A stretch of DNA of 64,000 bases, from positions 1 through 64,000 of the forward strand of contig JAAUSF010000001.1 in NCBI GenBank assembly GCA_012033255.1, in the 5' to 3' direction. Made by a program: the position numbers and the translations under genes. This DNA comes from Cyanobacteria bacterium RU_5_0. GTDB taxonomy: Bacteria > Cyanobacteriota > Cyanobacteriia > Elainellales > Elainellaceae. The notes beneath the pieces are model-generated. The model did no database searches. It worked only from the letters and a program-made list of their open reading frames with translations, and was not told the DNA's origin. This document shows, one piece after another, positions 1 through 64,000 of the stretch (position 1 is the stretch's first letter; each line of letters starts with the position of its first letter).

Positions 1-42
1 GGAGTTAGGACGGAATGACATCGATGACTCCTCCACCCTCCA

Positions 43-74
43 CCCCTCCACCCCTCCACCCCTCCACCCCTCTC
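43..74. repeat. Octamer tandem repeat TCCACCCC
   Basis: A short C-rich array of the unit TCCACCCC, about four perfect copies plus degenerate flanks, lies just past the moaB stop codon. It resembles the short tandemly repeated repetitive sequences common at gene ends in filamentous cyanobacteria. No function can be read from it. Confidence 0.75.
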
Positions 75-78
75 CCCA

Positions 79-588
79 TTACTTCCCCGAATGGACTTGC
101 TTCACGAGATGGGAGAGTTCTGGCAAGATTAGCTTTTCCATAGCTAAGCGAACGGCATTTGTGGAGCCAGGAAGGGAGAAAACAAGTTTGGTTTGGCAGA
201 CTCCGGCAACAGCACGAGAGGCGATCGCTCTTGAGCCAATTTCTTGATAGCTGAGCCAGCGAAAGACCTCGCCAAAGCCAGGGAGGGTTTTGTCGAGGAG
301 CCGTTCGATCGCATCATAGGTTGTGTCTCTAGGTGCGATTCCTGTGCCCCCGTTTAGGATAATAGCTTCTAAATCTGGGCGATCGCATAATGCTTTTAAG
401 TAGTCTTGAATTAGGACTGGCTCATCTTTCACCAGAACATAGTCCACTATCCGATGTCCGACATCCTGAAGCAACTGTTGGATCAATTGACCACTGCGAT
501 CAGTATCGGGCGATCGGGTATCGCTGACCGTAATGACTGCACAGTTGACACGAACAGGATCAGAATCGGGGTGAGGAAGATGAGCCAT
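79..588 (-). CDS. moaB: Molybdenum cofactor biosynthesis protein B (MoaB/MogA family)
   Basis: A 169-residue cytoplasmic protein of the MoaB/MogA family, which binds molybdopterin and adenylylates it before molybdenum insertion. The family signature is visible: an N-terminal strand ending in TVSDTR (about residues 20-25), the NGGTGIAPRDTTYDAI loop (about 79-94) that binds the pterin, and SLPGSTNAVRLAMEKLI near the C-terminus. Length is normal for MoaB. It starts 22 bp downstream of the psb28 stop on the same strand, so the two are probably co-transcribed, although no shared pathway is known. MogA and MoaB are hard to tell apart by eye; the size and short C-terminus favour MoaB. Confidence 0.93.
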   Translation of the reverse strand: MAHLPHPDSDPVRVNCAVITVSDTRSPDTDRSGQLIQQLLQDVGHRIVDYVLVKDEPVLIQDYLKALCDRPDLEAIILNGGTGIAPRDTTYDAIERLLDKTLPGFGEVFRWLSYQEIGSRAIASRAVAGVCQTKLVFSLPGSTNAVRLAMEKLILPELSHLVKQVHSGK

Positions 589-610
589 CGTAAAGGTTAG
601 ATTTTATGCC

Positions 611-949
611 TTATTGAGCCTTACTGAATCCTAAATCGTTTTCATTGGCATATCGCTCCATGAAGCGGATAAATCGCTCCCACTCAGCAACGCTTTTCAT
701 GACGTAAGTGGCTTCGATCGCCTCTGGTTGACCGTTAATAAACTTTGCTTTGACTTCGCGGGTTGCGAGTTCGCCTTCTTCATCAATCAAATACATTCCA
801 GTAATGTCGTTTGCCCAGTTATTAGTAAGGGCTTGCGGATTTTGAAAATAGAAAATTGCCTGTCCATTGGTGCCATCCTTAGAGCGGGTTAACCGCACAT
901 CCGGAATTACTTCTTCAGGAATTCCTCTAGAAAATTGAATTTCAGCCAT
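611..949 (-). CDS. psb28: Photosystem II assembly factor Psb28
   Basis: A 112-residue soluble protein of the Psb28 family. Psb28 binds the cytoplasmic side of CP47-containing photosystem II assembly intermediates and is absent from mature dimers. The N-terminus ([20 protein letters not shown]), the central AIFYFQNP and the [10 protein letters not shown] strand are typical of Psb28-1, and the length matches the family. There is no signal peptide or membrane segment, as expected. It is the first gene of a likely psb28-moaB unit. Its upstream region (950-1162) is shared with a divergent small gene. The family call is secure; Psb28-1 versus Psb28-2 is judged from length and overall sequence only. 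Confidence 0.95.
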
Positions 950-1162
950 GCTTTATTCCGTTTCAACAATTTATCGTGCGCTTAACCTAATCTTCCCATC
1001 TTTTAACCTGTCTGTTGAAAGCCGGGGATCAGATTCGGGATGGGTTTGCTTGAGCATGCCTGTGAGCAACATCATATTTTTCAGTGATTTTACAACGGTG
1101 GAAACTGCTTAAAATAAGTCAGATTAGTTTCAGTTAATCCGATTTCACCACCGCAACTATCT
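950..1162. promoter_or_regulatory. Divergent intergenic region between psb28 and a small exported protein
   Basis: About 210 bp of AT-rich DNA separates two divergent genes and must hold both promoters. I see no convincing operator, riboswitch or terminator in it. Confidence 0.4.
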
Positions 1163-1402
1163 ATGGGTAGAGATTCAAAGCGTTTCTGGTTTGTCATCAC
1201 TGTCTGTGCGGCTTTAGGGGTTGTGTTTGGCGCAACGACTAGCCAAGCGGCGATCGATCAGTGTCTAAGCGACGATACTCCTAGTCATGAGTGTCTAACA
1301 CAAGACCCCCTAGCTAAGCGAGTTGAAGGGATCGGCATGGGGTTGATGGTTGGCGTCGGAGCCGCCGTTGGAGCCGTCTGGCAAGTCGATCGCAAAAGCT
1401 AA
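1163..1402 (+). CDS. Small exported hypothetical protein
   Basis: A 79-residue protein that I do not recognise. The N-terminus has a positive patch (MGRDSKR) followed by a hydrophobic stretch (about residues 9-28) ending in TTSQA-A, which looks like a Sec signal peptide with cleavage after SQA. The mature part has two cysteines in CLSDDTPSHECL, which could form a disulfide in the periplasm or lumen. A second hydrophobic glycine-rich segment, MGLMVGVGAAVGAVW, lies near the C-terminus and may anchor the protein or insert in a membrane. The gene is divergent from psb28, and its last four bases overlap the convergent amidase stop. There is no strong Shine-Dalgarno sequence. Confidence 0.6.
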   Translation: MGRDSKRFWFVITVCAALGVVFGATTSQAAIDQCLSDDTPSHECLTQDPLAKRVEGIGMGLMVGVGAAVGAVWQVDRKS

Positions 1403-2796
1403 TGAGGCGCAACTGGAGCAGACACAATCCCTTGAGCTTCTAAAATAGCGGCTGCTCGTAGAATAAGGGCTTCATTATAGGGAGCCGCGATAATCTGCAC
1501 TCCGAGCGGTAAGGCATTAGGGCGCTGGATGGGGACGGATAAAATCGGTAAGCCAATGAATGAAAGGGGTTGAGTAAACAATCCCAAATTTGGGCGAACC
1601 AAGACTTCTTCTCCAGCCAACGTCATGGTTTGTTGACCGATGAGGGGCGCAGGGCAGGGCGTTGTCGGTGCAAGAATCAGATCGACCTGATGGAAGAGTT
1701 CTCGCACCCGATCGCGATACCAGCGTCGAAAGCGTTGTGCCTGCAAATACCAGGAATTCGGGATCATCGTACCCGCCAAGAAACGATCGCGGGTTGCCGG
1801 ATCAAAATCTTGTGGACGAGTCTTCAGCCGATTTAGATGCAAATGACTCCCTTCACTCGCCGTAATCACATACGCGGCTGCCCTTGCGCGATGAGCCTCT
1901 GGAATGGTTATGTGCTGAGAAGCACCCAACGCCTGAGCCACCTGATCAACCGCCACAAAGACTTCGGGTTCTCCACCTTGGGCAAAATAATCATTGGCGA
2001 TCGCAATTTGCAAACCCTCAATGCCCAAATCAAGCTGAGGGATACAAGGTTCTGGAGGAAGTGAGGTACACACTGGATCACTCAAATCTTCGCCTTGCAG
2101 TAAATCGAAGGTTGTAGCAATATCGCGCACCGATCGAGCGAACAAGCCAATGTGATCGAAGCTTCCAGCAAACAGGTACACTCCGTTACGTGACAACCGC
2201 CCATAGGTTGGCTTCAGTCCAAAGATCCCACATAACGAGGCCGGAACTCGGACGGAACCGTTTGTATCAGACCCTAATGTCAACGGCACGAATCCAGCTG
2301 CAACAGCCGCCGCCGAGCCACCCGATGAGCCACCTGCCACCCGATCGAGATCATAAGGGTTATGCGTTGCGCCATAGTGACTATTCTCCGTGACAAAGCC
2401 ATAGGCATACTCATCCATATTGAGGGTGCCAATCAAGATGGCTCCCGCTCGTTTCAGTGCGGCTACTGCCATTGCATCTTTTGTGGCGGCTGGATTGTCT
2501 CGATTGATTTTGGAGCCTGCTAGCGTCGGCAATCCGGTAACATCAAACAAATTTTTGACCGCAAACGGCACCCCCGCCAACGCGCCTGGTTCCTCTCCGT
2601 TCGCGATCGACCTATCAATTTGTTCTGCTTGTTCCAGGGCTTGCTCTTTTATCACCGCCGTAAAGCTATTGATTGCGCCATCTCTAGCCGCAATTCGCTC
2701 TAGGGTGGCACTGACAACTGTTTTTGCACTAACGTCTCGATTACGAATAGCGATAGCCGTGGCGATCGCGTCTGCCTGTTCAAAGTTAAAGGTCAT
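1399..2796 (-). CDS. AtzE-like amidase (amidase signature family)
   Basis: A 465-residue amidase-signature hydrolase. The Ser-cisSer-Lys machinery is visible: the catalytic Lys in GVPFAVKNLFD (about residue 81), the glycine/serine-rich loop AGGSSGGSAAAVAAG (about 154-168), and the nucleophile segment GSDTNGSVRVPA (about 175-186). The Asn in GSDTNGS, where GatA usually has Gly, and the neighbouring DUF4089 gene point to the AtzE family (1-carboxybiuret hydrolase-like) rather than GatA of the glutamyl-tRNA amidotransferase. AtzE works in complex with the small AtzG subunit, whose homologue lies just upstream at 3010-3198. The two are separated by a 157 bp repeat element instead of the short gap expected in an operon. 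The true substrate is unknown; a ureide or small amide is likely. Confidence 0.85.
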   Translation of the reverse strand: MTFNFEQADAIATAIAIRNRDVSAKTVVSATLERIAARDGAINSFTAVIKEQALEQAEQIDRSIANGEEPGALAGVPFAVKNLFDVTGLPTLAGSKINRDNPAATKDAMAVAALKRAGAILIGTLNMDEYAYGFVTENSHYGATHNPYDLDRVAGGSSGGSAAAVAAGFVPLTLGSDTNGSVRVPASLCGIFGLKPTYGRLSRNGVYLFAGSFDHIGLFARSVRDIATTFDLLQGEDLSDPVCTSLPPEPCIPQLDLGIEGLQIAIANDYFAQGGEPEVFVAVDQVAQALGASQHITIPEAHRARAAAYVITASEGSHLHLNRLKTRPQDFDPATRDRFLAGTMIPNSWYLQAQRFRRWYRDRVRELFHQVDLILAPTTPCPAPLIGQQTMTLAGEEVLVRPNLGLFTQPLSFIGLPILSVPIQRPNALPLGVQIIAAPYNEALILRAAAILEAQGIVSAPVAPH

Positions 2797-2815
2797 GGGA
2801 AGGATGAAAGATGAA

Positions 2816-2972
2816 AAGTTTTAAGTTTTAAGGGTTGGGTTTTACAGCGGTTTTCAGATGAGTGAGCCACCGTTGTGTGTGGGTGGGTAGATGAGTGGAT
2901 GAGTGGATGGGTATGCGTGTGGCTGATGCAAGTGAAACTGGCTGTAAGTTTTAAGTTTTAAGGGTTGGGTTT
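2816..2972. mobile_element. MITE-like element flanked by 27 bp direct repeats
   Basis: Two identical 27 bp direct repeats (2816-2842 and 2946-2972, AAGTTTTAAGTTTT followed by AAGGGTTGGGTTT) flank a core whose ends are inverted repeats: TTACAGCGGTTTTC at 2842 and GAAACTGGCTGTAA ending at 2947. The core contains GATGAGTG-type simple repeats. A relative of the core with the same ends lies at 20735-20823. The element sits between the AtzG-like and AtzE-like genes. There is no coding capacity. A non-autonomous transposed element is an inference; the repeats are seen directly. Confidence 0.65.
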
Positions 2973-3009
2973 CAAGCGAATCATTCAAAACTCAAAACTT
3001 AGTCTTGGC

Positions 3010-3198
3010 TTAGGGTTGAAAGATGGGAGCGATTTCAATGTCATCAGGGATGGGAAATTCCATGACGAGTTGAGCGATCGCAGCCGTTCGAGCAAGATTG
3101 GCAATCACGCCTGGACGGTATTCTGGAGCGATCGGCAGATCTAGAAACTCGGACATCAAATCAACCAACTCTGCCGGATCGAATGGTTTTTCAGTCAT
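3010..3198 (-). CDS. AtzG-like small amidase subunit (DUF4089)
   Basis: A 62-residue acidic protein of the DUF4089/AtzG type. AtzG of the cyanuric-acid pathway is a helical, GatC-like subunit needed for folding and activity of AtzE, and many bacteria pair a DUF4089 gene with an AtzE-family amidase. Visible here are the [20 protein letters not shown] start, a central helix rich in Ala and Leu, and the [12 protein letters not shown] tail typical of the group. It is transcribed towards the amidase at 1399-2796, so the two genes probably make one complex. The intergenic gap is 213 bp because a repeat element lies between them. Confidence 0.78.
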
Positions 3199-3597
3199 GG
3201 GTCGCGGTTCGCTTCACGGGATTCTGACGCGAGAGTAATTCTATCGGAATGGACGATTGAAATGGCGATCGTACTGAGGAATTTAAGAATTACGCCGTAT
3301 GCAACTAAAAACCTAGCACCCTTGACTTTCCGTGGAGCAGGCCTCTTGCCTGCTCGATTTGGACGGGCAAGAGGCCCATCCCACAGCCAAGCTACAAAAG
3401 TTGCACATCGCGTGAATCCTGATTTGCGATCCTTACACAACATCCGTTGCCACTATGAACGGGTAAGCTGTTATTACATCGGTTTTCATTTGCATAACCC
3501 ACATTCCAATGGAAGGGCGAACGGCGTTTCGTCTCTATGTCTGTGGTTCACCTATTTGAAAATGGCTATAAGTTTACTCTCTCGATCGCGCACTCCT
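3199..3597. other. Upstream region of hisB with two hairpins
   Basis: A 400 bp stretch without a convincing gene. It contains an 8 bp stem GAGCAGGC/GCCTGCTC (3335-3355) and a second small stem GGGC/GCCC (3365-3377), both built on the GGCAAGATG-type dispersed motif seen elsewhere in the window. An open frame joins this region to hisB, but its translation has no resemblance to HisB and is not counted. Confidence 0.5.
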
Positions 3598-4260
3598 ATG
3601 CAAACCCGTGACTCTCGCAACAATTTGACTGACACGCTGACAACAGTTTCTCCTCTAACGCTAGAATTTCCGGTGCGAATGGCTTCTGTGCATCGGGTGA
3701 CGGGGGAAACGGATGTGCAAGTCAGCCTGAATTTGGATGGACAAGGACAATGTTCTGCGAATACAGGCATTCCGTTTCTAGATCACATGCTGCATCAGAT
3801 TTCCTCGCATGGATTGATTGATTTAGACATCAAAGCAACGGGGGATTTGGAGATTGATGATCACCATACGAATGAAGATGTCGGGATTACGCTAGGACAG
3901 GCATTGTCAAAGGCATTGGGCGATCGCAAAGGGATTGTCCGCTTTGGTCATTTCTTCGCTCCACTGGATGAAGCCCTCGTGCAAGTGACATTAGATTTTT
4001 CGGGTCGTCCTCATCTCAGCTACGGGTTGCAAATTCCCACTGCGCGAGTCGGAAGCTATGATACACAACTGGTACGCGAATTCTTTGTAGCGATCGTCAA
4101 TCACGCCCAACTGACGCTGCACCTCCGCCAATTAGACGGCATCAACTCGCATCACATCATTGAGGCAACCTTCAAGGCATTTGCACGGGCATTGCGAATG
4201 GCGATCGAGGTTGATCCGCGTCGGGCACACTTGATTCCGAGTTCTAAAGGAGTTTTGTGA
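3598..4260 (+). CDS. hisB: Imidazoleglycerol-phosphate dehydratase
   Basis: A HisB enzyme of about 220 residues. It dehydrates imidazoleglycerol phosphate to imidazoleacetol phosphate, the sixth step of histidine synthesis, using a di-manganese site. The metal-binding histidine motifs are present: [30 protein letters not shown] and [17 protein letters not shown]. The frame is open for another 336 bp upstream. I chose ATG 3598 because family members begin with a variable tail of about 20-30 residues before the conserved [19 protein letters not shown] 3562 or 3679 cannot be excluded, and none has a good Shine-Dalgarno sequence. As usual in cyanobacteria it stands alone and is not in a his operon. 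Confidence 0.95.
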
Positions 4261-4322
4261 TATGGCGACCGCTATGGCTCCGCGTTGATGGATTGGATGC
4301 AATTGAAGCCGTGATGAATTTA

Positions 4323-4347
4323 ATATCTGAATATATGTTCATATGTT
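4323..4347. promoter_or_regulatory. SmtB/ArsR-type operator upstream of smtA
   Basis: An AT-rich imperfect inverted repeat ATATCTGAA-TATATG-TTCATAT has the core TGAA-N6-TTCA (4328-4341). Read on the other strand it closely resembles, from memory, the smt operator/promoter half-sites of Synechococcus, where zinc-responsive SmtB represses smtA. It lies 35 bp upstream of the metallothionein start. Regulation by an SmtB-like repressor is inferred; no smtB gene is present in this window. Confidence 0.7.
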
Positions 4348-4365
4348 ATAGTAATTAAGAACGAA

Positions 4366-4374
4366 TTAGGAGGA
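4366..4374 (+). promoter_or_regulatory. Strong ribosome binding site of smtA
   Basis: TTAGGAGGA lies 7 bp before the ATG at 4382. It supports translation of a gene only 54 codons long. Confidence 0.8.
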
Positions 4375-4381
4375 TACCTCA

Positions 4382-4543
4382 ATGACTACTGTGACTCAAA
4401 TGAAATGTGCCTGTGAACCCTGCCTGTGCATTGTGTCGATCGAGAGCGCGATCGAGAAAAACAGCAAATATTATTGCAGCGAAGCCTGCGCTAACGGGCA
4501 TCAAGGCGGTGCAGGATGCGGACACACAGGTTGTGGCTGCTAG
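4382..4543 (+). CDS. smtA: Bacterial metallothionein SmtA
   Basis: A 53-residue cysteine-rich metallothionein. Such proteins bind about four zinc ions in a thiolate-histidine cluster and buffer zinc and cadmium in the cytoplasm. The sequence begins MTTVTQMKCACEPCLC and contains KYYCSEACANGH and a terminal CGHTGCGC. That gives nine cysteines (9, 11, 14, 16, 32, 36, 46, 51, 53) and two histidines (40, 48), the same count and layout as Synechococcus SmtA. The central zinc-finger-like CSEAC segment is intact. It has a strong ribosome binding site and an SmtB-type operator. Unlike the Synechococcus locus there is no divergent smtB; hisB lies upstream and hemL converges from downstream. Confidence 0.95.
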   Translation: MTTVTQMKCACEPCLCIVSIESAIEKNSKYYCSEACANGHQGGAGCGHTGCGC

Positions 4544-4591
4544 GGAGGGGTTGATAAGGGGATGGGGAGATGGAAAGTCGAACTATCCCGT

Positions 4592-4623
4592 CATCTACCC
4601 ATCTACCCATCTACCCATCTACC
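4592..4623. repeat. Octamer tandem repeat CATCTACC, four copies
   Basis: Four perfect copies of CATCTACC lie between the convergent smtA and hemL genes, ending 4 bp before the hemL stop. It is the same kind of array as at 43-74. Confidence 0.85.
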
Positions 4624-4627
4624 CAAA

Positions 4628-5929
4628 TTACAGGCTTGACATTACCTCACGGGCAGCAGCGAGGGTGCGATCGATATCCTCGTCTGTGTGCGCCAATGAT
4701 GTAAAACCAGCCTCAAACTGAGAGGGAGCTAGATAAACGCCTCGCTCCAGCATTCCTCGATGGAATCGAGCAAACTTAGCCAGGTCAGATTTTTTGGCAT
4801 CTTCGTAGTTGTGGACAGGTCCCTCGGTGAAGAAAAAGCCGAACATGGCGCTAATGAAACCACCACAGGCGGCATGACCTGCCTCCTTGGCAACTTGAAT
4901 CATCCCTTGAGCAAGCTTTTGGGTGACGCGATCGAGTTGCTCGTAGGTTCCCGGACGTTGCAATAGTTCCAGGGTCTTGATACCCGCTGTCATTGCTAAC
5001 GGATTTCCAGACAGTGTTCCTGCTTGATACATCGGCCCCGCAGGCGCAACCATTTCCATGATCTCCTTGCGTCCGCCGTAGGCTCCAACGGGCAAGCCGC
5101 CGCCAATGATCTTGCCTAGCGTGGTCAAGTCTGGCGTGATGCCAAATTTTTCTTGCGCCCCACCATAGGCAATCCGGAAACCAGTCATCACTTCATCGAA
5201 GACTAATAACGCGCCATGCTCCTGAGTTATCACTCGTAAGCCTTCCAAGAATCCAGCATCCGGCGGGATGAAACCTGCATTGCCAACCACAGGTTCCAGG
5301 ATGACCCCCGAAATTTGGTCAGGATGTTCGGCAAATAGAGCTTTGACAGCTTCCAGATCATTGAATGGTGCTGTCAAGGTGTTTGCCGTTGTAGATTTGG
5401 GTACTCCAGGCGAATCAGGCAATCCCAAGGTCGCTACGCCAGAACCCGCTTTCACCAGGAACATATCCGCGTGACCGTGGTAGCAACCTTCAAACTTGAT
5501 CACTTTGTCGCGTCCGGTAAATGCCCGAATCAACCGCAACACTGCCATACACGCTTCTGTTCCTGAATTGACAAAGCGTACCATTTCGATGCTTGGTACA
5601 GCATTGATCACCATTTCGGCTAACACATTTTCCAAATAGCAGGGTGCGCCAAAGCTGGTGCCCTTTTCTAGTACGTCTTTCAATGCTGACAGCACTTCAG
5701 GATGGGCATGACCGCAAATCGCGGGTCCCCAAGTGCCCACGTAGTCAATGTACTGGTTGTTGTCCACGTCCCAGATGTAGGCACCTTTGACGCGATCGAA
5801 TACGATCGGCTGTCCACCGACTGACTTAAATGCTCTCACCGGAGAATTGACACCTCCCGGCATCAAGTTTTGAGCAGCCGCAAAAATTTCTTCTGATTTG
5901 GTGGTTTTCAAGGTCGTCGTCGTAGTCAA
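4628..5929 (-). CDS. hemL: Glutamate-1-semialdehyde 2,1-aminomutase
   Basis: A 433-residue PLP enzyme that converts glutamate-1-semialdehyde to 5-aminolevulinate, the committed precursor of heme, chlorophyll and bilins. Visible motifs are [15 protein letters not shown] at the N-terminus, the substrate-binding region around [16 protein letters not shown], the PLP-binding [15 protein letters not shown], and the Schiff-base lysine in [18 protein letters not shown] (about residue 273). Length is normal. The start appears to be TTG: GAGGAGA is correctly spaced before it, and the short threonine-rich N-terminus matches other cyanobacterial HemL proteins. The gene is monocistronic and converges on smtA. 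Confidence 0.97.
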
Positions 5930-6637
5930 AATGATCTCCTCGTAGCGATTTCAATCTGATCTCTTTCAATTAGGGTCATAACAATCACAGCTTGCCGATC
6001 TATTATCCTACCCATGAAAACGTTTTGACACTCCCAATGTCATAACCCTGCCATTCGGTTTTATCGATCGTTTATTTCGCTGCTATTTCCGCCCACTTGG
6101 CGCTTTCATCTGATGGCGATTGATGGCGATCGTCCGTTTCATATCTCATAAACATTGACGCAAAATCATTCGCCCATCAACACTCTTGCATTGAAAACCA
6201 CTATATGGAACGACGTTGAGCAAGATCCGATCTTTTCCAATCGTCTGAGCAGACTATATCTGACTTTTTCCTATCGACGTTGGAGATCGAGTTTTTTAGG
6301 CTAGATGCAGGGTGAATCAAACGCTGCAAATCACAATCTACATCGATCGAACTATTTAGATCATTTTTTGTAGGATAAGCACTGTTCTTTAAAGCATGGA
6401 ATGTTTACATAGCAAACTATGTAAATAATATTTGTCCTGTAATTTTTGGTTCTAAATAGTATTCATTTAGCAGTGTTAATTTCATAAATTTTAGTTCTGC
6501 ATAATGTTCAAAATGCGATCGTAAGGTTATTCAAGCAAGCATAATCCTGTGGTGTGAGATCAAGTCGCTTGCATCGATCACTTGTATCGCATATTCATCC
6601 AGACAACACACAAACAACAGACAACGGAGAAACCAAA
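5930..6637. other. Long AT-rich region upstream of the first RTX gene
   Basis: About 700 bp holds the hemL promoter on one side and the leader of the RTX gene on the other. I see no gene. It contains a perfect 9 bp inverted repeat (listed separately) and, at about 6190-6205, TTGAAAACCACTATA, which resembles one end of the inverted-repeat element at 23861-23957 without a partner end. Confidence 0.5.
6404..6425. promoter_or_regulatory. Perfect 9 bp inverted repeat TTTACATAG-CAAA-CTATGTAAA
   Basis: A perfect 9 bp inverted repeat with a 4 bp spacer, about 210 bp before the RTX start codon. No T-run follows, so a terminator is unlikely. It could be an operator for a dimeric regulator of the RTX gene; this is inference. 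Confidence 0.45.
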
Positions 6638-6645
6638 ATGGCTTT
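6606..6645. repeat. Duplicated leader and start region, copy 1
   Basis: The 40 bp from 6606 to 6645 recur exactly at 8389-8428. They comprise the untranslated leader (ACAACGGAGAAACC and flanks) and the first codons of both RTX genes. Similarity continues more loosely through the first part of both reading frames. The offset is 1783 bp. Confidence 0.9.
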
Positions 6646-7609
6646 AATTGTAGGTTACGAAAACGTAAATGATTTCCTGATTGGCACTGGCTACGCCGAT
6701 CGAATTCTCGGTTTAAGTGGTGATGATACGATCTTCAGTGGCGGTGGCAATGATACGGTCGAAGGTGGACTAGGAAATGATCTCCTCGCTGATTCTTTTT
6801 GGGAGGACATCGTGAGTAATGACTCCTTTGATGGCGGTGCTGGGAATGACACCATCTACGCTGGCGCAGGAGATGACTGGCTTTATGGAGGAAACGATCA
6901 AGACCTGCTCAATGGTGGGGAAGGCACTGATACGGTCATTGGGGGAGGCGGTAACGATACGCTGTATGGCGACGGTGGAATCGATCTACTGATAGGAGAT
7001 GGCGGCAGTGATAATCTCTATGGTGGAACAGGGAATGACGTTCTCCTTGACAATGACCATATCCATTATGGTGGTTATCTTGGGCAAAATAAGCTCTACG
7101 GTGAAAGTGGACATGATTATTTGGAGGTAGTGACGGGTTATAACACTCTTGAGGGCGGAACGGGCAATGATACGCTGTATGGTGGCAACGACGCTAATAG
7201 CGGGTTTGATTCTCTGATCGGTGGAACGGGGAATGATTATCTCTCTGGTCGGGCTGGTACTAACCAGTTAATGGGCTTCCAGCCCGGTGCCTCACCCTAC
7301 ACGGCTGAAGTGGATACGCTAGTGGGTGGTTCTGGATCTGATGGCTTTTTCCTAGGTGCAAGCACTGACCCTAATAAGTCTGCTTATCTTGCTACTGGAA
7401 GTCATGCGATCATTCGCAACTTTGAATTCTATAAAGACCTCATTGTCCTAGCTGGGAACTACTCAGATTACCACCTGCTGACACCATTCGGCAGTTCATC
7501 CGGGACTCAAGCCCCCGACACTCTGATCATGAGAGGGAACGATGTGATTGCTGTCGTCGAAGATAAAGTCGGACTGCAACTCAATTCATCATTCTTCAAC
7601 GTTTGGTAG
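6638..7609 (+). CDS. RTX (hemolysin-type) calcium-binding repeat protein, copy 1
   Basis: A 323-residue acidic protein made mainly of nonapeptide repeats of the GGxGxDxLx type (for example GGGGNDTLYGDGGIDLLIGD), which bind calcium in a parallel beta-roll. There is no N-terminal signal peptide; RTX proteins are usually exported by type I secretion through a C-terminal signal. The C-terminal 90 residues lack repeats and end LQLNSSFFNVW, a hydrophobic end typical of such signals. ATG 6638 was chosen, although the frame is open from 6554, because the paralogue at 8421 starts identically and the two genes share an identical 31 bp leader. No type I secretion genes are in the window. The role is unknown, probably surface or extracellular. 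Confidence 0.85.
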   Translation: MALIVGYENVNDFLIGTGYADRILGLSGDDTIFSGGGNDTVEGGLGNDLLADSFWEDIVSNDSFDGGAGNDTIYAGAGDDWLYGGNDQDLLNGGEGTDTVIGGGGNDTLYGDGGIDLLIGDGGSDNLYGGTGNDVLLDNDHIHYGGYLGQNKLYGESGHDYLEVVTGYNTLEGGTGNDTLYGGNDANSGFDSLIGGTGNDYLSGRAGTNQLMGFQPGASPYTAEVDTLVGGSGSDGFFLGASTDPNKSAYLATGSHAIIRNFEFYKDLIVLAGNYSDYHLLTPFGSSSGTQAPDTLIMRGNDVIAVVEDKVGLQLNSSFFNVW

Positions 7610-7673
7610 CCAGTCTTAAAACTCCCTGTAGGATGGGCAAAGCAACGTGTGCCCATCCCGATGCGCGGAGGCA

Positions 7674-7703
7674 ATGGGCAAAGGGCGATCGCCCTTTGCC
7701 CAT
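7674..7703. repeat. Perfect 30 bp palindrome centred on a HIP1 site
   Basis: ATGGGCAAAGGGCGA and its exact reverse complement meet at a GCGATCGC HIP1 octamer, 65 bp after the RTX stop. A related ATGGGCA motif occurs at 7633. It could form a cruciform or a transcript-ending hairpin; no T-run follows. Confidence 0.7.
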
Positions 7704-7811
7704 CCTACGAGAACTAAACCTCGATCGCCTGTAATTCTGAGTGCAGGTCCAATGGATGTGTTTTATCAGTCGCAATCGATTGTTAGACTGTCGCGATCGC
7801 GAGTTGAAATT

Positions 7812-8018
7812 CTATTGACCACGTCCTGGATTGCAGTCTGCAAAACCTAGCGCCTCTGTATCAAGGAAACTGGCAATCGCCATCTCAACGACTGCTTCAA
7901 TTGGATATTCAATTTCAGTAGCACGAGCAATGAGAGCAGCACGAATTCGTTCAGGCAAGCGTCCTAAGATGACTTCGGCATCAGCAGGAGAAAGTTGCTC
8001 TTGAAGTTTGGCTTGCAT
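7812..8018 (-). CDS. Hypothetical protein paired with GIY-YIG gene
   Basis: A 68-residue soluble, mostly helical protein that I do not recognise. The middle segment LPERIRAALIARATEIEYPIEAVVEMAIASFLD reads as two or three helices, and its general look recalls ribbon-helix-helix or antitoxin-like small proteins, but no motif confirms this. It starts 4 bp after the stop of the GIY-YIG gene on the same strand, so the two are almost certainly translated from one message. The pair sits between the two RTX genes in the opposite orientation. Confidence 0.6.
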   Translation of the reverse strand: MQAKLQEQLSPADAEVILGRLPERIRAALIARATEIEYPIEAVVEMAIASFLDTEALGFADCNPGRGQ

Positions 8019-8022
8019 AGCG

Positions 8023-8400
8023 TCACCTTTCGGTTGGAATCTGGACGTTATACGGGGGTTCAGTGGCTCTCAGGATGATGGCTTCTAGCTCCAATAGTAA
8101 CGCAGGGTTCTCCCAATGAGAAATTGTCTGCACTGCAATCCGAATGTCTTCATCGCTATATTTATCGAGCCATGCCCATAAAAAAGCCTTATGCCCACCG
8201 CTGAAGCGCCCTCGTAGACTCTTGGTTTTGCCGATGTAGAGCAACCCCTCCGTTTTATGCCGAATTGCATAGATACCAGGACGAGCAGGGATGTTAGCAA
8301 ACTCACGGCTCAGGGGCTGGCATTGCTCAAAGGGAATGAAGGCGATCGCATCCAGAATTTTCCGAGCTTGAGCTTGAAGTTCAGAATCACACACAAACAA
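8023..8400 (-). CDS. GIY-YIG nuclease family protein
   Basis: A protein of about 125 residues with a GIY-YIG fold in the centre: PGIYAIRHKTEGLLYIGKTK (about residues 39-58), followed by SLRGRFSGGH with the expected Arg and a C-terminal ELEAIILRATEPPYN, whose Glu is in the metal-binding position. Single-domain GIY-YIG proteins like this are common in cyanobacteria and mostly uncharacterised; a DNA-cleaving or repair role is possible. The start is uncertain: TTG 8400 or GTG 8394 are the candidates, and both lie inside the 40 bp leader duplicated from the RTX gene. The original 5' end of this gene may therefore have been replaced. Confidence 0.75.
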   Translation of the reverse strand: MFVCDSELQAQARKILDAIAFIPFEQCQPLSREFANIPARPGIYAIRHKTEGLLYIGKTKSLRGRFSGGHKAFLWAWLDKYSDEDIRIAVQTISHWENPALLLELEAIILRATEPPYNVQIPTER

Positions 8401-8428
8401 CAGACAACGGAGAAACCAAAATGGCTTT
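8389..8428. repeat. Duplicated leader and start region, copy 2
   Basis: An exact copy of 6606-6645. Here the leader overlaps the first codons of the GIY-YIG gene on the opposite strand. Confidence 0.9.
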
Positions 8429-9452
8429 GATTGTAGGTAAAGAATACGTCAATGATCTTCTGACCGGCACCGAATATGCCGATCGAATTCTCGGTTTAAG
8501 CGGTGATGATACGATCTTCGGTTTCGGTGGCAATGATACGGTCGAAGGTGGCTCAGGAAATGATCTCCTCGCTGATTATTTTTGGGATAGCAACGTAAGT
8601 AATGACTACTTTTACGGTGGTAGTGGGAATGACACCATCTACGCTGGCGCTGGAAATGACGCGATTTATGCAGGAGACCATCAAGACCTCCTCTATGGTG
8701 AGGCAGGAATCGACGTACTCTTGGGTGATGCTGGTAATGATACGCTCCATGGTGGAACTGAGAATGACTACCTCTATGGTGGTTTACAGGGTGACTATCT
8801 TTACGGTGAAGAGGGCAGTGACCTTCTTTCCGGTGAGGCGGGGGCAGATACCATTTATGGTGGCACAGGAAACGACTTTATCGATGGTGGTCAGAATGAG
8901 TCAGCCCCTGGATATAGCCACCTAACCGATAGGCTCTACGGTGAAGAAGGTCATGACTACATAGACGGTGGACATGGCAATGATGCTCTAGAGGGCGGTA
9001 GCGGTAATGACACCCTTTACGGAGATTTGGGAGACGACTACTCAAACCATAACAACGACCAACTGATCGGTGGATCGGGGAATGACTCTCTTTTAGGAGG
9101 AAACGGTAACGATCAGCTAGGTGGTTTTGACTATTGGATCTCAAACCCAAGTAATACGTCCCAAATCGATACTCTTGTCGGTGGGGGTGGATTGGATGCC
9201 TTCTGGATGGGTAAATCTGGTGCGACTGCTTACTTGGGGGCGAATAGCCATGCCATCATCCAAGATTTCAAAGCCTATGAAGGGGATTATGTTCTCGTAT
9301 CAGGAAGCAAGTGGGATTACTATCTGGTGCAAACGATGAGCGTGACTGGTTCTCAAGCGTATGACACGCAAATCATGCGAGGAAATGATTTAATTGGGAT
9401 CATTGCTGACAACATCAGCGTGAACATTAACAGCAATTTCCAAGGCTGGTAG
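8421..9452 (+). CDS. RTX (hemolysin-type) calcium-binding repeat protein, copy 2
   Basis: A 343-residue paralogue of the RTX protein at 6638. The first 70 residues are nearly the same (both begin MALIVG and share the TIFxxGGNDTVEGG stretch). The middle has more repeat units than copy 1, with GGTGND, YGEEGSD and similar nonapeptides to about residue 235. The last 90 residues are a non-repeat domain with the conserved SHAII, IMRGND and a terminal SNFQGW, like copy 1. No signal peptide is present; export by a type I system through the C-terminus is expected from the family. The copies arose by tandem duplication and have since diverged in repeat number. Confidence 0.85.
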   Translation: MALIVGKEYVNDLLTGTEYADRILGLSGDDTIFGFGGNDTVEGGSGNDLLADYFWDSNVSNDYFYGGSGNDTIYAGAGNDAIYAGDHQDLLYGEAGIDVLLGDAGNDTLHGGTENDYLYGGLQGDYLYGEEGSDLLSGEAGADTIYGGTGNDFIDGGQNESAPGYSHLTDRLYGEEGHDYIDGGHGNDALEGGSGNDTLYGDLGDDYSNHNNDQLIGGSGNDSLLGGNGNDQLGGFDYWISNPSNTSQIDTLVGGGGLDAFWMGKSGATAYLGANSHAIIQDFKAYEGDYVLVSGSKWDYYLVQTMSVTGSQAYDTQIMRGNDLIGIIADNISVNINSNFQGW

Positions 9453-9814
9453 TGATCGTTCCCATTCCATCGATATAGCTAGTACAATGCGGCGGAAGTT
9501 GAGCAACCGTAGTGCGGGCATCTTGCTCGCGACGTGAGCGTCTCGCTCACACTGCGAAATGGTTGATCGATTTATGCCTAGGTCTACTAGGTAGCCAGGT
9601 TAGGGTGGGCAATGCCCACCCTACTTTCAGGTTAGGAGATTTCCAACACAGAACTACCCACGATCGTAGGATGGGCAAAGGGTCTTGCCCGTGCCCATCG
9701 CCAGGAATCATGGCAGATAGACACGGATGCTAACGTTCAAACAGCGATGTCGGGCAAGTTTTGCAACTCAAAACTTAAACCTTAAAACTTAAACCTTAAA
9801 ACTGAGAATTGGTA
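9453..9814. repeat. Intergenic region with three dispersed repeat types
   Basis: No gene. It contains the perfect hairpin TAGGGTGGGC-AAT-GCCCACCCTA (9601-9623), a GTAGGATGGGCA...TGCCC motif (about 9666-9700), and heptamer arrays of TTAAACC/TTAAAAC (9771-9801) next to the carA stop. The same hairpin type occurs at 28807-28825 and 44953-44977. Confidence 0.75.
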
Positions 9815-10999
9815 TTAAACCTCGATCGCCTGCACTGGGTTCTGGGGATGGTTCTGGCGGTATTCGCGCATGGTTTGCACGAACTGTTCAAATAAATAAT
9901 CGGCATCATGCGGGCCGGGGCTGGCTTCGGGGTGATATTGCACCGAGAACAGTGGCAGCGATTTATGCTTCAATCCGGCGACGGTGCGATCGTTCAGATT
10001 CAAGTGCGTAATCTTGATTTCGGCATCGGAGAGGGAATCGGCATCGATCGCAAACCCATGATTCTGACTGGTGATTTCGATTTGCTGACTCAAGCCACAA
10101 GGCTGATTTAAGCCCCGATGTCCAAACTTGAGCTTGAAGGTATCTGCTCCCAGCGATAAGCCCAAAATCTGATGTCCCATGCAGATGCCAAACATCGGTT
10201 TTTGGCTGGTGAGCAAAACTTTCACTGTTTCAATGCCTTCGGTGACAGCCGCCGGATCGCCAGGTCCATTGGATAGAAAAATACCATCAGGATTGTACTT
10301 AAGAATCTCTTCCGGGGACGTATCGATCGGAACAACAATCACGCGACAGCCATAACTTGCCAACCGACGCAGAATATTGCGCTTCACGCCAAAGTCGATC
10401 GCCACCACAGTAAACGGCAGTTCTGATTCATCGGTCTTTGCAGTCGGATTGAATTCCCAAACCGAAGTCGTTGGGTCAACCCATTCGTAGATCTGTTTCG
10501 TCGATACTTCCTTAACCAGGTTTAATCCCGTCATGCTCGGTGCTTCCTGAATCTTGGTCAGCAAATCGATCGGGTCGAGAATTTCTGTGGAGATGGCTCC
10601 ATTCATCGCACCGATCGATCGAATCTTTCGAGTCAGGGCACGAGTGTCGATGCCATAAATGCCAGGAATGCGGTATTGCTTCAGATAGTCCGATAAGGAC
10701 TGTGTAGAGCGCCAGTTACTCGGACGGTGACAGATATTGCGAGCGATCATGCCTCGAATTTGCGGACGTGCAGACTCCTCATCATCCGGATTGACGCCCG
10801 TATTTCCCAACTCTGGATAGGTGAATGTCACAATTTGCCCTAGATAGCTTGGATCAGTCAACACTTCTTGATAACCTGTCATGCCTGTGTTGAACACAAC
10901 TTCGCCAATGACTGTGCCAGACGCACCAAACGACCAGCCTTTATACGCCGTTCCATCCGCCAACATGAGCAGAGCAGGTTGGGCACCAGAATACACCAT
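9815..10999 (-). CDS. carA: Carbamoyl-phosphate synthase small subunit
   Basis: A 394-residue glutaminase subunit that releases ammonia from glutamine for the large subunit CarB, feeding arginine and pyrimidine synthesis. The N-terminal CarA domain carries [19 protein letters not shown] and [16 protein letters not shown]. The C-terminal class I glutamine amidotransferase domain has the nucleophile in [13 protein letters not shown] and the His/Glu pair in [11 protein letters not shown]. Length is normal. ATG 10999 is preceded by GGAAGGGG on its own strand. carB is not adjacent, which is common in cyanobacteria. Confidence 0.97.
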
Positions 11000-11213
11000 A
11001 GAACCCCTTCCATGATTAACTAAGCGCCTTCTATCCTACGACTGGATCGAGAAGATGAGTAGTCTAATGGGTGACGGATTGGGGAAGAGGGGGGGTGGGG
11101 GTAATTTCTAGCATTGATATTAAGCCTGCTCGAATTCAGAACTTTTTCGAGTAGGGTGAGTATGGCGTAGATTGATTAATCCAACGTAATCCCGTTAGTG
11201 AAGGGGAAAACCT
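11000..11213. promoter_or_regulatory. Divergent region between carA and the FKBP gene
   Basis: A 214 bp region between divergent genes, with a G-run (about 11086-11101) and no recognisable operator. It must contain both promoters. Confidence 0.35.
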
Positions 11214-11642
11214 ATGACACAAGCAAAACAGGGTGATACTGTCACCGTGCATTACATTGGTAAGTTGGAAGATGGCACGATCTTCGATTCTTCAGATGGA
11301 CGTGAACCGCTACAGTTTGATATTGGTAGTGGCAATTTGATTCCTGGATTTGAGCAAGCGGTGGTAGGTATGAGTCCAGGGGAGTCGAAGACGACAAAGA
11401 TTCCTGCGGATGAGGCATATGGCCCTTATTATGAGGAGCGAGTGTTGGTGGTCGATCGCGAACAGATCCCACCGGAACTCCCTGTAGATGTGGGTGCAGA
11501 GCTACAGATTCAACAGCAAGAAGGTCTATCAATTCCTGTCATTGTGACAGAAGTGACTGATTCGACGATTACGCTGGATGCCAATCATCCGTTAGCTGGA
11601 GAAGATCTGACTTTCGAGATTCAACTAGTGGCGATCACCTAA
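11214..11642 (+). CDS. FKBP-type peptidyl-prolyl isomerase, SlyD-like
   Basis: A 142-residue cytoplasmic FKBP-type prolyl isomerase. The N-terminal half has the FKBP core (GDTVTVHYIGKLEDGTIFDSS and IPGFEQAVVGM). The insert between about residues 70 and 125 is an insert-in-flap chaperone domain as in SlyD, with the conserved DEAYGPYYEERV entry and the ANHPLAGEDLTFEI exit. The C-terminal His/Cys-rich metal-binding tail of E. coli SlyD is absent, which places it with the tail-less SlyD/SlpA-like group. A good ribosome binding site (AAGGGG) precedes ATG 11214. It is probably a folding helper with no pathway link to its neighbours. Confidence 0.9.
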   Translation: MTQAKQGDTVTVHYIGKLEDGTIFDSSDGREPLQFDIGSGNLIPGFEQAVVGMSPGESKTTKIPADEAYGPYYEERVLVVDREQIPPELPVDVGAELQIQQQEGLSIPVIVTEVTDSTITLDANHPLAGEDLTFEIQLVAIT

Positions 11643-11792
11643 AATGTTGGTATAGAATCCTTCAACTCAGGCGAGTCGCCTGTGCTATGAAGAAAAATCT
11701 ACGGCTTGAACGGTAGTATGGGCATCTTGCCTGCAAAGGTTTCGATTACTGGTCGATCGAATGCCGATGAAGTAGAGGATGTATGCCAGTAA

Positions 11793-14111
11793 ATGATGCA
11801 GTCATTGTCACAACCCATTGCCCAAGATCTTGTCTTCATTGGTGGAGGTCATAGTCACGCGATCGCCCTTAAGCAGCTTGGCATGGAACCGCTGCCTGGA
11901 GTCCGAGTTACCTTGATCACGGATGTGTCTCATACGCCGTATTCAGGGATGCTGCCAGGATATGTTGCAGGATTATATGATTTTGATGATTGCCATATCG
12001 ATCTACGACCTTTGAGTCAATTTGCTCAAGCCCATATGATCGTCGATCGCGCTATTGGGCTTGATTTAGATAACAACCGAGTGCAATTGGCAAATCATCC
12101 ATCCATTGCTTTTGACCTCCTCTCAATCGACATTGGCAGCACTCCCACCGATGTCTCTGTGACTGGAGCCTCAGAGTATGCAATTCCTGTAAAGCCGATC
12201 GCCCAATTTTTGCGCTACTGGGATCAGGTCGTTGCGAGTGTGATCCAAAATCCAGAGCGACCCATTCGGGTCGCGATCGTGGGTGGAGGAGCCGGTGGCG
12301 TTGAGTTAACCTTGGCGATTCAGTCACGGCTTAGCGACATTTATCGAAATGTTCAACTGCCCGATCGCCATCTAGAAATTCATTTGTTGCATCGGGGTTG
12401 CCACCTGATTCCAGAGCGAAACGCTTGGGTTGGCGATCGCTTGCAGCAACTCCTGCTCCGTCGAGATGTGTGTCTGCATCTTGGAGAAACAGTCTCCTCG
12501 ATCGAGCCATCTGAAGGGATAACGACAGGAGGAGATCAGGAGAAGTTGCTTCGCTGTAAATCAGGGTTGACGATCGCCTGTGATTATGTGTTTTGGGTGA
12601 CACAAGCATCGGCTGCATCATGGCTGCGGGAATCGGGTCTGGCAACAGACGATCGCGGTTTTATTCAGGTTAGCGAGACGCTCCGGTCGGTTTCTCATCC
12701 GCAGGTGTTCGCCGCAGGTGACGTTGCCACAATGGTCAAACATCCGCGCCCTAAAGCGGGTGTGTTTGCTGTTCGGCAAGGAACGCCGCTGGTGCAAAAT
12801 TTGCGTCGAGTATTGTTGGATCAATCACCTCGTTCATTTGTGCCTCAGAAAGAATTTCTGATTTTGATTGGCACAGGCGATCGTTCAGCCATTGCCTCTC
12901 GCAGCACATTTGGTTTCGGTCCTCATCCCCTCATTTGGCGCTGGAAAGACTGGATCGATCGCCAGTTTATGATAAAGTTCAGCAACTTAAAACCAATGAC
13001 AGCACCAGATTCTGCAACAGATCTGTCATTCACACACTCAAAACTCAAAACTCAAAACCCCTCCCCTCCCACCATGCGCTGCGCGGGCTGTGGTTCCAAG
13101 GTTGGCAGTTCCGTACTGACGCGGGTTTTGACTCGAATTAAGCAGGAACAATGCGCGGCTGAGCGAGAGGATGTTTTAATTGGGCTGGATGATGCAGATG
13201 ATGCGGCAGTGGTTAAGGTGCCGGTGGGGCAGGTGATGGTGCAGACGATCGACTATTTCCCTGCCCTGATTAATGATCCGTTCTTGTTTGGGCAAATTGC
13301 CGCCAATCACTGTCTAAGTGATATTTTTGCGATGGGAGCCGCGCCGCAGAGTGGGTTGGCGATCGCGACGCTTCCGTATGCTGTAGAAACCAAATTGGAG
13401 GAAACGCTCTATCAATTGCTGTCTGGCGCAGTAAACGTTTTGAACCAAGTGAATGCCTCGCTGATTGGTGGACACACGATTGAAGGATCTGAGCTTGCCC
13501 TCGGACTTGCCTGCAACGGGTTAGCGACGGTCGATCGGCTCTGGCGCAAGAGGGGTATGGTACCCGGACAAGTACTGATTCTGACGAAAGCCTTGGGAAC
13601 CGGAATCCTGTTTGCGGCGGATATGCGGCTGAAGGCAAAGGGACGCTGGATTGAAGACGCGATTCGATCGATGATCCTGTCCAACCAAGCCGCCGTTGTC
13701 TCTCTTCGGGAACACCAAACAACCGCTTGTACTGATGTCACAGGATTTGGTTTACTCGGACATTTGCTGGAAATGGTGAACGCATCAAGGGTCGCAGTCG
13801 AACTCAATCTAAATGCAATTCCAGCGTTAGATGGCACTAAAGAAACCATTCAGCAAGGGATTCATAGTTCGCTATATCCGCAAAATTTATCTGCTGCTCG
13901 TTCTATTGCGAATTTGGCAAACGTGCGCGATCGTCCTCTCTATCCTATTTTGTTTGATCCTCAAACCTCCGGTGGCTTACTAGCGGCTGTTCCTGGCGAT
14001 CGGGCTGAAGCTTGCCTTGCGGCTCTGCAATCACAAGGATATTCACAAAGTCGAATTATCGGTCGGGTTCTTCCGCAGCGTGGAGAGCGATCCATCTTAA
14101 TTCAAGAATGA
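11793..14111 (+). CDS. selD: FAD-dependent dehydrogenase / selenide, water dikinase fusion (SelD)
   Basis: A 772-residue two-domain protein. Residues about 10-385 form a pyridine-nucleotide-disulfide-type oxidoreductase: FIGGGHSHAIALKQL for FAD, VAIVGGGAGGVELTLAI for NAD(P)H, and VFAAGDVA for the second FAD contact. Residues about 425-772 are selenophosphate synthase (SelD), which makes selenophosphate from selenide and ATP. RCAGCGSK holds the equivalent of the essential E. coli Cys17, while Cys19 is replaced by Ser; the Asp metal ligands of GLDDADDAAV are intact. The fused dehydrogenase may supply reduced selenium, as proposed for this known fusion class. The linker is encoded partly by a CTCAAAA simple repeat. 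The likely client is MnmH at 51416-52471. Start: ATG 11793 or the next codon. Confidence 0.95.
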   Translation: MMQSLSQPIAQDLVFIGGGHSHAIALKQLGMEPLPGVRVTLITDVSHTPYSGMLPGYVAGLYDFDDCHIDLRPLSQFAQAHMIVDRAIGLDLDNNRVQLANHPSIAFDLLSIDIGSTPTDVSVTGASEYAIPVKPIAQFLRYWDQVVASVIQNPERPIRVAIVGGGAGGVELTLAIQSRLSDIYRNVQLPDRHLEIHLLHRGCHLIPERNAWVGDRLQQLLLRRDVCLHLGETVSSIEPSEGITTGGDQEKLLRCKSGLTIACDYVFWVTQASAASWLRESGLATDDRGFIQVSETLRSVSHPQVFAAGDVATMVKHPRPKAGVFAVRQGTPLVQNLRRVLLDQSPRSFVPQKEFLILIGTGDRSAIASRSTFGFGPHPLIWRWKDWIDRQFMIKFSNLKPMTAPDSATDLSFTHSKLKTQNPSPPTMRCAGCGSKVGSSVLTRVLTRIKQEQCAAEREDVLIGLDDADDAAVVKVPVGQVMVQTIDYFPALINDPFLFGQIAANHCLSDIFAMGAAPQSGLAIATLPYAVETKLEETLYQLLSGAVNVLNQVNASLIGGHTIEGSELALGLACNGLATVDRLWRKRGMVPGQVLILTKALGTGILFAADMRLKAKGRWIEDAIRSMILSNQAAVVSLREHQTTACTDVTGFGLLGHLLEMVNASRVAVELNLNAIPALDGTKETIQQGIHSSLYPQNLSAARSIANLANVRDRPLYPILFDPQTSGGLLAAVPGDRAEACLAALQSQGYSQSRIIGRVLPQRGERSILIQE
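13036..13058. repeat. CTCAAAA heptamer repeat inside the selD interdomain linker
   Basis: A run of CTCAAAA heptamers, like the intergenic ones at 2985-3000 and 9765-9801, is read in frame and encodes part of the linker (SKLKTQN). It lies between the dehydrogenase and SelD domains. Confidence 0.75.
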
Positions 14112-14195
14112 ACATTACCTTCAAAGTGCAAACAGATTCTCTACCACGATCGCACTAACAGAACTATCCATACCTGCCAAAACTTGATGCCCACT

Positions 14196-14393
14196 CTAAT
14201 CAACCTCATCCAACCGATCGAGGTTAAATTTTTCAACAATTTCTTTTTGCTCTGATTCAGCCAACCAATGATCGATCGCCTCATTCACGATCGCATTAAC
14301 TGAAGAGTCTTTGATACCTGCGATCGCTTTGAGCAAACGATCTTTATCCTCAGTGATGTAAACCCTAATCTGTGGTTTAGCTGGTTTTGGCAC
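14196..14393 (-). CDS. Ribbon-helix-helix-like small protein
   Basis: A 65-residue protein that looks like a ribbon-helix-helix DNA-binding protein. A beta strand with alternating basic residues (PQIRVYITEDKDRLLKAI) is followed by a turn and a second helix (SVNAIVNEAIDHWLAESEQ). CopG/Arc-type proteins of this size act as antitoxins or small repressors. No toxin gene is beside it, so a solitary regulator is also possible. A short C-terminal tail is acidic (DRLDEVD). Neighbours are selD upstream and a small open frame on the opposite strand. Confidence 0.65.
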   Translation of the reverse strand: MPKPAKPQIRVYITEDKDRLLKAIAGIKDSSVNAIVNEAIDHWLAESEQKEIVEKFNLDRLDEVD

Positions 14394-14554
14394 TATCTTG
14401 ATTGTGTTTACGGCAATTTACTTATGTTCCTTGGTTTAATACTACAAATCTAGAGATATTGCCTTATAAAGGCTATTGCCGTATTATTAGTAGCAACACA
14501 AAAACACCTAGAACCCTTGGGATATCTGGGCTAGTTTTCTATGGAGTTTAAAGT

Positions 14555-14683
14555 ATGGTCACACTTTCCGATGATGAAGTAGCTCTAATTAGAGCCATCC
14601 TGACTGCACTTAGGGCGATCAAGGTTCGCGACATTGATAAAGCTCTCGTCATCCTGTCTAAAGGCGATCGCAGAGATAAATAG
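14555..14683 (+). CDS. Possible 42-residue small protein
   Basis: A short frame beginning MVTLSDDEVALIRAILTAL and ending in KGDRRDK. The predicted peptide is one amphipathic helix rich in Leu, Ile and Ala, followed by a basic tail. It lies alone, divergent from the ribbon-helix-helix gene and before the AI-2E family gene. No clear ribosome binding site is seen. I do not recognise it, and it may be fortuitous. Confidence 0.3.
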   Translation: MVTLSDDEVALIRAILTALRAIKVRDIDKALVILSKGDRRDK

Positions 14684-14695
14684 CAGAGATAAATA
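14670..14695. repeat. 13 bp tandem direct repeat GCAGAGATAAATA
   Basis: Two adjacent perfect copies of a 13 bp unit cover the stop codon of the possible 42-residue frame. Confidence 0.8.
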
Positions 14696-14854
14696 GTGTT
14701 AGTCTGAAACGATTCGCAAGCCTTGATCAGCGTCAACGCTCGCCTCTAAGAGAGGTGATTTCGGCTTTTAGAGGGATGAAATTGAGGCAAAAGATTGATA
14801 TTCTGCTAAGCAATTTCACAAGCCGCAATGTCATCCGCCTGAGAAGGATATTTT

Positions 14855-15877
14855 ATGAAAGTGGGCTGGCTCGGTATACTGGCACTATTAGTCTCGCTTT
14901 ATATCCTGTGGCGCATTCGTCAGGTATTGCTGTTGCTGCTAGTGGCGATCGTTCTGGCAACCACACTCAACCGGTTAGTGCAACGTCTGCAAAAATTTGG
15001 GGTCGATCGTGGTTCGGCAGTTAGCATCGCTATTCTTTCTTTTTTCATCTTAGTGACTAGTTTTATCGGATTAGTTGTCCCTCCTTTCGTCGAGGAATCA
15101 CAAAAATTTGTTGCTCTGTTTCCTGAGATAATTAACGAGGCAGAAACTCAATTAGAAGGGTTAAAAATTCGCATTCCAGGGCAATGGGCAGAAGATATCC
15201 AGCTAATGGAATTGTTAGTTCAACAGAGTCAGCCTTTAGTAAAACATATTTTTGATCACGTCTTTCTCTGGATTTCTGATTTACTTTCAATCATTCTAAA
15301 GCTGGTATTGGTGCTGGTTTTAACCGTTATGCTGTTAGCCAATCCTCAACAATATCGCCAGCCTTTTATCCGGCTTTTTCCTGCCTTTTATCGTTCACGA
15401 GTGAATGACATTCTCACTCAATGTGAAACTGATTTGGGAGGCTGGATGACAGCAACATTCATCACAATGGTAGTAATATCTCTGTTGAGTGGGTTAGGAC
15501 TATGGATATTAGGAGTACCCCTTGGATTGTCAAGTGCATTGTGGGCAGGCTTTTGTGAACTGATTCCTAACATTGGCTATATCGCAGCAATGTTTCCACC
15601 ATTGGCGATCGCCCTACTGGATGCTCCGTGGAAAGCACTGCCGATCGCCGGACTTTACTTTCTGATTCAACAGCTTGAAAGTTATGTGATTGTGCCTTGG
15701 GTCATGAAAGAACATGTGTCTCTGCCGCCCGCTATTACACTGCTTTCTCAAATTGTATTTGCGACTTTTTTTGGCGTGATAGGGCTATTTTTGGCATTAC
15801 CGTTAGTGATTATTACTAAAATTTGGATACGCGAAGCTTTGGTGAAAGATGTCTTTGACCAATGGCAACAGCCTTGA
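14855..15877 (+). CDS. AI-2E family (PerM-like) membrane transporter
   Basis: A 340-residue polytopic membrane protein of the AI-2 exporter/PerM family. About seven hydrophobic segments are visible: a pair at residues 5-40 (LLALLVSLYILWRIRQVLLLLL-type), one at about 55-80, one at about 145-170 (LILKLVLVLVLTVMLLA region), and a cluster from 205 to 330. The family signature is seen in GLWILGVPLGLSSALWAGFC and the E-I-P-NIGYIAA segment, with a final FGVIGLFLALPLVII helix. Family members export autoinducer-2, couple sodium or protons, or have unknown substrates, so substrate assignment is not possible. AGAAGGA precedes ATG 14855. It converges with the SufR-like gene 26 bp downstream. Confidence 0.9.
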   Translation: MKVGWLGILALLVSLYILWRIRQVLLLLLVAIVLATTLNRLVQRLQKFGVDRGSAVSIAILSFFILVTSFIGLVVPPFVEESQKFVALFPEIINEAETQLEGLKIRIPGQWAEDIQLMELLVQQSQPLVKHIFDHVFLWISDLLSIILKLVLVLVLTVMLLANPQQYRQPFIRLFPAFYRSRVNDILTQCETDLGGWMTATFITMVVISLLSGLGLWILGVPLGLSSALWAGFCELIPNIGYIAAMFPPLAIALLDAPWKALPIAGLYFLIQQLESYVIVPWVMKEHVSLPPAITLLSQIVFATFFGVIGLFLALPLVIITKIWIREALVKDVFDQWQQP

Positions 15878-15903
15878 TGGGTTGCCGTAATAAGCATCAC
15901 CCA

Positions 15904-16578
15904 TTACCGATTACCAAGCAATTCGACAGAATAAAACACTCGATAGACGCAGCGCCGTTCACCTGCAATGATGTGTTCCTTCCGCTCAACGATCGCCTCT
16001 TCTCCCAAGATGGCTTGGAACATTTCTAATTCTTTTGCACAAAGTCCTATGCAAGCGGTTGCTGCTGCACAAATGGGACAGTGATTTTCAATAAGTAAGA
16101 ATGAACCATCCGCTAATGGTTGAATTTCTGCCATGTATCCTTCATCGGTTCGGATGGCGGCTAAAATTTCCAATCGCTGTTGCAATGATTCTAAGTCCGT
16201 CATTTGGGCGTGATATGCCGCAATTTGTTGCTGAGTTCTGATGTCTAAGAGACGATCGAGTCCAGCTTCCCCAAATGCTTCCTTCACTAAATGGATTAAG
16301 CTCAACGTTAATTCAGCATAGCCATCCGGAAACAGGCGATCGGCAGCAGGCGTCAATTCCCAGATCTTAGCTGGACGCCCCATCGATCGCGGTTCTTCTG
16401 AGTAAGTGACTAACCCCTGTTTTTGCAGTTCATACAAATGCTGACGCACTGCCATTGCAGTCACTTTTAAGCGAACAGACAATGCCAACGCATCTGTGGG
16501 TCCTTCTTGTTTCAGGAGCTTAACGATAGCGCGACGAGTGCGAACGACTGTTGATTGATCGGTTGCTTTAATTCCCAT
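15904..16578 (-). CDS. SufR-like iron-sulfur winged-helix repressor
   Basis: A 224-residue transcription factor of the SufR/DeoR type. The N-terminal winged helix (about residues 12-75) has ALALSVRLKVTAMAVRQHLY as recognition helix and a wing with EEPRSMGRPAKIWELT. The C-terminal part carries the cysteine cluster ENHCPICAAATACIGLC and a further Cys in GERRCVYRV, which in SufR bind a 4Fe-4S cluster. SufR represses the sufBCDS operon and itself and is normally divergent from sufB. Here the divergent gene is a small unknown protein and no suf genes follow, so this may be the true SufR displaced from its operon or a paralogue with other targets. A 5 bp inverted repeat upstream may be its operator. 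Confidence 0.82.
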   Translation of the reverse strand: MGIKATDQSTVVRTRRAIVKLLKQEGPTDALALSVRLKVTAMAVRQHLYELQKQGLVTYSEEPRSMGRPAKIWELTPAADRLFPDGYAELTLSLIHLVKEAFGEAGLDRLLDIRTQQQIAAYHAQMTDLESLQQRLEILAAIRTDEGYMAEIQPLADGSFLLIENHCPICAAATACIGLCAKELEMFQAILGEEAIVERKEHIIAGERRCVYRVFYSVELLGNR

Positions 16579-16613
16579 AGCAACAAAATAAAGAAAAGTC
16601 TTTACGAAGTCAA

Positions 16614-16627
16614 CTTACCCTTGTAAG
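16614..16627. promoter_or_regulatory. Inverted repeat CTTAC-CCTT-GTAAG in SufR-like divergent promoter
   Basis: A perfect 5 bp inverted repeat with a 4 bp spacer in the 78 bp space between the SufR-like gene and the divergent small gene. It is well placed for autoregulation of both genes. It does not match the CAAC-N6-GTTG box I recall for SufR, so binding is only inferred. Confidence 0.4.
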
Positions 16628-16656
16628 CTCTATCTTATAAAGAAAACACTTTAAAA

Positions 16657-16878
16657 ATGGACTACACAGGGTTCCAATCACGGACGATCGCTTTGTTTTT
16701 GCAACGGCAACGGCTTACCCATCGACGAATGCTGGAGCAATGCAATCTATCGCTACAAAGTAGTGAACTGATTATTGAATGTCCTGATAAATTAGCAACT
16801 CGTGCCGTATGGTTAAGACGTGTTCATATTGCTAAAGCCGCACCAAAGCTAGGTATTGCCTCAATTCGGTTTAAGTAG
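16657..16878 (+). CDS. Small hypothetical protein divergent from SufR-like gene
   Basis: A 73-residue basic protein that I do not recognise. It has no signal peptide or membrane segment, one Cys in LEQCNLSLQ and one in IIECPDKL, and many Arg, Gln and Leu residues. It shares a 78 bp divergent promoter region with the SufR-like repressor, so the two may be co-regulated by iron-sulfur status. No strong ribosome binding site is seen. A clean short frame with cyanobacterial codon use makes it plausible rather than certain. Confidence 0.5.
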   Translation: MDYTGFQSRTIALFLQRQRLTHRRMLEQCNLSLQSSELIIECPDKLATRAVWLRRVHIAKAAPKLGIASIRFK

Positions 16879-17179
16879 GGGCGATCGGCTGTCCGACCGA
16901 CTCTTAATTAATCTTATGCAAAAAACACCATGAGCATTTATACTTAGCAATATGTAAACCTAAACATGTAAACCTAAACCGTCAAGGCTTGCCTGGAAGC
17001 GTCACTGCAACCAGTAGCTTTTTTGTACTGTGATCATTTCTGAGGCAGTTTTGAGCAAGGGTTGAGATTTGTAAATCGATCGATACAATTTACCGCAGTG
17101 GGAAAAGTATCTTAAGATTATCGTAAGATTTCTGTTCTGAGCCAACGTAAGCTAATCACACCAATTAGGAGGAATCCCT
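16879..17179 (+). promoter_or_regulatory. fbaA promoter and leader region
   Basis: A 300 bp region before fbaA. It contains the 14 bp tandem repeat and a strong ribosome binding site AGGAGGA (17167-17173). No gene and no clear riboswitch fold are seen. Confidence 0.5.
16952..16979. repeat. Two perfect 14 bp tandem repeats upstream of fbaA
   Basis: ATGTAAACCTAAAC occurs twice without a gap, 200 bp before the aldolase start. The array could be a protein-binding site or simple slippage. Confidence 0.8.
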
Positions 17180-18259
17180 ATGGCACTTGTGCCAATGCGA
17201 CTATTGCTGGATCATGCTGCCGAAAACGGTTACGGTATTCCAGCATTTAACGTTAACAACATGGAGCAGATTCAGTCAATCATGCAGGCTGCTCAGCAGA
17301 CAGACAGCCCTGTGATTTTGCAAGCCTCTCGTGGCGCTCGTAAGTACGCTGGCGAAAATTTCCTCCGTCACCTTATTCTGGCTGCTATCGAAACCTATCC
17401 CCACATTCCCATCGTCATGCACCAGGATCACGGGAATGAACCAGCAACCTGCTATTCAGCCCTGAAAAATGGCTTCACCAGCGTCATGATGGACGGTTCT
17501 CTGGAAGCCGATGCTAAATCTCCTGCCAGCTTTGAGTACAACGTTCGCGTGACTAGCGAAGTGGTGAAAGTGGCTCATGCAATTGGTGCTAGCGTTGAAG
17601 GCGAACTTGGTTGCCTTGGCTCTCTGGAAACGGGCCAAGGAGATAAGGAAGACGGTCACGGTTTTGAGGGAACGCTCTCTCATGATCAGCTTCTAACTGA
17701 CCCAGATGAGGCGGTTCAGTTTGTGGAGCAAACTCAGGTCGATGCATTAGCAGTGGCGATCGGCACCAGCCACGGTGCCTATAAGTTCACCCGCAAACCG
17801 ACGGGTGAAATTCTAGCAATCAGCCGCATCGAAGAAATTCACCGCCGCTTGCCCAACACTCATTTGGTCATGCACGGATCTTCCTCCGTTCCTGAAGATC
17901 TGATTGCGCTGATCAACCAGTATGGCGGCGCGATTCCTGAAACCTATGGAGTGCCTGTTGAAGAAATTCAGAAGGGCATCAAGAGCGGTGTTCGTAAAGT
18001 CAATATTGACACTGACAACCGCTTGGCAATTACGGCGGCGGTGCGTGAAGCTCTCGCGGCTGATCCCAAGGAATTCGATCCTCGTCACTTCCTGAAGCCG
18101 TCCATCAAATATATGCAGAAAGTGTGCGCCGATCGCTATCAGCAATTCGGTACCGCAGGCAATGCGAGCAAGATCAAGCAAGTCTCTTTGGAAGAGTATG
18201 CTGCGAAGTATGCGAAGGGAGAACTGGTTGCTGTCACGAAAACGACGGTTGGCGTTTAA
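17180..18259 (+). CDS. fbaA: Class II fructose-bisphosphate aldolase
   Basis: A 359-residue zinc-dependent aldolase that joins dihydroxyacetone phosphate to glyceraldehyde-3-phosphate or erythrose-4-phosphate in the Calvin cycle and glycolysis. The N-terminal [16 protein letters not shown], the zinc-binding [19 protein letters not shown] and VEGELGCLG, and the [10 protein letters not shown] and [10 protein letters not shown] segments mark the Calvin-cycle subtype. Cyanobacteria use this enzyme as their main aldolase. A strong ribosome binding site precedes ATG 17180 and a clear intrinsic terminator follows, so it is a single-gene transcript. Confidence 0.97.
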
Positions 18260-18290
18260 TCGCTAGCCTAATTCACGTTCTTCAGAGTGT

Positions 18291-18319
18291 TCGGGTAGGA
18301 CTCTCCTACCCGATTTTTT
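18291..18319 (+). terminator. Intrinsic terminator of fbaA
   Basis: A perfect 10 bp stem TCGGGTAGGA/TCCTACCCGA with a CTC loop is followed by six T residues, 31 bp after the fbaA stop. This is the cleanest rho-independent terminator in the window. Confidence 0.92.
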
Positions 18320-18477
18320 AACATTGCCGAAAATACTTCGTAATGCTTCTGCTCTCTTCACCTAAGTAATATTAAGCTCTGTTTCATTTCGATTACATCT
18401 TTGCGATCGAACTGAATAGGCTACAACGTCCGTGGTACGATGCTTTCCGTAGTCTTAAAAGACTAGGAGATATACCT

Positions 18478-19701
18478 TTGACACTACGGGTTGCTGTTGT
18501 TGGATCGGGTCCGGCAGGTTCCTCTGCTGCTGAGACGTTAGCAAAAGCTGGAATTGAAACCTACTTAATTGAACGGAAGTTAGATAATGCCAAACCCTGT
18601 GGCGGTGCGATTCCCCTCTGCATGGTGAGTGAGTTTGATCTGCCACCAGAGATCATCGATCGGCAAGTTCGCAAGATGAAAATGATCTCGCCTTCCAATG
18701 TTGAAGTCGATATTGGCAGCACTCTTAAAGAGGATGAGTATATTGGGATGTGCCGTCGGGAAGTCTTAGATGGCTTCCTTCGCGATCGAGCATCAAAACT
18801 CGGTGCAATGCTGATTAACGGCACTGTTCATACGCTAGATCTGCCCTCAAACAGCACTGATCCTTATACGATTCATTATGCGGATCATTCGGACGGTAAC
18901 TTGGAAGGAACCGCCAAGACGCTGCAAGTGGATCTGGTGATTGGGGCAGATGGGGCAAATTCTCGTGTGGCAAAGGCGATCGATGCGGGTGATTACAACT
19001 ATGCGATCGCCTTCCAAGAGCGGATTCGGCTGCCAGAAGACAAGATGCGCTATTACGAAGATCGCGCCGAGATGTATGTGGGCACCGATGTCTCGCCAGA
19101 TTTCTATGCCTGGGTCTTCCCAAAGTACGATCACGTTGCCGTTGGCACAGGCACGATGAAGGTGAATAAAGCGATCATCAAAGACCTGCAAGCTGGAATT
19201 CGGGCACGGGCGGCTCGGAAACTGGAAGGCGGTACGATCATCAAAGTCGAAGCGCATCCCATCCCGGAGCATCCTAGACCTCGGCGTGTGGTTGGTCGGG
19301 TGGCGCTTGTGGGTGATGCGGCAGGGTATGTCACCAAGTCCTCTGGAGAAGGCATTTACTTCGCGGCAAAATCTGGGCGGATGTGTGCTGAGACGATCGT
19401 GGAATTCTCTCGCCAAGGACAGCGTATTCCTTCCGAAGATGACCTGAAAGTCTACTTGAAGCGGTGGGATAAAAAGTACGGCACGACCTACAAAGTACTG
19501 GATCTGCTGCAAACCGTGTTCTATCGATCGGATGCGGCTCGTGAAGCGTTTGTGGAGATGTGTGCCGATCGCGATGTGCAAAAACTCACGTTCGATAGCT
19601 ACTTATACAAAACCGTCGTTCCGGCTAACCCGATCGTGCAATTGAAGATTACCGCGAAGACGATCGGCAGTCTGTTGCGCGGTCATGCCTTAGCTCCATA
19701 A
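18478..19701 (+). CDS. chlP: Geranylgeranyl reductase
   Basis: A 407-residue flavoprotein that reduces three double bonds of the geranylgeranyl group to make phytyl chains for chlorophyll and tocopherol. The FAD motif VAVVGSGPAGSSAAETLAKAG begins at residue 5. NAKPCGGAIP and VALVGDAAGYVTKSSGEG are also typical of ChlP. The start is TTG 18478: AGGAGA lies 7 bp upstream, and the N-terminus from that codon matches the family exactly, with no in-frame ATG that would keep the FAD motif. Length is normal. It stands alone between the fbaA terminator and a repeat element. Confidence 0.97.
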   Translation: MTLRVAVVGSGPAGSSAAETLAKAGIETYLIERKLDNAKPCGGAIPLCMVSEFDLPPEIIDRQVRKMKMISPSNVEVDIGSTLKEDEYIGMCRREVLDGFLRDRASKLGAMLINGTVHTLDLPSNSTDPYTIHYADHSDGNLEGTAKTLQVDLVIGADGANSRVAKAIDAGDYNYAIAFQERIRLPEDKMRYYEDRAEMYVGTDVSPDFYAWVFPKYDHVAVGTGTMKVNKAIIKDLQAGIRARAARKLEGGTIIKVEAHPIPEHPRPRRVVGRVALVGDAAGYVTKSSGEGIYFAAKSGRMCAETIVEFSRQGQRIPSEDDLKVYLKRWDKKYGTTYKVLDLLQTVFYRSDAAREAFVEMCADRDVQKLTFDSYLYKTVVPANPIVQLKITAKTIGSLLRGHALAP

Positions 19702-19786
19702 GTTCTAAAGCTAGACAATCTGCTTTCACAATGGGGTAGGAGTAACCTGCCCTATTTTTGTAGGGTTGCAAACCAAGAACTATATC

Positions 19787-19881
19787 TATAGCTGTAGTTA
19801 GTTAGGTTAGGACATGGACATTTTTGTGGGGCGGCGGAGCCGCCCCACAAAAATGTCCTAACCAATATGACTATGGCTATA
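19787..19881. mobile_element. MITE-like inverted-repeat element, family TATAGC-N12-GGTTAGGA, copy 1
   Basis: A 95 bp element with 28 bp terminal inverted repeats (22 of 28 positions match), each reading TATAGC, 12 variable bases, then GGTTAGGACA. Inside is a perfect 20 bp inverted repeat (19816-19835 and 19839-19858) with a GGA loop, rich in GGGGCGGC. No coding capacity. A second element with the same ends lies at 35647-35760. The mobile origin is inferred from the repeated, symmetrical ends. Confidence 0.7.
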
Positions 19882-19897
19882 TTTGAAACCGATCGCC

Positions 19898-20536
19898 TCA
19901 TCGTTCATCCTTGGAATCCTGAAACTGATATCGACTAGATTCGATCGGCTGCTGCACAAACATTTCTGATGTAAGGGTCTGAACATGACTCGTCGATTGC
20001 CACACATTGGGCTGCGATCGATGTGCCAGCCATGCCACGGTTCCGCCTAAAGCGATCGTCACTCCAAGCAGCAAGGCGGTGAGCATTTTCACTTGAGAAC
20101 GCAAGCGCAATAACTCCTGCGATCGACGCTCTAAAAACTCTGGAGAGGTTGATTCGATCGCATTTACTTCAGAAACGATCTGCTTCAGCTGTTCTGGTTG
20201 CTTAAATTTGACCTGGGAGTGCAGCCATTCTGCAATTAAGCCAGGACAGTTCTGCTTAAACCAACGCAGCGCCACAATTTGAAAGATGGGTTTAGAAAGT
20301 TGAGCAATCCATTTTGTGAATCGATTGAGGGATCGATGATGAATTTTGTGATTAATTAGATTCACTGAACCGACATCATAAAGACACGCTAATATCAGCT
20401 TTGCAGTCGCTTCTTCGCGTTCGAGCAAATGTTCTAGCAGGAGATGAATGGTACGTATCCGTTCTTGTTCCATTCTTGCTTCTTCTGCCGATCGCGCCGC
20501 AATAATTGCTTTTCGGATAAGGGTTGGTTTAGCCAT
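19898..20536 (-). CDS. Hypothetical protein with one transmembrane segment
   Basis: A 212-residue protein of unknown function. The N-terminal 150 residues are helical and charged, starting MAKPTLIRKAIIAARSAEEA, with a leucine-rich helix LLLEHLLEREEATAKLIL. A single membrane segment, MLTALLLGVTIALGGTVAWL, lies at about residues 150-170, followed by a polar tail. With the positive residues before the segment, the large N-terminal part is probably cytoplasmic. It resembles small membrane proteins seen only in cyanobacteria, but I cannot name a family. It ends 17 bp from the inverted-repeat element at 19787-19881. Confidence 0.7.
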   Translation of the reverse strand: MAKPTLIRKAIIAARSAEEARMEQERIRTIHLLLEHLLEREEATAKLILACLYDVGSVNLINHKIHHRSLNRFTKWIAQLSKPIFQIVALRWFKQNCPGLIAEWLHSQVKFKQPEQLKQIVSEVNAIESTSPEFLERRSQELLRLRSQVKMLTALLLGVTIALGGTVAWLAHRSQPNVWQSTSHVQTLTSEMFVQQPIESSRYQFQDSKDER

Positions 20537-20964
20537 GATTGTGAAGCCGTATCCAGGAATATTAAAACAGGAATATTAAATATTTACACCAAGGTTTCCC
20601 TGTTTTCAAAATGCCGAATATCCTGCCTAATTTCCCTCTGTCGAAAGATAGGAAGTTTTCTAGGACACGACGAACTGTTACAGAAATTACAAATGTCAAT
20701 CGGGGAGGCACATGGCACTACCCCTACACGCAAATTACAGCGATTTTCAGATGAGTAAACCACAATTGCGTGTGGATGGGGGGATGGGGGGATGGGGGGC
20801 TTATGCAAGGGGAAACGGCTGTATGGCGTTAATTGCTATTGACGCGATGTGCAACTTTAGGGCAACAAGCCTTAATTTCTTGGTGGGACAGGCACCCTGC
20901 CTGCCCCGATCTAGAGGGGCGAAACGCTCATCCTACAAGAGATGGAAACAAATTGTACACAACG
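20537..20964. other. Repeat-rich intergenic region
   Basis: About 430 bp without a gene. It contains the inverted-repeat element at 20735-20823, a CAGGCA-CCC-TGCCTG hairpin (about 20889-20903) and a motif GATGTGCAACTTTAG that recurs in reverse orientation near 3395 (AAAGTTGCACATCGCG). Confidence 0.6.
20735..20823. mobile_element. MITE-like element, family TTACAGC, copy 2
   Basis: An element of about 90 bp beginning TTACAGCGATTTTCAGATGAG and ending GGAAACGGCTGTA, with a GATGGGG simple repeat in the middle. The ends and internal words (CAGATGAGT, GTGTGG, ATGCAAG) match the core of the element at 2842-2947. No coding capacity. Confidence 0.65.
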
Positions 20965-22131
20965 TCACTGCTCGATCGCCCCTCCACACGAACTCCCTGC
21001 ACCTGCTGTACAGCCGAAGCAATGCCGCGCTGTAACAATGTGCCGTTGAGCTAACAGTTTAGGGTTGAAGTCTCGGACGTGAGGACGTTCTCCAGTGGCT
21101 CCAGTGGCTCCAGTGGCTCCAGTGGGCTGCTGAATTTCTAAGTCCAGCATTTGGTTAAAGTCACAGTCAAATAACCGCCCGTCCCATGAAACGGACAGTG
21201 TATTGCGGCACATCAAGCCAGAAACCGTCGCTGGGTTAAAAGAACGAACCAGTAACTCCATATAGGTTTGCAAATTGCCTGATTGTTCTAGCCATTCCAG
21301 GAAGCGGGAAATCGGCATGTTGTTGAGAGTGATCAGGCGATCGAAGCTTACCCCAAAGTTTTTCATCAATCCGGCTTGCCATTCTTGCTCCATCTTGGAT
21401 TGACCGCTAGCGAGAAATGCGCCAACTGGATTCGACATCAGTGTTAATCGTCGCTGCGGATCGCCCTTGCCATAGCCCACCGCATTCAGCCGCCGCATCG
21501 CTTCGATCGATTTCTCAAACGTGCCTTCGCCTCGCTGAGCATCGGTGTTGAACTTGCGATAGTGTGGCAACGAACAGACTACTTCTACGCCCCGCTCAGC
21601 TAACCACTCTGGCAAATCCTGCATTGGCGGCAACAGCAAGACTGTAAGATTGCAGCGATCGATCACCTGCTTCCCGCGTGAAACACACTGATCGACCAGA
21701 TAGCGAAAATGTGGATTCAACTCTGGGGCACCGCCTGTAATATCCACGGTATGAGCTTCTGTTTGATCGAGAGCTTGGAGGCAAGCGTCGATCGTGTCTC
21801 GATCCATCATTTCGTGGCGATCGGGTCCTGCATCCACATGGCAATGCCGACACGCCATGTTACACAGCTTGCCAACATTAATTTGAAAAATTTCCAGTTT
21901 TGCCGGACGCAGCGTTTCCCATCCAGCACTGGCAAGTCGCTCCAAAAAATCACTCGCTTGAGGCGTATGAGCCAGATCCAGTGATTCTAAGCGATCGAGT
22001 TGCGCTTGCGGAGAACTAAGGGGCGATCGTCGTCGCATCAATGACGTAGTGGGTTTTGCTCCTGCGATCGGGCTGTCTAAATCCAACCCCTCAATCATTC
22101 CTACTCCCGATTGTTGTGTCGCTTCAACCAT
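20965..22131 (-). CDS. arsS: Arsenosugar biosynthesis-type radical SAM protein ArsS
   Basis: A 388-residue radical SAM enzyme. The 4Fe-4S/SAM motif CNMACRHC sits at about residues 88-95, followed by DITGGAPELNPHF. The C-terminal DUF3641 part carries CRNTLSVSWDGRLFDCDFN and a cysteine cluster CFGCTAGAGSSCGG. ArsS is proposed to transfer an adenosyl-derived group in arsenosugar formation from methylated arsenic. In some relatives a residue of the C-terminal cluster is selenocysteine; here all positions are Cys. ATG 22131 has AGGAAG upstream and is preferred over TTG 22149. A 9 bp coding repeat gives GATGATGAT near residue 352. The peroxidase-like partner lies just upstream; no arsM is in the window. 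Confidence 0.9.
   Translation of the reverse strand: MVEATQQSGVGMIEGLDLDSPIAGAKPTTSLMRRRSPLSSPQAQLDRLESLDLAHTPQASDFLERLASAGWETLRPAKLEIFQINVGKLCNMACRHCHVDAGPDRHEMMDRDTIDACLQALDQTEAHTVDITGGAPELNPHFRYLVDQCVSRGKQVIDRCNLTVLLLPPMQDLPEWLAERGVEVVCSLPHYRKFNTDAQRGEGTFEKSIEAMRRLNAVGYGKGDPQRRLTLMSNPVGAFLASGQSKMEQEWQAGLMKNFGVSFDRLITLNNMPISRFLEWLEQSGNLQTYMELLVRSFNPATVSGLMCRNTLSVSWDGRLFDCDFNQMLDLEIQQPTGATGATGATGERPHVRDFNPKLLAQRHIVTARHCFGCTAGAGSSCGGAIEQ
21091..21125. repeat. 9 bp coding minisatellite in arsS
   Basis: Nearly four copies of the 9 bp unit CTCCAGTGG, read on the minus strand as Gly-Ala-Thr repeats, in frame inside the C-terminal domain of ArsS. Confidence 0.85.
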
Positions 22132-22248
22132 CAAAAAACTTCCTCTCAAACGGATACTGAACTATCAATGGACAGCCATGAACCATCCATGAGCGATCTG
22201 TCATCTGCTACTCGAATGATCCCCTCTCCCCCTCTCCCCATCACTCCC

Positions 22249-22587
22249 TCACATCGCCAACTGCTTCACATGATCCAACATCTGCATTCCATGCACCAAA
22301 GACGCTCCCCCTCGAATCGCTGTTGCTACATGAATTGCCTCCGTCATTTGCTCCAAGTCGGCTCCTTGCTGCAAACACTCTTTACTATAAGCATCAATAC
22401 AATAGGGACACTGAACCGTATGTGCCACGGCTAGAGCAATCAATGCCTTTTCGCGAACGGATAGCGCTCCCTCTGCAAACACGGCTCCATAGTAAGCAAA
22501 AAACTTGTCTGCCAGTTCTGGATGTCCTTCACGAACCTGACTAAACTGTGCAAGATGTTCTGGCTTATAATACTGCTCCATTTTCAT
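22249..22587 (-). CDS. ArsS-associated peroxidase-like (AhpD/CMD family) protein
   Basis: A 112-residue member of the carboxymuconolactone decarboxylase/AhpD superfamily. The redox motif CPYCIDAYSKEC (about residues 60-71) gives the CxxC pair and a nearby His-free helix typical of alkylhydroperoxidase-like proteins. A subgroup of this size is consistently found next to ArsS and named arsenosugar biosynthesis-associated peroxidase-like protein. Here it is 117 bp upstream of arsS on the same strand, so the two probably form one unit. Its role may be handling arsenic redox or peroxide; this is not established. Confidence 0.85.
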   Translation of the reverse strand: MKMEQYYKPEHLAQFSQVREGHPELADKFFAYYGAVFAEGALSVREKALIALAVAHTVQCPYCIDAYSKECLQQGADLEQMTEAIHVATAIRGGASLVHGMQMLDHVKQLAM

Positions 22588-22787
22588 AGCTCCCAGTTAA
22601 ACCAATGCTCCAGACACTTTATCTTTGAATTTGCCTATCTCTGTCACTCTAAGCAAAATCATTGGATCAGGCTAACGTCTCTGCCTGAGAATCGCCTGAG
22701 TTTTGCATCAGTGACTCATTCATGGCTTGGAAGCGAACAGCCTAGAATAGGAAGAATAGGGATTGTTAAGAAGTGTATAGGGTTTTC

Positions 22788-23690
22788 ATGGCAGATCAAC
22801 TAATTCGAGCAACAGCCGCCGATGGAGGGATTCGCACTGTCGGCGTGATTACAACTCGCTTAACAGAAGAGGCACGACAACGCCATCAGCTTTCATATGT
22901 GGCAACCGCCGCATTGGGTCGGACGATGGCAGCAGGGTTGTTGTTAGCGTCCAACATGAAGCGGGCGGAGTCTAGAGTGAATATTCGGGTGCGAGGCAAT
23001 GGACCATTAGGCGGAATTTTGGTTGACGCCGGATTAGATGGTACGGTGCGCGGTTATGTAGACAATTCGACGATCGAACTCCCTCCCAATGCGAAAGGCA
23101 AACTGGATGTCGGCGGTGCCGTGGGTCGGGATGGTTTTCTATATGTTGTGCGGGATGTGGGCTACGGCTACCCATACTCTAGTACGGTGCAGTTGGTTTC
23201 TGGGGAGATTGGCGATGATATTACGCACTATCTCGTTAACTCTGAACAAACGCCATCAGCCGCCGTGTTAGGAGTCTTTGTTGGTGCAGAAGGTGTCACA
23301 GCCGCCGGAGGATTGTTAGTGCAAGTGTTGCCCAAAGCCGCCAGAGACGAAGCACTCGTCGAAAAATTGGAATCTCGAATTGCCACACTAACTGGGTTTA
23401 CGCCTCTCCTCCAGGCAGGCAAATCACTCCCCCAAATTTTCCACGACTTGATGGGAGATATGGGGTTGGAGGTTTTACCAGAGACTCAGATGGTGCGGTT
23501 CCACTGCGGTTGCTCGTTCGATCGCGTTCTCGGCGCACTCAAAATCCTAGGCGAAGCCGAACTCCAAGACATGATTAACTCCGGCGAAGATGCAGAAGCG
23601 ATCTGTCATTTTTGCGGCGAAGTTTACAAAGCTAAACCGGCTGAGCTAAAGCAATTGCTACAGGAGTTGCGAACAGAGTCCTCAATGTAG
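22788..23690 (+). CDS. hslO: Redox-regulated chaperone Hsp33
   Basis: A 300-residue Hsp33, a cytoplasmic holdase activated by oxidation. The N-terminal domain begins ADQLIRATAADGGIRTVGVI. The C-terminal redox switch has CGCSFDR (about residues 245-251) and CHFCGE (about 278-283), which bind one zinc ion when reduced and form two disulfides on oxidative stress. Length is standard. ATG 22788 is chosen over the upstream GTG 22773 because the family starts at MADQLIR. No strong ribosome binding site is seen. It is divergent from the arsS unit. Confidence 0.97.
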   Translation: MADQLIRATAADGGIRTVGVITTRLTEEARQRHQLSYVATAALGRTMAAGLLLASNMKRAESRVNIRVRGNGPLGGILVDAGLDGTVRGYVDNSTIELPPNAKGKLDVGGAVGRDGFLYVVRDVGYGYPYSSTVQLVSGEIGDDITHYLVNSEQTPSAAVLGVFVGAEGVTAAGGLLVQVLPKAARDEALVEKLESRIATLTGFTPLLQAGKSLPQIFHDLMGDMGLEVLPETQMVRFHCGCSFDRVLGALKILGEAELQDMINSGEDAEAICHFCGEVYKAKPAELKQLLQELRTESSM

Positions 23691-24114
23691 AGAATTAGGG
23701 CGTATAAGGATGTAAAAGGATTGGGGATTAGAGAGCGACATGGAATTCTTCCTTGCCCCCATCCCCCTTATAAATGCACCAGAAAGTAAATGCACCAGAA
23801 AGTGTCACAATTTCTAACGGGGATATCCGGGAGCCGATTAAATCCGTATAACTAGATTGACTACCGTAGTTTTCAGTTGAATGCAATACGTGAAGGGGCA
23901 CGGCATGCCGTGCCCGTATAAGCTTGATGTATTTGACACAATTGAAAACCGCTATAGATTGCTCGATCGATATCAATCAGTATCGATCTATTGATCTGAT
24001 TCGATTGACGGCATTCGATCAAAATTGGATGATCGCTCCACCATTGATTTAACATCTAAGTCGATTGACCTCTGGTTAACCTCCCTATCTAGCATCTCGT
24101 TGAGGAGAAGTTGT
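23691..24114. other. Intergenic region with palindromic element
   Basis: About 420 bp without a gene. It contains a duplicated AAATGCACCAGAAAGT (about 23774-23804) and the inverted-repeat element at 23861-23957. The last 50 bp lead to the lipoprotein start with a good ribosome binding site. Confidence 0.5.
23861..23957. mobile_element. Inverted-repeat element with perfect 20 bp central palindrome
   Basis: The ends are CTACCGTAGTTTTCAGTTG (23861-23879) and CAATTGAAAACCGCTATAG (23939-23957), which are imperfect inverted copies of each other. The centre holds GGGCACGGCATGCCGTGCCC (23896-23915), a perfect palindrome. The GTTTTCA terminal word links it to the TTACAGC elements. No coding capacity. 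Confidence 0.55.
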
Positions 24115-24579
24115 ATGTCTTTCTGGAATCAGCCTGTCTGTAAATACACAATCAGAGCATCTGCTGTTGTTACGCTAGGGCTTCTTGTTGCCAGTTGCTC
24201 TGAAAGCAAGCTTTCTCAATGTAAACAACTCATTGATGTCGCAAATCAGGTAGTCACTAATGTGCAGACAGTGGCACAAAATGCCAGTTCCACAACGAAC
24301 CCCTCTGATAGTCTTGCTGTAATTAATAAGGTTGCTGAAGCTGCTGATCAAGCCAAGACCGATATGGAATCCTTACAACTCTCCGATGAGAACCTGAAGG
24401 GTTTCCAAACTCGCTATGCCGCAATGTACGCCGAAATTGGCGAAACTACCCGCGATATGCTATCGGCGGCTCAATCTAAGGATACTCAAGCGGGTAAAAA
24501 TGCTTACAACGAATTCAAAGCTGCAACCAGTCAAGAAGGATCATTGGTAAACGAAATTAATGCCTATTGCGCCCAATAA
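24115..24579 (+). CDS. Predicted lipoprotein, unknown function
   Basis: A 154-residue predicted lipoprotein. The N-terminus has a short polar part, a hydrophobic segment (SAVVTLGLLVAS) and a lipobox LVASC ending at Cys about 28, so the mature protein would be lipid-anchored. The rest is soluble, helical and rich in Ala, Gln, Asn and Thr, with no recognised domain; it contains one more Cys near the start (SQCKQ) and one at the end (YCAQ), which could pair. ATG 24115 follows GAGGAGAAG and places the lipobox correctly; the frame is open for another 90 bp upstream. It converges with the VanX-like gene. Confidence 0.75.
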   Translation: MSFWNQPVCKYTIRASAVVTLGLLVASCSESKLSQCKQLIDVANQVVTNVQTVAQNASSTTNPSDSLAVINKVAEAADQAKTDMESLQLSDENLKGFQTRYAAMYAEIGETTRDMLSAAQSKDTQAGKNAYNEFKAATSQEGSLVNEINAYCAQ

Positions 24580-24591
24580 GCGGCTCTGCCA

Positions 24592-25314
24592 TTAATTCTG
24601 GTGCAAAAATTCGATCGCCCCATATCGCGCCAATTGCTGAGCCGTTGGATCATCTTCATTAATCAGCCACGCCCACACCTGATCGCCAAATGAAAAGTGC
24701 CACCATTCTCTGGGGTGCTGTCGAAATCCAGCCATGACCATCACCTGTTTGAGCAATTGGCGATTTTGGTGAAACAGTTGGGTAACTGGTTCTGATGCAT
24801 CGACAAAGTAATTTGGGTAAGAACGCGGAGACATTTCATCAATGGGTGAACCCATCTCTACTGCGTTTCCTCTGGCATCAACCAGCGTGACATCTACGGC
24901 GGCTCCGGTGCTGTGGGGCGGTGGAGTTGTAGGGTCATAGCTCGGAATCGCCCAAAATTGATAGACCTGCTCTAAAATTTCTTGCCGTTGAATTTCGGTT
25001 AGCTCATCAGGGTTTAGGTTTTTAGCGGCGAGGCTCTGAGCGAAGGCGTAATTCACCATATAGTGTTGGACGGCTAGCGGACGATAGGCATCAAAAATTT
25101 GAATCCGCCAGTTCGGATGTTCATTTTGCAAGAGATCTTGTGCCTTGAGCAAGCGATCTAGCACTCCTTGACGCAAGGAGTAAGGAGATTTGTCGCCGTA
25201 GGGAGCCGCCACTCTCACATAGGGATGCGGTTGCTCCACCGCAAACTGCGTTAGGGGAATGGCGATTAAGGCTTCTCCACATTCGACAATCGGCACTTGC
25301 TGGTAGGGCTTCAT
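24592..25314 (-). CDS. D-alanyl-D-alanine dipeptidase, VanX/DdpX-like
   Basis: A 240-residue zinc peptidase of family M15D. VanX-type enzymes split D-Ala-D-Ala. The zinc motif SxHxxGxAxD is seen as PHSTGAAVDV (about residues 131-140) and the second motif as REWWHFSFG (about 206-214), with IFDAYRPLAVQ (about 74-84) holding the catalytic Arg. No signal peptide is visible, so it acts in the cytoplasm like VanX. In a cyanobacterium without vancomycin-resistance ligases nearby, recycling of cell-wall dipeptides is a likely role. Its ATG overlaps the stop of the FHA gene by four bases, implying translational coupling. Confidence 0.9.
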   Translation of the reverse strand: MKPYQQVPIVECGEALIAIPLTQFAVEQPHPYVRVAAPYGDKSPYSLRQGVLDRLLKAQDLLQNEHPNWRIQIFDAYRPLAVQHYMVNYAFAQSLAAKNLNPDELTEIQRQEILEQVYQFWAIPSYDPTTPPPHSTGAAVDVTLVDARGNAVEMGSPIDEMSPRSYPNYFVDASEPVTQLFHQNRQLLKQVMVMAGFRQHPREWWHFSFGDQVWAWLINEDDPTAQQLARYGAIEFLHQN

Positions 25315-25871
25315 GGGCGATCGAGCAGCCCAATATCGGTCTCATCGGCGTTAGCGGGCAAATCTCCCCAGCTTGCAACAAAAAATTCAACTCCTAGAAT
25401 ACCGACTTGAATGAAATCTCCATCTTGGAGGATCTGCCGCTCTGAAGAAACAATCCGACGGCGATTGACCCACGTCCCATTCCGGCTACCCAGATCAGCG
25501 ATATAAAACCCATCGTAAGGGTGATGCCCAATTACGGCATGTCGGCGTGAGACAGAATTATGCTGAATCGGGATGGCACAAGCCACGCTGCGCCCAATCA
25601 ACCAACTTGAAGAAATCGGTGTGACTTCGGCAATTTGATCTTCAATCAAGTTTGTGGCCAAAAAGGCTGTACTGCCTCTGGAAACGGCTTGAATGTAAAG
25701 TCCTGTGACTCTGCATCGCTTAGGAGCTTGAAGAAGTGGTTCAATCACCGTTGAAACTTCATCAAGGTCATAGTTGCAGTCGGCTAATAATAAATCAGAC
25801 AAAAGGGGATTTCGTCTGAGCAGAGTGAGTGGATGGTGGAGGGAGAGGCTGATAGGATTAACGTTCGACAT
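25311..25871 (-). CDS. FHA domain protein
   Basis: A 186-residue cytoplasmic protein with a C-terminal forkhead-associated domain (about residues 85-165): SWLIGRSVACAIPI, the phosphothreonine-contacting SVSRRHAVIG, and ADLGSRNGTWVNRRRI are all intact. The N-terminal 80 residues are a conserved cyanobacterial extension with no named fold. FHA domains bind phosphothreonine peptides, so this protein should report Ser/Thr kinase signalling. It is the first gene of a two-gene unit with the VanX-like peptidase, overlapping by ATGA, which suggests a functional link to cell-wall metabolism; that link is inferred. Confidence 0.88.
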   Translation of the reverse strand: MSNVNPISLSLHHPLTLLRRNPLLSDLLLADCNYDLDEVSTVIEPLLQAPKRCRVTGLYIQAVSRGSTAFLATNLIEDQIAEVTPISSSWLIGRSVACAIPIQHNSVSRRHAVIGHHPYDGFYIADLGSRNGTWVNRRRIVSSERQILQDGDFIQVGILGVEFFVASWGDLPANADETDIGLLDRP

Positions 25872-26237
25872 CTTGCTGGGTTGACTCCATAGAACAACAG
25901 ACCTTGCTGATTCCTCTGTAGGTACGCACCCAGTCCAACGGAATGGCTATAAAAGCCTGCGGCGGAATGGTTCAGCAGAACGATATTACGAGTATTGAGA
26001 AAATTAAATAGCACTTACTCCAGGTTTAGCAAGTCTGGAAAACGGGGAATTTACGGAGACTTTACAAAGTTTTTCAAGAGGTTAAGGGAATTTACTGAGC
26101 TTTTCAACGGTTATTGCGTTGATAATCTTAGAATTTGGACTAAGTTCGTGGAAAAGTCGTGAACGTCTTAGGTTCTGAATTGTGCAGGCTAAGATTGACA
26201 ACTCATTATTGTTTAGGAAAGTTCAGCCGATCATCCC
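25872..26237. other. Intergenic region, no gene seen
   Basis: The first 360 bp between the FHA gene and the structured region. AT-rich with direct words such as GGAATTTAC (26048 and about 26087). A possible -35 box TTGACA occurs at 26195-26200. No protein-coding gene is supported. Confidence 0.4.
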
Positions 26238-26351
26238 AGTCAACTCAGCCAATTTGCCTACCTCGGTCCAATAGCGAATCGAATCCTTCCAGAGCAAGAT
26301 CGAACGATTCGTGAGTTGATTGAGAGCCTTGCTATTGGTGCCGGGTTGACT
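26238..26351 (+). ncRNA. Candidate structured RNA upstream of the nitrilase gene
   Basis: Nested complementary segments fold this region into one long hairpin: AGTCAAC (26238-26244) with GTTGACT (26345-26351); CGG (26264-26266) with CCG (26341-26343); CCAATAGC (26268-26275) with GCTATTGG (26331-26338); and CGAATCG (26275-26281) with CGATTCG (26305-26311). Two more hairpins follow (26361-26378 and 26384-26410). A TTGACA box lies about 40 bp upstream. It may be a stand-alone RNA or a leader of the downstream gene; strand is assumed. Confidence 0.4.
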
Positions 26352-26383
26352 AGCTTCAGGGTTTAGAAGATTCTAAACTGAAA

Positions 26384-26410
26384 GTATCCAGTTTGTGCAA
26401 TTCTGGATAC
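26384..26410 (+). promoter_or_regulatory. 8 bp hairpin GTATCCAG/CTGGATAC before the nitrilase gene
   Basis: A perfect 8 bp stem with an 11 nt loop, followed by ATTCTAATTTTG. Directly before it is another inverted repeat GTTTAGAAGATTCTAAAC (26361-26378). Together they could end an upstream RNA or form part of the leader of the gene at 26451. Confidence 0.5.
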
Positions 26411-26450
26411 ATTCTAATTTTGTTTAGTCATCGACCCGTCTCTTGCTTCT

Positions 26451-27263
26451 ATGAAGTCTTATCTTGCTGCTGCGGTGCAACTGAATAGCCTGCCAGATCT
26501 CGACAAAAACTTGGCGCAGGCAGAAGATTTAATTGACCTTGCAGTGCGGCAAGGGGCTGAATTAGTGTGTCTGCCAGAAAACTTCTCTTTCCTGGGTGAC
26601 GAAGACGCCAAGATGGCGCAAGCGGAGGCGATCGCCCAAGCCAGCGAGAAATTCCTCAAAACAATGGCACAACGATATCAGATCACTCTCCTTGGCGGTG
26701 GCTATCCCGTACCTACTGGGACAGGCAAAGTCTACAATACGGCTCTTTTGGTTGGGTCTGAAGGAGAGGAACTGGTTCGCTATGAGAAGGTTCATCTGTT
26801 TGATGTCAATCTCCCCGATGGCAATACCTATCAAGAGTCTCAAACTGTGTTAGCGGGAATGCGCCTACCTCCGATCCATCCTTCCAAAGAATTTGGTAAT
26901 TTAGGGCTATCCGTTTGCTATGATGTGCGCTTTCCCGAACTCTATCGGCATTTATCCCAGATGGGTGCAGAAGTATTGTTTATTCCAGCCGCTTTCACGG
27001 CATACACAGGCAAAGATCATTGGCAAGTGTTGTTGCAGGCACGGGCGATCGAAAATACGTGTTACGTGATTGCGCCTGCTCAGACTGGCAGACACAATGC
27101 CATCCGTCAATCCCACGGTCACGCGGTCATCATCGATCCGTGGGGGATTATTTTGGCAGATGCAGGCGGCAAACCCGGAGTGGCGATCGCGGCGATCGAG
27201 CCGTCCCGCTTGGAGCAAGTTCGTCGTCAAATGCCCTCACTCCAACATCGAGTGTTTGTCTAA
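26451..27263 (+). CDS. Nitrilase-family carbon-nitrogen hydrolase
   Basis: A 270-residue cytoplasmic amidohydrolase. The catalytic Glu-Lys-Cys triad is visible: LVCLPENFSF (Glu about 43), YEKVHLFDV (Lys about 111) and LSVCYDVRFPELYR (Cys about 152). The sequence is close to the Nit1 subgroup, whose characterised members hydrolyse deaminated glutathione, a repair reaction; the HLFDVNLPDG and CYVIAPAQTGRHN segments fit this. Length is normal. It is followed 63 bp later by an antiporter gene on the same strand. A deaminated glutathione amidase role is likely but not proven. Confidence 0.9.
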   Translation: MKSYLAAAVQLNSLPDLDKNLAQAEDLIDLAVRQGAELVCLPENFSFLGDEDAKMAQAEAIAQASEKFLKTMAQRYQITLLGGGYPVPTGTGKVYNTALLVGSEGEELVRYEKVHLFDVNLPDGNTYQESQTVLAGMRLPPIHPSKEFGNLGLSVCYDVRFPELYRHLSQMGAEVLFIPAAFTAYTGKDHWQVLLQARAIENTCYVIAPAQTGRHNAIRQSHGHAVIIDPWGIILADAGGKPGVAIAAIEPSRLEQVRRQMPSLQHRVFV

Positions 27264-27326
27264 TTCCTCAAAATTCGCTCTTCAGACTACTCCTCATCTT
27301 GTTAAGAACCTTGTACATTAGACAGG

Positions 27327-28793
27327 ATGAGTTCTACAGAATGCATGGTTGATCTGATTCCTTGGACAACCTTTGTTAGCTTAAACAATCTAACGTCGGC
27401 TATTCCCTTTTCATTCAATTCTACTTCCCCCCTATTCGCTACTGCGACTGCCGCCGAAAGCGGGTCCCTGGTGCTGGTAGGGGTCTTACTTAGCTTGGTG
27501 GTCATTTATCTGGCATCCAAACTAGTCGGAGAAATTTGCGCTCGAATTAATCTCCCACCCGTACTCGGAGAATTAATTGGGGGTGTGGTAGTTGGAGTTT
27601 CAGCGTTGAATCTGCTGGGTTTTCCTGGAGCCGATGGAGAAATAGATTCTCTGATCCTCACCTTCCTCCAATCGACAGCAGGTTTGACTTCAGAACTAAC
27701 CCCAAGCGTGGCTGAATCGATCAGTGAAGTGATTTCAGTGCTCTCAGAACTCGGTGTGATTATCCTGCTATTTGAGATTGGCTTGGAATCCGATTTAAAT
27801 GAGCTAATCCGGGTGGGTCCACAGGCGGCACTGGTGGCAGCCGTTGGAGTGGCAGTTCCTTTTGCGATCGGCACTACCGGATTAATTGCGTTATTCAATG
27901 TCCCTGTGATACCTGCGATCTTTGCGGGAGCCGCCTTAACCGCAACGAGCATCGGCATTACGGCGAAAGTGTTAGCAGAGATTCAACGACTCACTTCTAA
28001 AGAAGGTCAAATTATTATTGGCGCAGCCGTCTTGGATGACGTGTTGGGCATTATTGTTCTGGCAGTCGTGGCGAGTTTGGCGAAAACAGGAGAAATTGAA
28101 ATTTCCAATATCGTCTATTTGATTATTGGAGCAACGATATTTCTAATTGGATCAATTCTACTCGGACGCTTACTCAGTCCATACTTTGTTATATTAGTCG
28201 ATCAACTCAAAACAAGAGGACAACTGATTCTTTCATCGCTGATCTTTGCGTTCATTCTGTCATATGTTGGAGCAGCGATTCAGTTGGAAGCAATTCTGGG
28301 TGCATTCGCGGCTGGACTAGTGTTGGCGGAAACAGAGAAACGTAAGGAACTAGAAGAACAGTTGATTCCGATCGCGGATATGTTCGTTCCCATTTTCTTT
28401 GTGGTTGTGGGTGCCAAAACCGATGTCAGTGTCCTTAATCCATTTAATCCTGAAAACCGAGAAGGGCTGATCATTGCTACTTTTCTCGTAGTTGTTGCCA
28501 TTGTCGGCAAGATCGTTACTGGAGCAGCCGTGTTTGGGCAACCTGGAATTAATCGATTGGCGATCGGCATTGGCATGATTCCGAGGGGGGAAGTTGGGCT
28601 GGTCTTTGCAGGCGTCGGATCAGCAACAGGGATTTTATCAGAGTCCTTAGATGCGGCAATCATCGTCATGGTGATCTTAACTACGTTTCTGGCTCCGCCT
28701 CTGTTGCGCGTTGTCTTCCAGGATGCTGACCAACCGGAAGGAAAAGTTGTCCAGGAATCTAAAAGCCTATCCGAAAACCTCGATCGCATTTGA
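27327..28793 (+). CDS. Na+/H+ (cation:proton) antiporter, CPA2 family
   Basis: A polytopic membrane protein of up to 488 residues with about 12 hydrophobic segments. The fold of the CPA2/NapA-type antiporters is suggested by NLPPVLGELIGGVVVGV near the N-terminus, the conserved FEIGLESDLNEL region, ALTATSIGITAKVL, the essential-acid motif GAAVLDDVLGIIVLAV (Asp-Asp pair), and GMIPRGEVGLVFAGVG. It resembles the cyanobacterial NhaS3 type that exchanges sodium for protons, but which membrane it is in cannot be seen. The start may be ATG 27327 or 27345; the N-terminal extension before the first helix is poorly conserved. A long inverted repeat begins inside its last codons. Confidence 0.9.
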   Translation: MSSTECMVDLIPWTTFVSLNNLTSAIPFSFNSTSPLFATATAAESGSLVLVGVLLSLVVIYLASKLVGEICARINLPPVLGELIGGVVVGVSALNLLGFPGADGEIDSLILTFLQSTAGLTSELTPSVAESISEVISVLSELGVIILLFEIGLESDLNELIRVGPQAALVAAVGVAVPFAIGTTGLIALFNVPVIPAIFAGAALTATSIGITAKVLAEIQRLTSKEGQIIIGAAVLDDVLGIIVLAVVASLAKTGEIEISNIVYLIIGATIFLIGSILLGRLLSPYFVILVDQLKTRGQLILSSLIFAFILSYVGAAIQLEAILGAFAAGLVLAETEKRKELEEQLIPIADMFVPIFFVVVGAKTDVSVLNPFNPENREGLIIATFLVVVAIVGKIVTGAAVFGQPGINRLAIGIGMIPRGEVGLVFAGVGSATGILSESLDAAIIVMVILTTFLAPPLLRVVFQDADQPEGKVVQESKSLSENLDRI

Positions 28794-28850
28794 TCTATCT
28801 CAGGTAGGGTGGGCAATGCCCACCCCACAAAATGAACTTTCGGATAGGCT
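28764..28850. repeat. 13 bp inverted repeat spanning the antiporter gene end, with inner hairpin
   Basis: AGCCTATCCGAAA (28764-28776, still coding) is the exact reverse complement of TTTCGGATAGGCT (28838-28850). Between them is the dispersed hairpin GGGTGGGC-AAT-GCCCACCC (28807-28825). The nested structure may end the transcript or protect the mRNA 3' end. Confidence 0.75.
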
Positions 28851-29116
28851 CCAAATAACTAAAGGACGATCGAAACCCTCGTAATCCAGTGCGCGAACTG
28901 GCACTCGAGCGTCAACCCTTCAAAGAAAGGTAATAGTACCATCCGTTCTCAGAAGTTTGTGATAGACTCATCACTCAAACAAGACAATTTTTCTAGAGGT
29001 AGAGTGAAATTCGCTATTTTTCAACAATTAACCTCTATCTATAGTGCATATCCTTAATCCGTGTCGCAACTGAGACTCTGAAGCGCCAGTCAGCCCGATC
29101 GCAGCATCCAACCCTT
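28851..29116. other. murI upstream region
   Basis: Together with the preceding repeat this makes a 320 bp gene-free stretch. Nothing distinct is seen apart from AT-rich DNA that should hold the murI promoter. Confidence 0.4.
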
Positions 29117-30016
29117 ATGAATGATTCCCAGTTTGAACCCAAACCTCAGCTAATGTTTTCTGCACTCAACACGCTACAACGCTCTAGAATCGGTATCTTT
29201 GATAGCGGCGTAGGGGCGTTAACGGTGCTGCGGGAACTGTACCGTCAATTGCCAAACGAATCCATTCTTTATTTCAGTGATACGGCTCGTTTACCCTATG
29301 GCAACCGCTCACAGGCAGAGATTTCGCAATTTGTTCGTGAGATTCTGAGTTGGATGGTACAGCAGGGTGTGAAAATGGTGATTATGGCATGTAATACGGG
29401 TTCCGCTCTAGCATTAGAAACCGTGCGATCGGAGTTTGATATCCCGATTTTGGGCGTGATTCTACCGGGCGCACGGGCTGCCGTTCAGCAGGGCAAGCGC
29501 ATTGGCGTGATTGCGACTCCAGCCACCGCCAACAGCAACGCTTATCAGCAAGCGATTCAAGAAATCAACCCAATGGTCGATGTTTGGGAAGTAGGCTGTC
29601 CAGAACTCGTGCCATTAATTGAGAGCAATCGAGTCAATGATCCCTACACGCGCAAAATGATTCAGGAGTATCTAGCTCCTCTAATCGAGCAGCAGATCGA
29701 CACGCTAGTCTATGGCTGTACTCACTACCCCCTGCTTTCGCCCGTGATTCGATCGATCCTGTCGCGTTCCGTTCGGTTGATCGATCCAGCCGTTCATGTA
29801 GTAGCGGCGGCGGCACGGGAACTAGAGCTACTAGGGCTAAGAAATATGCGAACCGCTATGCCAACCCAGTTCTATGTCAGTGGGTGCCCTGCGACGTTCG
29901 CGCAATTGTCAGTTCAATGGTTGGGTTGTACGCCGATCGTTGAGCAAGTTGATGTCACAACAACAATTCGCCCGCCTAAATCTCTAGAACTGGCGGAGCG
30001 ATCGAGTAATCTTTAG
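29117..30016 (+). CDS. murI: Glutamate racemase
   Basis: A 299-residue racemase that converts L- to D-glutamate for peptidoglycan. The two catalytic cysteines are in MACNTGSALALE (about residue 94) and YGCTHYPLLSPVI (about 206). The N-terminal IGIFDSGVGALTVLRELYRQLP and PYGNRSQAEISQF are also diagnostic. The frame starts at ATG 29117; ATG 29153 would give a more typical N-terminus because the family begins close to RIGIFDSG. It lies upstream of sds in the same direction, an arrangement I recall from several cyanobacteria, but with about 940 bp between. Confidence 0.95.
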   Translation: MNDSQFEPKPQLMFSALNTLQRSRIGIFDSGVGALTVLRELYRQLPNESILYFSDTARLPYGNRSQAEISQFVREILSWMVQQGVKMVIMACNTGSALALETVRSEFDIPILGVILPGARAAVQQGKRIGVIATPATANSNAYQQAIQEINPMVDVWEVGCPELVPLIESNRVNDPYTRKMIQEYLAPLIEQQIDTLVYGCTHYPLLSPVIRSILSRSVRLIDPAVHVVAAAARELELLGLRNMRTAMPTQFYVSGCPATFAQLSVQWLGCTPIVEQVDVTTTIRPPKSLELAERSSNL

Positions 30017-30041
30017 CATCACAATGATTACAACCAGTTAT

Positions 30042-30109
30042 TTAGGGTAGGGGCATCCCCTTATGGATGCCCGAAATCTTCCAGGGTAGACATAAAACCT
30101 ACCCCTAAC
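30042..30109. repeat. Nested inverted repeat after murI
   Basis: GGGCATCC (30051-30058) pairs with GGATGCCC (30065-30072), and an outer TTAGGGTAGG (30042-30051) pairs with CCTACCCCTAA (about 30098-30108) with one bulge. It is part of the dispersed GGGCATCC family and may mark the end of the murI transcript. Confidence 0.65.
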
Positions 30110-30960
30110 CTTGAACTTAGATGAACCCTGACAGTGTAGATGCATGCAGTGAGGCAGAATCCTAAGAACTCTGCCTTACAGATCCACTGAATGGCGGGAT
30201 ATAACTCAATCGAATCATTGGAGTACCTATTTTTAGGCTCCCGATCGTTGCGCTAATCTCAAAAGGAGGTAGACTGCCAAGATGTACCCTGTAGCCAGAA
30301 CGGGGATGATAAATGGAATGGAATCGTAAGCCATAATTTTGTTCTATAGATAAAAAACTTAGAATAGCAATGCCACCGGAGCATCAAGACTCACACAAAT
30401 GCAGGCTCATGGGCAGACAATAACGCCGCCAGAATTCAGGTAGAATCTGACCTATGCCAAAAGCCAATGTCAAAGAGCTAGCTTGTGAGAAACTGACACT
30501 GAGCTTGGAGCAAGACAGCGTGAATAAACACGCTAATCCATCCATCTAGTTCCCAATCTCAATCAGTGCAATTTACACTAACGATTATGAGAACCTACCC
30601 AGCTAACAAGATCCGCAGAACTCAACCTGCCTATTACAAGCATCGTTCTAATCCAGATCTCAACAGTCGCATCAGCATCTCAAAAACTAGTTGCCTAACC
30701 CGTGCTGAATTTATGAAATTTTGAAATCCTTACCTACTAGACTAACATACGATCTCAGCACTAACACTAGGTTTCCAGACTTTTTGAGGGTCTTTTTTGA
30801 AGAACTTAAATTAGTTTGTCTCAGAGGTTATTTTTGAGAACGATAAACCTTGAGATTGACGAGATTCGATCGCCGGAGTGCAACAGATATTGGAGGGTTA
30901 GCTTAGAATAAATGTAAGATATGTAAAATTTCGTAACTTAACGCCAGAGTCAGTGTATCC
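30110..30960. other. Long gene-poor region before sds
   Basis: About 850 bp. The only supported gene is a 33-codon frame on the minus strand at 30233-30334. On the plus strand a 31-codon frame from 30454 (MPKANVKELACEKL) looks like a protein start but ends early and is not supported. Confidence 0.45.
30233..30334 (-). CDS. Candidate 33-residue single-helix membrane protein
   Basis: A short frame beginning MAYDSIPFIIPVLATGYILA and continuing with VYLLLRLAQRSGA. It encodes one clear transmembrane helix (about residues 6-26) with a basic C-terminal end, the size and shape of the small thylakoid subunits of photosystem, cytochrome b6f or NDH-1 complexes (for example PetL, Psb or NdhP class). I cannot match it to a named subunit. 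It stands alone in a 940 bp region between murI and sds, with no strong ribosome binding site. The good helix and clean start make it more likely real than chance. Confidence 0.5.
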   Translation of the reverse strand: MAYDSIPFIIPVLATGYILAVYLLLRLAQRSGA

Positions 30961-31932
30961 ATGACCTCAGCAACCTCTCTCTTCTCCCCGGTCGAAGCGG
31001 ATCTGCGTCTACTGACAGAGAACCTGAAGCAGTTAGTGGGTGCCCGCCACCCTATTCTCTACGCCGCAGCAGAACATCTGTTTGGGGCAGGAGGGAAACG
31101 GCTGAGACCCGCGATCGTGCTTCTCATCTCCCGCGCTACGATGCCAAACCAGGACATAACGCCCAAGCACTGCCGTCTGGCAGAAATCACGGAGATGATT
31201 CATACGGCTAGTCTTGTACATGATGATGTGATTGATGAGTCAGAATTGCGTCGAGGTGTTCCGACGGTTCACAGCAGCTTTGGCAACCGGATTGCCGTGT
31301 TAGCAGGCGATTTTCTCTTCGCTCAGTCCTCGTGGTATTTGGCGAATCTAGATAATTTGACGGTAGTAAAATTACTGTCTCAGGTGATTATGGATCTGGC
31401 AGAGGGAGAAATCCAGCAGGGTCTGAATCGGTTTGATACGAGTTTGTCGATCGAGTCCTACCTCGAAAAGAGCTACTATAAAACGGCATCTTTACTCGCC
31501 AACAGTTCTAAAGCGGCTGGAATCTTGAGTGGTGTTTCCGTGGAAATGGCCAGGGATCTGTACACCTACGGTCGAAATATCGGTCTGGCGTTTCAAATCG
31601 TGGATGATATTCTAGACTTTACAAGTTCCAGTGATACGTTAGGTAAACCAGCTGGATCTGACCTGAAGAGCGGCAATTTGACGGCTCCTGTGCTATACGC
31701 TCTAGAGGAAAAGCCTTATTTAGAAGCGCTGATTGAACGGGAGTTTACAGAACAGGAAGATCTGGACCAGGCGATCGCCCTCGTGAAAGACAGCAAGGGA
31801 ATCGATCGATCGCGTGAACTAGCTGCTCAACACGCTCAACTGGCAGTTCAAAATCTTGTTGACCTCCCGCCCTCTGCCTCTCGTCAGGCACTAATTGAGT
31901 TGGCAGATTATGTTCTCAGCCGACTGTATTAG
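30961..31932 (+). CDS. sds: Solanesyl diphosphate synthase (trans-polyprenyl synthase)
   Basis: A 323-residue all-trans polyprenyl diphosphate synthase. It elongates geranylgeranyl diphosphate with isopentenyl units to make the C45 side chain of plastoquinone. The first aspartate-rich motif is in LVHDDVIDESELRRG (about residues 85-99) and the second in FQIVDDILDFTSS (about 215-227); GGKRLRPAIVLLI is the family start. A small residue pattern upstream of the first motif fits a long-chain enzyme. Length and context match cyanobacterial Sds. C45 versus C40 product cannot be told by eye. Confidence 0.93.
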   Translation: MTSATSLFSPVEADLRLLTENLKQLVGARHPILYAAAEHLFGAGGKRLRPAIVLLISRATMPNQDITPKHCRLAEITEMIHTASLVHDDVIDESELRRGVPTVHSSFGNRIAVLAGDFLFAQSSWYLANLDNLTVVKLLSQVIMDLAEGEIQQGLNRFDTSLSIESYLEKSYYKTASLLANSSKAAGILSGVSVEMARDLYTYGRNIGLAFQIVDDILDFTSSSDTLGKPAGSDLKSGNLTAPVLYALEEKPYLEALIEREFTEQEDLDQAIALVKDSKGIDRSRELAAQHAQLAVQNLVDLPPSASRQALIELADYVLSRLY

Positions 31933-32336
31933 AGAGTTTCCATCATTTGGCGGACAAGTCTACCCAATCTGGCTTTTACACTGGGTGGGGGGCTATACAC
32001 TCTAGAATACGCTCTAGAAATAGAGTGAAGGGTTCGATCGCTGATCTTGCTGGAAGAATTTTCAGGCATTGGTGAACGTTCCTTGGAATAGCAAGAGTAG
32101 AGCATTAGATTCGTTTGCCCTTTGATCGAAGGCGCAAGCATCTGCGTCTATCTTGGTGTATCTATCTACATATTTACGTTGTAATTGGGGTGTCATTAAG
32201 TCGATACAAAATTTCACTGATTTACTGAGGAAATTACGGATGACTTGGGCATTTATGAAATTTTCGTGAATTGCACAATCTGAGTTTAAATCCTTGATAA
32301 ATCAGTCGATCGATTTTCGGTTCTAGCTCACTCAAG
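31933..32336. other. Intergenic region with short direct repeats
   Basis: About 400 bp between convergent genes. It has repeated CTCTAGAA words (about 31998-32024). A 70-codon minus-strand frame here has no protein-like features and is not called. Confidence 0.45.
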
Positions 32337-32816
32337 CTATATCAGAAGGCAGGTTCGGTTGGCTAGAACGATTTTTTGAACGTGAAATCGGATCGTATCA
32401 AAGAGGTTTTGACGGCTAATTTCAGTCCCCGACTGCAAATCCCCCGGAGTTTCAAAAAAAACTATGCTATCGACAGGCTTCATTGCTAGCATTTGGAATA
32501 AGATGTGTATGGCAGGGATCGGCAGAGCCACCATCTGTTGATCATTTGAACCCTGATAATGAGCAGAAGCGTCCTCAAAAGTAGGAAAAGCGTAAACTGC
32601 ATTTTTAGTGAGATTAGATTGGGTGCGATTTGCTAGTGTAGTCATCAGCCAATTCTGTTCCAGGGTTTGCAGAATAAAGTATTGTGGGTGCTTCAACCGA
32701 CTGGCAATTGCTTTTAAGCCCGGAGCGATCGCTTGAACATCAGCAGGATTTGCCCCATATTGAGGGGCTTGGTCAATCAGGACTTGAATCTGCTGATCAT
32801 GGTTCGTTGTGTTCAT
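32337..32816 (-). CDS. Conserved hypothetical protein
   Basis: A 159-residue soluble protein that I do not recognise by family. It has an N-terminal helical half (MNTTNHDQQIQVLIDQAPQY, then PADVQAIAPGLKAIASRL) and a C-terminal mixed part with IHILFQMLAM and VDSIVFFETPGDL. There is no signal peptide, membrane segment or catalytic motif. The sequence has the look of cyanobacterial proteins of unknown function. It is divergent from hetZ, with 250 bp between the two starts, so they may share regulation. Confidence 0.75.
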   Translation of the reverse strand: MNTTNHDQQIQVLIDQAPQYGANPADVQAIAPGLKAIASRLKHPQYFILQTLEQNWLMTTLANRTQSNLTKNAVYAFPTFEDASAHYQGSNDQQMVALPIPAIHILFQMLAMKPVDSIVFFETPGDLQSGTEISRQNLFDTIRFHVQKIVLANRTCLLI

Positions 32817-33067
32817 TTTTTATTTCAGGGTGTAAAAGTCACTCGTCCTCTCAGTCTAAACTAGACCTTTCTATAGGAAGTGTTTCATCCTAAAGCAAGA
32901 GTTTAGACGATGGACTTCTGAGGCTCTGAACCTAAACAAGAGTGTCTAAGAGTGTCGTTTACCAACCATCTCAGAGCCAGATTGTCTTCTAGTGTTCCGA
33001 AGAATATGGAGCTAGAGTTCAGTCGAGTACGGTTCACTGGAGTGATTCTTGAGGGGTTACAGGTAGA
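32817..33067. promoter_or_regulatory. Divergent region upstream of hetZ
   Basis: A 250 bp region containing the promoters of hetZ and the divergent hypothetical gene. CTAAGAGTGTC-like words repeat here, but no clear operator was found. Confidence 0.35.
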
Positions 33068-34282
33068 GTGGCGAAATTAAGTGAGTGTGTTAGCGTGATA
33101 GCGACAAATTTTCAAATCCATCAGGGAGAACAATACCGGGGCGTGGAGGCGATTTTTCAGCTAGTCCTTAGCGAACTGAAGCAGTCCACTCGCGCATCTG
33201 AACAGAACTGTCGGGATGTTGCACATCGTTTAACGAGCGAAGTGACCCGCATTTGTTCAGAAAGCAAGCGTATTCAAGCTTCCGGAGAAGTAGAAACCTG
33301 GTCAACAACTCTGGCACGGCATCGACTGAAGCAGTGCTTGAAGTATTACCAGTTAGGGTCCCATCGCGGTCGAGTTGAACTACACAGCACCCTTAGTGCG
33401 GTAGTTTATCGCTACATCACCCCCCCACAAGTTCAATCAAGTTACCAAGCGCGGTTGACCCTAATTGAAGACTTCTTACAAGGGTTTTATATCGAATCGC
33501 TTAATGCCTTCCGTCGAGAAAATCAACTGCCTTCCACCTATCGTCCGCGTACTTTGTTGGAGCTTGCGGAGTACATGGCGTTTACTGAGCGATATGGCAA
33601 ACGTCGAATTCCGCTTCCGGGTCGTCGTAGCCAACAATTGATTATTCTCAGGGCACAAACTTTCTCGCAACAGCAGCCTCCTGAAACGATGGTGGACATG
33701 GAGCAAGCGGCTGAGGGGGCTTCTGGAGAAGCGGATAATCGTAGTAGTGTTCCAGTTCCCCAAGTTCGGGAACAAATGATGGCGCTAGAGCCAGAATTAC
33801 CGGAAGATACGCTGCGAAATGCTGTGATTACGGAGTTGATGAGCTATCTGGAAGAACGACAACAGCAAGACTGTGCCGATTATTTTGCGCTCCGGCTTCA
33901 AGATTTGCCTGCTAATGAAATTGAGGCAATTTTGGGGCTAACGGCACGGCAACGAGACTATTTGCAGCAACGCTTTAAGTACCACCTGATTCGGTTTGCG
34001 CTTTCCCACCACTGGGAACTCGTGCATCAATGGCTGGAGGCAGACTTAGAGCGAAACTTTGGTCTGACGCCGCAGCAGTGGCAACTGCTTCAAACTCGGA
34101 TTACAGTACAACAGCAGGAACTTTTGCGATTAAAGCAGAAAGGGATGGTGGATAGTGCGATCGCCCAAGCTCTTGGTAGTACTCAGACTCAAGTGCAAAA
34201 GCAATGGTCGAAACTGCTGGAGCAAGCGTGGGAAATTCGCAATAACCTAATTTCCGGAGCAGGCACATCTACTGATGAATAA
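33068..34282 (+). CDS. hetZ: HetZ-like DNA-binding regulator
   Basis: A 404-residue protein of the HetZ family. In Anabaena HetZ is a DNA-binding protein acting early in heterocyst differentiation; homologues also occur in filamentous strains without heterocysts. Length and helical composition fit, and the downstream patU3 homologue strengthens the call. The C-terminal part resembles sigma-like helix-turn-helix units (DLPANEIEAILGLTARQRDY and KQKGMVDSAIAQALGSTQTQ). The start is GTG 33068 after AGGTAGA. The end is unusual: the last 24 residues are repeated, in the same frame, directly after the TAA stop (34283-34375). Confidence 0.85.
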   Translation: MAKLSECVSVIATNFQIHQGEQYRGVEAIFQLVLSELKQSTRASEQNCRDVAHRLTSEVTRICSESKRIQASGEVETWSTTLARHRLKQCLKYYQLGSHRGRVELHSTLSAVVYRYITPPQVQSSYQARLTLIEDFLQGFYIESLNAFRRENQLPSTYRPRTLLELAEYMAFTERYGKRRIPLPGRRSQQLIILRAQTFSQQQPPETMVDMEQAAEGASGEADNRSSVPVPQVREQMMALEPELPEDTLRNAVITELMSYLEERQQQDCADYFALRLQDLPANEIEAILGLTARQRDYLQQRFKYHLIRFALSHHWELVHQWLEADLERNFGLTPQQWQLLQTRITVQQQELLRLKQKGMVDSAIAQALGSTQTQVQKQWSKLLEQAWEIRNNLISGAGTSTDE

Positions 34283-34375
34283 TTCACAAACCTAAAGTCA
34301 AAATTACTTGAAACGGCTTGCAAAATTCGCAACAATTTAATATCCGGAGCAGGGACATCTACCGATGAAGAATGA
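34283..34375 (+). pseudogene. Duplicated 3' end of hetZ, in frame after the stop
   Basis: After the hetZ TAA the same frame continues for 30 codons and ends SGAGTSTDEE before TGA. The last 25 codons match the hetZ C-terminus (SKLLEQAWEIR against SKLLETACKIR, then identical). In the 47 bp closest block (34233-34279 against 34323-34369) there are six differences, all synonymous. The patU3 ATG (34365) lies inside this copy, 9 bp after AGGGA. Confidence 0.85.
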
Positions 34376-35411
34376 CGCAGAAGCCATCAAGCAATTTTTG
34401 ACTTGGCTATTGCAAGCGCCCCCGACTGATTCAGCGCCATCAGGGGAAAACTCTAGTCATTTGACTAGTCCAGATGAGTCCGGGGTGAATTTGCAATTTT
34501 CTGATCTCGATCCTCTCGATTCGGAAGTGGGAGATGGATGCTCATCTCACCTCCCTGAGTCGAGTTCTACTCCTTTTAGGCAAGTTTCATTAGAATTCGG
34601 AGAAATACCTGCTGTGCAAGACCGTTTTCATACGTTGTTAAAGCGTCGGCTTCGCGCTGAAATCGAACGCAACCCACCCTTGTTTCCTTGGGAAACCAGA
34701 CTCTGTGACTACGATTCTGAATATTCAGATTTATCGAGTCCAGATTTAATTTCAACGAAACTGTGGGCAACCCAACTGCGAACCCTGAATCTACCTGTGC
34801 CGATGCCGGATAAGGTGTTAACGCGATTGTTTGATCAGTGTCGGACAGTGGTGCAATCTTCCCTTAGAGAGGGTGCAAAATTAGTGCAAGTTGTGGAGTC
34901 CTTGTTTCCTGGAGAATCCCAGAATCTGAATTATCTAGCGGGTCTTGTGTTGGCGGCTCCTGTGCGATCGCCATCGACCACGCCTAAAGTCAACCCAGAG
35001 ACATCTGGATTTCCAAATCACTATGATGTCGCAACAACGACTCAGCAAATGTTGCTCTCATTGTGGGCAGCACGGGAAATCTTAGAGACCATGACCCTGA
35101 AGCTATTCCCTAACCAATCGAAAGTTGAACGGCAATGGCTGACCGATCTGGGTTTATTGCGGTTAGAAGCAGAATATCAGCCTCAAACCCATCGACTGCG
35201 TGTTCAAGGACAACTCCCGCACCAAGGAAGCATTTGCCTTTGGGATGATGATGCCCATTCGTCGGCTCAGTGTTCCAATCCGGGTTGCCTCAGTGTGGAA
35301 CTGTTCAATGTAAAACCTAATAAAACTTACTCGTTGGAAATCCAATTTGAAGGAACCGATCAACCACCGATTGTGTTTGTGGTTTATCCAGTCACGGAGG
35401 AAGAAAGCTAG
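34365..35411 (+). CDS. patU3: PatU3-like protein
   Basis: A 348-residue protein matching the PatU3 partner of HetZ in composition and position; in Anabaena patU3 follows hetZ and influences heterocyst pattern, with the protein interacting with HetZ. The N-terminal 75 residues are acidic, Ser/Asp-rich and probably disordered (for example FSDLDPLDSEVGDG). The middle (LKRRLRAEIERNPPLFPWET) and the Leu-rich LLSLWAAREILETMTLKLFP look folded. The C-terminus has two Cys in CSNPGCLSVELF. No enzyme motif is seen. Its start and ribosome binding site lie inside a duplicated hetZ 3' end, suggesting coupled translation with hetZ in the ancestor. Confidence 0.8.
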   Translation: MKNDAEAIKQFLTWLLQAPPTDSAPSGENSSHLTSPDESGVNLQFSDLDPLDSEVGDGCSSHLPESSSTPFRQVSLEFGEIPAVQDRFHTLLKRRLRAEIERNPPLFPWETRLCDYDSEYSDLSSPDLISTKLWATQLRTLNLPVPMPDKVLTRLFDQCRTVVQSSLREGAKLVQVVESLFPGESQNLNYLAGLVLAAPVRSPSTTPKVNPETSGFPNHYDVATTTQQMLLSLWAAREILETMTLKLFPNQSKVERQWLTDLGLLRLEAEYQPQTHRLRVQGQLPHQGSICLWDDDAHSSAQCSNPGCLSVELFNVKPNKTYSLEIQFEGTDQPPIVFVVYPVTEEES

Positions 35412-35834
35412 GGAACGATCCTTCCGTATGCATTAATTTCGATCATTGCGTGATCTACCGCGTCAGGGAATGACTCTATTTTCATCCACCACTCAGGCAC
35501 AGAGGGCACTGAAGTCATTAAACCGCGTGTTCTTTGTGGCTTTGTGGTAAAAAGTGCAATATTTAGAGTGCGAAGTGAGGAGGGGAGCGCGATCGCCCTG
35601 ATTTCTCATTTTTACTCTCAAAACTCGAAAAGCCTTCGTCTCTATGTATAGCTGTCGCCATAAAGGTTAGGATATCGGGATTAAAGGGGGTGTGGAGGCG
35701 AAGCCTCCAGCCAGGGGTGGAACCCTGCACCCCGTCCTAACCCAAGTGGCTGTCGCTATAAAGTACGAAGGTTTTTTATTTTCCAAAGAATGACCTTGAA
35801 CGATGATCTTATCCATTATTCAGAAGCGCGATCG
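35412..35834. other. Intergenic region between patU3 and puuE
   Basis: About 420 bp between convergent genes. The only structure seen is the inverted-repeat element at 35647-35760. Confidence 0.5.
35647..35760. mobile_element. MITE-like inverted-repeat element, family TATAGC-N12-GGTTAGGA, copy 2
   Basis: A 114 bp element whose two ends both read inward TATAGC, 12 variable bases, GGTTAGGA (35647-35672 and 35735-35760). The ends also contain a near-perfect 15 bp direct repeat GCTGTCGC(C/T)ATAAAG (35651 and 35749). Inside are hairpins GGAGGC-GAA-GCCTCC and CAGGG/CCCTG. Copy 1 at 19787-19881 has the same end design but a different interior. No coding capacity. Confidence 0.7.
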
Positions 35835-36761
35835 TCAATCTATTCTCGCCATCGACGCACTTTTGTGATGCTCATGCCAGTGACGGGCAATATCAATGCG
35901 GCGGCAGAGCCAAACGCGATCGTGCTTCTGCACATAATCTAAGAATCGCATTAAGGCGGCGGCTCGTCCGGGTCTACCCACTAAGCGACAATGTAGCCCA
36001 ATGTTCATCATCTTAGGAGCGGTTTCGCCTTCTGCATACAACACATCAAAAGCATCCCGGAGATAAGCGAAAAATTGATCGCCAGAGTTAAAGCCTTGAG
36101 CCGTAGCAAACCGCATATCGTTGTTATCAAGGGTGTAGGGAATCACGAGATGAGGTTTGCCATAGTCATAGATCCAGTAAGGCAGATCATCGGCATAGCT
36201 GTCAGAATCGTAGAGAAAGCCCCCTTCCTCCACGACTAAACGCCGAGTCTGAGGGCTGTTACGCCCGGTATACCAACCCATCGGACGGCTACCTGTGACG
36301 CGGGTATGGATATCGATCGCCTTGTGCAAATGTTCCCGCTCAGCATCCAGGTTGAAATACTTATAATCAATCCAGCGATAACCATGACTGGCGACCTCCC
36401 AAGTGGCTTCTAGCATGGCGGCAACGGCTTCTGGATTGCGTTCCAATGCCATTGCGATCCCGTAGATGGTGACAGGAATTTGGCGATCGGTGAATATTCG
36501 ATAGAGTCGCCAAAAGCCCGCCCGACTCCCATACTCATAAATAGATTCAATATTCATGTGCCGCGCTCCACTGAGCGGTTCTGCCCCAATCACCTCAGAC
36601 AGAAACGCTTCAGCCACCTGATCGCCGTGCAGTACGCAGTTTTCTCCGCCTTCCTCATAGTTGATTACAAACTGCACAGCAATCCGAGCTTGATTGTGCC
36701 AGTTCGGATCTGGGGTATAGCGACCATACCCCACCATGTCTCTTGGGTAGCGATCGGACAT
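35835..36761 (-). CDS. puuE: Allantoinase PuuE (polysaccharide deacetylase fold)
   Basis: A 308-residue protein of the polysaccharide deacetylase fold, PuuE subgroup. PuuE hydrolyses allantoin to allantoate without a metal in the Pseudomonas enzyme, part of ureide use after purine breakdown. The N-terminal YPRDMVGYGRYTPDPNWHN and FVINYEEGGENCVLHGD, the central HGYRWIDY and GWYTGRNSPQTRRL, and NIGLHCRLVGRPGRAAAL are hallmarks of PuuE rather than chitin deacetylases. Length is typical. No other purine-degradation genes flank it. Together with the AtzE/AtzG pair it suggests scavenging of nitrogen from ureides, an inference from content only. Confidence 0.92.
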   Translation of the reverse strand: MSDRYPRDMVGYGRYTPDPNWHNQARIAVQFVINYEEGGENCVLHGDQVAEAFLSEVIGAEPLSGARHMNIESIYEYGSRAGFWRLYRIFTDRQIPVTIYGIAMALERNPEAVAAMLEATWEVASHGYRWIDYKYFNLDAEREHLHKAIDIHTRVTGSRPMGWYTGRNSPQTRRLVVEEGGFLYDSDSYADDLPYWIYDYGKPHLVIPYTLDNNDMRFATAQGFNSGDQFFAYLRDAFDVLYAEGETAPKMMNIGLHCRLVGRPGRAAALMRFLDYVQKHDRVWLCRRIDIARHWHEHHKSASMARID

Positions 36762-36822
36762 TTTTATATCGTGGTAGACTCTCCATCAAAAGCATTGTAG
36801 TAATGCTGAGGAGTGTTTTTAA

Positions 36823-37509
36823 ATGAGTTTAGACAATATCAGCCCAAAAGGGATGGCGATCGTGCTATCGGTAGTCGCTGTTACAACGGCATGGGCAGGA
36901 CAACAAACCACCGTAAGAAGCGAAACATCTTCCCTGGAAGTCGCGCAAGCCACCTTTCCAGGGTTGTATGAACGGTCGAGTCTGATTAATGCCTGTCGCT
37001 ACAGCCCCAATGTCGCACTTGAGGTGTATGCTGACGCCGCCCGGACTCGTCGAATTGCTACCGTCCCCGTCAACACTCAAGTAACGTTGACAGGAGTCGC
37101 TGGAGAAGGGCTTGTAGAAATTCGCTATCCGGCTGAAGGTTGGATTTCGACTAACACATTGGCAGTCTGCTCCAACCCAACTCCCAGCCCCAGTCCCAAT
37201 CCCAGCCCCAGTCCCAATCCCAGTCCCAATCCCAGCCCCAGCCCTAGTCCTAGCGGCAATGCATGTTACCGCGTAGAAATTGATGGGTTAGCGATTCGGG
37301 AAACTTTCAGTTCAGGCTCCGAAGAACTGGGACGGTTGAACACAGGAGATCGGATTTTTGCAACCACCAATCCCCCTACTGAGCAAGTTGCTGAAACTCG
37401 TCGTTGGGTCGCAATTCGCTATCGGAGCGGCACGGGTTGGATTGCAGCCACGGGTCGAAATCAGACAGGTAACAATGTTACGCGATTGTCTCAGGCACAA
37501 TGTAACTAA
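36823..37509 (+). CDS. Exported protein with two SH3-like domains and Pro-Ser linker
   Basis: A 228-residue protein, probably exported. The N-terminal segment (MAIVLSVVAVTTAWA, about residues 11-25) is a signal-like hydrophobic stretch. A first bacterial SH3-like domain covers about 45-115 (VALEVYADAARTRRIATV, ending EGWISTNTLAVC). A linker of PSPNPS repeats spans about 120-146. A second SH3-like domain covers about 147-228 (IDGLAIRETFSSGSEELG, ending TGWIAATG). Such domains bind peptidoglycan or other cell-surface polymers. The linker is encoded by CCCAGCCCCAGT-type repeats (about 37177-37250). AGGAGTG precedes ATG 36823. It is divergent from puuE. Confidence 0.82.
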   Translation: MSLDNISPKGMAIVLSVVAVTTAWAGQQTTVRSETSSLEVAQATFPGLYERSSLINACRYSPNVALEVYADAARTRRIATVPVNTQVTLTGVAGEGLVEIRYPAEGWISTNTLAVCSNPTPSPSPNPSPSPNPSPNPSPSPSPSGNACYRVEIDGLAIRETFSSGSEELGRLNTGDRIFATTNPPTEQVAETRRWVAIRYRSGTGWIAATGRNQTGNNVTRLSQAQCN

Positions 37510-37616
37510 ATAGTACATATAAATACTGTAGTGCGGACATCTTGCCCGCCACAGGCAAGATGCCTGCCCTACGAGATGCGTAACTATTTTTATCTATCTA
37601 CTTACCTATCAAAGCA
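37510..37616. repeat. Dispersed GGCAAGATG hairpin
   Basis: Between two convergent genes there is GTGCGGACATCTTGCCCGCC and the inverted GGCAAGATGCCTGCCCTAC (about 37531-37572), another copy of the intergenic GGGCATCTTGCC motif also seen near 9518 and 50625. Confidence 0.65.
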
Positions 37617-38036
37617 TCAGGCATGTACACCAGTCAGTTCTGAGAATTCCTCTAGGAATGGAGTTGGAATGGCGCGTGGACGCCTTGTTTTCACATCTAC
37701 CCAGACCCATAACGCTTCGGCTGTTATGAGAAGGTCATGATCTTCTCGCTTGTGGATTTCGTAGTGTCGAATTGCACAAGAGCCACGCACTTCCTGAATC
37801 CACGTTGTAACCGCTAAGGTATCACCGGCAAGGGCTGGACGGAGATATTCAATTTCTACTCGTCGTAATACAAACACACCGCCGAGTTCTTGACACCGAT
37901 CGATCGTAAAACCAAGGTGTTCAGAATGCTCGATCGTGGCTTGTTCCAAGTAGTGTTGATAGACGGCGTTGTTGACGTGCCCGATCGCGTCCATCTCGTA
38001 ATGTCGAACTCGTAGATAGGTTGTAAAGGGTTTCAT
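37617..38036 (-). CDS. Hotdog-fold acyl-CoA thioesterase
   Basis: A 139-residue hotdog-fold thioesterase of the 4-hydroxybenzoyl-CoA thioesterase/FadM-YbgC group. The active-site motif is seen in YEMDAIGHVNNAVYQHYLEQ (about residues 13-32), with the Asp and the HVNN helix start, followed by VEIEYLRPALAGDTLAV. No signal peptide. The substrate cannot be read; in cyanobacteria a related enzyme cleaves dihydroxynaphthoyl-CoA in phylloquinone synthesis, which is a possibility. It is convergent with the SH3 protein and divergent from the NUDIX gene. Confidence 0.88.
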   Translation of the reverse strand: MKPFTTYLRVRHYEMDAIGHVNNAVYQHYLEQATIEHSEHLGFTIDRCQELGGVFVLRRVEIEYLRPALAGDTLAVTTWIQEVRGSCAIRHYEIHKREDHDLLITAEALWVWVDVKTRRPRAIPTPFLEEFSELTGVHA

Positions 38037-38253
38037 TGCTGCTTTGTTTTTTGCTATACAACGGTGCTTTGTTTGACCTAAATTTCATCTTCCTGACTTT
38101 GGCATATCTCGATCGCTGCCTTCATCCTCCTTCTGGGGACTATCCCTCCCCGCCGCTTGAGTGAATCATTTATATTAATCGAGGATCTAATCGAGTTTTC
38201 AAGTTCCACAACGATTTATTCTGGTATGAGTCCGTTATAGCATTAACTTATTC

Positions 38254-38691
38254 GTGAGCTATCGAAATCCCATTCCGACTGTTGACATTATTATCGAATT
38301 GATTGAACGTCCAAACCGACCGATTGTATTAATCGAACGGTTGAATCCGCCGTATGGTTGGGCGATCCCCGGAGGCTTCGTAGAATATGGTGAATCGGTT
38401 GAGATAGCGGCCCAACGCGAAGCCCAAGAAGAGACAGGGTTGGAGGTTGAACTGATTGAGCAATTTCAGGTTTACTCTGATCCCAGTCGCGATCCTCGAC
38501 AACATACCATCAGTATTGTGTTTCTGGCTACAGCGAAAGGAGAATCGAAGGCTGGAGATGACGCAAAAAAATTAGGAATATTTGACATTTGGCAGATTCC
38601 TGATAATCTATGTTTTGACCACGATCGCATCCTTCGCGATTATTGGTACTATCGGCACTACGGCATCCGTCCTCACTTATTGAAGTGTTAG
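38254..38691 (+). CDS. NUDIX hydrolase
   Basis: A 145-residue NUDIX pyrophosphohydrolase. The full Nudix box is visible starting at [20 protein letters not shown] and ending EETGLEVE (about residues 42-66), with the metal-binding REAQEE. The preceding [11 protein letters not shown] and the short length place it near ADP-ribose pyrophosphatase or dihydroneopterin triphosphatase types, but the substrate is not assignable. The start is GTG 38254; there is no upstream ATG in frame and the conserved fold starts about residue 8. It is a single gene followed by 440 bp without genes. Confidence 0.9.
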
Positions 38692-39134
38692 ATTGGGGTA
38701 ACTCCCGTAGGGTGTCCGAGTTTTCAAGCTTGATGCCGCAAAAATTTAGTAATCTTACGCGCTTATAAAGTCGATCGTCTTGGGCAAGATAGCGAGGGTT
38801 AGGTAGAGAAATTTCTCGTTCCCCTACTTAACTAAGGAGACGATTTTTTTCAACCAATTTAAATCTAACTTTCCTGATCAGTTGTACTCCTAGCAGTAGA
38901 GCAAAGAGGTTTGTCTACTGGTTTCGCGGCAACTGAAATGTGGGCTGAAATGGGCTGCTTCTGCGCTACCATCCTGGATTGGCATGACTACAAATTATCG
39001 ATGAGCGGTTCCTCTAAAAAACATTTGTAGTCTAGGCAACAAAGAGCAGCAGTCAGTAAATCATTCAAGAATTTAGCTCAGTCAGTCCGATAAATCTCAA
39101 TTTGCTTGTGTAGCTCTATGTAGGAAACCGATCA
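38692..39134. other. Gene-free region
   Basis: About 440 bp between the NUDIX gene and the Nitro_C gene. No protein-coding frame longer than a few codons, no clear hairpin-plus-T-run, and no known motif was found. Confidence 0.4.
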
Positions 39135-39557
39135 ATGAATCCGACTGTTGATTCACCACATCCCAGAAGTGAGGAACGAACGATGAATGCCTCCGACATC
39201 AACACCGAAAATCTTTCTCTTGTAAGTTGGGTTTGGATTGGTCAATCTACTGCCAAGAACGAACTTTCAACACCGCTCAAGCCCCCCGTTAAACCGGCGA
39301 TCGATCTATTGCTTCCAATCCGAAATTGGCTAGATACGATTGAAGTGAAAAATGCTAATTTAGCGCGATCGCTCTGCAAGTTCATTCCGGCTCAGTGCCC
39401 GTTTGCGCGAGATGTTAAAGTGTTCGGTCGCACTCTTCTCTGCATTCCACCAATGTGCAAACTCAACCCTGTTTATGATCAAATTGTCGCTTTGCGTTTC
39501 CGGGCATTGTGCTATTTAGCAGATGTGTGTGGCGAAGATATAACGCCTTATTGTTAG
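39135..39557 (+). CDS. Mo-dependent nitrogenase C-terminal domain (Nitro_C) protein
   Basis: A 140-residue protein with the small domain known as Nitro_C, from about residue 55 to the end: LLLPIRNWLDTIEVKNANLA, then LCKFIPAQCPFARDVK, LCIPPMCKLNPVYDQIVALR and a final CGEDITPYC. Several conserved Cys residues suggest a metal or disulfide role. Despite its name the domain occurs as stand-alone proteins throughout cyanobacteria, including non-diazotrophs, and its function is unknown. No nif gene is present here. The start could be ATG 39135 or 39183; the N-terminal 50 residues are low-complexity and polar. Confidence 0.8.
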   Translation: MNPTVDSPHPRSEERTMNASDINTENLSLVSWVWIGQSTAKNELSTPLKPPVKPAIDLLLPIRNWLDTIEVKNANLARSLCKFIPAQCPFARDVKVFGRTLLCIPPMCKLNPVYDQIVALRFRALCYLADVCGEDITPYC

Positions 39558-39631
39558 CCCGAAATTTTAGGCAACTGAGATCGTATCTCAATAGACCCAA
39601 TCGCTGAAGACAGAGTACGAGTTTGATTCAA

Positions 39632-39943
39632 TCAGGTTATTGTTATCAGCATTCCGATCAATGCGGCAATGCCAGCAATCAGCATTAAGCCAGCAGGCAT
39701 AAATTTTCGAGTTTTTGCCAATCGGATCGCAAAGACGATGATCAGAACAACGGCAACAATCACTGACAGCCACAACCCCCAACTCGTTCCCTGTTGTTGA
39801 CCGATTCCACCGATTACTAGCAATATTCCACTCGCAAGTCCAGAAATTAAAGACGGTTTGCTCTTTGCCTTGGCATAGCCAAACACTCCACCGACGATGG
39901 CAAGAATACCATAGGCGATCGCAGCAATTGTTCCTAACATCAC
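39632..39943 (-). CDS. TMEM14 family membrane protein
   Basis: A 103-residue membrane protein of the TMEM14/UPF0136 family. Four hydrophobic helices are visible at about residues 4-22, 32-46, 52-73 and 82-101, with the family features GGVFGYAKAKSKPSLISGLA and KTRKFMPAGLM. Plastid relatives (FAX proteins) export fatty acids; the function of cyanobacterial members is not settled. It is divergent from the DUF815 ATPase gene. Confidence 0.88.
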   Translation of the reverse strand: MMLGTIAAIAYGILAIVGGVFGYAKAKSKPSLISGLASGILLVIGGIGQQQGTSWGLWLSVIVAVVLIIVFAIRLAKTRKFMPAGLMLIAGIAALIGMLITIT

Positions 39944-40064
39944 TCACCTCAACTAGATGAATTCCCAAGCAATTATCTCAAGGGAGACTGGTGGCAATAG
40001 CGTTATTTCGTCACTTTGGAATGTTTCTTTACCTGGATACGACGCTGCTTGATAAAGTAGTGCA

Positions 40065-41384
40065 ATGGTGGCTCAAGAAACTTTTTCAATTCAACGGCTT
40101 CAACGACAGGCAGCATCGTTGCTGCTCTACCAATCGGTATTGGAAGGGGCGATCGGTCAAGCTTTTCTGGCTCTGCTTCGAGCAATTCAATCGCCGGATC
40201 AAAATAGCATCCAATGTTTACGAGCATATGGGCATTGGTTTAATGTACTGGCATCGGAAGGATTGAGTTGGCAAGACTATCTTTTACTACAAATTCTCAA
40301 ATCAGAGAATCCTTTCACGCGACAGGCACAACGAATTGGCTTGACTGACCTGCCGCCCGCTCTCATTGCCGCCGTTCAACACGATTTACGATCGCTTCAG
40401 CAGCTTTACTCATGCGATGGCGCTCAACTGAGTCGGCAAGTGCAGGAAGTCTCTGGATTAGAGAATCCGCCGATCGTGTGGGATCAGGCTCAGCGACAAC
40501 CTTCCTACGCAGTCAACTTGAGCCAATTACCCGTATGGTCTAAATTTGAGGCGGTGCCGGATTGGGCAGATGTTCTGGCAGAATTAGCCGCCTACTATCG
40601 TCAATTCGGAGTGGGTCTGTTTATGACGTATCGCGCATTTCGTTGGCAATCTGGCACGTTAGCGGGGATCACGCATCCTGACCCCATTCAGCTACATGAA
40701 CTAGTTGGCTATGAAACGCAAAAGGCTACTCTCGTCAAAAATACAGAAGCGTTGTTGGCAGGCTATCCGGCGCTGCACGTCCTTCTCTATGGCAGCCGAG
40801 GATCAGGAAAATCGTCTTTAGTGAAAGCGTTGCTGCAAGCGTATGAGCATCGGGGGCTACGGTTGATTGAGGTGAGGAAAGGAGATCTACGCGATTTGCC
40901 AACGATCGTCGATCGCCTGCGGGATGTCCCTCAGACATTCATTCTGTTTGTAGACGATCTGTCCTTCGAGGAAGATGATGATGCCTACAAAGCCCTAAAA
41001 GTCGGCTTGGAAGGTAATATCACGGCTCGACCGCAAAATATCGTCGTCTATGCTACCTCCAATCGACGGCACTTAATTCGAGAATTTTTTGGCGATCGTC
41101 CTCGTCCGAGTAATGCCGATGAAGTTCATGCTTGGGATACCGTCCAAGAGAAATTATCATTTAGCGATCGCTTTGGCTTGACGCTCACCTTTGAACCCGC
41201 TAACCAAAATACTTACTTAGAAATCGTTTGTCATCTCGCTCAGCAAGCAGGCATCTCGATCGAGCCTAACAATTTAGAGTTTCGAGCATTACAATGGGCA
41301 ACCCGACATAATGGGCGATCGGGACGAACCGCTCGGCAGTTTGTAGATTTTCTTCAAGCAGAGGTAAAGATGAAGGATGAATAA
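40065..41384 (+). CDS. DUF815 AAA-type ATP-binding protein
   Basis: A 439-residue protein with an N-terminal helical region (about 1-200) and a C-terminal P-loop ATPase of the DUF815 family (about 205-435). Visible are LHELVGYETQKATLVKNTEA, the Walker A LLYGSRGSGKSSLVKALL (about residues 245-262), the Walker B FILFVDDLSFEEDDDAYKAL (about 288-307), and a sensor-1-like VVYATSNRRHLI. A downstream Arg-rich GRSGRTARQFVDF fits sensor 2. DUF815 ATPases are widespread with unknown function. No operon partner is seen; the next gene is convergent. Confidence 0.88.
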   Translation: MVAQETFSIQRLQRQAASLLLYQSVLEGAIGQAFLALLRAIQSPDQNSIQCLRAYGHWFNVLASEGLSWQDYLLLQILKSENPFTRQAQRIGLTDLPPALIAAVQHDLRSLQQLYSCDGAQLSRQVQEVSGLENPPIVWDQAQRQPSYAVNLSQLPVWSKFEAVPDWADVLAELAAYYRQFGVGLFMTYRAFRWQSGTLAGITHPDPIQLHELVGYETQKATLVKNTEALLAGYPALHVLLYGSRGSGKSSLVKALLQAYEHRGLRLIEVRKGDLRDLPTIVDRLRDVPQTFILFVDDLSFEEDDDAYKALKVGLEGNITARPQNIVVYATSNRRHLIREFFGDRPRPSNADEVHAWDTVQEKLSFSDRFGLTLTFEPANQNTYLEIVCHLAQQAGISIEPNNLEFRALQWATRHNGRSGRTARQFVDFLQAEVKMKDE

Positions 41385-41432
41385 AGGCTATACTCGCCCC
41401 CCTTCATCCTTCATCCGTTCCCCCCATCTCTC

Positions 41433-42512
41433 TCAAACCGTCACTGTGGAAGGATTCAAATGAACTCCTCCATTCAGATCGGGCTGTTGCCAAACCTGTC
41501 CGTCGATTGCCATTTGCTCGATTAAGCTGGCAAGACGCAGGGCTTTCAGGGCTTGTTCTCCACCAACAGAGGGTTGATTCCCTCCCCGGACACAACTGAC
41601 AAAGTGTTCAAGTTCGGCGTGGAGAGGTTCGATGTTGCTGGTGTAGACTTTTTCAATCAAACCATCCTGACGGTAGAGGACTTGCCCATAGTCAGTCAGG
41701 TAATTGGCAGTGGTCTGACGGTGAATCAGGATTTCGTTGTTAAGAAAATCGGCTTCAGTCAGGGAGTTGCGGCAGTGGGCAGAAATGCGGCGGATTTTGC
41801 GGTGCGTGACTTTGCTGGCGGTGAGCGTTGCCACGATGCCGTTTGCAAAACCCAGGATCGCGGTGACATAATCCAGATACCCGGAGTCTGCGGCACGGCT
41901 ACCACTGGCAGTTAGCTTCACCACAGGGGAACCTGCCAACTCTAGCAGCAGATCAATGTCATGGATCATCAGATCTAAGACCACTGAGACATCGTTGGCG
42001 CGATCGGAATATGGACTCATGCGCTGCGCTTCTAGTGCCAGCAATTCTTCTGTTTTAAGAACTTTGCTGAGTTCCTGAAACGCAGGATTAAATCGTTCGA
42101 TATGCCCGACTTGCAAAATCCGATGGGATTCGGCAGCAGCATTCACCAGAGATTCGGCTTCTGAAATGTTAGCGGCGATCGGTTTTTCAATCAACACATG
42201 AATGCCTGCTTGCAAACAGGTCATCCCAACGGCGTAGTGCAGACGAGTTGGAACGGCAATACAAACTGCATCAACATGAGGAAGCAAGTCGCGATAGTCT
42301 TCAAAAAAGCGCACCCGATACTTACCGGCTGTATCTAAACCCCGTTCAACGTTAATATCTGCAACACCAACCAATTCCACATCTTTCAGTAAACTTAGGA
42401 CGCGGGTGTGATGCTGTCCCATGTTCCCCACACCAATGACGCCAATCCGGATCGGCTCAATGGTATGGCGTTGCCCATAGGCATTAGCCTGGTCAGAAAA
42501 ATGTTCTTGCAC
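41433..42512 (-). CDS. Gfo/Idh/MocA family oxidoreductase
   Basis: A 359-residue NAD(P)-dependent oxidoreductase. The Rossmann motif GVIGVGNMGQHHTRVL lies at about residues 24-39, the EKPIAA segment with the conserved Lys at about 113-118, and the C-terminal domain begins around VGHIERFNPAF. Family members act on sugars, inositol or UDP-sugars; the HIERFNPA motif is like UDP-N-acetylglucosamine 3-dehydrogenases used in LPS synthesis, so an envelope sugar role is possible. The start is GTG 42512, as no in-frame ATG lies before the Rossmann motif. The gene is monocistronic. Confidence 0.88.
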   Translation of the reverse strand: MQEHFSDQANAYGQRHTIEPIRIGVIGVGNMGQHHTRVLSLLKDVELVGVADINVERGLDTAGKYRVRFFEDYRDLLPHVDAVCIAVPTRLHYAVGMTCLQAGIHVLIEKPIAANISEAESLVNAAAESHRILQVGHIERFNPAFQELSKVLKTEELLALEAQRMSPYSDRANDVSVVLDLMIHDIDLLLELAGSPVVKLTASGSRAADSGYLDYVTAILGFANGIVATLTASKVTHRKIRRISAHCRNSLTEADFLNNEILIHRQTTANYLTDYGQVLYRQDGLIEKVYTSNIEPLHAELEHFVSCVRGGNQPSVGGEQALKALRLASLIEQMAIDGQVWQQPDLNGGVHLNPSTVTV

Positions 42513-42891
42513 TCCTGCTCTCTCCTACACCACAGAAATCAAGCTAGGGAAACCATATACGGTCGAAAACCACCCAGATAGTATCATGGTGGCTGTGTGT
42601 ATAAAGAATCTTAAAGTTCTATCTAGACGATTTGTATCTCCAATCCGACCATATTTTCTTGGCACAACCCACCTATCATGGGTGTAGATGTGTCAGTTCT
42701 TTCCCTGTCCATTGCTTTTTTAGCTATGTCGTTATAAAGAAATTGAAGGCTGTATCGCTCGTAATGGAAAGAGTAAAGCAGCAAAGGGTATTCATGGATT
42801 CTCTAGGTAACTGTGTATCCGTAGTAACGTTTGTAGGGATTGCCATGCTTGTTTGATTGACTAATTTCTGGTAAAAATTCATACAATGGGA
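42513..42891. other. Region upstream of the candidate sRNA
   Basis: Contains the promoter of the Gfo/Idh gene on the minus strand. A 30-74 codon plus-strand frame (ending MDSLGNCVSVVTFVGIAMLV at 42856) has no support as a gene. Confidence 0.4.
42857..42887 (+). promoter_or_regulatory. Predicted promoter for a short transcript
   Basis: TTGACT (42857-42862) and TACAAT (42882-42887) look like -35 and -10 boxes. Spacing is 19 bp, slightly long. A transcript would start near 42894. Confidence 0.45.
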
Positions 42892-42986
42892 TTCGATCGA
42901 TTCTTGTCAATCCTCCATAAGGCACATTCTTTGAATTGTTAACGTGTTATATAGCCGAGAGAACTGCTTCAGTTCTCCGTTTTTTG
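42892..42986 (+). ncRNA. Candidate small RNA or attenuated leader of about 95 nt
   Basis: The segment runs from a plausible promoter to an intrinsic terminator and contains no gene. It includes CAATCCTCCATAAGG, whose CCUCC could pair with Shine-Dalgarno sequences, as in cyanobacterial sRNAs of the Yfr2 or PsrR1 kind. It could also be a leader that attenuates the response regulator gene at 43015. Confidence 0.5.
42959..42985 (+). terminator. Intrinsic terminator 30 bp before a response regulator
   Basis: GAGAACT/AGTTCTC stem with loop GCTTC, followed by CG and six T residues, then G and another run of T. It is oriented for plus-strand transcription, yet no plus-strand gene precedes it since 41384. 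Confidence 0.82.
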
Positions 42987-43014
42987 TTTTTTACTATCCA
43001 CCCTGCACTGTTCC

Positions 43015-43683
43015 ATGCCTCTGACCATTCTTGTTTCTGACGATGACCTCGGAACACGGCTGTCCATCAGTGACTATCTTGAGCTATCTGGCTATTCGGT
43101 TGTCTCGGCTGAAAATGGTCAAAAGGCGCTGGAAATGGTCGATCGCTATCAACCCCACCTGATTGTCACTGACATTACCATGCCTCAAATGGACGGGTAT
43201 GAACTCGTGCGACATGTTCGCCTCCAACCCGCGTTCCGGCTGTTGCCGGTAATTTTCTTGACTGCCCGAACCAATGTCGAAGAGCGAATTCGGGGCTACC
43301 AGATGGGCTGTGATATCTATTTGCCGAAGCCGTTTGAGTTGGATGAGCTAGGCGCGATTATTCGCAATTTGCTGGAGCGATCGCAACTGATGGAGTCTGA
43401 GTGGCGGTTGCGAGTACGGTCTGGGGAAATTGAAGAAGACAAAGGAGGCTTGACAGCCGAAAAGCATACGCCAACGATCGCGTCTACCTTAGACTTAACT
43501 CCACGGGAGGGAGAAGTGCTAATTGTTGTGGTCGAAGGGTTGTCTAATGCTCAAATTGGCGATCGTCTTCACCTTAGCCCTCGAACGGTGGAAAAATATG
43601 TCAGCAGCCTATTTCGCAAAACCGAAACTAATAATCGAGCAGAATTAGTGCGGTTTGCGATCGAGCATCGGCTTGTAGAGTGA
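43015..43683 (+). CDS. NarL/LuxR-type response regulator
   Basis: A 222-residue two-component response regulator. The receiver domain (about residues 3-120) has the acidic pair SDDDLG, the phospho-acceptor in PHLIVTDITMPQMDGYEL (about Asp 54), the Thr in FLTART and the Lys in YLPKPFEL. After a linker, the LuxR-type helix-turn-helix (about 158-222) has LTPREGEVLIVVVEGLSNAQ and LHLSPRTVEKYVSSLFRKT. The receiver resembles the cyanobacterial/plastid Ycf29-type regulators, a tentative assignment. No kinase is adjacent. An intrinsic terminator immediately upstream may control its expression. Confidence 0.9.
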   Translation: MPLTILVSDDDLGTRLSISDYLELSGYSVVSAENGQKALEMVDRYQPHLIVTDITMPQMDGYELVRHVRLQPAFRLLPVIFLTARTNVEERIRGYQMGCDIYLPKPFELDELGAIIRNLLERSQLMESEWRLRVRSGEIEEDKGGLTAEKHTPTIASTLDLTPREGEVLIVVVEGLSNAQIGDRLHLSPRTVEKYVSSLFRKTETNNRAELVRFAIEHRLVE

Positions 43684-43719
43684 AGCCACTGACCACCGTT
43701 CGCCCCGACAATGATTGAT

Positions 43720-43935
43720 CTAAGCTTTAGGCTTCAGGTAAACAATCGCCTGTCGCCACACGATCGTTGGCTGATCATAGTGATCCACGAGACAAACGCA
43801 GTCTGGATCTTGCCAGCGAATTTTTCCTGTCAGCAGATCGTTCGTGCTTAGCTTTAGCTCAACTTCTTTGTTTTCACGAATCAAGGTTTGAATCTGTCGG
43901 ATGCTAGGCAATCCTGTCTCAAGTTCAGTAGTCAT
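43720..43935 (-). CDS. hfq: Cyanobacterial Hfq-like protein
   Basis: A 71-residue Sm-like protein of the divergent cyanobacterial Hfq family. The Sm1 part is seen in GLPSIRQIQTLIRENKEVEL and LLTGKIRWQDPDCVCLVD, and the Sm2-like part in TIVWRQAIVYLKP, where proteobacterial Hfq has YKHAIST. Cyanobacterial Hfq does not bind RNA well and instead binds the type IV pilus ATPase PilB1, affecting motility and DNA uptake. ATG 43935 has AGGAAAAA upstream and fits the family start; a longer frame extends to 44028 but overlaps the promoter area. It is divergent from dapF. Confidence 0.92.
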   Translation of the reverse strand: MTTELETGLPSIRQIQTLIRENKEVELKLSTNDLLTGKIRWQDPDCVCLVDHYDQPTIVWRQAIVYLKPKA

Positions 43936-44092
43936 ATTTTTTCCTAATAGGAAACAACAATCACCGATCGATCCTGATTGACGGGGTGTTATCGTACACT
44001 TGATATCTATAAAGTCCAGGTCAGACAAAAAAGTTCAGTCTGAACGCTCGACCTTAGTGAGTCCTCAAATCATTCCTCAAACGAAGTTGACT

Positions 44093-44956
44093 ATGGCGAT
44101 CGAGTTTACAAAGTATCACGGTTTAGGTAATGACTTTATTCTGATTGATAATCGGCAGCAAACGGAACCCTACCTGACACCAGACCAAGCGGTGCTGTGG
44201 TGCGATCGTCACTTCGGGATTGGAGCCGATGGCGTGATCTTCGTTCTGCCTGGACAGTCCGGTGCTGACTACACCATGCGAATCTTCAACTCCGACGGCT
44301 CTGAACCAGAAATGTGCGGAAATGGCATTCGCTGCCTAGCCCAATTCATTGCCACCTTAGAGGGTAGACCAGACGCTTCTCTCTCTTATCGTATCCATAC
44401 CTTGGCTGGTGTGATCACTCCGAAGTTAGAAGCTAATGGTAATGTAACCGTAGATATGGGGTTGCCTCGACTGCTAGCCTCCGAAATTCCTACTACTCTA
44501 ACCACCCCTAACGAAAAAGTGATCAATCAACCGCTAGAGGTCGCAGGGCAAACGTGGGATGTGACTTGTGTCAGCATGGGCAATCCTCACTGCATCACTT
44601 TCGTTGAGGATGTGGCGGCAATTGCACTGGAGACGATCGGCTCTCAGTTTGAACATCACGCCGTCTTTCCACACCGCACGAACACTGAGTTCATCCAAGT
44701 GATTCGCCCGGATTATCTAAAGATGCGAGTCTGGGAACGAGGAGCCGGGATCACGCTAGCCTGCGGCACAGGAGCCTGTGCATCTCTCGTGGCGGCTGTC
44801 CTGACTGGCAAATCTGCCCGACGCGCCACTATAGAATTACCTGGCGGATGTCTGGCGATCGAATGGTCTGAAATTGACCAGCACCTCTACATGACTGGAC
44901 CCGCCGATCGGGTGTTTACAGGCAACTTAACTAAGAGTTTTGAGTATCCCAGGTAG
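44093..44956 (+). CDS. dapF: Diaminopimelate epimerase
   Basis: A 287-residue epimerase that turns LL- into meso-diaminopimelate for lysine and peptidoglycan. The two catalytic cysteines are in PEMCGNGIRCLAQFI (about residue 81) and ACGTGACASLVAAV (about 223). FTKYHGLGNDFILID at the start, MRIFNSDGSEPE and VSMGNPHCITFVEDV are diagnostic. ATG 44093 gives the usual N-terminus (MAIEFTKYHGLG); the frame is open from 44000. Its stop codon lies inside a dispersed hairpin (44953-44977). Confidence 0.97.
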   Translation: MAIEFTKYHGLGNDFILIDNRQQTEPYLTPDQAVLWCDRHFGIGADGVIFVLPGQSGADYTMRIFNSDGSEPEMCGNGIRCLAQFIATLEGRPDASLSYRIHTLAGVITPKLEANGNVTVDMGLPRLLASEIPTTLTTPNEKVINQPLEVAGQTWDVTCVSMGNPHCITFVEDVAAIALETIGSQFEHHAVFPHRTNTEFIQVIRPDYLKMRVWERGAGITLACGTGACASLVAAVLTGKSARRATIELPGGCLAIEWSEIDQHLYMTGPADRVFTGNLTKSFEYPR

Positions 44957-44977
44957 GGTAGGCAATGCCCACCCTAC
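44953..44977. repeat. Dispersed hairpin overlapping the dapF stop codon
   Basis: GTAGGGTAGGC-AAT-GCCCACCCTAC: 11 bp arms with one mismatch and an AAT loop. It is the same element type as at 9601-9623 and 28807-28825. The first arm includes the dapF TAG. Confidence 0.8.
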
Positions 44978-45037
44978 AGATGGGTTTGCTTAACTCACAC
45001 TCCCGAAGTGGTGAATGTGAGGCTTCTGCTGTCTCAG

Positions 45038-46072
<1,035 letters not shown>

Positions 46073-46227
46073 TTACAACGAACTTCAAAAGGGTACAACA
46101 GGTATCCCTTGGGGGGGCGCAACGTGCAATACCTGCGATCGATTCGGTCAGCACAGTCAGCTTACCACCCAGAATCCTGTTGCTCTCCTTCTTATCCCAG
46201 ATTCTTTAGGATTCCCACTCTCATTAG

Positions 46228-47772
46228 TTAGAGATGGCAATTGGCTTGCTGTTGTTGAATTTTTTGTTGGATGTAGGATGGAATACCGAGAATGGCGTCT
46301 TTATAGAGGCGATCGAATTCTCGATTAAAATGTGCGGCTACGGTGGAATTGTTGATCACGAGCAAATTTTCGTCGTTTCCTTCGTTCGCCGCATTGCTCC
46401 AGTTCTGAGAACCTGTGAGAATGATGTGCCCATCCACAACTGCCATCTTGTGATGGAGTAAATCACCTTTAGGGAGATTGGGAATGCCAACTGTGGCGAT
46501 CGGCACTCCCCAAGGATGATTCTCTGCTTCATAGCGACACTTTTTATCCGCTAATGCAGTGCCTAGCATATCCAGCAGTTCGCTGTAATCTCGGTAGGCA
46601 AAACCCGGATCAATCAATGCACGGACTTGGACCCCTCTACGGCGATCGGTTTCCAGGATGTCACTCAGTTTTTGCTCTGAAAAAACAAAAAGCGCCATGT
46701 CTACGGTGCGCGTCGCTTTGTTCAATACACTTCCAATCAAACCATTGACGCTTTGCTCCCAAGGACGACTAGCAGAAGTAGGGGAAAACTGTACTGTAAT
46801 TGTGGAACCCGGCGCTAAGGTAATAGTTTGCGGCGGACGATAGGGCTTTTGTAGCCCAAATTGGCTATCGGGTTTGCCACCAACTCCATCGCCCCATAGG
46901 ATGTTGAATTCCTGGGTGAAAAGTTGGGCAAGCGCAGGACTGGCGATTTTAAGCAGATGATTGGCATTGCCTTGACTTTCAGGGGAAAGAAAATCTCCAT
47001 GGATATCTGACCAGGTGAAATTGGCTGATCCCACAATCACAACCTGTCCATCAATCACAACAAATTTGTGGTGCATGAGATCGCTGCCTTTCGATCCATT
47101 GGCAGTGTCGTCGATTACGGGAATCTGAGCATTTCGTAGAATTACCAGTGCATCAGTTTGAGCTATCTCGGTAGGGGAAAGCTGTCCATCCCGATCGCCA
47201 TCTGCCGCTTGCATGAATTCCTCATACTTTTTCCGTCCTCGCTCATCCAACTGTTCCACATCTTGCGCGGTCAGGTGGCTCATTGGCTGATGATAGTGAC
47301 TTTCGATAATCACTCGAACCGTCACACCTGCCTGATGTCGCTCTGCCAACGCTTGAGCAATGTGAGGCAGATTGAGTTCATGTACGGCTATGTCAATAGA
47401 AGAATGAGCCGTCGCGATCGCTTCTACTATCCTCTGTTCCAAATCATCTCCTAAGCGTTTTTGATGGCGATACGGCTCAGTGTAGGACGCGGATTGAGCA
47501 TGATTGAAATAAACCTGAATCAGGGGATCTTGCGGAAGCGGTGCTAACAACGGAGGGACAGCAGAACTCTGTCGCCAGAAAGTGAAACCCAGAACTAGCA
47601 GTAACCCTAACAAAAAAAGCGCCAAGAGGCGGAACCCAGTGGAGGAAAGTAGACGCACGGGAAGAACGGCATTCCGTATGAAGATTACTGCTTCAGTAGT
47701 TCCCGTTTTGTGAGGTGGGCTAACGCGATCGAACGCGGGGAGGGATCTCTTGATGATAAAAATCCGTTTCAA
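46228..47772 (-). CDS. Phospholipase D-like protein with an EF-hand loop
   Basis: A protein of up to 514 residues with a membrane segment or uncleaved signal (about 43-66, FRLLALFLLGLLLVLGFTFW) and two phospholipase D (HKD) units. The HKD motifs are MHHKFVVIDGQVVIVGSANF (about residue 230) and LLHHKMAVVDGHIILTGSQN (about 440). Such proteins are phosphodiesterases or nucleases. An EF-hand calcium loop, DGDRDGQLSPTE, lies in the first unit (about 192-203) between the first strand and the HKD motif, unusual for the family. The frame opens at TTG 47772; a later start is possible because the first 40 residues are not conserved. The body would be on the outer side of the membrane. Confidence 0.87.
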   Translation of the reverse strand: MKRIFIIKRSLPAFDRVSPPHKTGTTEAVIFIRNAVLPVRLLSSTGFRLLALFLLGLLLVLGFTFWRQSSAVPPLLAPLPQDPLIQVYFNHAQSASYTEPYRHQKRLGDDLEQRIVEAIATAHSSIDIAVHELNLPHIAQALAERHQAGVTVRVIIESHYHQPMSHLTAQDVEQLDERGRKKYEEFMQAADGDRDGQLSPTEIAQTDALVILRNAQIPVIDDTANGSKGSDLMHHKFVVIDGQVVIVGSANFTWSDIHGDFLSPESQGNANHLLKIASPALAQLFTQEFNILWGDGVGGKPDSQFGLQKPYRPPQTITLAPGSTITVQFSPTSASRPWEQSVNGLIGSVLNKATRTVDMALFVFSEQKLSDILETDRRRGVQVRALIDPGFAYRDYSELLDMLGTALADKKCRYEAENHPWGVPIATVGIPNLPKGDLLHHKMAVVDGHIILTGSQNWSNAANEGNDENLLVINNSTVAAHFNREFDRLYKDAILGIPSYIQQKIQQQQANCHL

Positions 47773-48082
47773 ACATCTGCCAAAAAAACATTTATCACTT
47801 CACGCCTATGTGATTACACTAATATGACGAGTGAATTCATGAGTTCTTTGAGAACTTTCTACTAGGGTAAGGATAAACTCAGTTGCTATACTGATCTGAA
47901 TATTAACCATAAGCAGAAATGTGATCCCTGCTATCCCTGTGAATGGGATCTCTAGTGTTTGAGTTCATCATTTCTTAAAAGTCAGGAAAATGATGAGTTG
48001 TGCTTGAGGCTGAATTTGGAGAGTCAGCCTTCAGGCATCTACCTCTGAGTTCACTCCGTCTGGATTCACGTTGGGAAGAAAT
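47773..48082. other. Divergent intergenic region
   Basis: About 310 bp between the PLD-like gene and the next gene. It contains an imperfect inverted repeat ATCATTT...AAATGAT (about 47968-47996) and nothing else distinct. Confidence 0.4.
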
Positions 48083-48580
48083 ATGCGAGATAGAAGCGAT
48101 CGTTATCAAATCGAATCCATATCGGCACTAACCACCCCTAAGCGGCTCGGTAGCTACTTAATGGAAGCCGGTTTGTTAACGCAAGATCAGATCAATGTTG
48201 TCCTGAATGATCAGCAAGCAACCGGGATGCGGTTTGGCGAAATTGTGATCGCACGAGGTTGGCTTAAGGAGCAAACCATTGAGTGGATTATGGAAAAAGT
48301 AGTAGAGCCAGAAAGGCAGGAAACTTGGCATCAAGAGCAGATATTGCAGCAACGCCAGCGATCGATTCAGCCAAACTTGCAGTCTGCGCCCGTCAAAACT
48401 AGCCTCCCGATTCAGCCTGCTGTGAAAGAGACTCAGCCTTCACCAGTCAAAGCTCATACGGCTTCCCCCTCCGATATGGCATCTAGTAAAAAATCCTTTA
48501 CTCGGCGAGAAGCGCCTATTTCCAAACCATTGCCCTCTGTCAATTCTTCGGACAGTAATGATGTGAATTGGGTGGGTTGA
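48083..48580 (+). CDS. Hypothetical protein with GspE/MshE N-terminal-like domain
   Basis: A 165-residue protein. Residues about 18-75 (KRLGSYLMEAGLLTQDQINV, MRFGEIVIARGWLKEQTIEW) form the small helical domain seen at the N-terminus of type II secretion/type IV pilus ATPases (GspE_N/MshEN-like, which can bind cyclic di-GMP). The rest is a Gln/Pro/Ser-rich, probably disordered tail ending DVNWVG. Single-domain proteins like this are common in cyanobacteria and may regulate pili or secretion; not proven. ATG 48083 was chosen over TTG 48071 in the same frame. It is convergent with the broken AEC transporter. Confidence 0.7.
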   Translation: MRDRSDRYQIESISALTTPKRLGSYLMEAGLLTQDQINVVLNDQQATGMRFGEIVIARGWLKEQTIEWIMEKVVEPERQETWHQEQILQQRQRSIQPNLQSAPVKTSLPIQPAVKETQPSPVKAHTASPSDMASSKKSFTRREAPISKPLPSVNSSDSNDVNWVG

Positions 48581-48583
48581 GCG

Positions 48584-49506
48584 TTAGGCGAATAACCAAA
48601 GCCAGAATGGAAGGAGCAGGAGCAGGGCGATCGATCCCAGGGCTAGCGTTGTGACGGTGAAGTGGCGATCGAGGTCATAAGCTTCGGCAATTACCAGCGT
48701 CGCGAAAGCAGGCGGCATCGCCATTTGCAACACAATCACCAATCGAGGAGTTCCTGTGACTCCTATTAATGGCAGTCCAAACCCCAAAATGAGAGGAATC
48801 GCAACCATTTTGATGCTAAGGCTGATTGAAGCTTGCCAAATATTTTGCCAGGATGAGAGTTGGCTCAGCCGCATCCCTAACAGCAGTAGCGATAGCGCAA
48901 TCACTGCCCAGGCGCATCCTGTCAGTCCTTGCTCTAGGCGATCGGGGAGCGGTACATTGTGAAATCCTAACCCAACCCAAAAACTCCAAAGTGCCGGATT
49001 TTTGATTAGGGCGTGTAGCAATTGTCCCTGTTGATCAGACTTTCTGCCAAAGTATGCCGCTAGAACAACTCCTAACCCGTAAGCGCCTAACGTGCTGCCT
49101 AATGTATCGTAAAGTACTGCCCATCCAAAAAATTGGCACCTGCCAGCGCCAAAGTGACAGGATATCCTAGATAGCCCGTGTTGCCGATCATGGCTGCTAG
49201 CAAGAAGCTCCCTTGAGTTGGCTTGTTTTGCAGTTGCTCTGGTGTAATCGCTTTGATCCAAATCCAGGCGAGTCCTGCCCCTAGCCCGATCGCGATCCAG
49301 CAGACGATCGGCGCAATCCAAACCGATGTTGACAAATTTGCCTGCCGCATAAACACCAGGATGCTAAGCGGAACGCCAACCCAAAACAGGAATTTCCCCA
49401 GACGAGAAGGAATTTCCTTTGATAGTTTTTGACCCAGAATCAGCCCTAAGCCTACCCATCCGATTAGAGGAATGTAGAGTTTTAACAGATTTTCCAGTTC
49501 GGGCAT
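48584..49506 (-). pseudogene. AEC family transporter interrupted by a frameshift
   Basis: Two adjoining frames on the minus strand together make one auxin efflux carrier (AEC) family protein of about 307 residues with about ten membrane helices. The first (49506 to about 49130) begins MPELENLLKLYIPLIGWVG and ends correctly at GYLGYPVTLALAGANF; the rest (about 49130 to 48584) begins FGWAVLYDTLGSTLGAYGLG and ends in the last helices. The join is at six T (49127-49132 on the minus strand); one extra T, or a -1 ribosomal slip, restores the frame. The bases there form U UUU UUG. It may be a true pseudogene, a sequencing error in a homopolymer, or a programmed frameshift. Confidence 0.85.
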
Positions 49507-49675
49507 GGTTGGAAGATTAGGGGAGTGATGGCACAGGCGAGTAGTAATTTGGCAATGTTGTCAGGCAAAGTGAAGTTAACCGATACGCAGTATGATTATC
49601 CCCATCGTTAAAACAACACCCCCAGTTTACAATCTATTACGATAGGGATTTAGTGCTGTGCAGGAGGATTTACTT

Positions 49676-50608
49676 GTGGAAGATGCGGGTCTGCCCCAAG
49701 CTTCTGAGCCGTTGTCAATCCCTGAGTTGTCAATCCCTGAGCCATTGACAGAGTTTTCGACTACGACGATTGATGACATCCCAGAAGCAGTGCGGGAGAG
49801 TGCTGAGACGGAATCTAAGCCCTGGCGAACGCAAAAGCTGTTGTGGTGGGGAGTGGGTGGCGTAGGAACGATCGCCCTCGTTTCAATTCCGCTAATTTTC
49901 TTTTTTCAGGCGCAATCATCAACCTCTTCGGCTCCATCAAACTCAAAGACGGCATCAATTGAGAGATCTGCTTCTCCAGTAGCACCAGCGATTTCAGAAC
50001 CTTATGAGTTAAACGATCCTCAGCGATCGCCTCCTGGTGAAGAGGCTTTATCTTCTAAAGATCCGGCATTACTGGGTCATTTTCCTTATGAGGAAGCTCC
50101 TTTAGAGGAATTGATGCCCATAGCACCGGATGGCAGCATTACCTTACGACGAACCGCCGCCGAAAAGTTTTTGGCAATGTTGGAAGCAGCGAAAGCGGAT
50201 GGGGTGATTATTACACCGTTGTCTGGATTTCGCTCTGTAGCAGAGCAAGAGCAAGTATTCTTTGAGGTGAAGGCAGAACGCGGTCAGAATACGACGCAAC
50301 GGGCGGAAGTGAGCGCACCTCCTGGATATAGTGAACATCATACGGGATATGCGATCGATGTGGGCGACGGTTATTTTCCTGACACGAATTTGCAGCCCAG
50401 TTTTGAACGAACTCGTACCTTTCAGTGGCTCCAACAGAATGCCGCTTTCTACAGCTTTGAAATGTCCTTCCCGCAAGGCAATGCTCAAGGCGTCAATTAT
50501 GAACCCTGGCACTGGCGATATGTAGGCGATCGGACTAGCTTAGAAACCTTCTATCGGGCAAAAAATTTGAATCCTCAAGAAGAGTTTGCTCCCAGTCCCG
50601 GTAGTTAA
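49676..50608 (+). CDS. VanY-like D-alanyl-D-alanine carboxypeptidase (M15B)
   Basis: A protein of about 310 residues with a single membrane anchor (about residues 62-84, LLWWGVGGVGTIALVSIPLI) and an outer M15B peptidase domain (about 150-305). The zinc motif SxHxxGxAxD is in YSEHHTGYAIDVGDGYF and the second motif is EPWHWRYVG; TPLSGFRSVAEQEQVF holds the catalytic Arg. It should trim the terminal D-Ala from peptidoglycan. The frame opens at GTG 49658, but AGGAGG (49663-49668) is correctly spaced before GTG 49676, which I prefer. It begins with repeated SIPELSIPEPL (about residues 13-23). Confidence 0.9.
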   Translation: MEDAGLPQASEPLSIPELSIPEPLTEFSTTTIDDIPEAVRESAETESKPWRTQKLLWWGVGGVGTIALVSIPLIFFFQAQSSTSSAPSNSKTASIERSASPVAPAISEPYELNDPQRSPPGEEALSSKDPALLGHFPYEEAPLEELMPIAPDGSITLRRTAAEKFLAMLEAAKADGVIITPLSGFRSVAEQEQVFFEVKAERGQNTTQRAEVSAPPGYSEHHTGYAIDVGDGYFPDTNLQPSFERTRTFQWLQQNAAFYSFEMSFPQGNAQGVNYEPWHWRYVGDRTSLETFYRAKNLNPQEEFAPSPGS

Positions 50609-50735
50609 CTTCTCCTGTAGGATGGGCATCTTGCCCGTCCAGATCGAGGCAGGCAAATTTAAAGCAGTTGCACATGGCGTATGTCTTCTAAAAATCCTTA
50701 AAATTGTTAATGATTAAATGTTTTGAAAAAAAGTT
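50609..50735. repeat. Short intergenic region with dispersed motif
   Basis: Contains GTAGGATGGGCATCTTGCCC (50620-50639) and AAAGCAGTTGCACATGGCG (about 50661), both copies of motifs seen near 3360-3410 and 20840. Confidence 0.6.
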
Positions 50736-51425
50736 GTGAGCCAGACAACACTGAATTTAGTAGCAATTACCATCTTTTCGTTGGTAATGGTGAGTTTGCT
50801 GGGACCGTTGCTGCATATCTCTCCGGTGGTGCCTGCGATCGCCGTGTTTGGGATTCTCAGTTTTGCGACACTAGACACGCTCAGTTGGCAAGGGCAAGCT
50901 GGAACTTTGCTCGTGGATTGGTTTAATCAGTTCTCTCCAAGGCATCGGGCGCGTGTGATCCGCCATGAAGCCGGACATTTTCTCGCAGCGCATCTGCTAG
51001 ATATTCCGGTGACAGGCTATACCTTAAGTGCTTGGGATGCCTTTCGCCAAGGGCAACCGGGACTGGGCGGAGTCAGTTTTGGCGCTGAGGAATTTAATGC
51101 AGCACTAGAGCGAGGAGTCCTTTCGACGCAGATACTCGATCGCTACTGTACGGTTTTGATGGCGGGAATTGCCGCAGAAACGCTGCTGGGTGACAATGCA
51201 GAAGGGGGAGTAGACGATCGCCAAACATTTCGCTTGCTCTGGGCACAATTCAAGCGTCCGGCGATGGAAGGAGAGCAGAAAGAGCGATGGGCATTATTTC
51301 AGGCAAAAACGCTGATCAAAACGCATGAATCCGCGTATGCGGCGTTGGTGGCGGCGATGGAGCAAGGCGCGTCTGTGGAACGTTGTCGCGAGGCGATCGA
51401 GTCACACTTGAAAAGTCACACTTGA
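50736..51425 (+). CDS. FtsH/M41-like membrane metalloprotease domain without ATPase
   Basis: A 229-residue protein with two N-terminal membrane segments (about residues 6-26 and 30-48) and a domain with VIRHEAGHFLAAHLLDIPVTGY (HExxH at about residue 74), as in the zinc site of FtsH peptidase (M41). The downstream LMAGIAAETLLGDNAEGGVDDR provides the third zinc ligand region, with an Asp as in FtsH. There is no AAA ATPase, so it cannot unfold substrates itself. Similar ATPase-free proteins occur in cyanobacteria and plastids; function unknown. The start is GTG 50736. Its last 10 bp overlap the convergent mnmH. Confidence 0.82.
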   Translation: MSQTTLNLVAITIFSLVMVSLLGPLLHISPVVPAIAVFGILSFATLDTLSWQGQAGTLLVDWFNQFSPRHRARVIRHEAGHFLAAHLLDIPVTGYTLSAWDAFRQGQPGLGGVSFGAEEFNAALERGVLSTQILDRYCTVLMAGIAAETLLGDNAEGGVDDRQTFRLLWAQFKRPAMEGEQKERWALFQAKTLIKTHESAYAALVAAMEQGASVERCREAIESHLKSHT

Positions 51426-52471
51426 ATCAGGCGATCGGGACTTGAGAGCTTGGCAGAAATTTGCTCCAGTTTTTCCAACAATAATGCTGCACTGGCATCG
51501 GCAGTCAGACCTGTGACATCGACGGGATAAATGGGCACATTACGGCGTTGCAGGTCGTAGGTGTAAGTTTTGTCGTAATAATCCAGGATTATGTCACAGG
51601 CATCAATCAGGTTTCCTTGGCGCAAGCATTCTATCGCTTGTTGGGTGCGTAATCCGCCTAATCGTTTGCGAATGCGTTCGGTTGCGGTAATCAGTGCTTG
51701 ACGATCGGCTGTTCCGTACAGGTTTACGAGTGCGGTCAATCGTTCGGAGCGGGGTCGCGTTGCCTCAATCACGGCGGCTCGATCCATCTGGCGGAAAATG
51801 GGGTCTGGGATGCGACAAATGCCGATTCGCTTGCTTTCTGCCTCAATCCAAACGGGCTGGTTGGGGTCAAGTTGATCCCAGTCGATCGCCAAGACATTCT
51901 CAAACTGTTCGTTGGTGGGTTGAGCGGGTAAACCTAAGTGGCCATAACTGCTGCCTCGATGGTTCGCCAACCGCTCCAAGTCTAAAATCTGTGCGCCTTG
52001 AGCCGCTAATGCTGAAAGAATGGCTGTTTTGCCTGTCCCGGTCATACCGCCCAGGATGATCACGGTTTTGGAGCATTCAAAGGTGTTCCGTACCCAGCGC
52101 CGGAAAGCTTTGTAGCCGCCAATCAAAACTGAAACATCCAACCCTGCCATGCTCAAAATCCAGGCGATCGCTTCACTCCGCATTCCACCCCGCCAACAGT
52201 GAACCTGAACAGAGTGATCGGCGGCAAGGGCTTTTGCCTGAGTTACGAAATAGTGGCATTTGGGTCCGGCGATCGCAAATCCTAATTCCACTGCCTGATC
52301 GCGACCCTGCTGCTTGTAGCAGAGGCCAACCTCTGCCCGCTCTTCGTTGGTAAACAACGGAAAACTTACGGCACCCGGAATGTGCCCAAGATCATATTCT
52401 CCTGGACTACGAACATCCAGGATCACACCCGGGAAATGCAAAAATTCATCAGGATGAAGCGATCGGGGCAT
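51416..52471 (-). CDS. mnmH: tRNA 2-selenouridine synthase
   Basis: A 351-residue enzyme (MnmH/SelU/YbbB) that replaces sulfur with selenium at the wobble 2-thiouridine of Lys, Glu and Gln tRNAs, using selenophosphate. The N-terminal rhodanese domain (about residues 5-125) has the active Cys in VQVHCWRGGMRSEAIAWIL. The C-terminal P-loop domain starts with VIILGGMTGTGKTAILSALA (about 137-156), and FENVLAIDWDQL and RIPDPIFRQM are conserved family features. With SelD at 11793-14111 it completes the selenouridine trait. It is convergent and overlapping with the M41-like gene by 10 bp. Confidence 0.95.
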   Translation of the reverse strand: MPRSLHPDEFLHFPGVILDVRSPGEYDLGHIPGAVSFPLFTNEERAEVGLCYKQQGRDQAVELGFAIAGPKCHYFVTQAKALAADHSVQVHCWRGGMRSEAIAWILSMAGLDVSVLIGGYKAFRRWVRNTFECSKTVIILGGMTGTGKTAILSALAAQGAQILDLERLANHRGSSYGHLGLPAQPTNEQFENVLAIDWDQLDPNQPVWIEAESKRIGICRIPDPIFRQMDRAAVIEATRPRSERLTALVNLYGTADRQALITATERIRKRLGGLRTQQAIECLRQGNLIDACDIILDYYDKTYTYDLQRRNVPIYPVDVTGLTADASAALLLEKLEQISAKLSSPDRLIQV

Positions 52472-52659
52472 CAGGTAAATCTTATTTTATTGAACGTGGC
52501 GTAACTATATGAATAGGCGGCATTGCCGAAACAACCGCGCTTAATTGATTCAATCACCTAAAGTTTAGCCAAAACCTTCTATGATTTGCTCTAAAACTCC
52601 TGTTGTTGTCTTAATGCCTCCCTTGAAGAATTGATGCTCAATCAACTCTTACACTGCTA

Positions 52660-55600
52660 TTACGTAGCTGAGCCGAGTAAAGCGTTCACTTTGCTGAGCA
52701 ATTCGACGGTGGAGAATCCCTTGGTGAGGTAATCTGTTGCGCCTAATCGTTTTGCTTCACTGAACCATTCTTCTGATAGGCGTGAAGAAACGACCAGAAT
52801 CGGTATGGTGATTCCTGCTTGACGACAGCGATCGATCAAGGTGAACCCATCCATATTTGGCATCTCGATATCGGTAATAATTAGTGTCGATCGTGGGTGT
52901 TTTTGTATCCAATTCCAGGCTTCTAATCCATCTGCACAGGTGTGCGTGAAATGACCATAAGCGGTCAGGCTGGCTTCAATCCGTCGGCGCATCAGTGCTG
53001 CATCATCCACGATCAAAATAGCTGGCATTGAATCGTCAACTTCTGGCACATTAGGGGGGGCTGGTTCGATCGATTCAGGTTCGGAAAGCTGTGTTGGAAA
53101 GGTGAGAAATCGTTTGGCGATCGCTGCGGCTTCTAACACAGGAATGAGTGAACCATTCACTTGCAGGCTAACTCCCATTAACCCTTCAGGCGCAATTAAC
53201 GGTGTCGGTAGAGGGTTGATGAGCAAATCAGACTGCCCCAGGAGTTCGTCAGCAACGAGCCAAACGCTCTGTGAGGCATTTTGAGGAGCGACACAGACGC
53301 AAACGGCTGTATCGGGCAGCGATCGTTGAGTCGATCGAGGTTGCCAGTATCCCAATAAATCTAATGCCGGACTCGATCCGGTGCTATCTTCAACGGTCCA
53401 TAAGGAGGAGGGCAATCCTTCAACTAGCGTTGGATTCAAGCTTTCAAACAAGGCGGTGGTTTTGATTTCTTCAGTCGGCAGGGCGAAGATGCGATTGCCC
53501 GCTTGTAGCAAAATGCAGGACACCAATAAGTGTGGCACCGGGAACTGCAAGGAAAAGGTTGTCCCTTTTCCTAAAATCGTGTCGAGGCTGAGTTTTCCGT
53601 CTAGGCGATCGATTTGAGCCATGACAATATCCATGCCAACGCCTCGCCCAGAGATTTCGTTAATCTGGGTTTGAGAGCTAAACCCAGGTTGACAAAGGAC
53701 TGCCAGAAGGTCGGATGGGGTTTGGGTGCTGATCAAGGGCAATCCTAGCGTTTCTGCTCTCGATTGAATGGCGTCCGCTGCAATCCCGTGACCGTCATCT
53801 TGCACAAAGAGTTGAAAGGTATTGCCTCGTCGCTGAAGAGAGACGCAAATCGTACCCTGTTCAGGTTTGCCTTGAGTAATCCGTTCGGATGGAGACTCTA
53901 AGCCGTGATCGTAAGCATTGCGAATTAAATGCAGTAGAGCTGGTTCTAGACTCCGAGCAGTGCCAACATCAAGTTCAATAGATTCTCCTTGCACAATCAG
54001 TTGAGCAGGTTTACCGAAGCGAGTCATTAAATCTCGGAGGATTGCTTTGGCTCGAAATCCCAAATTTTGGAATGGAATCAGCCGACTATCTTCAACTGTA
54101 TTCTGTAGTTTTAAGAGTGTGCTGTCCAAACTTTGGAAACTTGCAGTCGTTTGTTGAGCCGTTTTTTCGGCTTCTGCTCCCAACTCCGAAAGACGCAAGC
54201 TGGTTTCTAATAGGCGGTTGATGGTAGTGTAGCCCTGTCGATAGCGTTCAGGAGTTGCTCCTGAGGTACTCCTTCTTAAATTATCTAAAAGAGCGTAGTC
54301 ATTCTGAATTTGCCGCAGATTGGCAATGTACTGGGTGCTTTCTTGAGCAAGAGCAACAAGCTGGCTAATTTGATTTTGCAGAATTTGGTGGAGTCCTTGG
54401 GTCATTCGAGCCGCCAGCAAGGTTTCCACAAGGTGCTGTGCTGATTGATCCAATTTTTCCAACGGAATTGGGATCTGAACCTTCTCTGGAGCATCGCTTA
54501 GCTGTTCTCGTTGAGATTGTGAGGTGCTACCGCGAGTAGAGGCAGGTTGAAAAGTTTGCGTTAATGTTTCATCGTGATTCGATTCATCAATAAATTCATT
54601 GACTTCAGTTAAATCGGTAACTTCGATTAAATTAATTGGTTCATTAATCAGATAGAATGAATTTATATCGTTATTTTCTCTTGCTTCAAAAATTTCATTA
54701 TCGATCGAACTTAACTCATCTAAGAATGTTCCAATTTCTGTGAAATCAGTTGTTAAATTAGGTTCGTTAAGAAATTCAGACTGATCGAGTTGAAGAGAAG
54801 CCTCGATCGATTGTAGGTTTGGTTCAAAATCGAGTGAAACAGGTTCAATGTCTAACGTAGTAGTGATATTCGATTGATCCAATGTATTCCAAAGATCTAC
54901 CTGTTCACTGTTAAGAGGAATGTCAAAAGGAGTATCAAAAGGAGTATCAAAAGGAATGAGATTTCCGCCCTGTTTAGCGCATTCTTTGAGCGCTTGGAAG
55001 AATTGCAGCCACTGCGATCGCCAAATCGAATTTTCAGGTTGGGCAAAGAGGATCTGTGCTTGCTCTAACAAGGTCGTCCAGCCAGAAGCAAATTGTAGTT
55101 CCTTGCCGATTTGCTGAAGTTGAGTCAAGCTCTGCTGAGCGATATTGAGTGTCGTTTCAGAAACTGCTCCCTTGAGGGGCGATCGTTCCAAGGCAATCTC
55201 TAAGTCCAGCACTACCAGATCAAATCCCTGTTCAGCAAATTCTCGATGGAGTTGTTGTTGTTCACTCCAGGTGGGTAAGTATTGTTCTCGAACCTGATGA
55301 TGTAGGACTTGAATACGGTTCAGGATGGGTTCAATTTGCGCCTCGATCAGCTTTTCTGAGCCAGAAAACTCTAGTGTTCCAGTGAGCAACTCGCCTGCTT
55401 CTAATAGGGTTTGACTGAGATCACCATCAGCCAGCGATGGAGCGGTTTCAAGATAACGCAGATCAGACAACAGATCCTCTAGTGAGGTCGCTACTTGCAA
55501 AACAGCTTCAGCCGCCACAGTCACGGCTCCACCTTTGATCGTGTGAACACAACGGTAGAGTTCTTGGATATCGCTCGTCCAAGACACCGATCGGAGTCGC

Positions 55601-55731
55601 TGAGCAATTTGGCTATATCGTTGCAGGTAGTTTCGAGTATCTACTGCAAATAGGCTGCGTAATTCTTGTTGTAACTGAGCGTCAGCAATCGCCTCTGCGT
55701 TTTGAAAAGGATCAACGTCTGGAATTGACAT
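52660..55731 (-). CDS. CheA-type hybrid histidine kinase of a taxis operon
   Basis: A 1023-residue CheA/PilL/PixL-like kinase. In order: an Hpt domain with phospho-acceptor His 63 in CVHTIKGGAV; a long acidic, low-complexity region (about 250-440) containing FDTPFDTPFDIP repeats; a dimer/helix region; a histidine kinase ATPase domain (about 570-745) with LIRNAYDHGLESPSE, DDGHGI and GRGVGMDIV; a CheW-like domain (about 755-890); and a C-terminal receiver (about 902-1023) with ITDIEMPNMDGF. It phosphorylates CheY-type partners and is the last gene of the operon (six genes from 63699). Clusters like this control type IV pilus motility in cyanobacteria. Confidence 0.93.
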   Translation of the reverse strand: MSIPDVDPFQNAEAIADAQLQQELRSLFAVDTRNYLQRYSQIAQRLRSVSWTSDIQELYRCVHTIKGGAVTVAAEAVLQVATSLEDLLSDLRYLETAPSLADGDLSQTLLEAGELLTGTLEFSGSEKLIEAQIEPILNRIQVLHHQVREQYLPTWSEQQQLHREFAEQGFDLVVLDLEIALERSPLKGAVSETTLNIAQQSLTQLQQIGKELQFASGWTTLLEQAQILFAQPENSIWRSQWLQFFQALKECAKQGGNLIPFDTPFDTPFDIPLNSEQVDLWNTLDQSNITTTLDIEPVSLDFEPNLQSIEASLQLDQSEFLNEPNLTTDFTEIGTFLDELSSIDNEIFEARENNDINSFYLINEPINLIEVTDLTEVNEFIDESNHDETLTQTFQPASTRGSTSQSQREQLSDAPEKVQIPIPLEKLDQSAQHLVETLLAARMTQGLHQILQNQISQLVALAQESTQYIANLRQIQNDYALLDNLRRSTSGATPERYRQGYTTINRLLETSLRLSELGAEAEKTAQQTTASFQSLDSTLLKLQNTVEDSRLIPFQNLGFRAKAILRDLMTRFGKPAQLIVQGESIELDVGTARSLEPALLHLIRNAYDHGLESPSERITQGKPEQGTICVSLQRRGNTFQLFVQDDGHGIAADAIQSRAETLGLPLISTQTPSDLLAVLCQPGFSSQTQINEISGRGVGMDIVMAQIDRLDGKLSLDTILGKGTTFSLQFPVPHLLVSCILLQAGNRIFALPTEEIKTTALFESLNPTLVEGLPSSLWTVEDSTGSSPALDLLGYWQPRSTQRSLPDTAVCVCVAPQNASQSVWLVADELLGQSDLLINPLPTPLIAPEGLMGVSLQVNGSLIPVLEAAAIAKRFLTFPTQLSEPESIEPAPPNVPEVDDSMPAILIVDDAALMRRRIEASLTAYGHFTHTCADGLEAWNWIQKHPRSTLIITDIEMPNMDGFTLIDRCRQAGITIPILVVSSRLSEEWFSEAKRLGATDYLTKGFSTVELLSKVNALLGSAT
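54921..54957. repeat. 12 bp coding tandem repeat in the cheA-like gene
   Basis: About three copies of ATCAAAAGGAGT, read on the minus strand as Thr-Pro-Phe-Asp repeats in the linker after the Hpt domain. Confidence 0.8.
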
Positions 55732-55863
55732 GATTACTACCCTGCTTACTGAGTTGAGAGAACTATCATTCGCGATGCAATCTGACGAACGAACTGTAAC
55801 TATGAATTGTGACTGAATTTAGCTCTATGACCGGATGGAGCAGGTGAACGAGGCAAGATTTAG

Positions 55864-58329
55864 CTAAGCAGGTGGGCAGGGGTCGGATAAGACAGTTAAC
55901 GTGATAGCCGAGTGACGTTGAGTTTCAGTAGAGATAGTTTTGGGTTTGACGGCTGAAGCCGAGGGAAAAGTTTGGAGAGATGGCTCTTCAGAATCCAATA
56001 CCTGATAGTGATTAGGATGGAGTTTGAAAAATTCGATGTTTTGTAATAATAGATGGGCGAATTTTTGGATTTGCTTGGCGCGTTCTTGGGTCATATCAGA
56101 CTGATTTAATGTTTCAGTGGCGATCGCAGAAATACCCTGAACTGACTCTAGCGTGGTTTGTGTGGCTTCCACGATCGCCTGATTAGATTGAATCACTCGT
56201 TGCCCCATCTGAGCGACTTGCTCACTGACTGACTGGATGGTGTCAAACACCTGAAGAGACTGATCCACACCCATTGTAAAATCATTGACCTGCTGACTAA
56301 TCTCTTGAACATCGTGATCAAGCCCAGAGACAACGGTTTGAATTCGATCGGTACGCTGTTGCAACAAAACCAAACTTTGATTGGTTTGAATTGCCAAGTC
56401 ATTGACTTGAGACGCAACCGTTTCAAATTCGCGGGTAATACTGGCAAATTGTTCAGGATCTTCCTGTGCAGCCGCCCGATTCGCCAACATCGTTGCATTC
56501 ACGGCTAGGATACGAGTCATTGCTGCAATCCGTTTCTGATTTTTAGCAAACTGAACTGCCAGTTCCACATAGTTCGTCAGAGTTTGAGTGCGTTTAGTAA
56601 TTTGATTGGTACTTTGTTGAAGCACATCAATCCCTTTGGATATGGTGGTAATTTCCTGTTGACCTTGCTGAATTGCTACCTGCGTTGACTGAACCGCTTC
56701 GCCCGTCGCAACTGCCTGTAAAGTGGCATCTTGAGATAAACGATCGACGTTTTCTAGCAAGGTTTGGACTTGAGTGATCGATTGAGTCTGGTGTTGAGTG
56801 TTTTCTGTAACGGCGATCGCCAACTGTTCCAATTGTTTAGCCCCCTGAGTAATGTGCTGAGTTGTATTCAACACAATTGCCATCACGTGTTCGAGTCGTT
56901 CAATGACGCGGTTCAGTGTGTCTGCAACTAAACCAGTCATCCGAGGACTAACTTGTGCTTCTACTGTCAAATTTCCATCCTCGATCGTCGTCATTACATT
57001 CAGGATATGTTCGACTTCGGCTTGCAAAATTTGACTTTCTTGCTCGGCAACTTCGGCTTGCTTGAGTTGCTCTTTTGTTTGAACAATTAGCGCAACTTCT
57101 TGGCGAATTTGTGCTTCGTTGATTTTGATTTGCTCTAACAGATGAGAGAATGAAGTAGATAACTGCCCAATCTCATCCTGATGTTGAAATGATGACAAGA
57201 TGGGGGCATCAGTGGCGGCGAATCGATCGCAGTCATCCAAAATTGGACGGAGGCGACGATTAAGCGATCGAACGGTTAGAAAAACAATGAATGCCAGGAG
57301 AAGGGCAACGATCAGAGTTCCCCCAATTGTAATCAACGCGACTTGATTAAAAACTGCTTCATAAGGAACAAACGCTAACGTGATCCAGTTCCCTTCGATA
57401 CGTTGATATGCCCAATAGCCGTGTTCACCTTCTACAACACCCGATTCCCCTTTCATCTGAAACCAGACTTTTTCTAATCCTGGAATCGAGCGATATGTTC
57501 CGGTTTCGCTCCCTTGCTTTGCCGGATAAGAGATGATTTGCCCGTTCTCAGTGAGCAGTGCAAAATATCCCGCTCCATGCAACACTGAGCCATTGATTGT
57601 ATTCTTTAACGAGGTACTATCTACATCTACAAAAACGGTTCCTAACCAGGTTTTTTCACTATCCAAAATTTGTGAATAATAAGTAATTTGGATTTTTTCG
57701 CCCTGTTGTTCTGGCTGTGACCAGATGTTCTTTTCAGGAAGGAAGTATTTTTGATAGCGATCGGTTTCAGGATAGAAGGTATCCGGTTTCGTGCCATCAA
57801 TATAGCGAATCATGTCGTAAGGGGGGGGAAGCTGTAAGCCTACCGCATCAGGTTCACCTGAATCGAGATGATAGTAAGGAGAAAACCACTGTGCTTGAGG
57901 TAAAACTCCGTTTTGACTCTGACCAAATCCCAAACCCACTACAAAATCAGGACGATCTTTGAATAGCTCAAATAGTAATCTGCGATAAGTTTCTGCGAAC
58001 TCTGCATTTTGAATATGAAGCGTTAAGATACTGGTACGAACAGTGTCAGCATAAAGTTCAGATTGATTTAATGTGTTGTTCAGCAGGTTTGATCGATCGC
58101 GAAGAGTTTGTTGAATTTGCTCCTCTGCTTGATATTTGACAACTTCGCCAAAGAGAAATGCAATACCCCCAATTCCTATCAAAGCTCCTGCCATGACTGA
58201 AACAAACAGCTTAGTGCCAATGGAATTGAAACGAAATCGTTTGCTTGAACGATGAGGCGTCTTGATCAAATTCTCAGCATTATTCATTGGGTGAGAGACT
58301 GATTGTGAATCGTGATACGTGGGTGTCAT
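55864..58329 (-). CDS. Methyl-accepting chemotaxis protein without GAF (PilJ-like)
   Basis: An 821-residue transducer. One membrane segment lies at about 42-64, an outer Cache-like sensor at about 65-330 (with a dCache-type PPYDMIRYIDGTKPDTFYPE and KTWLGTVFVDVDSTSL), a second membrane segment at about 335-357, a HAMP domain, then coiled coil and an MCP signalling domain (about 480-740). The signalling tip is altered: where classical MCPs have EAARAGE-GRGF it reads LANRAAAQEDPEQF, and the following EFETVASQV replaces DEVRKLA. It lies 53 bp downstream of the other MCP gene, and the CheA gene follows after 132 bp. It probably senses a small molecule outside the cell. Confidence 0.9.
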   Translation of the reverse strand: MTPTYHDSQSVSHPMNNAENLIKTPHRSSKRFRFNSIGTKLFVSVMAGALIGIGGIAFLFGEVVKYQAEEQIQQTLRDRSNLLNNTLNQSELYADTVRTSILTLHIQNAEFAETYRRLLFELFKDRPDFVVGLGFGQSQNGVLPQAQWFSPYYHLDSGEPDAVGLQLPPPYDMIRYIDGTKPDTFYPETDRYQKYFLPEKNIWSQPEQQGEKIQITYYSQILDSEKTWLGTVFVDVDSTSLKNTINGSVLHGAGYFALLTENGQIISYPAKQGSETGTYRSIPGLEKVWFQMKGESGVVEGEHGYWAYQRIEGNWITLAFVPYEAVFNQVALITIGGTLIVALLLAFIVFLTVRSLNRRLRPILDDCDRFAATDAPILSSFQHQDEIGQLSTSFSHLLEQIKINEAQIRQEVALIVQTKEQLKQAEVAEQESQILQAEVEHILNVMTTIEDGNLTVEAQVSPRMTGLVADTLNRVIERLEHVMAIVLNTTQHITQGAKQLEQLAIAVTENTQHQTQSITQVQTLLENVDRLSQDATLQAVATGEAVQSTQVAIQQGQQEITTISKGIDVLQQSTNQITKRTQTLTNYVELAVQFAKNQKRIAAMTRILAVNATMLANRAAAQEDPEQFASITREFETVASQVNDLAIQTNQSLVLLQQRTDRIQTVVSGLDHDVQEISQQVNDFTMGVDQSLQVFDTIQSVSEQVAQMGQRVIQSNQAIVEATQTTLESVQGISAIATETLNQSDMTQERAKQIQKFAHLLLQNIEFFKLHPNHYQVLDSEEPSLQTFPSASAVKPKTISTETQRHSAITLTVLSDPCPPA

Positions 58330-58382
58330 AAAGTATTCCGGAGTTGGTTTTGTAGTTCTGGTTAAGGTGAGCAGTGCCTAGC

Positions 58383-61300
58383 TTACAAAGCTTCAGAGGA
58401 TATTTGAAACCTATCAGACGTTCTAGATTTGCTCCCTAAATCCTCCAATTCTGAGGAACTTTGAATTCGATTCTCCTCAGAGATATCTTTTAATTCCACG
58501 TTTGAATTCACATCTAATGTTGTTTCTTGAACTTGAGAAAGATCAACTCGTGGTTGCAGATCATTGTCATCGTTCATTCCTGTTGGCAATTGGAAGAACT
58601 GAATACTTTGCAGTAATTGATTCGAGAGCGTATCCACTTCCTCAGATTGCATTCTTGTCTGCTGTGATAATTCTGCTGTTTTGTTAGCGATCGTTGCAAT
58701 CTCTCGCACCACTTGAGCCGCCGATTGAGCCGCGTTGACGATCGCGTAATTTGCTTGAGTCACTGTTTCTCCAGCATTGACAGCGTTATTTGTGACGATC
58801 TGAACGTTGCCAAAGACTCGACTAGACTGATCGACCCCTTCGGTGAATCCTCTGACCAGTCCTCCTAAACTTTGAATATTTGCATCAATGATCGACACAA
58901 CGCTGTGAATTTGAGTACTCCGTTGTTCTAGGGTGAGTAATCCCTCATTCGTTTGTTGGGCGAGTCGGCTCACATGGTTAGCGATCGCGTCAAACTCACG
59001 AGCAACCACTGCAAATTGTCGCGGGTCGCGTTGCTCAGAGGCGCGTGCAGCGACGAGTGAGGCATTAAGAGCCAGGGTTTGAGTGAGCGAAGCAATTTGA
59101 CTTTGATCTTGCACAAATTGATCGGCTAACCCAACAAACTCGCCTAGGGTCTTCATCTGCTGCACAATCCGATCGGTTCCCTCTTGTAAGACATCGATTC
59201 CTTGCGTCAGCGTGGCGATCGCCGTTTGCCCTTGCCCAACCGCCACACTCATTGTCTGAAGAGAAACCACTGTAGCGTTCACTTTTTCCGCAGACCCTTG
59301 AGCCGCCTGTTCCACTTGCTCCGTCAATTGCAAGACCTGATTCACCGCTTGAGCTTGCTGTTCTGTATTGGTTGCCACGATCTCAGCCATTGTTTTTTGT
59401 TGGTTGGCTCTGGCTGAGACTTGCTGAGCCGCTTGCACAACTTGTGTCAAAACATCGCTAAGTCGTTCAATCAGACGGTTAAAGGTATCCGCAACTAATC
59501 CGGTGGTGCGATCGCTGACCTTCGCTTGAGCGGTCAAATCGCCATCTTCTACTTCAGATACCACATCCAGCAGATGGCTAACTTCCTGCTGGAGAAATTC
59601 GCTTTCTAGGGCAATGGAAACAAGATTTGCCAGTGACGTAACAAACGCCTGCTCATCTGCTCGCCAAGCGCGAACCGTTTGCAAGTGATCACACCGGATA
59701 ATTCCAACCGTTCGACCTGCAATTTGAATGGGCACGTTCAAAATTGCCTGAATGTCTGACCAGCCTAATTCTGAAATCAGCAACTCTTGGGTCGCTGGAT
59801 TGTCATACACATCGTCAGCCGCAATGAACGGCTCAAACTCCAGGGTTCGGAAATACTTTGGAAAATCTGCCTCATTCAGATCACTACCGTCAGTATGCTG
59901 CTGAGAACTCAAATGGTATTGATCGAGATCGCTTAAAACACTGCGATCGCGGTTATATAGCCAGATGCTCACCCGTTCTACGGTTAAAGTATGGGCAATG
60001 GCTTCCGTAAACGCTCTGCTAGCTTCTCTAGTATTTCCCTGAATTAATGCTTCACTTCGAGCCAGGGTAGACAGCACGGTGTTTTGTTGACCGAGTTGAG
60101 CCGCATTCTGTTGCAAGGTTTCCAGCAGGGCTTGAATCTGATCCGCCATCCAGTTAACGTTGATATTTAGGGTTGTTACCTCGCCAGTCCCTCTGATCGC
60201 GAGACGAGTCTCAAACTTTCCTTGCCCAAATTGCTCCACGGTTGCAGCGGCTTCCTCAATCGGTTTTACACCTCGATGGGCAATCACACCCGCCACAACA
60301 CCGATAATCACAAGGCTTAACAATGTTCCGACAAAGAGCGTGCGTTGCAGGTACTGTTGCGCCCGGAATGCCTCCTCAAGTTCAGTTTCTACCAGAACAA
60401 ACCACTCTAGATTTGGCAAGTCGCCGATCGCAGGCAGGACGGCATATCCCAATAACTCCTCTTCTTGATCGATGGCATCAACGGTCAGCAATACTCCGGA
60501 TGTTGCGGTTTCTCGCAATTGAGCCAGATCAGGAAAAAGGTCGTTAGCGAGTTCACCTACATGGGCACTACTTTCGTCTTCATCAAGACTTTGATCGTCC
60601 TGCTCTTCATCAATTTCCTGGGGTTCATTACTATTTTTCTCAGGCACATCATCAGACTCTATCTCTTCAGTCGAAAGGAAAATTCTGCTGCTGGTATCTG
60701 CAAAATGCAATTCACCCACATCCTCAAAATCGCTCAGCAGTTCTTTAATCGCAGCGACCGAAACACGGGTTTGCACAAGCCCAATAATTTGATTGGTTTC
60801 ACTATCCCGGACAGGGGCAGCAATAAAAATTTGTTGGGTTCCCGTTGAACTCGAAAACCTGGGTTGAGAAATAAACGGACGCCCTGTTGCGATGACTCCC
60901 TGAAAATAATCATCGTTTTTATGATTTTCATAGGCAGCTGCACTGGAGACAGCAATATCGTTACCATCCTTATCTATAAATTCAATACTGCTATAAACTG
61001 AATCATAGGCTTTAACGTAGTTGTTTAGAAACTGTTCCTGCTCCGCAACCGTTGTACTGGATCGTAACTTGGGATTGGTAAAGACGGGTTGTTGGGCGAG
61101 TATTTGAATATCCCCATAGCGTTCAAACATGAAACGGCTAACCTTGTCTGCCACGAGTTCTGCATCAGATTGTTGACGCAACCTAACTTGCTCCCTAATG
61201 ATGCGATCGGCAAGTGAATAGCCAGCCGTACCAATGACCAGGACTGGTAGAGTACCGATTGCAATCGCGAGGAACGTAGCCTTGAAGCGTAGACTTGACC

Positions 61301-61418
61301 AGAAGGAACGCTTGTTGAAGCTTGGGTTGATTGGTGAGTTAACTTGAATTTGAGGAATCGATTCATTAGAAGTAACCTTTGCTGACCGCAACACAGGTTT
61401 TGATGAATTGACTGTCAT
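58383..61418 (-). CDS. Methyl-accepting chemotaxis protein with Cache and GAF domains
   Basis: A 1011-residue transducer. In order: membrane segment about 48-70; a double-Cache sensor about 75-345 (FIDKDGNDIAVSSAAAYENH, PFISQPRFSSSTG) carrying a very acidic insert of about 40 residues; membrane segment about 350-372; HAMP; a GAF domain about 445-600 (SIWLYNRDRSVLSDLDQYHL to VGIIRCDHLQTVRAW); a second HAMP-like unit; and the MCP signalling domain, with the tip LVAARASEQRDPRQFAVVAR. The GAF has no Cys in the bilin-attachment position, so it is unlikely to be a PixJ-type photoreceptor. The C-terminal tail is acidic and Ser-rich. It is the fourth gene of the operon. Confidence 0.92.
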   Translation of the reverse strand: MTVNSSKPVLRSAKVTSNESIPQIQVNSPINPSFNKRSFWSSLRFKATFLAIAIGTLPVLVIGTAGYSLADRIIREQVRLRQQSDAELVADKVSRFMFERYGDIQILAQQPVFTNPKLRSSTTVAEQEQFLNNYVKAYDSVYSSIEFIDKDGNDIAVSSAAAYENHKNDDYFQGVIATGRPFISQPRFSSSTGTQQIFIAAPVRDSETNQIIGLVQTRVSVAAIKELLSDFEDVGELHFADTSSRIFLSTEEIESDDVPEKNSNEPQEIDEEQDDQSLDEDESSAHVGELANDLFPDLAQLRETATSGVLLTVDAIDQEEELLGYAVLPAIGDLPNLEWFVLVETELEEAFRAQQYLQRTLFVGTLLSLVIIGVVAGVIAHRGVKPIEEAAATVEQFGQGKFETRLAIRGTGEVTTLNINVNWMADQIQALLETLQQNAAQLGQQNTVLSTLARSEALIQGNTREASRAFTEAIAHTLTVERVSIWLYNRDRSVLSDLDQYHLSSQQHTDGSDLNEADFPKYFRTLEFEPFIAADDVYDNPATQELLISELGWSDIQAILNVPIQIAGRTVGIIRCDHLQTVRAWRADEQAFVTSLANLVSIALESEFLQQEVSHLLDVVSEVEDGDLTAQAKVSDRTTGLVADTFNRLIERLSDVLTQVVQAAQQVSARANQQKTMAEIVATNTEQQAQAVNQVLQLTEQVEQAAQGSAEKVNATVVSLQTMSVAVGQGQTAIATLTQGIDVLQEGTDRIVQQMKTLGEFVGLADQFVQDQSQIASLTQTLALNASLVAARASEQRDPRQFAVVAREFDAIANHVSRLAQQTNEGLLTLEQRSTQIHSVVSIIDANIQSLGGLVRGFTEGVDQSSRVFGNVQIVTNNAVNAGETVTQANYAIVNAAQSAAQVVREIATIANKTAELSQQTRMQSEEVDTLSNQLLQSIQFFQLPTGMNDDNDLQPRVDLSQVQETTLDVNSNVELKDISEENRIQSSSELEDLGSKSRTSDRFQISSEAL

Positions 61419-61611
61419 GGAATCACCTAAAGATACTGATCAAACTTAACTTGAGCATAAAAAAAGATAGAGTGTTCGTGTCAACTCCAACCCCCTACTA
61501 TCTACAGCCATGCCCCATGCTGGTCAGGATTTGACCTAAACGGCATACTTGTTGGAAACGCAAATGCTGATTTTTAGAAGTGTAATAGTTTGTGGTTTAG
61601 TTGTTCAGTGT

Positions 61612-62088
61612 TCAAACCAATTGCGAGCATTGGGGTTCCCACAAGCGATCGCTCAGCATTTCAGGACGAAAGAGCAAGATCGTCTGTTCAGTTTGAGGAG
61701 ATACTGCAACGTGATCATGCTCAGAGAATGCATTAGTGAATTGCTCGTGCGATCGATTCTCCAACGCCCGATCCACCACAATTCCAATTCCTGCTAAGGA
61801 GTCGGCTTTTTGACTCAATTGCACTACGCTGATGATTTCTCGTGTTGCTCCAGCCATCCCTTCAAAAATCTGCTGGATAGCCACGAGTGGTACAATTTGA
61901 CCGCGATGATGAACCACTCCCAAAATGGCTGAATCATAGAAGGGTAAAATCAGAACTTGCGATCGTTCAATTAACAAAATTTCAGCCACCCATTGGGACG
62001 GGAAGGCAAGTTGCTGCTGTCCGATCTGCGTAAGAATGTAGCGATCCTGTAAGGATTGTAACGATGAGGAATTCGTTTCAACATCCAT
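61612..62088 (-). CDS. CheW-like coupling protein
   Basis: A 158-residue CheW-domain protein. The fold is seen in YILTQIGQQQLAFPSQWVAE, YDSAILGVVHHRGQIVPLVA (the conserved GxxxxRGxxxP loop about residues 56-70) and AGIGIVVDRALENRSHE. It should link the MCPs to the CheA kinase, like PixI or PilI. It is the third gene of the operon; 36 bp separate it from the CheY gene upstream and 193 bp from the MCP gene downstream. No membrane segment. Confidence 0.9.
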   Translation of the reverse strand: MDVETNSSSLQSLQDRYILTQIGQQQLAFPSQWVAEILLIERSQVLILPFYDSAILGVVHHRGQIVPLVAIQQIFEGMAGATREIISVVQLSQKADSLAGIGIVVDRALENRSHEQFTNAFSEHDHVAVSPQTEQTILLFRPEMLSDRLWEPQCSQLV

Positions 62089-62124
62089 ATAAAGTTTCTA
62101 CAAGGGGTTAATGCGGGTCAGTAT

Positions 62125-62481
62125 TCAGAGTTTTTGTAAGGCTCGTTCAAGGCGTTCACGAGTAATTGGCTTTGGTAGATAATCATCGGCACCAGCTCGT
62201 TTGATGCCGTAGTTGACTTCTACAGGCATTTTCTTATTGGAATAAAAGATAACGTGTTGCTTCGTTGTACTTCGATTCAATCGCAGTTCTCGAAGAAATT
62301 TGTAGCCATCTTGCTCAGGCATTACAATGTCTAGAAAAACAGATGTATAGTTTCCTGTTACCAGCTTATCAATCACCCCAGCTGTACTCTCGCACGAGTC
62401 AGCTTGATGCCCCAGTTCTTCCAGCAAAGACTTCAGAAAACGTCGATCGACTGCACTATCATCTACAATTAGGAACCGCAT
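62125..62481 (-). CDS. CheY-like single-domain response regulator
   Basis: A 118-residue receiver domain. The acidic pocket is VDDSAVDRR, the phospho-acceptor is in SVFLDIVMPEQDGYKFL (about Asp 52), the Ser/Thr position is FYSNKK and the conserved Lys is in YLPKPITRER. It is the same type as PixH/PilH, the CheY of pilus taxis clusters. It follows the PATAN regulator by 12 bp and precedes the CheW gene. Confidence 0.93.
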   Translation of the reverse strand: MRFLIVDDSAVDRRFLKSLLEELGHQADSCESTAGVIDKLVTGNYTSVFLDIVMPEQDGYKFLRELRLNRSTTKQHVIFYSNKKMPVEVNYGIKRAGADDYLPKPITRERLERALQKL

Positions 62482-62493
62482 GATTTCACTCTC

Positions 62494-63699
62494 TTAAATT
62501 AGGATAGTTTCAACAGACTTCTGTGTATGAAGGGGGGCTAGTTCTTCCAACAACAGGCGAAGTTCCATTTGAAAGTCAGGTACTTCTTTCGGAGTTAACG
62601 GTTTTGTTAGGAATCTGCAACCGCTCCATTGCGCTCTCCAATTGTTGGAAAGTGTTTTCTCAGCCGTTAACATCACTAAAGGAATTGAGGCTAATTCAGG
62701 TTGGCGACGAATTTGTTTAACTAGCTCAAAGCCCGTTATTTCTGGCATGTTGATGTCAAGAAAGATGATTACCGGATTAGACTGTAGAATGGTTTGAAGC
62801 GCAGTTACAGGATCTTGGGATAATTTCACTTGATATCCCCAACTTGTTACTAAACTTCTAAACTGTTTCAGGATTAGAGGTGAGTCATCGACGATAACAA
62901 TTTGAGCCATTGATGGTTTCATTGGTGACTTAAGCGTCACCAAACCATTATTGATAAGCTGGGCAAACCCTTTAGCAATCTCCAATGGATCTTGAGCTAA
63001 TGCAGAGGCAATATCATTTAAGGTTCTATCCCCTGAAGCTAACTTTTCTAACCGCTGTTTTTGCTCGATCGACAAATTTGAACGCATTGCTGTATCCTCA
63101 TTGAGGACAGGAATACTATTCAGTGATGGAATTTGTACTTTTAGCTTCCGCCATAACATGCGCCGCCTTTGAGCCTCAGCGAATAACTCATTTAACTCAA
63201 ATCCTGAAATGGGTGATTGAAGCCGCAGTTGGGGAGAGGGCAAGAATTGGGCATGTCCTGAGTAATTAAACAGATATTCATCGAAATCTGATAATATTTT
63301 CGATCGAAATGCTTGTACAACTTCTTGAATACTAACTAAGTTTTGCTTACGTAGTTCATTGAGCAGTTCAAGAGGGACGATCGATTGCGATCCCTGTCTC
63401 TTTGGAATTAATGCTTGTTCTAATGCAAGAATGGTATGTCTTGCACCTTCGCTTCGCAAACGAGGAACATAACGCTGTAGCGTTTTTAGAATATCTCGCC
63501 CAGCAAGACGTTGATGTCCTGAAAATACAACTTGCCCTCGTGACAACGAAAGATACAATGGCGCAACTTTATGGGTTTGGCAAGCATCAGGAAATTCACA
63601 AAGCCAATATCCTGTCAATATTCTTTTAGAGGTTTGGCTTAGTTTCTGAGGCAACTCCTGTGCTTGAAATGCGAAGCTATAGGATGTTGGCATTAGCAT
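62494..63699 (-). CDS. PatA-type response regulator (PATAN plus receiver)
   Basis: A 401-residue protein with an N-terminal PATAN domain (about residues 10-175, FAFQAQELPQKLSQTSKRIL, LSLSRGQVVFSGHQRLAGRD), a helical middle (about 180-275), and a C-terminal receiver (about 278-395) with VDDSPLILKQF, IIFLDINMPEITGFELVKQI and FLTKPLTPKEV. PatA/PixG-type regulators bind type IV pilus assembly parts and set direction or pattern. It is the first gene of the six-gene taxis operon, as pixG is in the pix cluster. The frame extends to GTG 63771, but ATG 63699 (MLMPTSYSF) gives a more usual start. Confidence 0.9.
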   Translation of the reverse strand: MLMPTSYSFAFQAQELPQKLSQTSKRILTGYWLCEFPDACQTHKVAPLYLSLSRGQVVFSGHQRLAGRDILKTLQRYVPRLRSEGARHTILALEQALIPKRQGSQSIVPLELLNELRKQNLVSIQEVVQAFRSKILSDFDEYLFNYSGHAQFLPSPQLRLQSPISGFELNELFAEAQRRRMLWRKLKVQIPSLNSIPVLNEDTAMRSNLSIEQKQRLEKLASGDRTLNDIASALAQDPLEIAKGFAQLINNGLVTLKSPMKPSMAQIVIVDDSPLILKQFRSLVTSWGYQVKLSQDPVTALQTILQSNPVIIFLDINMPEITGFELVKQIRRQPELASIPLVMLTAEKTLSNNWRAQWSGCRFLTKPLTPKEVPDFQMELRLLLEELAPLHTQKSVETILI

Positions 63700-63771
63700 A
63701 GGTAAATCAACAAGAGATGGATAGACAAACGTCAAACTTGCATGGGGTGAACAAGCAAATGCTCTTCTCAC

Positions 63772-64000
63772 GCAAGGCTTGTGTAGCCATCCTGAATGAA
63801 TTGGGAGATATGCGAGAAAACAAGCCCCTGGTTTCCAGAGTCAGTTACCCATAAACCATTTGGGACTGCTACAGATTTGTACGCGCCACTACCACTAAAA
63901 GACAATTTACCCTGGCTCAATGTGCATTAACATCACAAATTGAGCAATCGATCGAATCCGTTCTCTAGATATCGCGCAGCATTAACCACTATCCTTTTGG
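63772..64000. promoter_or_regulatory. Upstream region of the taxis operon
   Basis: The last 229 bp of the window should contain the promoter of the six-gene operon. No operator or other gene is recognised. Confidence 0.35.

Follow-up and report, generated by a model that had tools for sequence, protein, structure and literature searches.

The hetZ-patU junction of Cyanobacteria bacterium RU_5_0 (contig JAAUSF010000001.1, positions 1 to 64,000; this stretch of 64,000 nucleotides is called the window here) repeats the 3' end of hetZ directly in front of patU. This duplicate is real and old, and its best interpretation is an overlap of two genes that has been resolved. Very probably, a duplication split a dual-purpose junction, with copy 1 keeping the HetZ tail and copy 2 the patU start region. 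By comparison with related sequences, we could establish that the junction was duplicated, that this event is old, in which direction the sites changed and that the second reading frame has decayed. The features concerned are:

33068..34282, forward strand: hetZ coding sequence, an open reading frame of 404 aa with a GTG start as listed and a TAA stop at 34280-34282
34365..35411, forward strand: coding sequence of patU (patU3 homologue), an open reading frame of 348 aa that aligns to the post-hetZ gene in nearly all relatives
34198..34283, forward strand: copy 1, which still encodes the HetZ C-terminus and stop and is changed at six synonymous sites
34288..34373, forward strand: copy 2, the patU leader and start region, with a 5' half decayed as HetZ protein and an ancestral 3' half
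34253..34258, forward strand: TCCGGA of copy 1, in HetZ Ser-Gly codons
34343..34348, forward strand: TCCGGA of copy 2, outside any used HetZ frame and with the patU ATG 22 nt downstream (N16 between)
34351..34355, forward strand: AGGGA, the probable patU Shine-Dalgarno sequence, judged from the sequence and duplex energies
34370..34372, forward strand: GAA in copy 2 at the site of the ancestral hetZ stop TAA/TAG, a derived T-to-G change

The hetZ product belongs to the HetZ family, as its residues 29-392 match the NCBIfam model NF037963.1 (heterocyst_HetZ) with 660 bits at a cut-off of 550. No Pfam or NCBIfam model matched the patU product, and its name is derived from the position after hetZ, from the literature and from similarity to the post-hetZ genes of relatives, including Nostocales. 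According to papers that refer to the original description (Zhang 2007, in PMC7377430 and PMC12288457), Anabaena sp. PCC 7120 has a hetZ-patU5-patU3 cluster with the same genes in the same order and on the same strand, whereas patU is one gene here and the junction is duplicated. The HetZ and PatU products interact in Anabaena (PMC7377430). The nearest named relatives of the window are Leptolyngbya-like filamentous cyanobacteria.

A repeat search aligned 34198-34283 with 34288-34373 at a spacing of 90, in frame and with 74% identity over 86 nt, which confirms the in-frame second hetZ 3' end that a sequence-only reading of the window had reported directly past the stop codon. The spacer resembles the 3' end of hetZ more than chance would allow, since the local alignment of the two scored 80 and the maximum among 1000 dinucleotide shuffles was 33. 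In the closest block (34233-34279 versus 34323-34369, 47 nt, 87% alike), the copies differ at six positions, all of which are synonymous (copy 1/copy 2: AAT/AAC, AAC/AAT, CTA/TTA, ATT/ATA, GGC/GGG, ACT/ACC). The 5' half of the repeat, however, is not kept as protein (QKQWSKLLEQAWEIRN versus TNLKSKLLETACKIRN), and the purely synonymous pattern claimed earlier thus holds for the last 47 nt only. Past the stop, the frame translates as FTNLKSKLLETACKIRNNLISGAGTSTDEE and remains open as far as the TGA at 34373-34375. The patU ATG at 34365 and the AGGGA at 34351-34355 both lie inside copy 2, as had been stated, and the gap from the hetZ stop to the patU start amounts to +82 nt.

The hetZ-patU junctions of 60 genomes of relatives and of 80 named loci were gathered. 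In most relatives, the hetZ stop and the patU ATG share an 8-nt overlap (ATGAATAR), and an alignment was made of 80 distinct junctions with this layout. From this distribution, the overlap, which had been suspected from the window's sequence, is the ancestral layout. The copies are arranged head to tail and outgroups are single-copy, which bears out the proposed tandem duplication. Two more genera of the family carry the same duplicate, represented by a CCP2 genome (G010, spacer 83) and by a single-contig genome (G002, spacer 82). In a tree of HetZ without its tail, these two sisters and the window genome (labelled G000 in the comparison) form one clade with moderate support (80/82). A duplicate found in three genera that form one group can be neither recent nor an assembly error; both options were ruled out on this ground and by the single-contig genome, and the earlier idea of a recent stop falls with them. 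In a second clade (G009, G018, G027), a decayed copy of the hetZ tail lies ahead of patU with spacers of 303, 138 and 139 nt. These longer duplicates may stem from a separate event; a single origin of all duplicates was neither shown nor rejected (p-AU 0.506). The loci L056/L144, L058 and L064-L071 depart from the 8-nt overlap in other ways: in several Leptolyngbya-like lineages the patU ATG lies 11-13 nt past the hetZ stop, and in L056 the 5' end of patU looks broken.

The polarity of the changes was determined with 27 single-copy family members as the reference. At all six synonymous sites, copy 2 has the commonest state of the family and copy 1 is derived (at the GGC/GGG site, the commonest state is tied with T). 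The changes thus arose in copy 1, the real HetZ coding sequence, where they are synonymous because selection on HetZ permits such changes. The stop codon leads to the reverse of the previously proposed GAA-to-TAA change in the first copy: its T (34280) is ancestral, being found in 27/27 single-copy members, whereas copy 2 has a derived G (34370). The second copies of both sisters have TAA at this position. The T-to-G change alters only codon 2 of patU, from AAT to AAG, and became possible only after the stop of copy 1 had become the hetZ stop in use.

As a HetZ reading frame, copy 2 has decayed. In the window, its 5' half is changed at -52, -44 and -43, sites that are invariant among the single-copy family members, and the HetZ-invariant Trp and Glu of AWEIRN are altered. 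The second copy of G002 contains an in-frame TGA, and that of G010 a frameshift followed by TGA after nine codons. The HetZ part has 18 columns with a conservation of 95% or more in single-copy junctions; of these, copy 1 keeps 18/18 in the window genome, 18/18 in G010 and 17/18 in G002, and copy 2 keeps 16/18, 12/18 and 14/18, respectively. The HetZ tails of copy 1 have also changed as protein in the sisters (SGSSKSADE in G010 and SGPNPQVDE in G002; SGAGASTDE-like in most relatives). In each of the three tandem genomes, Shine-Dalgarno pairing is stronger in copy 2 than in copy 1 (copy 1/copy 2: -5.9/-6.4 kcal/mol in the window genome, -4.9/-6.7 in G010 and -3.7/-7.5 in G002), with a small margin of 0.5 kcal/mol in the window.

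The simplest account of these data is the following course of events. In the ancestor, one stretch would have encoded the last HetZ residues and the stop and also held the patU start region, i.e. a Shine-Dalgarno sequence, the TCCGGA element and an ATG in an 8-nt overlap with the hetZ stop. Two copies would then have arisen by a tandem duplication of ~90 bp and divided these jobs between them. Copy 1 would have gone on evolving as HetZ coding sequence, with the synonymous changes seen in the window, and copy 2 as the patU leader, its 3' half held at the nucleotide level and its 5' half free to drift. Translational coupling by termination-reinitiation is predicted at distances of -8 to +10 nt and is almost lost above about 20-38 nt (PMC10666635). 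Most relatives, at -8 nt, lie within this range; the window, at +82 nt, lies outside it. With 82-83 nt now separating the hetZ stop from the patU start, the duplication has probably broken the coupling of the two genes, and patU would be initiated independently rather than by termination-reinitiation. As for the HetZ:PatU ratio, we only infer any change.

Three other accounts of the duplicate have to be weighed against this division of the junction. Gene conversion could keep the last 47 nt of both copies alike in the window genome, where this block is indeed more alike (87%) than the remainder of the repeat; moreover, copy 2 of the sisters has ATCCATGAA or a similar sequence, and copy 2 of the window is nearer to its own copy 1 there. 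However, six differences remain between the copies, copy 2 having the common ancestral state at these sites, and the copy-2 states of the window are also found in single-copy relatives, so we regard conversion as quite unlikely. If the duplicate instead came from a related hetZ-patU segment by recombination, so that part of the donor's hetZ end was left in front of patU, synonymous differences only would also be expected, both tails having been under HetZ selection in separate lineages. This very improbable scenario fits poorly with a unit that is a clean head-to-tail 90-bp repeat, with a spacer of 82-83 nt in all three genomes and with the ancestral family states of copy 2. Finally, the sequence-only reading had taken the open frame and the synonymous differences as signs that copy 2 extends HetZ under selection because ribosomes read, or until recently read, through TAA, which is extremely unlikely given the stops in that frame in both sister genera, the ancestral TAA in their second copies, the altered Trp and Glu and the placement of the synonymous changes in copy 1. 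Aligned junctions of close relatives with random, non-synonymous differences had been named in advance as evidence against that idea, and the sisters indeed show the same arrangement with second copies that are not protein-like. Their broken frames exclude a conserved HetZ extension for the clade, and not strictly for the window strain alone. With copy 1 as the hetZ end and copy 2 as the patU start signal, no readthrough is needed.

The part of copy 2 that stands out is TCCGGA. In the HetZ tail, the Ser-Gly codons read TCC in 81/81 and GGA in 80/81 hetZ genes, and synonymous conservation is higher at these two columns than anywhere else in the gene. The hexamer is intact (6/6) and at the same position in every copy 2 (six sequences). 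Where hetZ ends earlier, TCCGGA is retained 2 to about 100 nt past the stop. In L153, L195 and L197-L200 (family f13) as well as in L062, L080 and L098, hetZ ends with AWEIRN plus one residue and lacks the SG..DE tail; the tail is absent there, yet TCCGGA and the patU start stay, and the HetZ tail thus appears dispensable. A pattern search with an open sixth base returned A in 34/34 matches (the spacing being fixed by the pattern). A separate spaced-motif search across the family was too loose for use anywhere but at the hetZ-patU locus. A spacing of 16 to the patU ATG was found unforced in L062, L080, L098, L149 and L153. When spacings of 12-20 were allowed, 16 was obtained in four genomes, and one further match at 19 is probably unrelated. 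Genome-wide, TCCGGA-N16-ATG gave 37 matches, about the base-frequency expectation; the reversed control, which is not a fair one, gave 1.

We thus consider TCCGGA a nearly invariant element of the patU start that was exposed by the duplication and has a candidate role there. HetZ and PatU3 oppose each other in the control of heterocysts in Anabaena, and a HetZ site near the start of the antagonist's gene is an attractive idea. It is tentatively possible that HetZ or a partner controls patU through a cis element centred on TCCGGA, which is kept in several cyanobacterial families both where it encodes HetZ residues and where it does not, that the conservation of the C-terminal HetZ codons is a by-product of this element and that the duplication freed hetZ from it.

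A more specific alternative, which we judge unlikely, is that the junction hexamer is a DIF1 promoter element from which HetZ drives a transcript into patU. TCCGGA is the hexamer of HetZ-dependent DIF1 promoters (PMC7377430) and is present identically at 34253-34258 and 34343-34348; it is conserved at the DNA level, and internal start points in hetZ have been mentioned for patU5-patU3 in Anabaena. DIF1 (DIF+) promoters have TCCGGA at -35, a special -10 region and a start ~35 nt downstream (PMC6133370), which would fall inside patU here. Furthermore, no TAnnnT was found by reading either strand at the matching -10 position, 17-18 nt downstream of TCCGGA. The likeness to DIF1 promoters (PMC7377430, PMC6133370) extends to the hexamer and its link to HetZ, but here TCCGGA stands 22 nt before a start codon, and no DIF1-type -10 box was seen. 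The hetR loci of relatives (L164-L194) also speak against this alternative, as nearly all those sampled lack TCCGGA in the ~1.3 kb before hetR, and support from a DIF1 regulon was dropped for this reason. In L192, the hexamer lies at -310 of the hetR locus, roughly as described for Anabaena. HetZ residues 341-386 (about 34088-34225 in the window) gave a weak match below the cut-off to a sigma-70 ECF family (24 bits, E 2e-5), a match worth noting since TCCGGA is a -35 element.

In its ancestral and majority form, the hetZ-patU pair resembles known termination-reinitiation gene pairs (PMC10666635, PMC6728339) in its 8-nt overlap and unidirectional order, although coupling is judged here from distance; the window and its sisters differ in that the duplicated junction has removed the overlap. 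As in duplication-degeneration (subfunctionalization), the two copies retain different parts of what the ancestral sequence did, but the unit is a 90-bp gene junction and not a gene. A narrow literature search found no matching paper on a subfunctionalized gene junction. The overlap suggests that the production of HetZ and PatU is tied, and the duplicated junctions, where it has been undone, serve as natural experiments, so that the nucleotide signals of patU can be separated from the constraint of HetZ coding. They single out TCCGGA as the conserved element at the patU start, and the lasting interest of the duplication lies in having revealed it. Synonymous-only differences between repeat copies, on the other hand, need not mean that both are translated.

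Other signals were searched at the junction and in patU. A conserved RNA structure at the junction was rejected, as the consensus fold of 80 sequences was negligible (-0.8 kcal/mol), and an Rfam search of the junction gave no match. One match to a new sigma-70 promoter in the spacer, with 0.5 expected, is not informative. Within the 5' coding part of patU, the window (34437-34470) and about 20 family members contain CATCAGGG and, at most about 8 nt after it, a hairpin of 6-8 bp for which Rfam had no match. In the window, the hairpin reads CTAGTC ATTT GACTAG, and its arms covary among relatives (CCAGTC/GACTGG, CCAGCC/GGCTGG, CTAGCC/GGCTAG). The stem is present in 26 of the 34 sequences with CATCAGGG, compared to 21% in mononucleotide shuffles.
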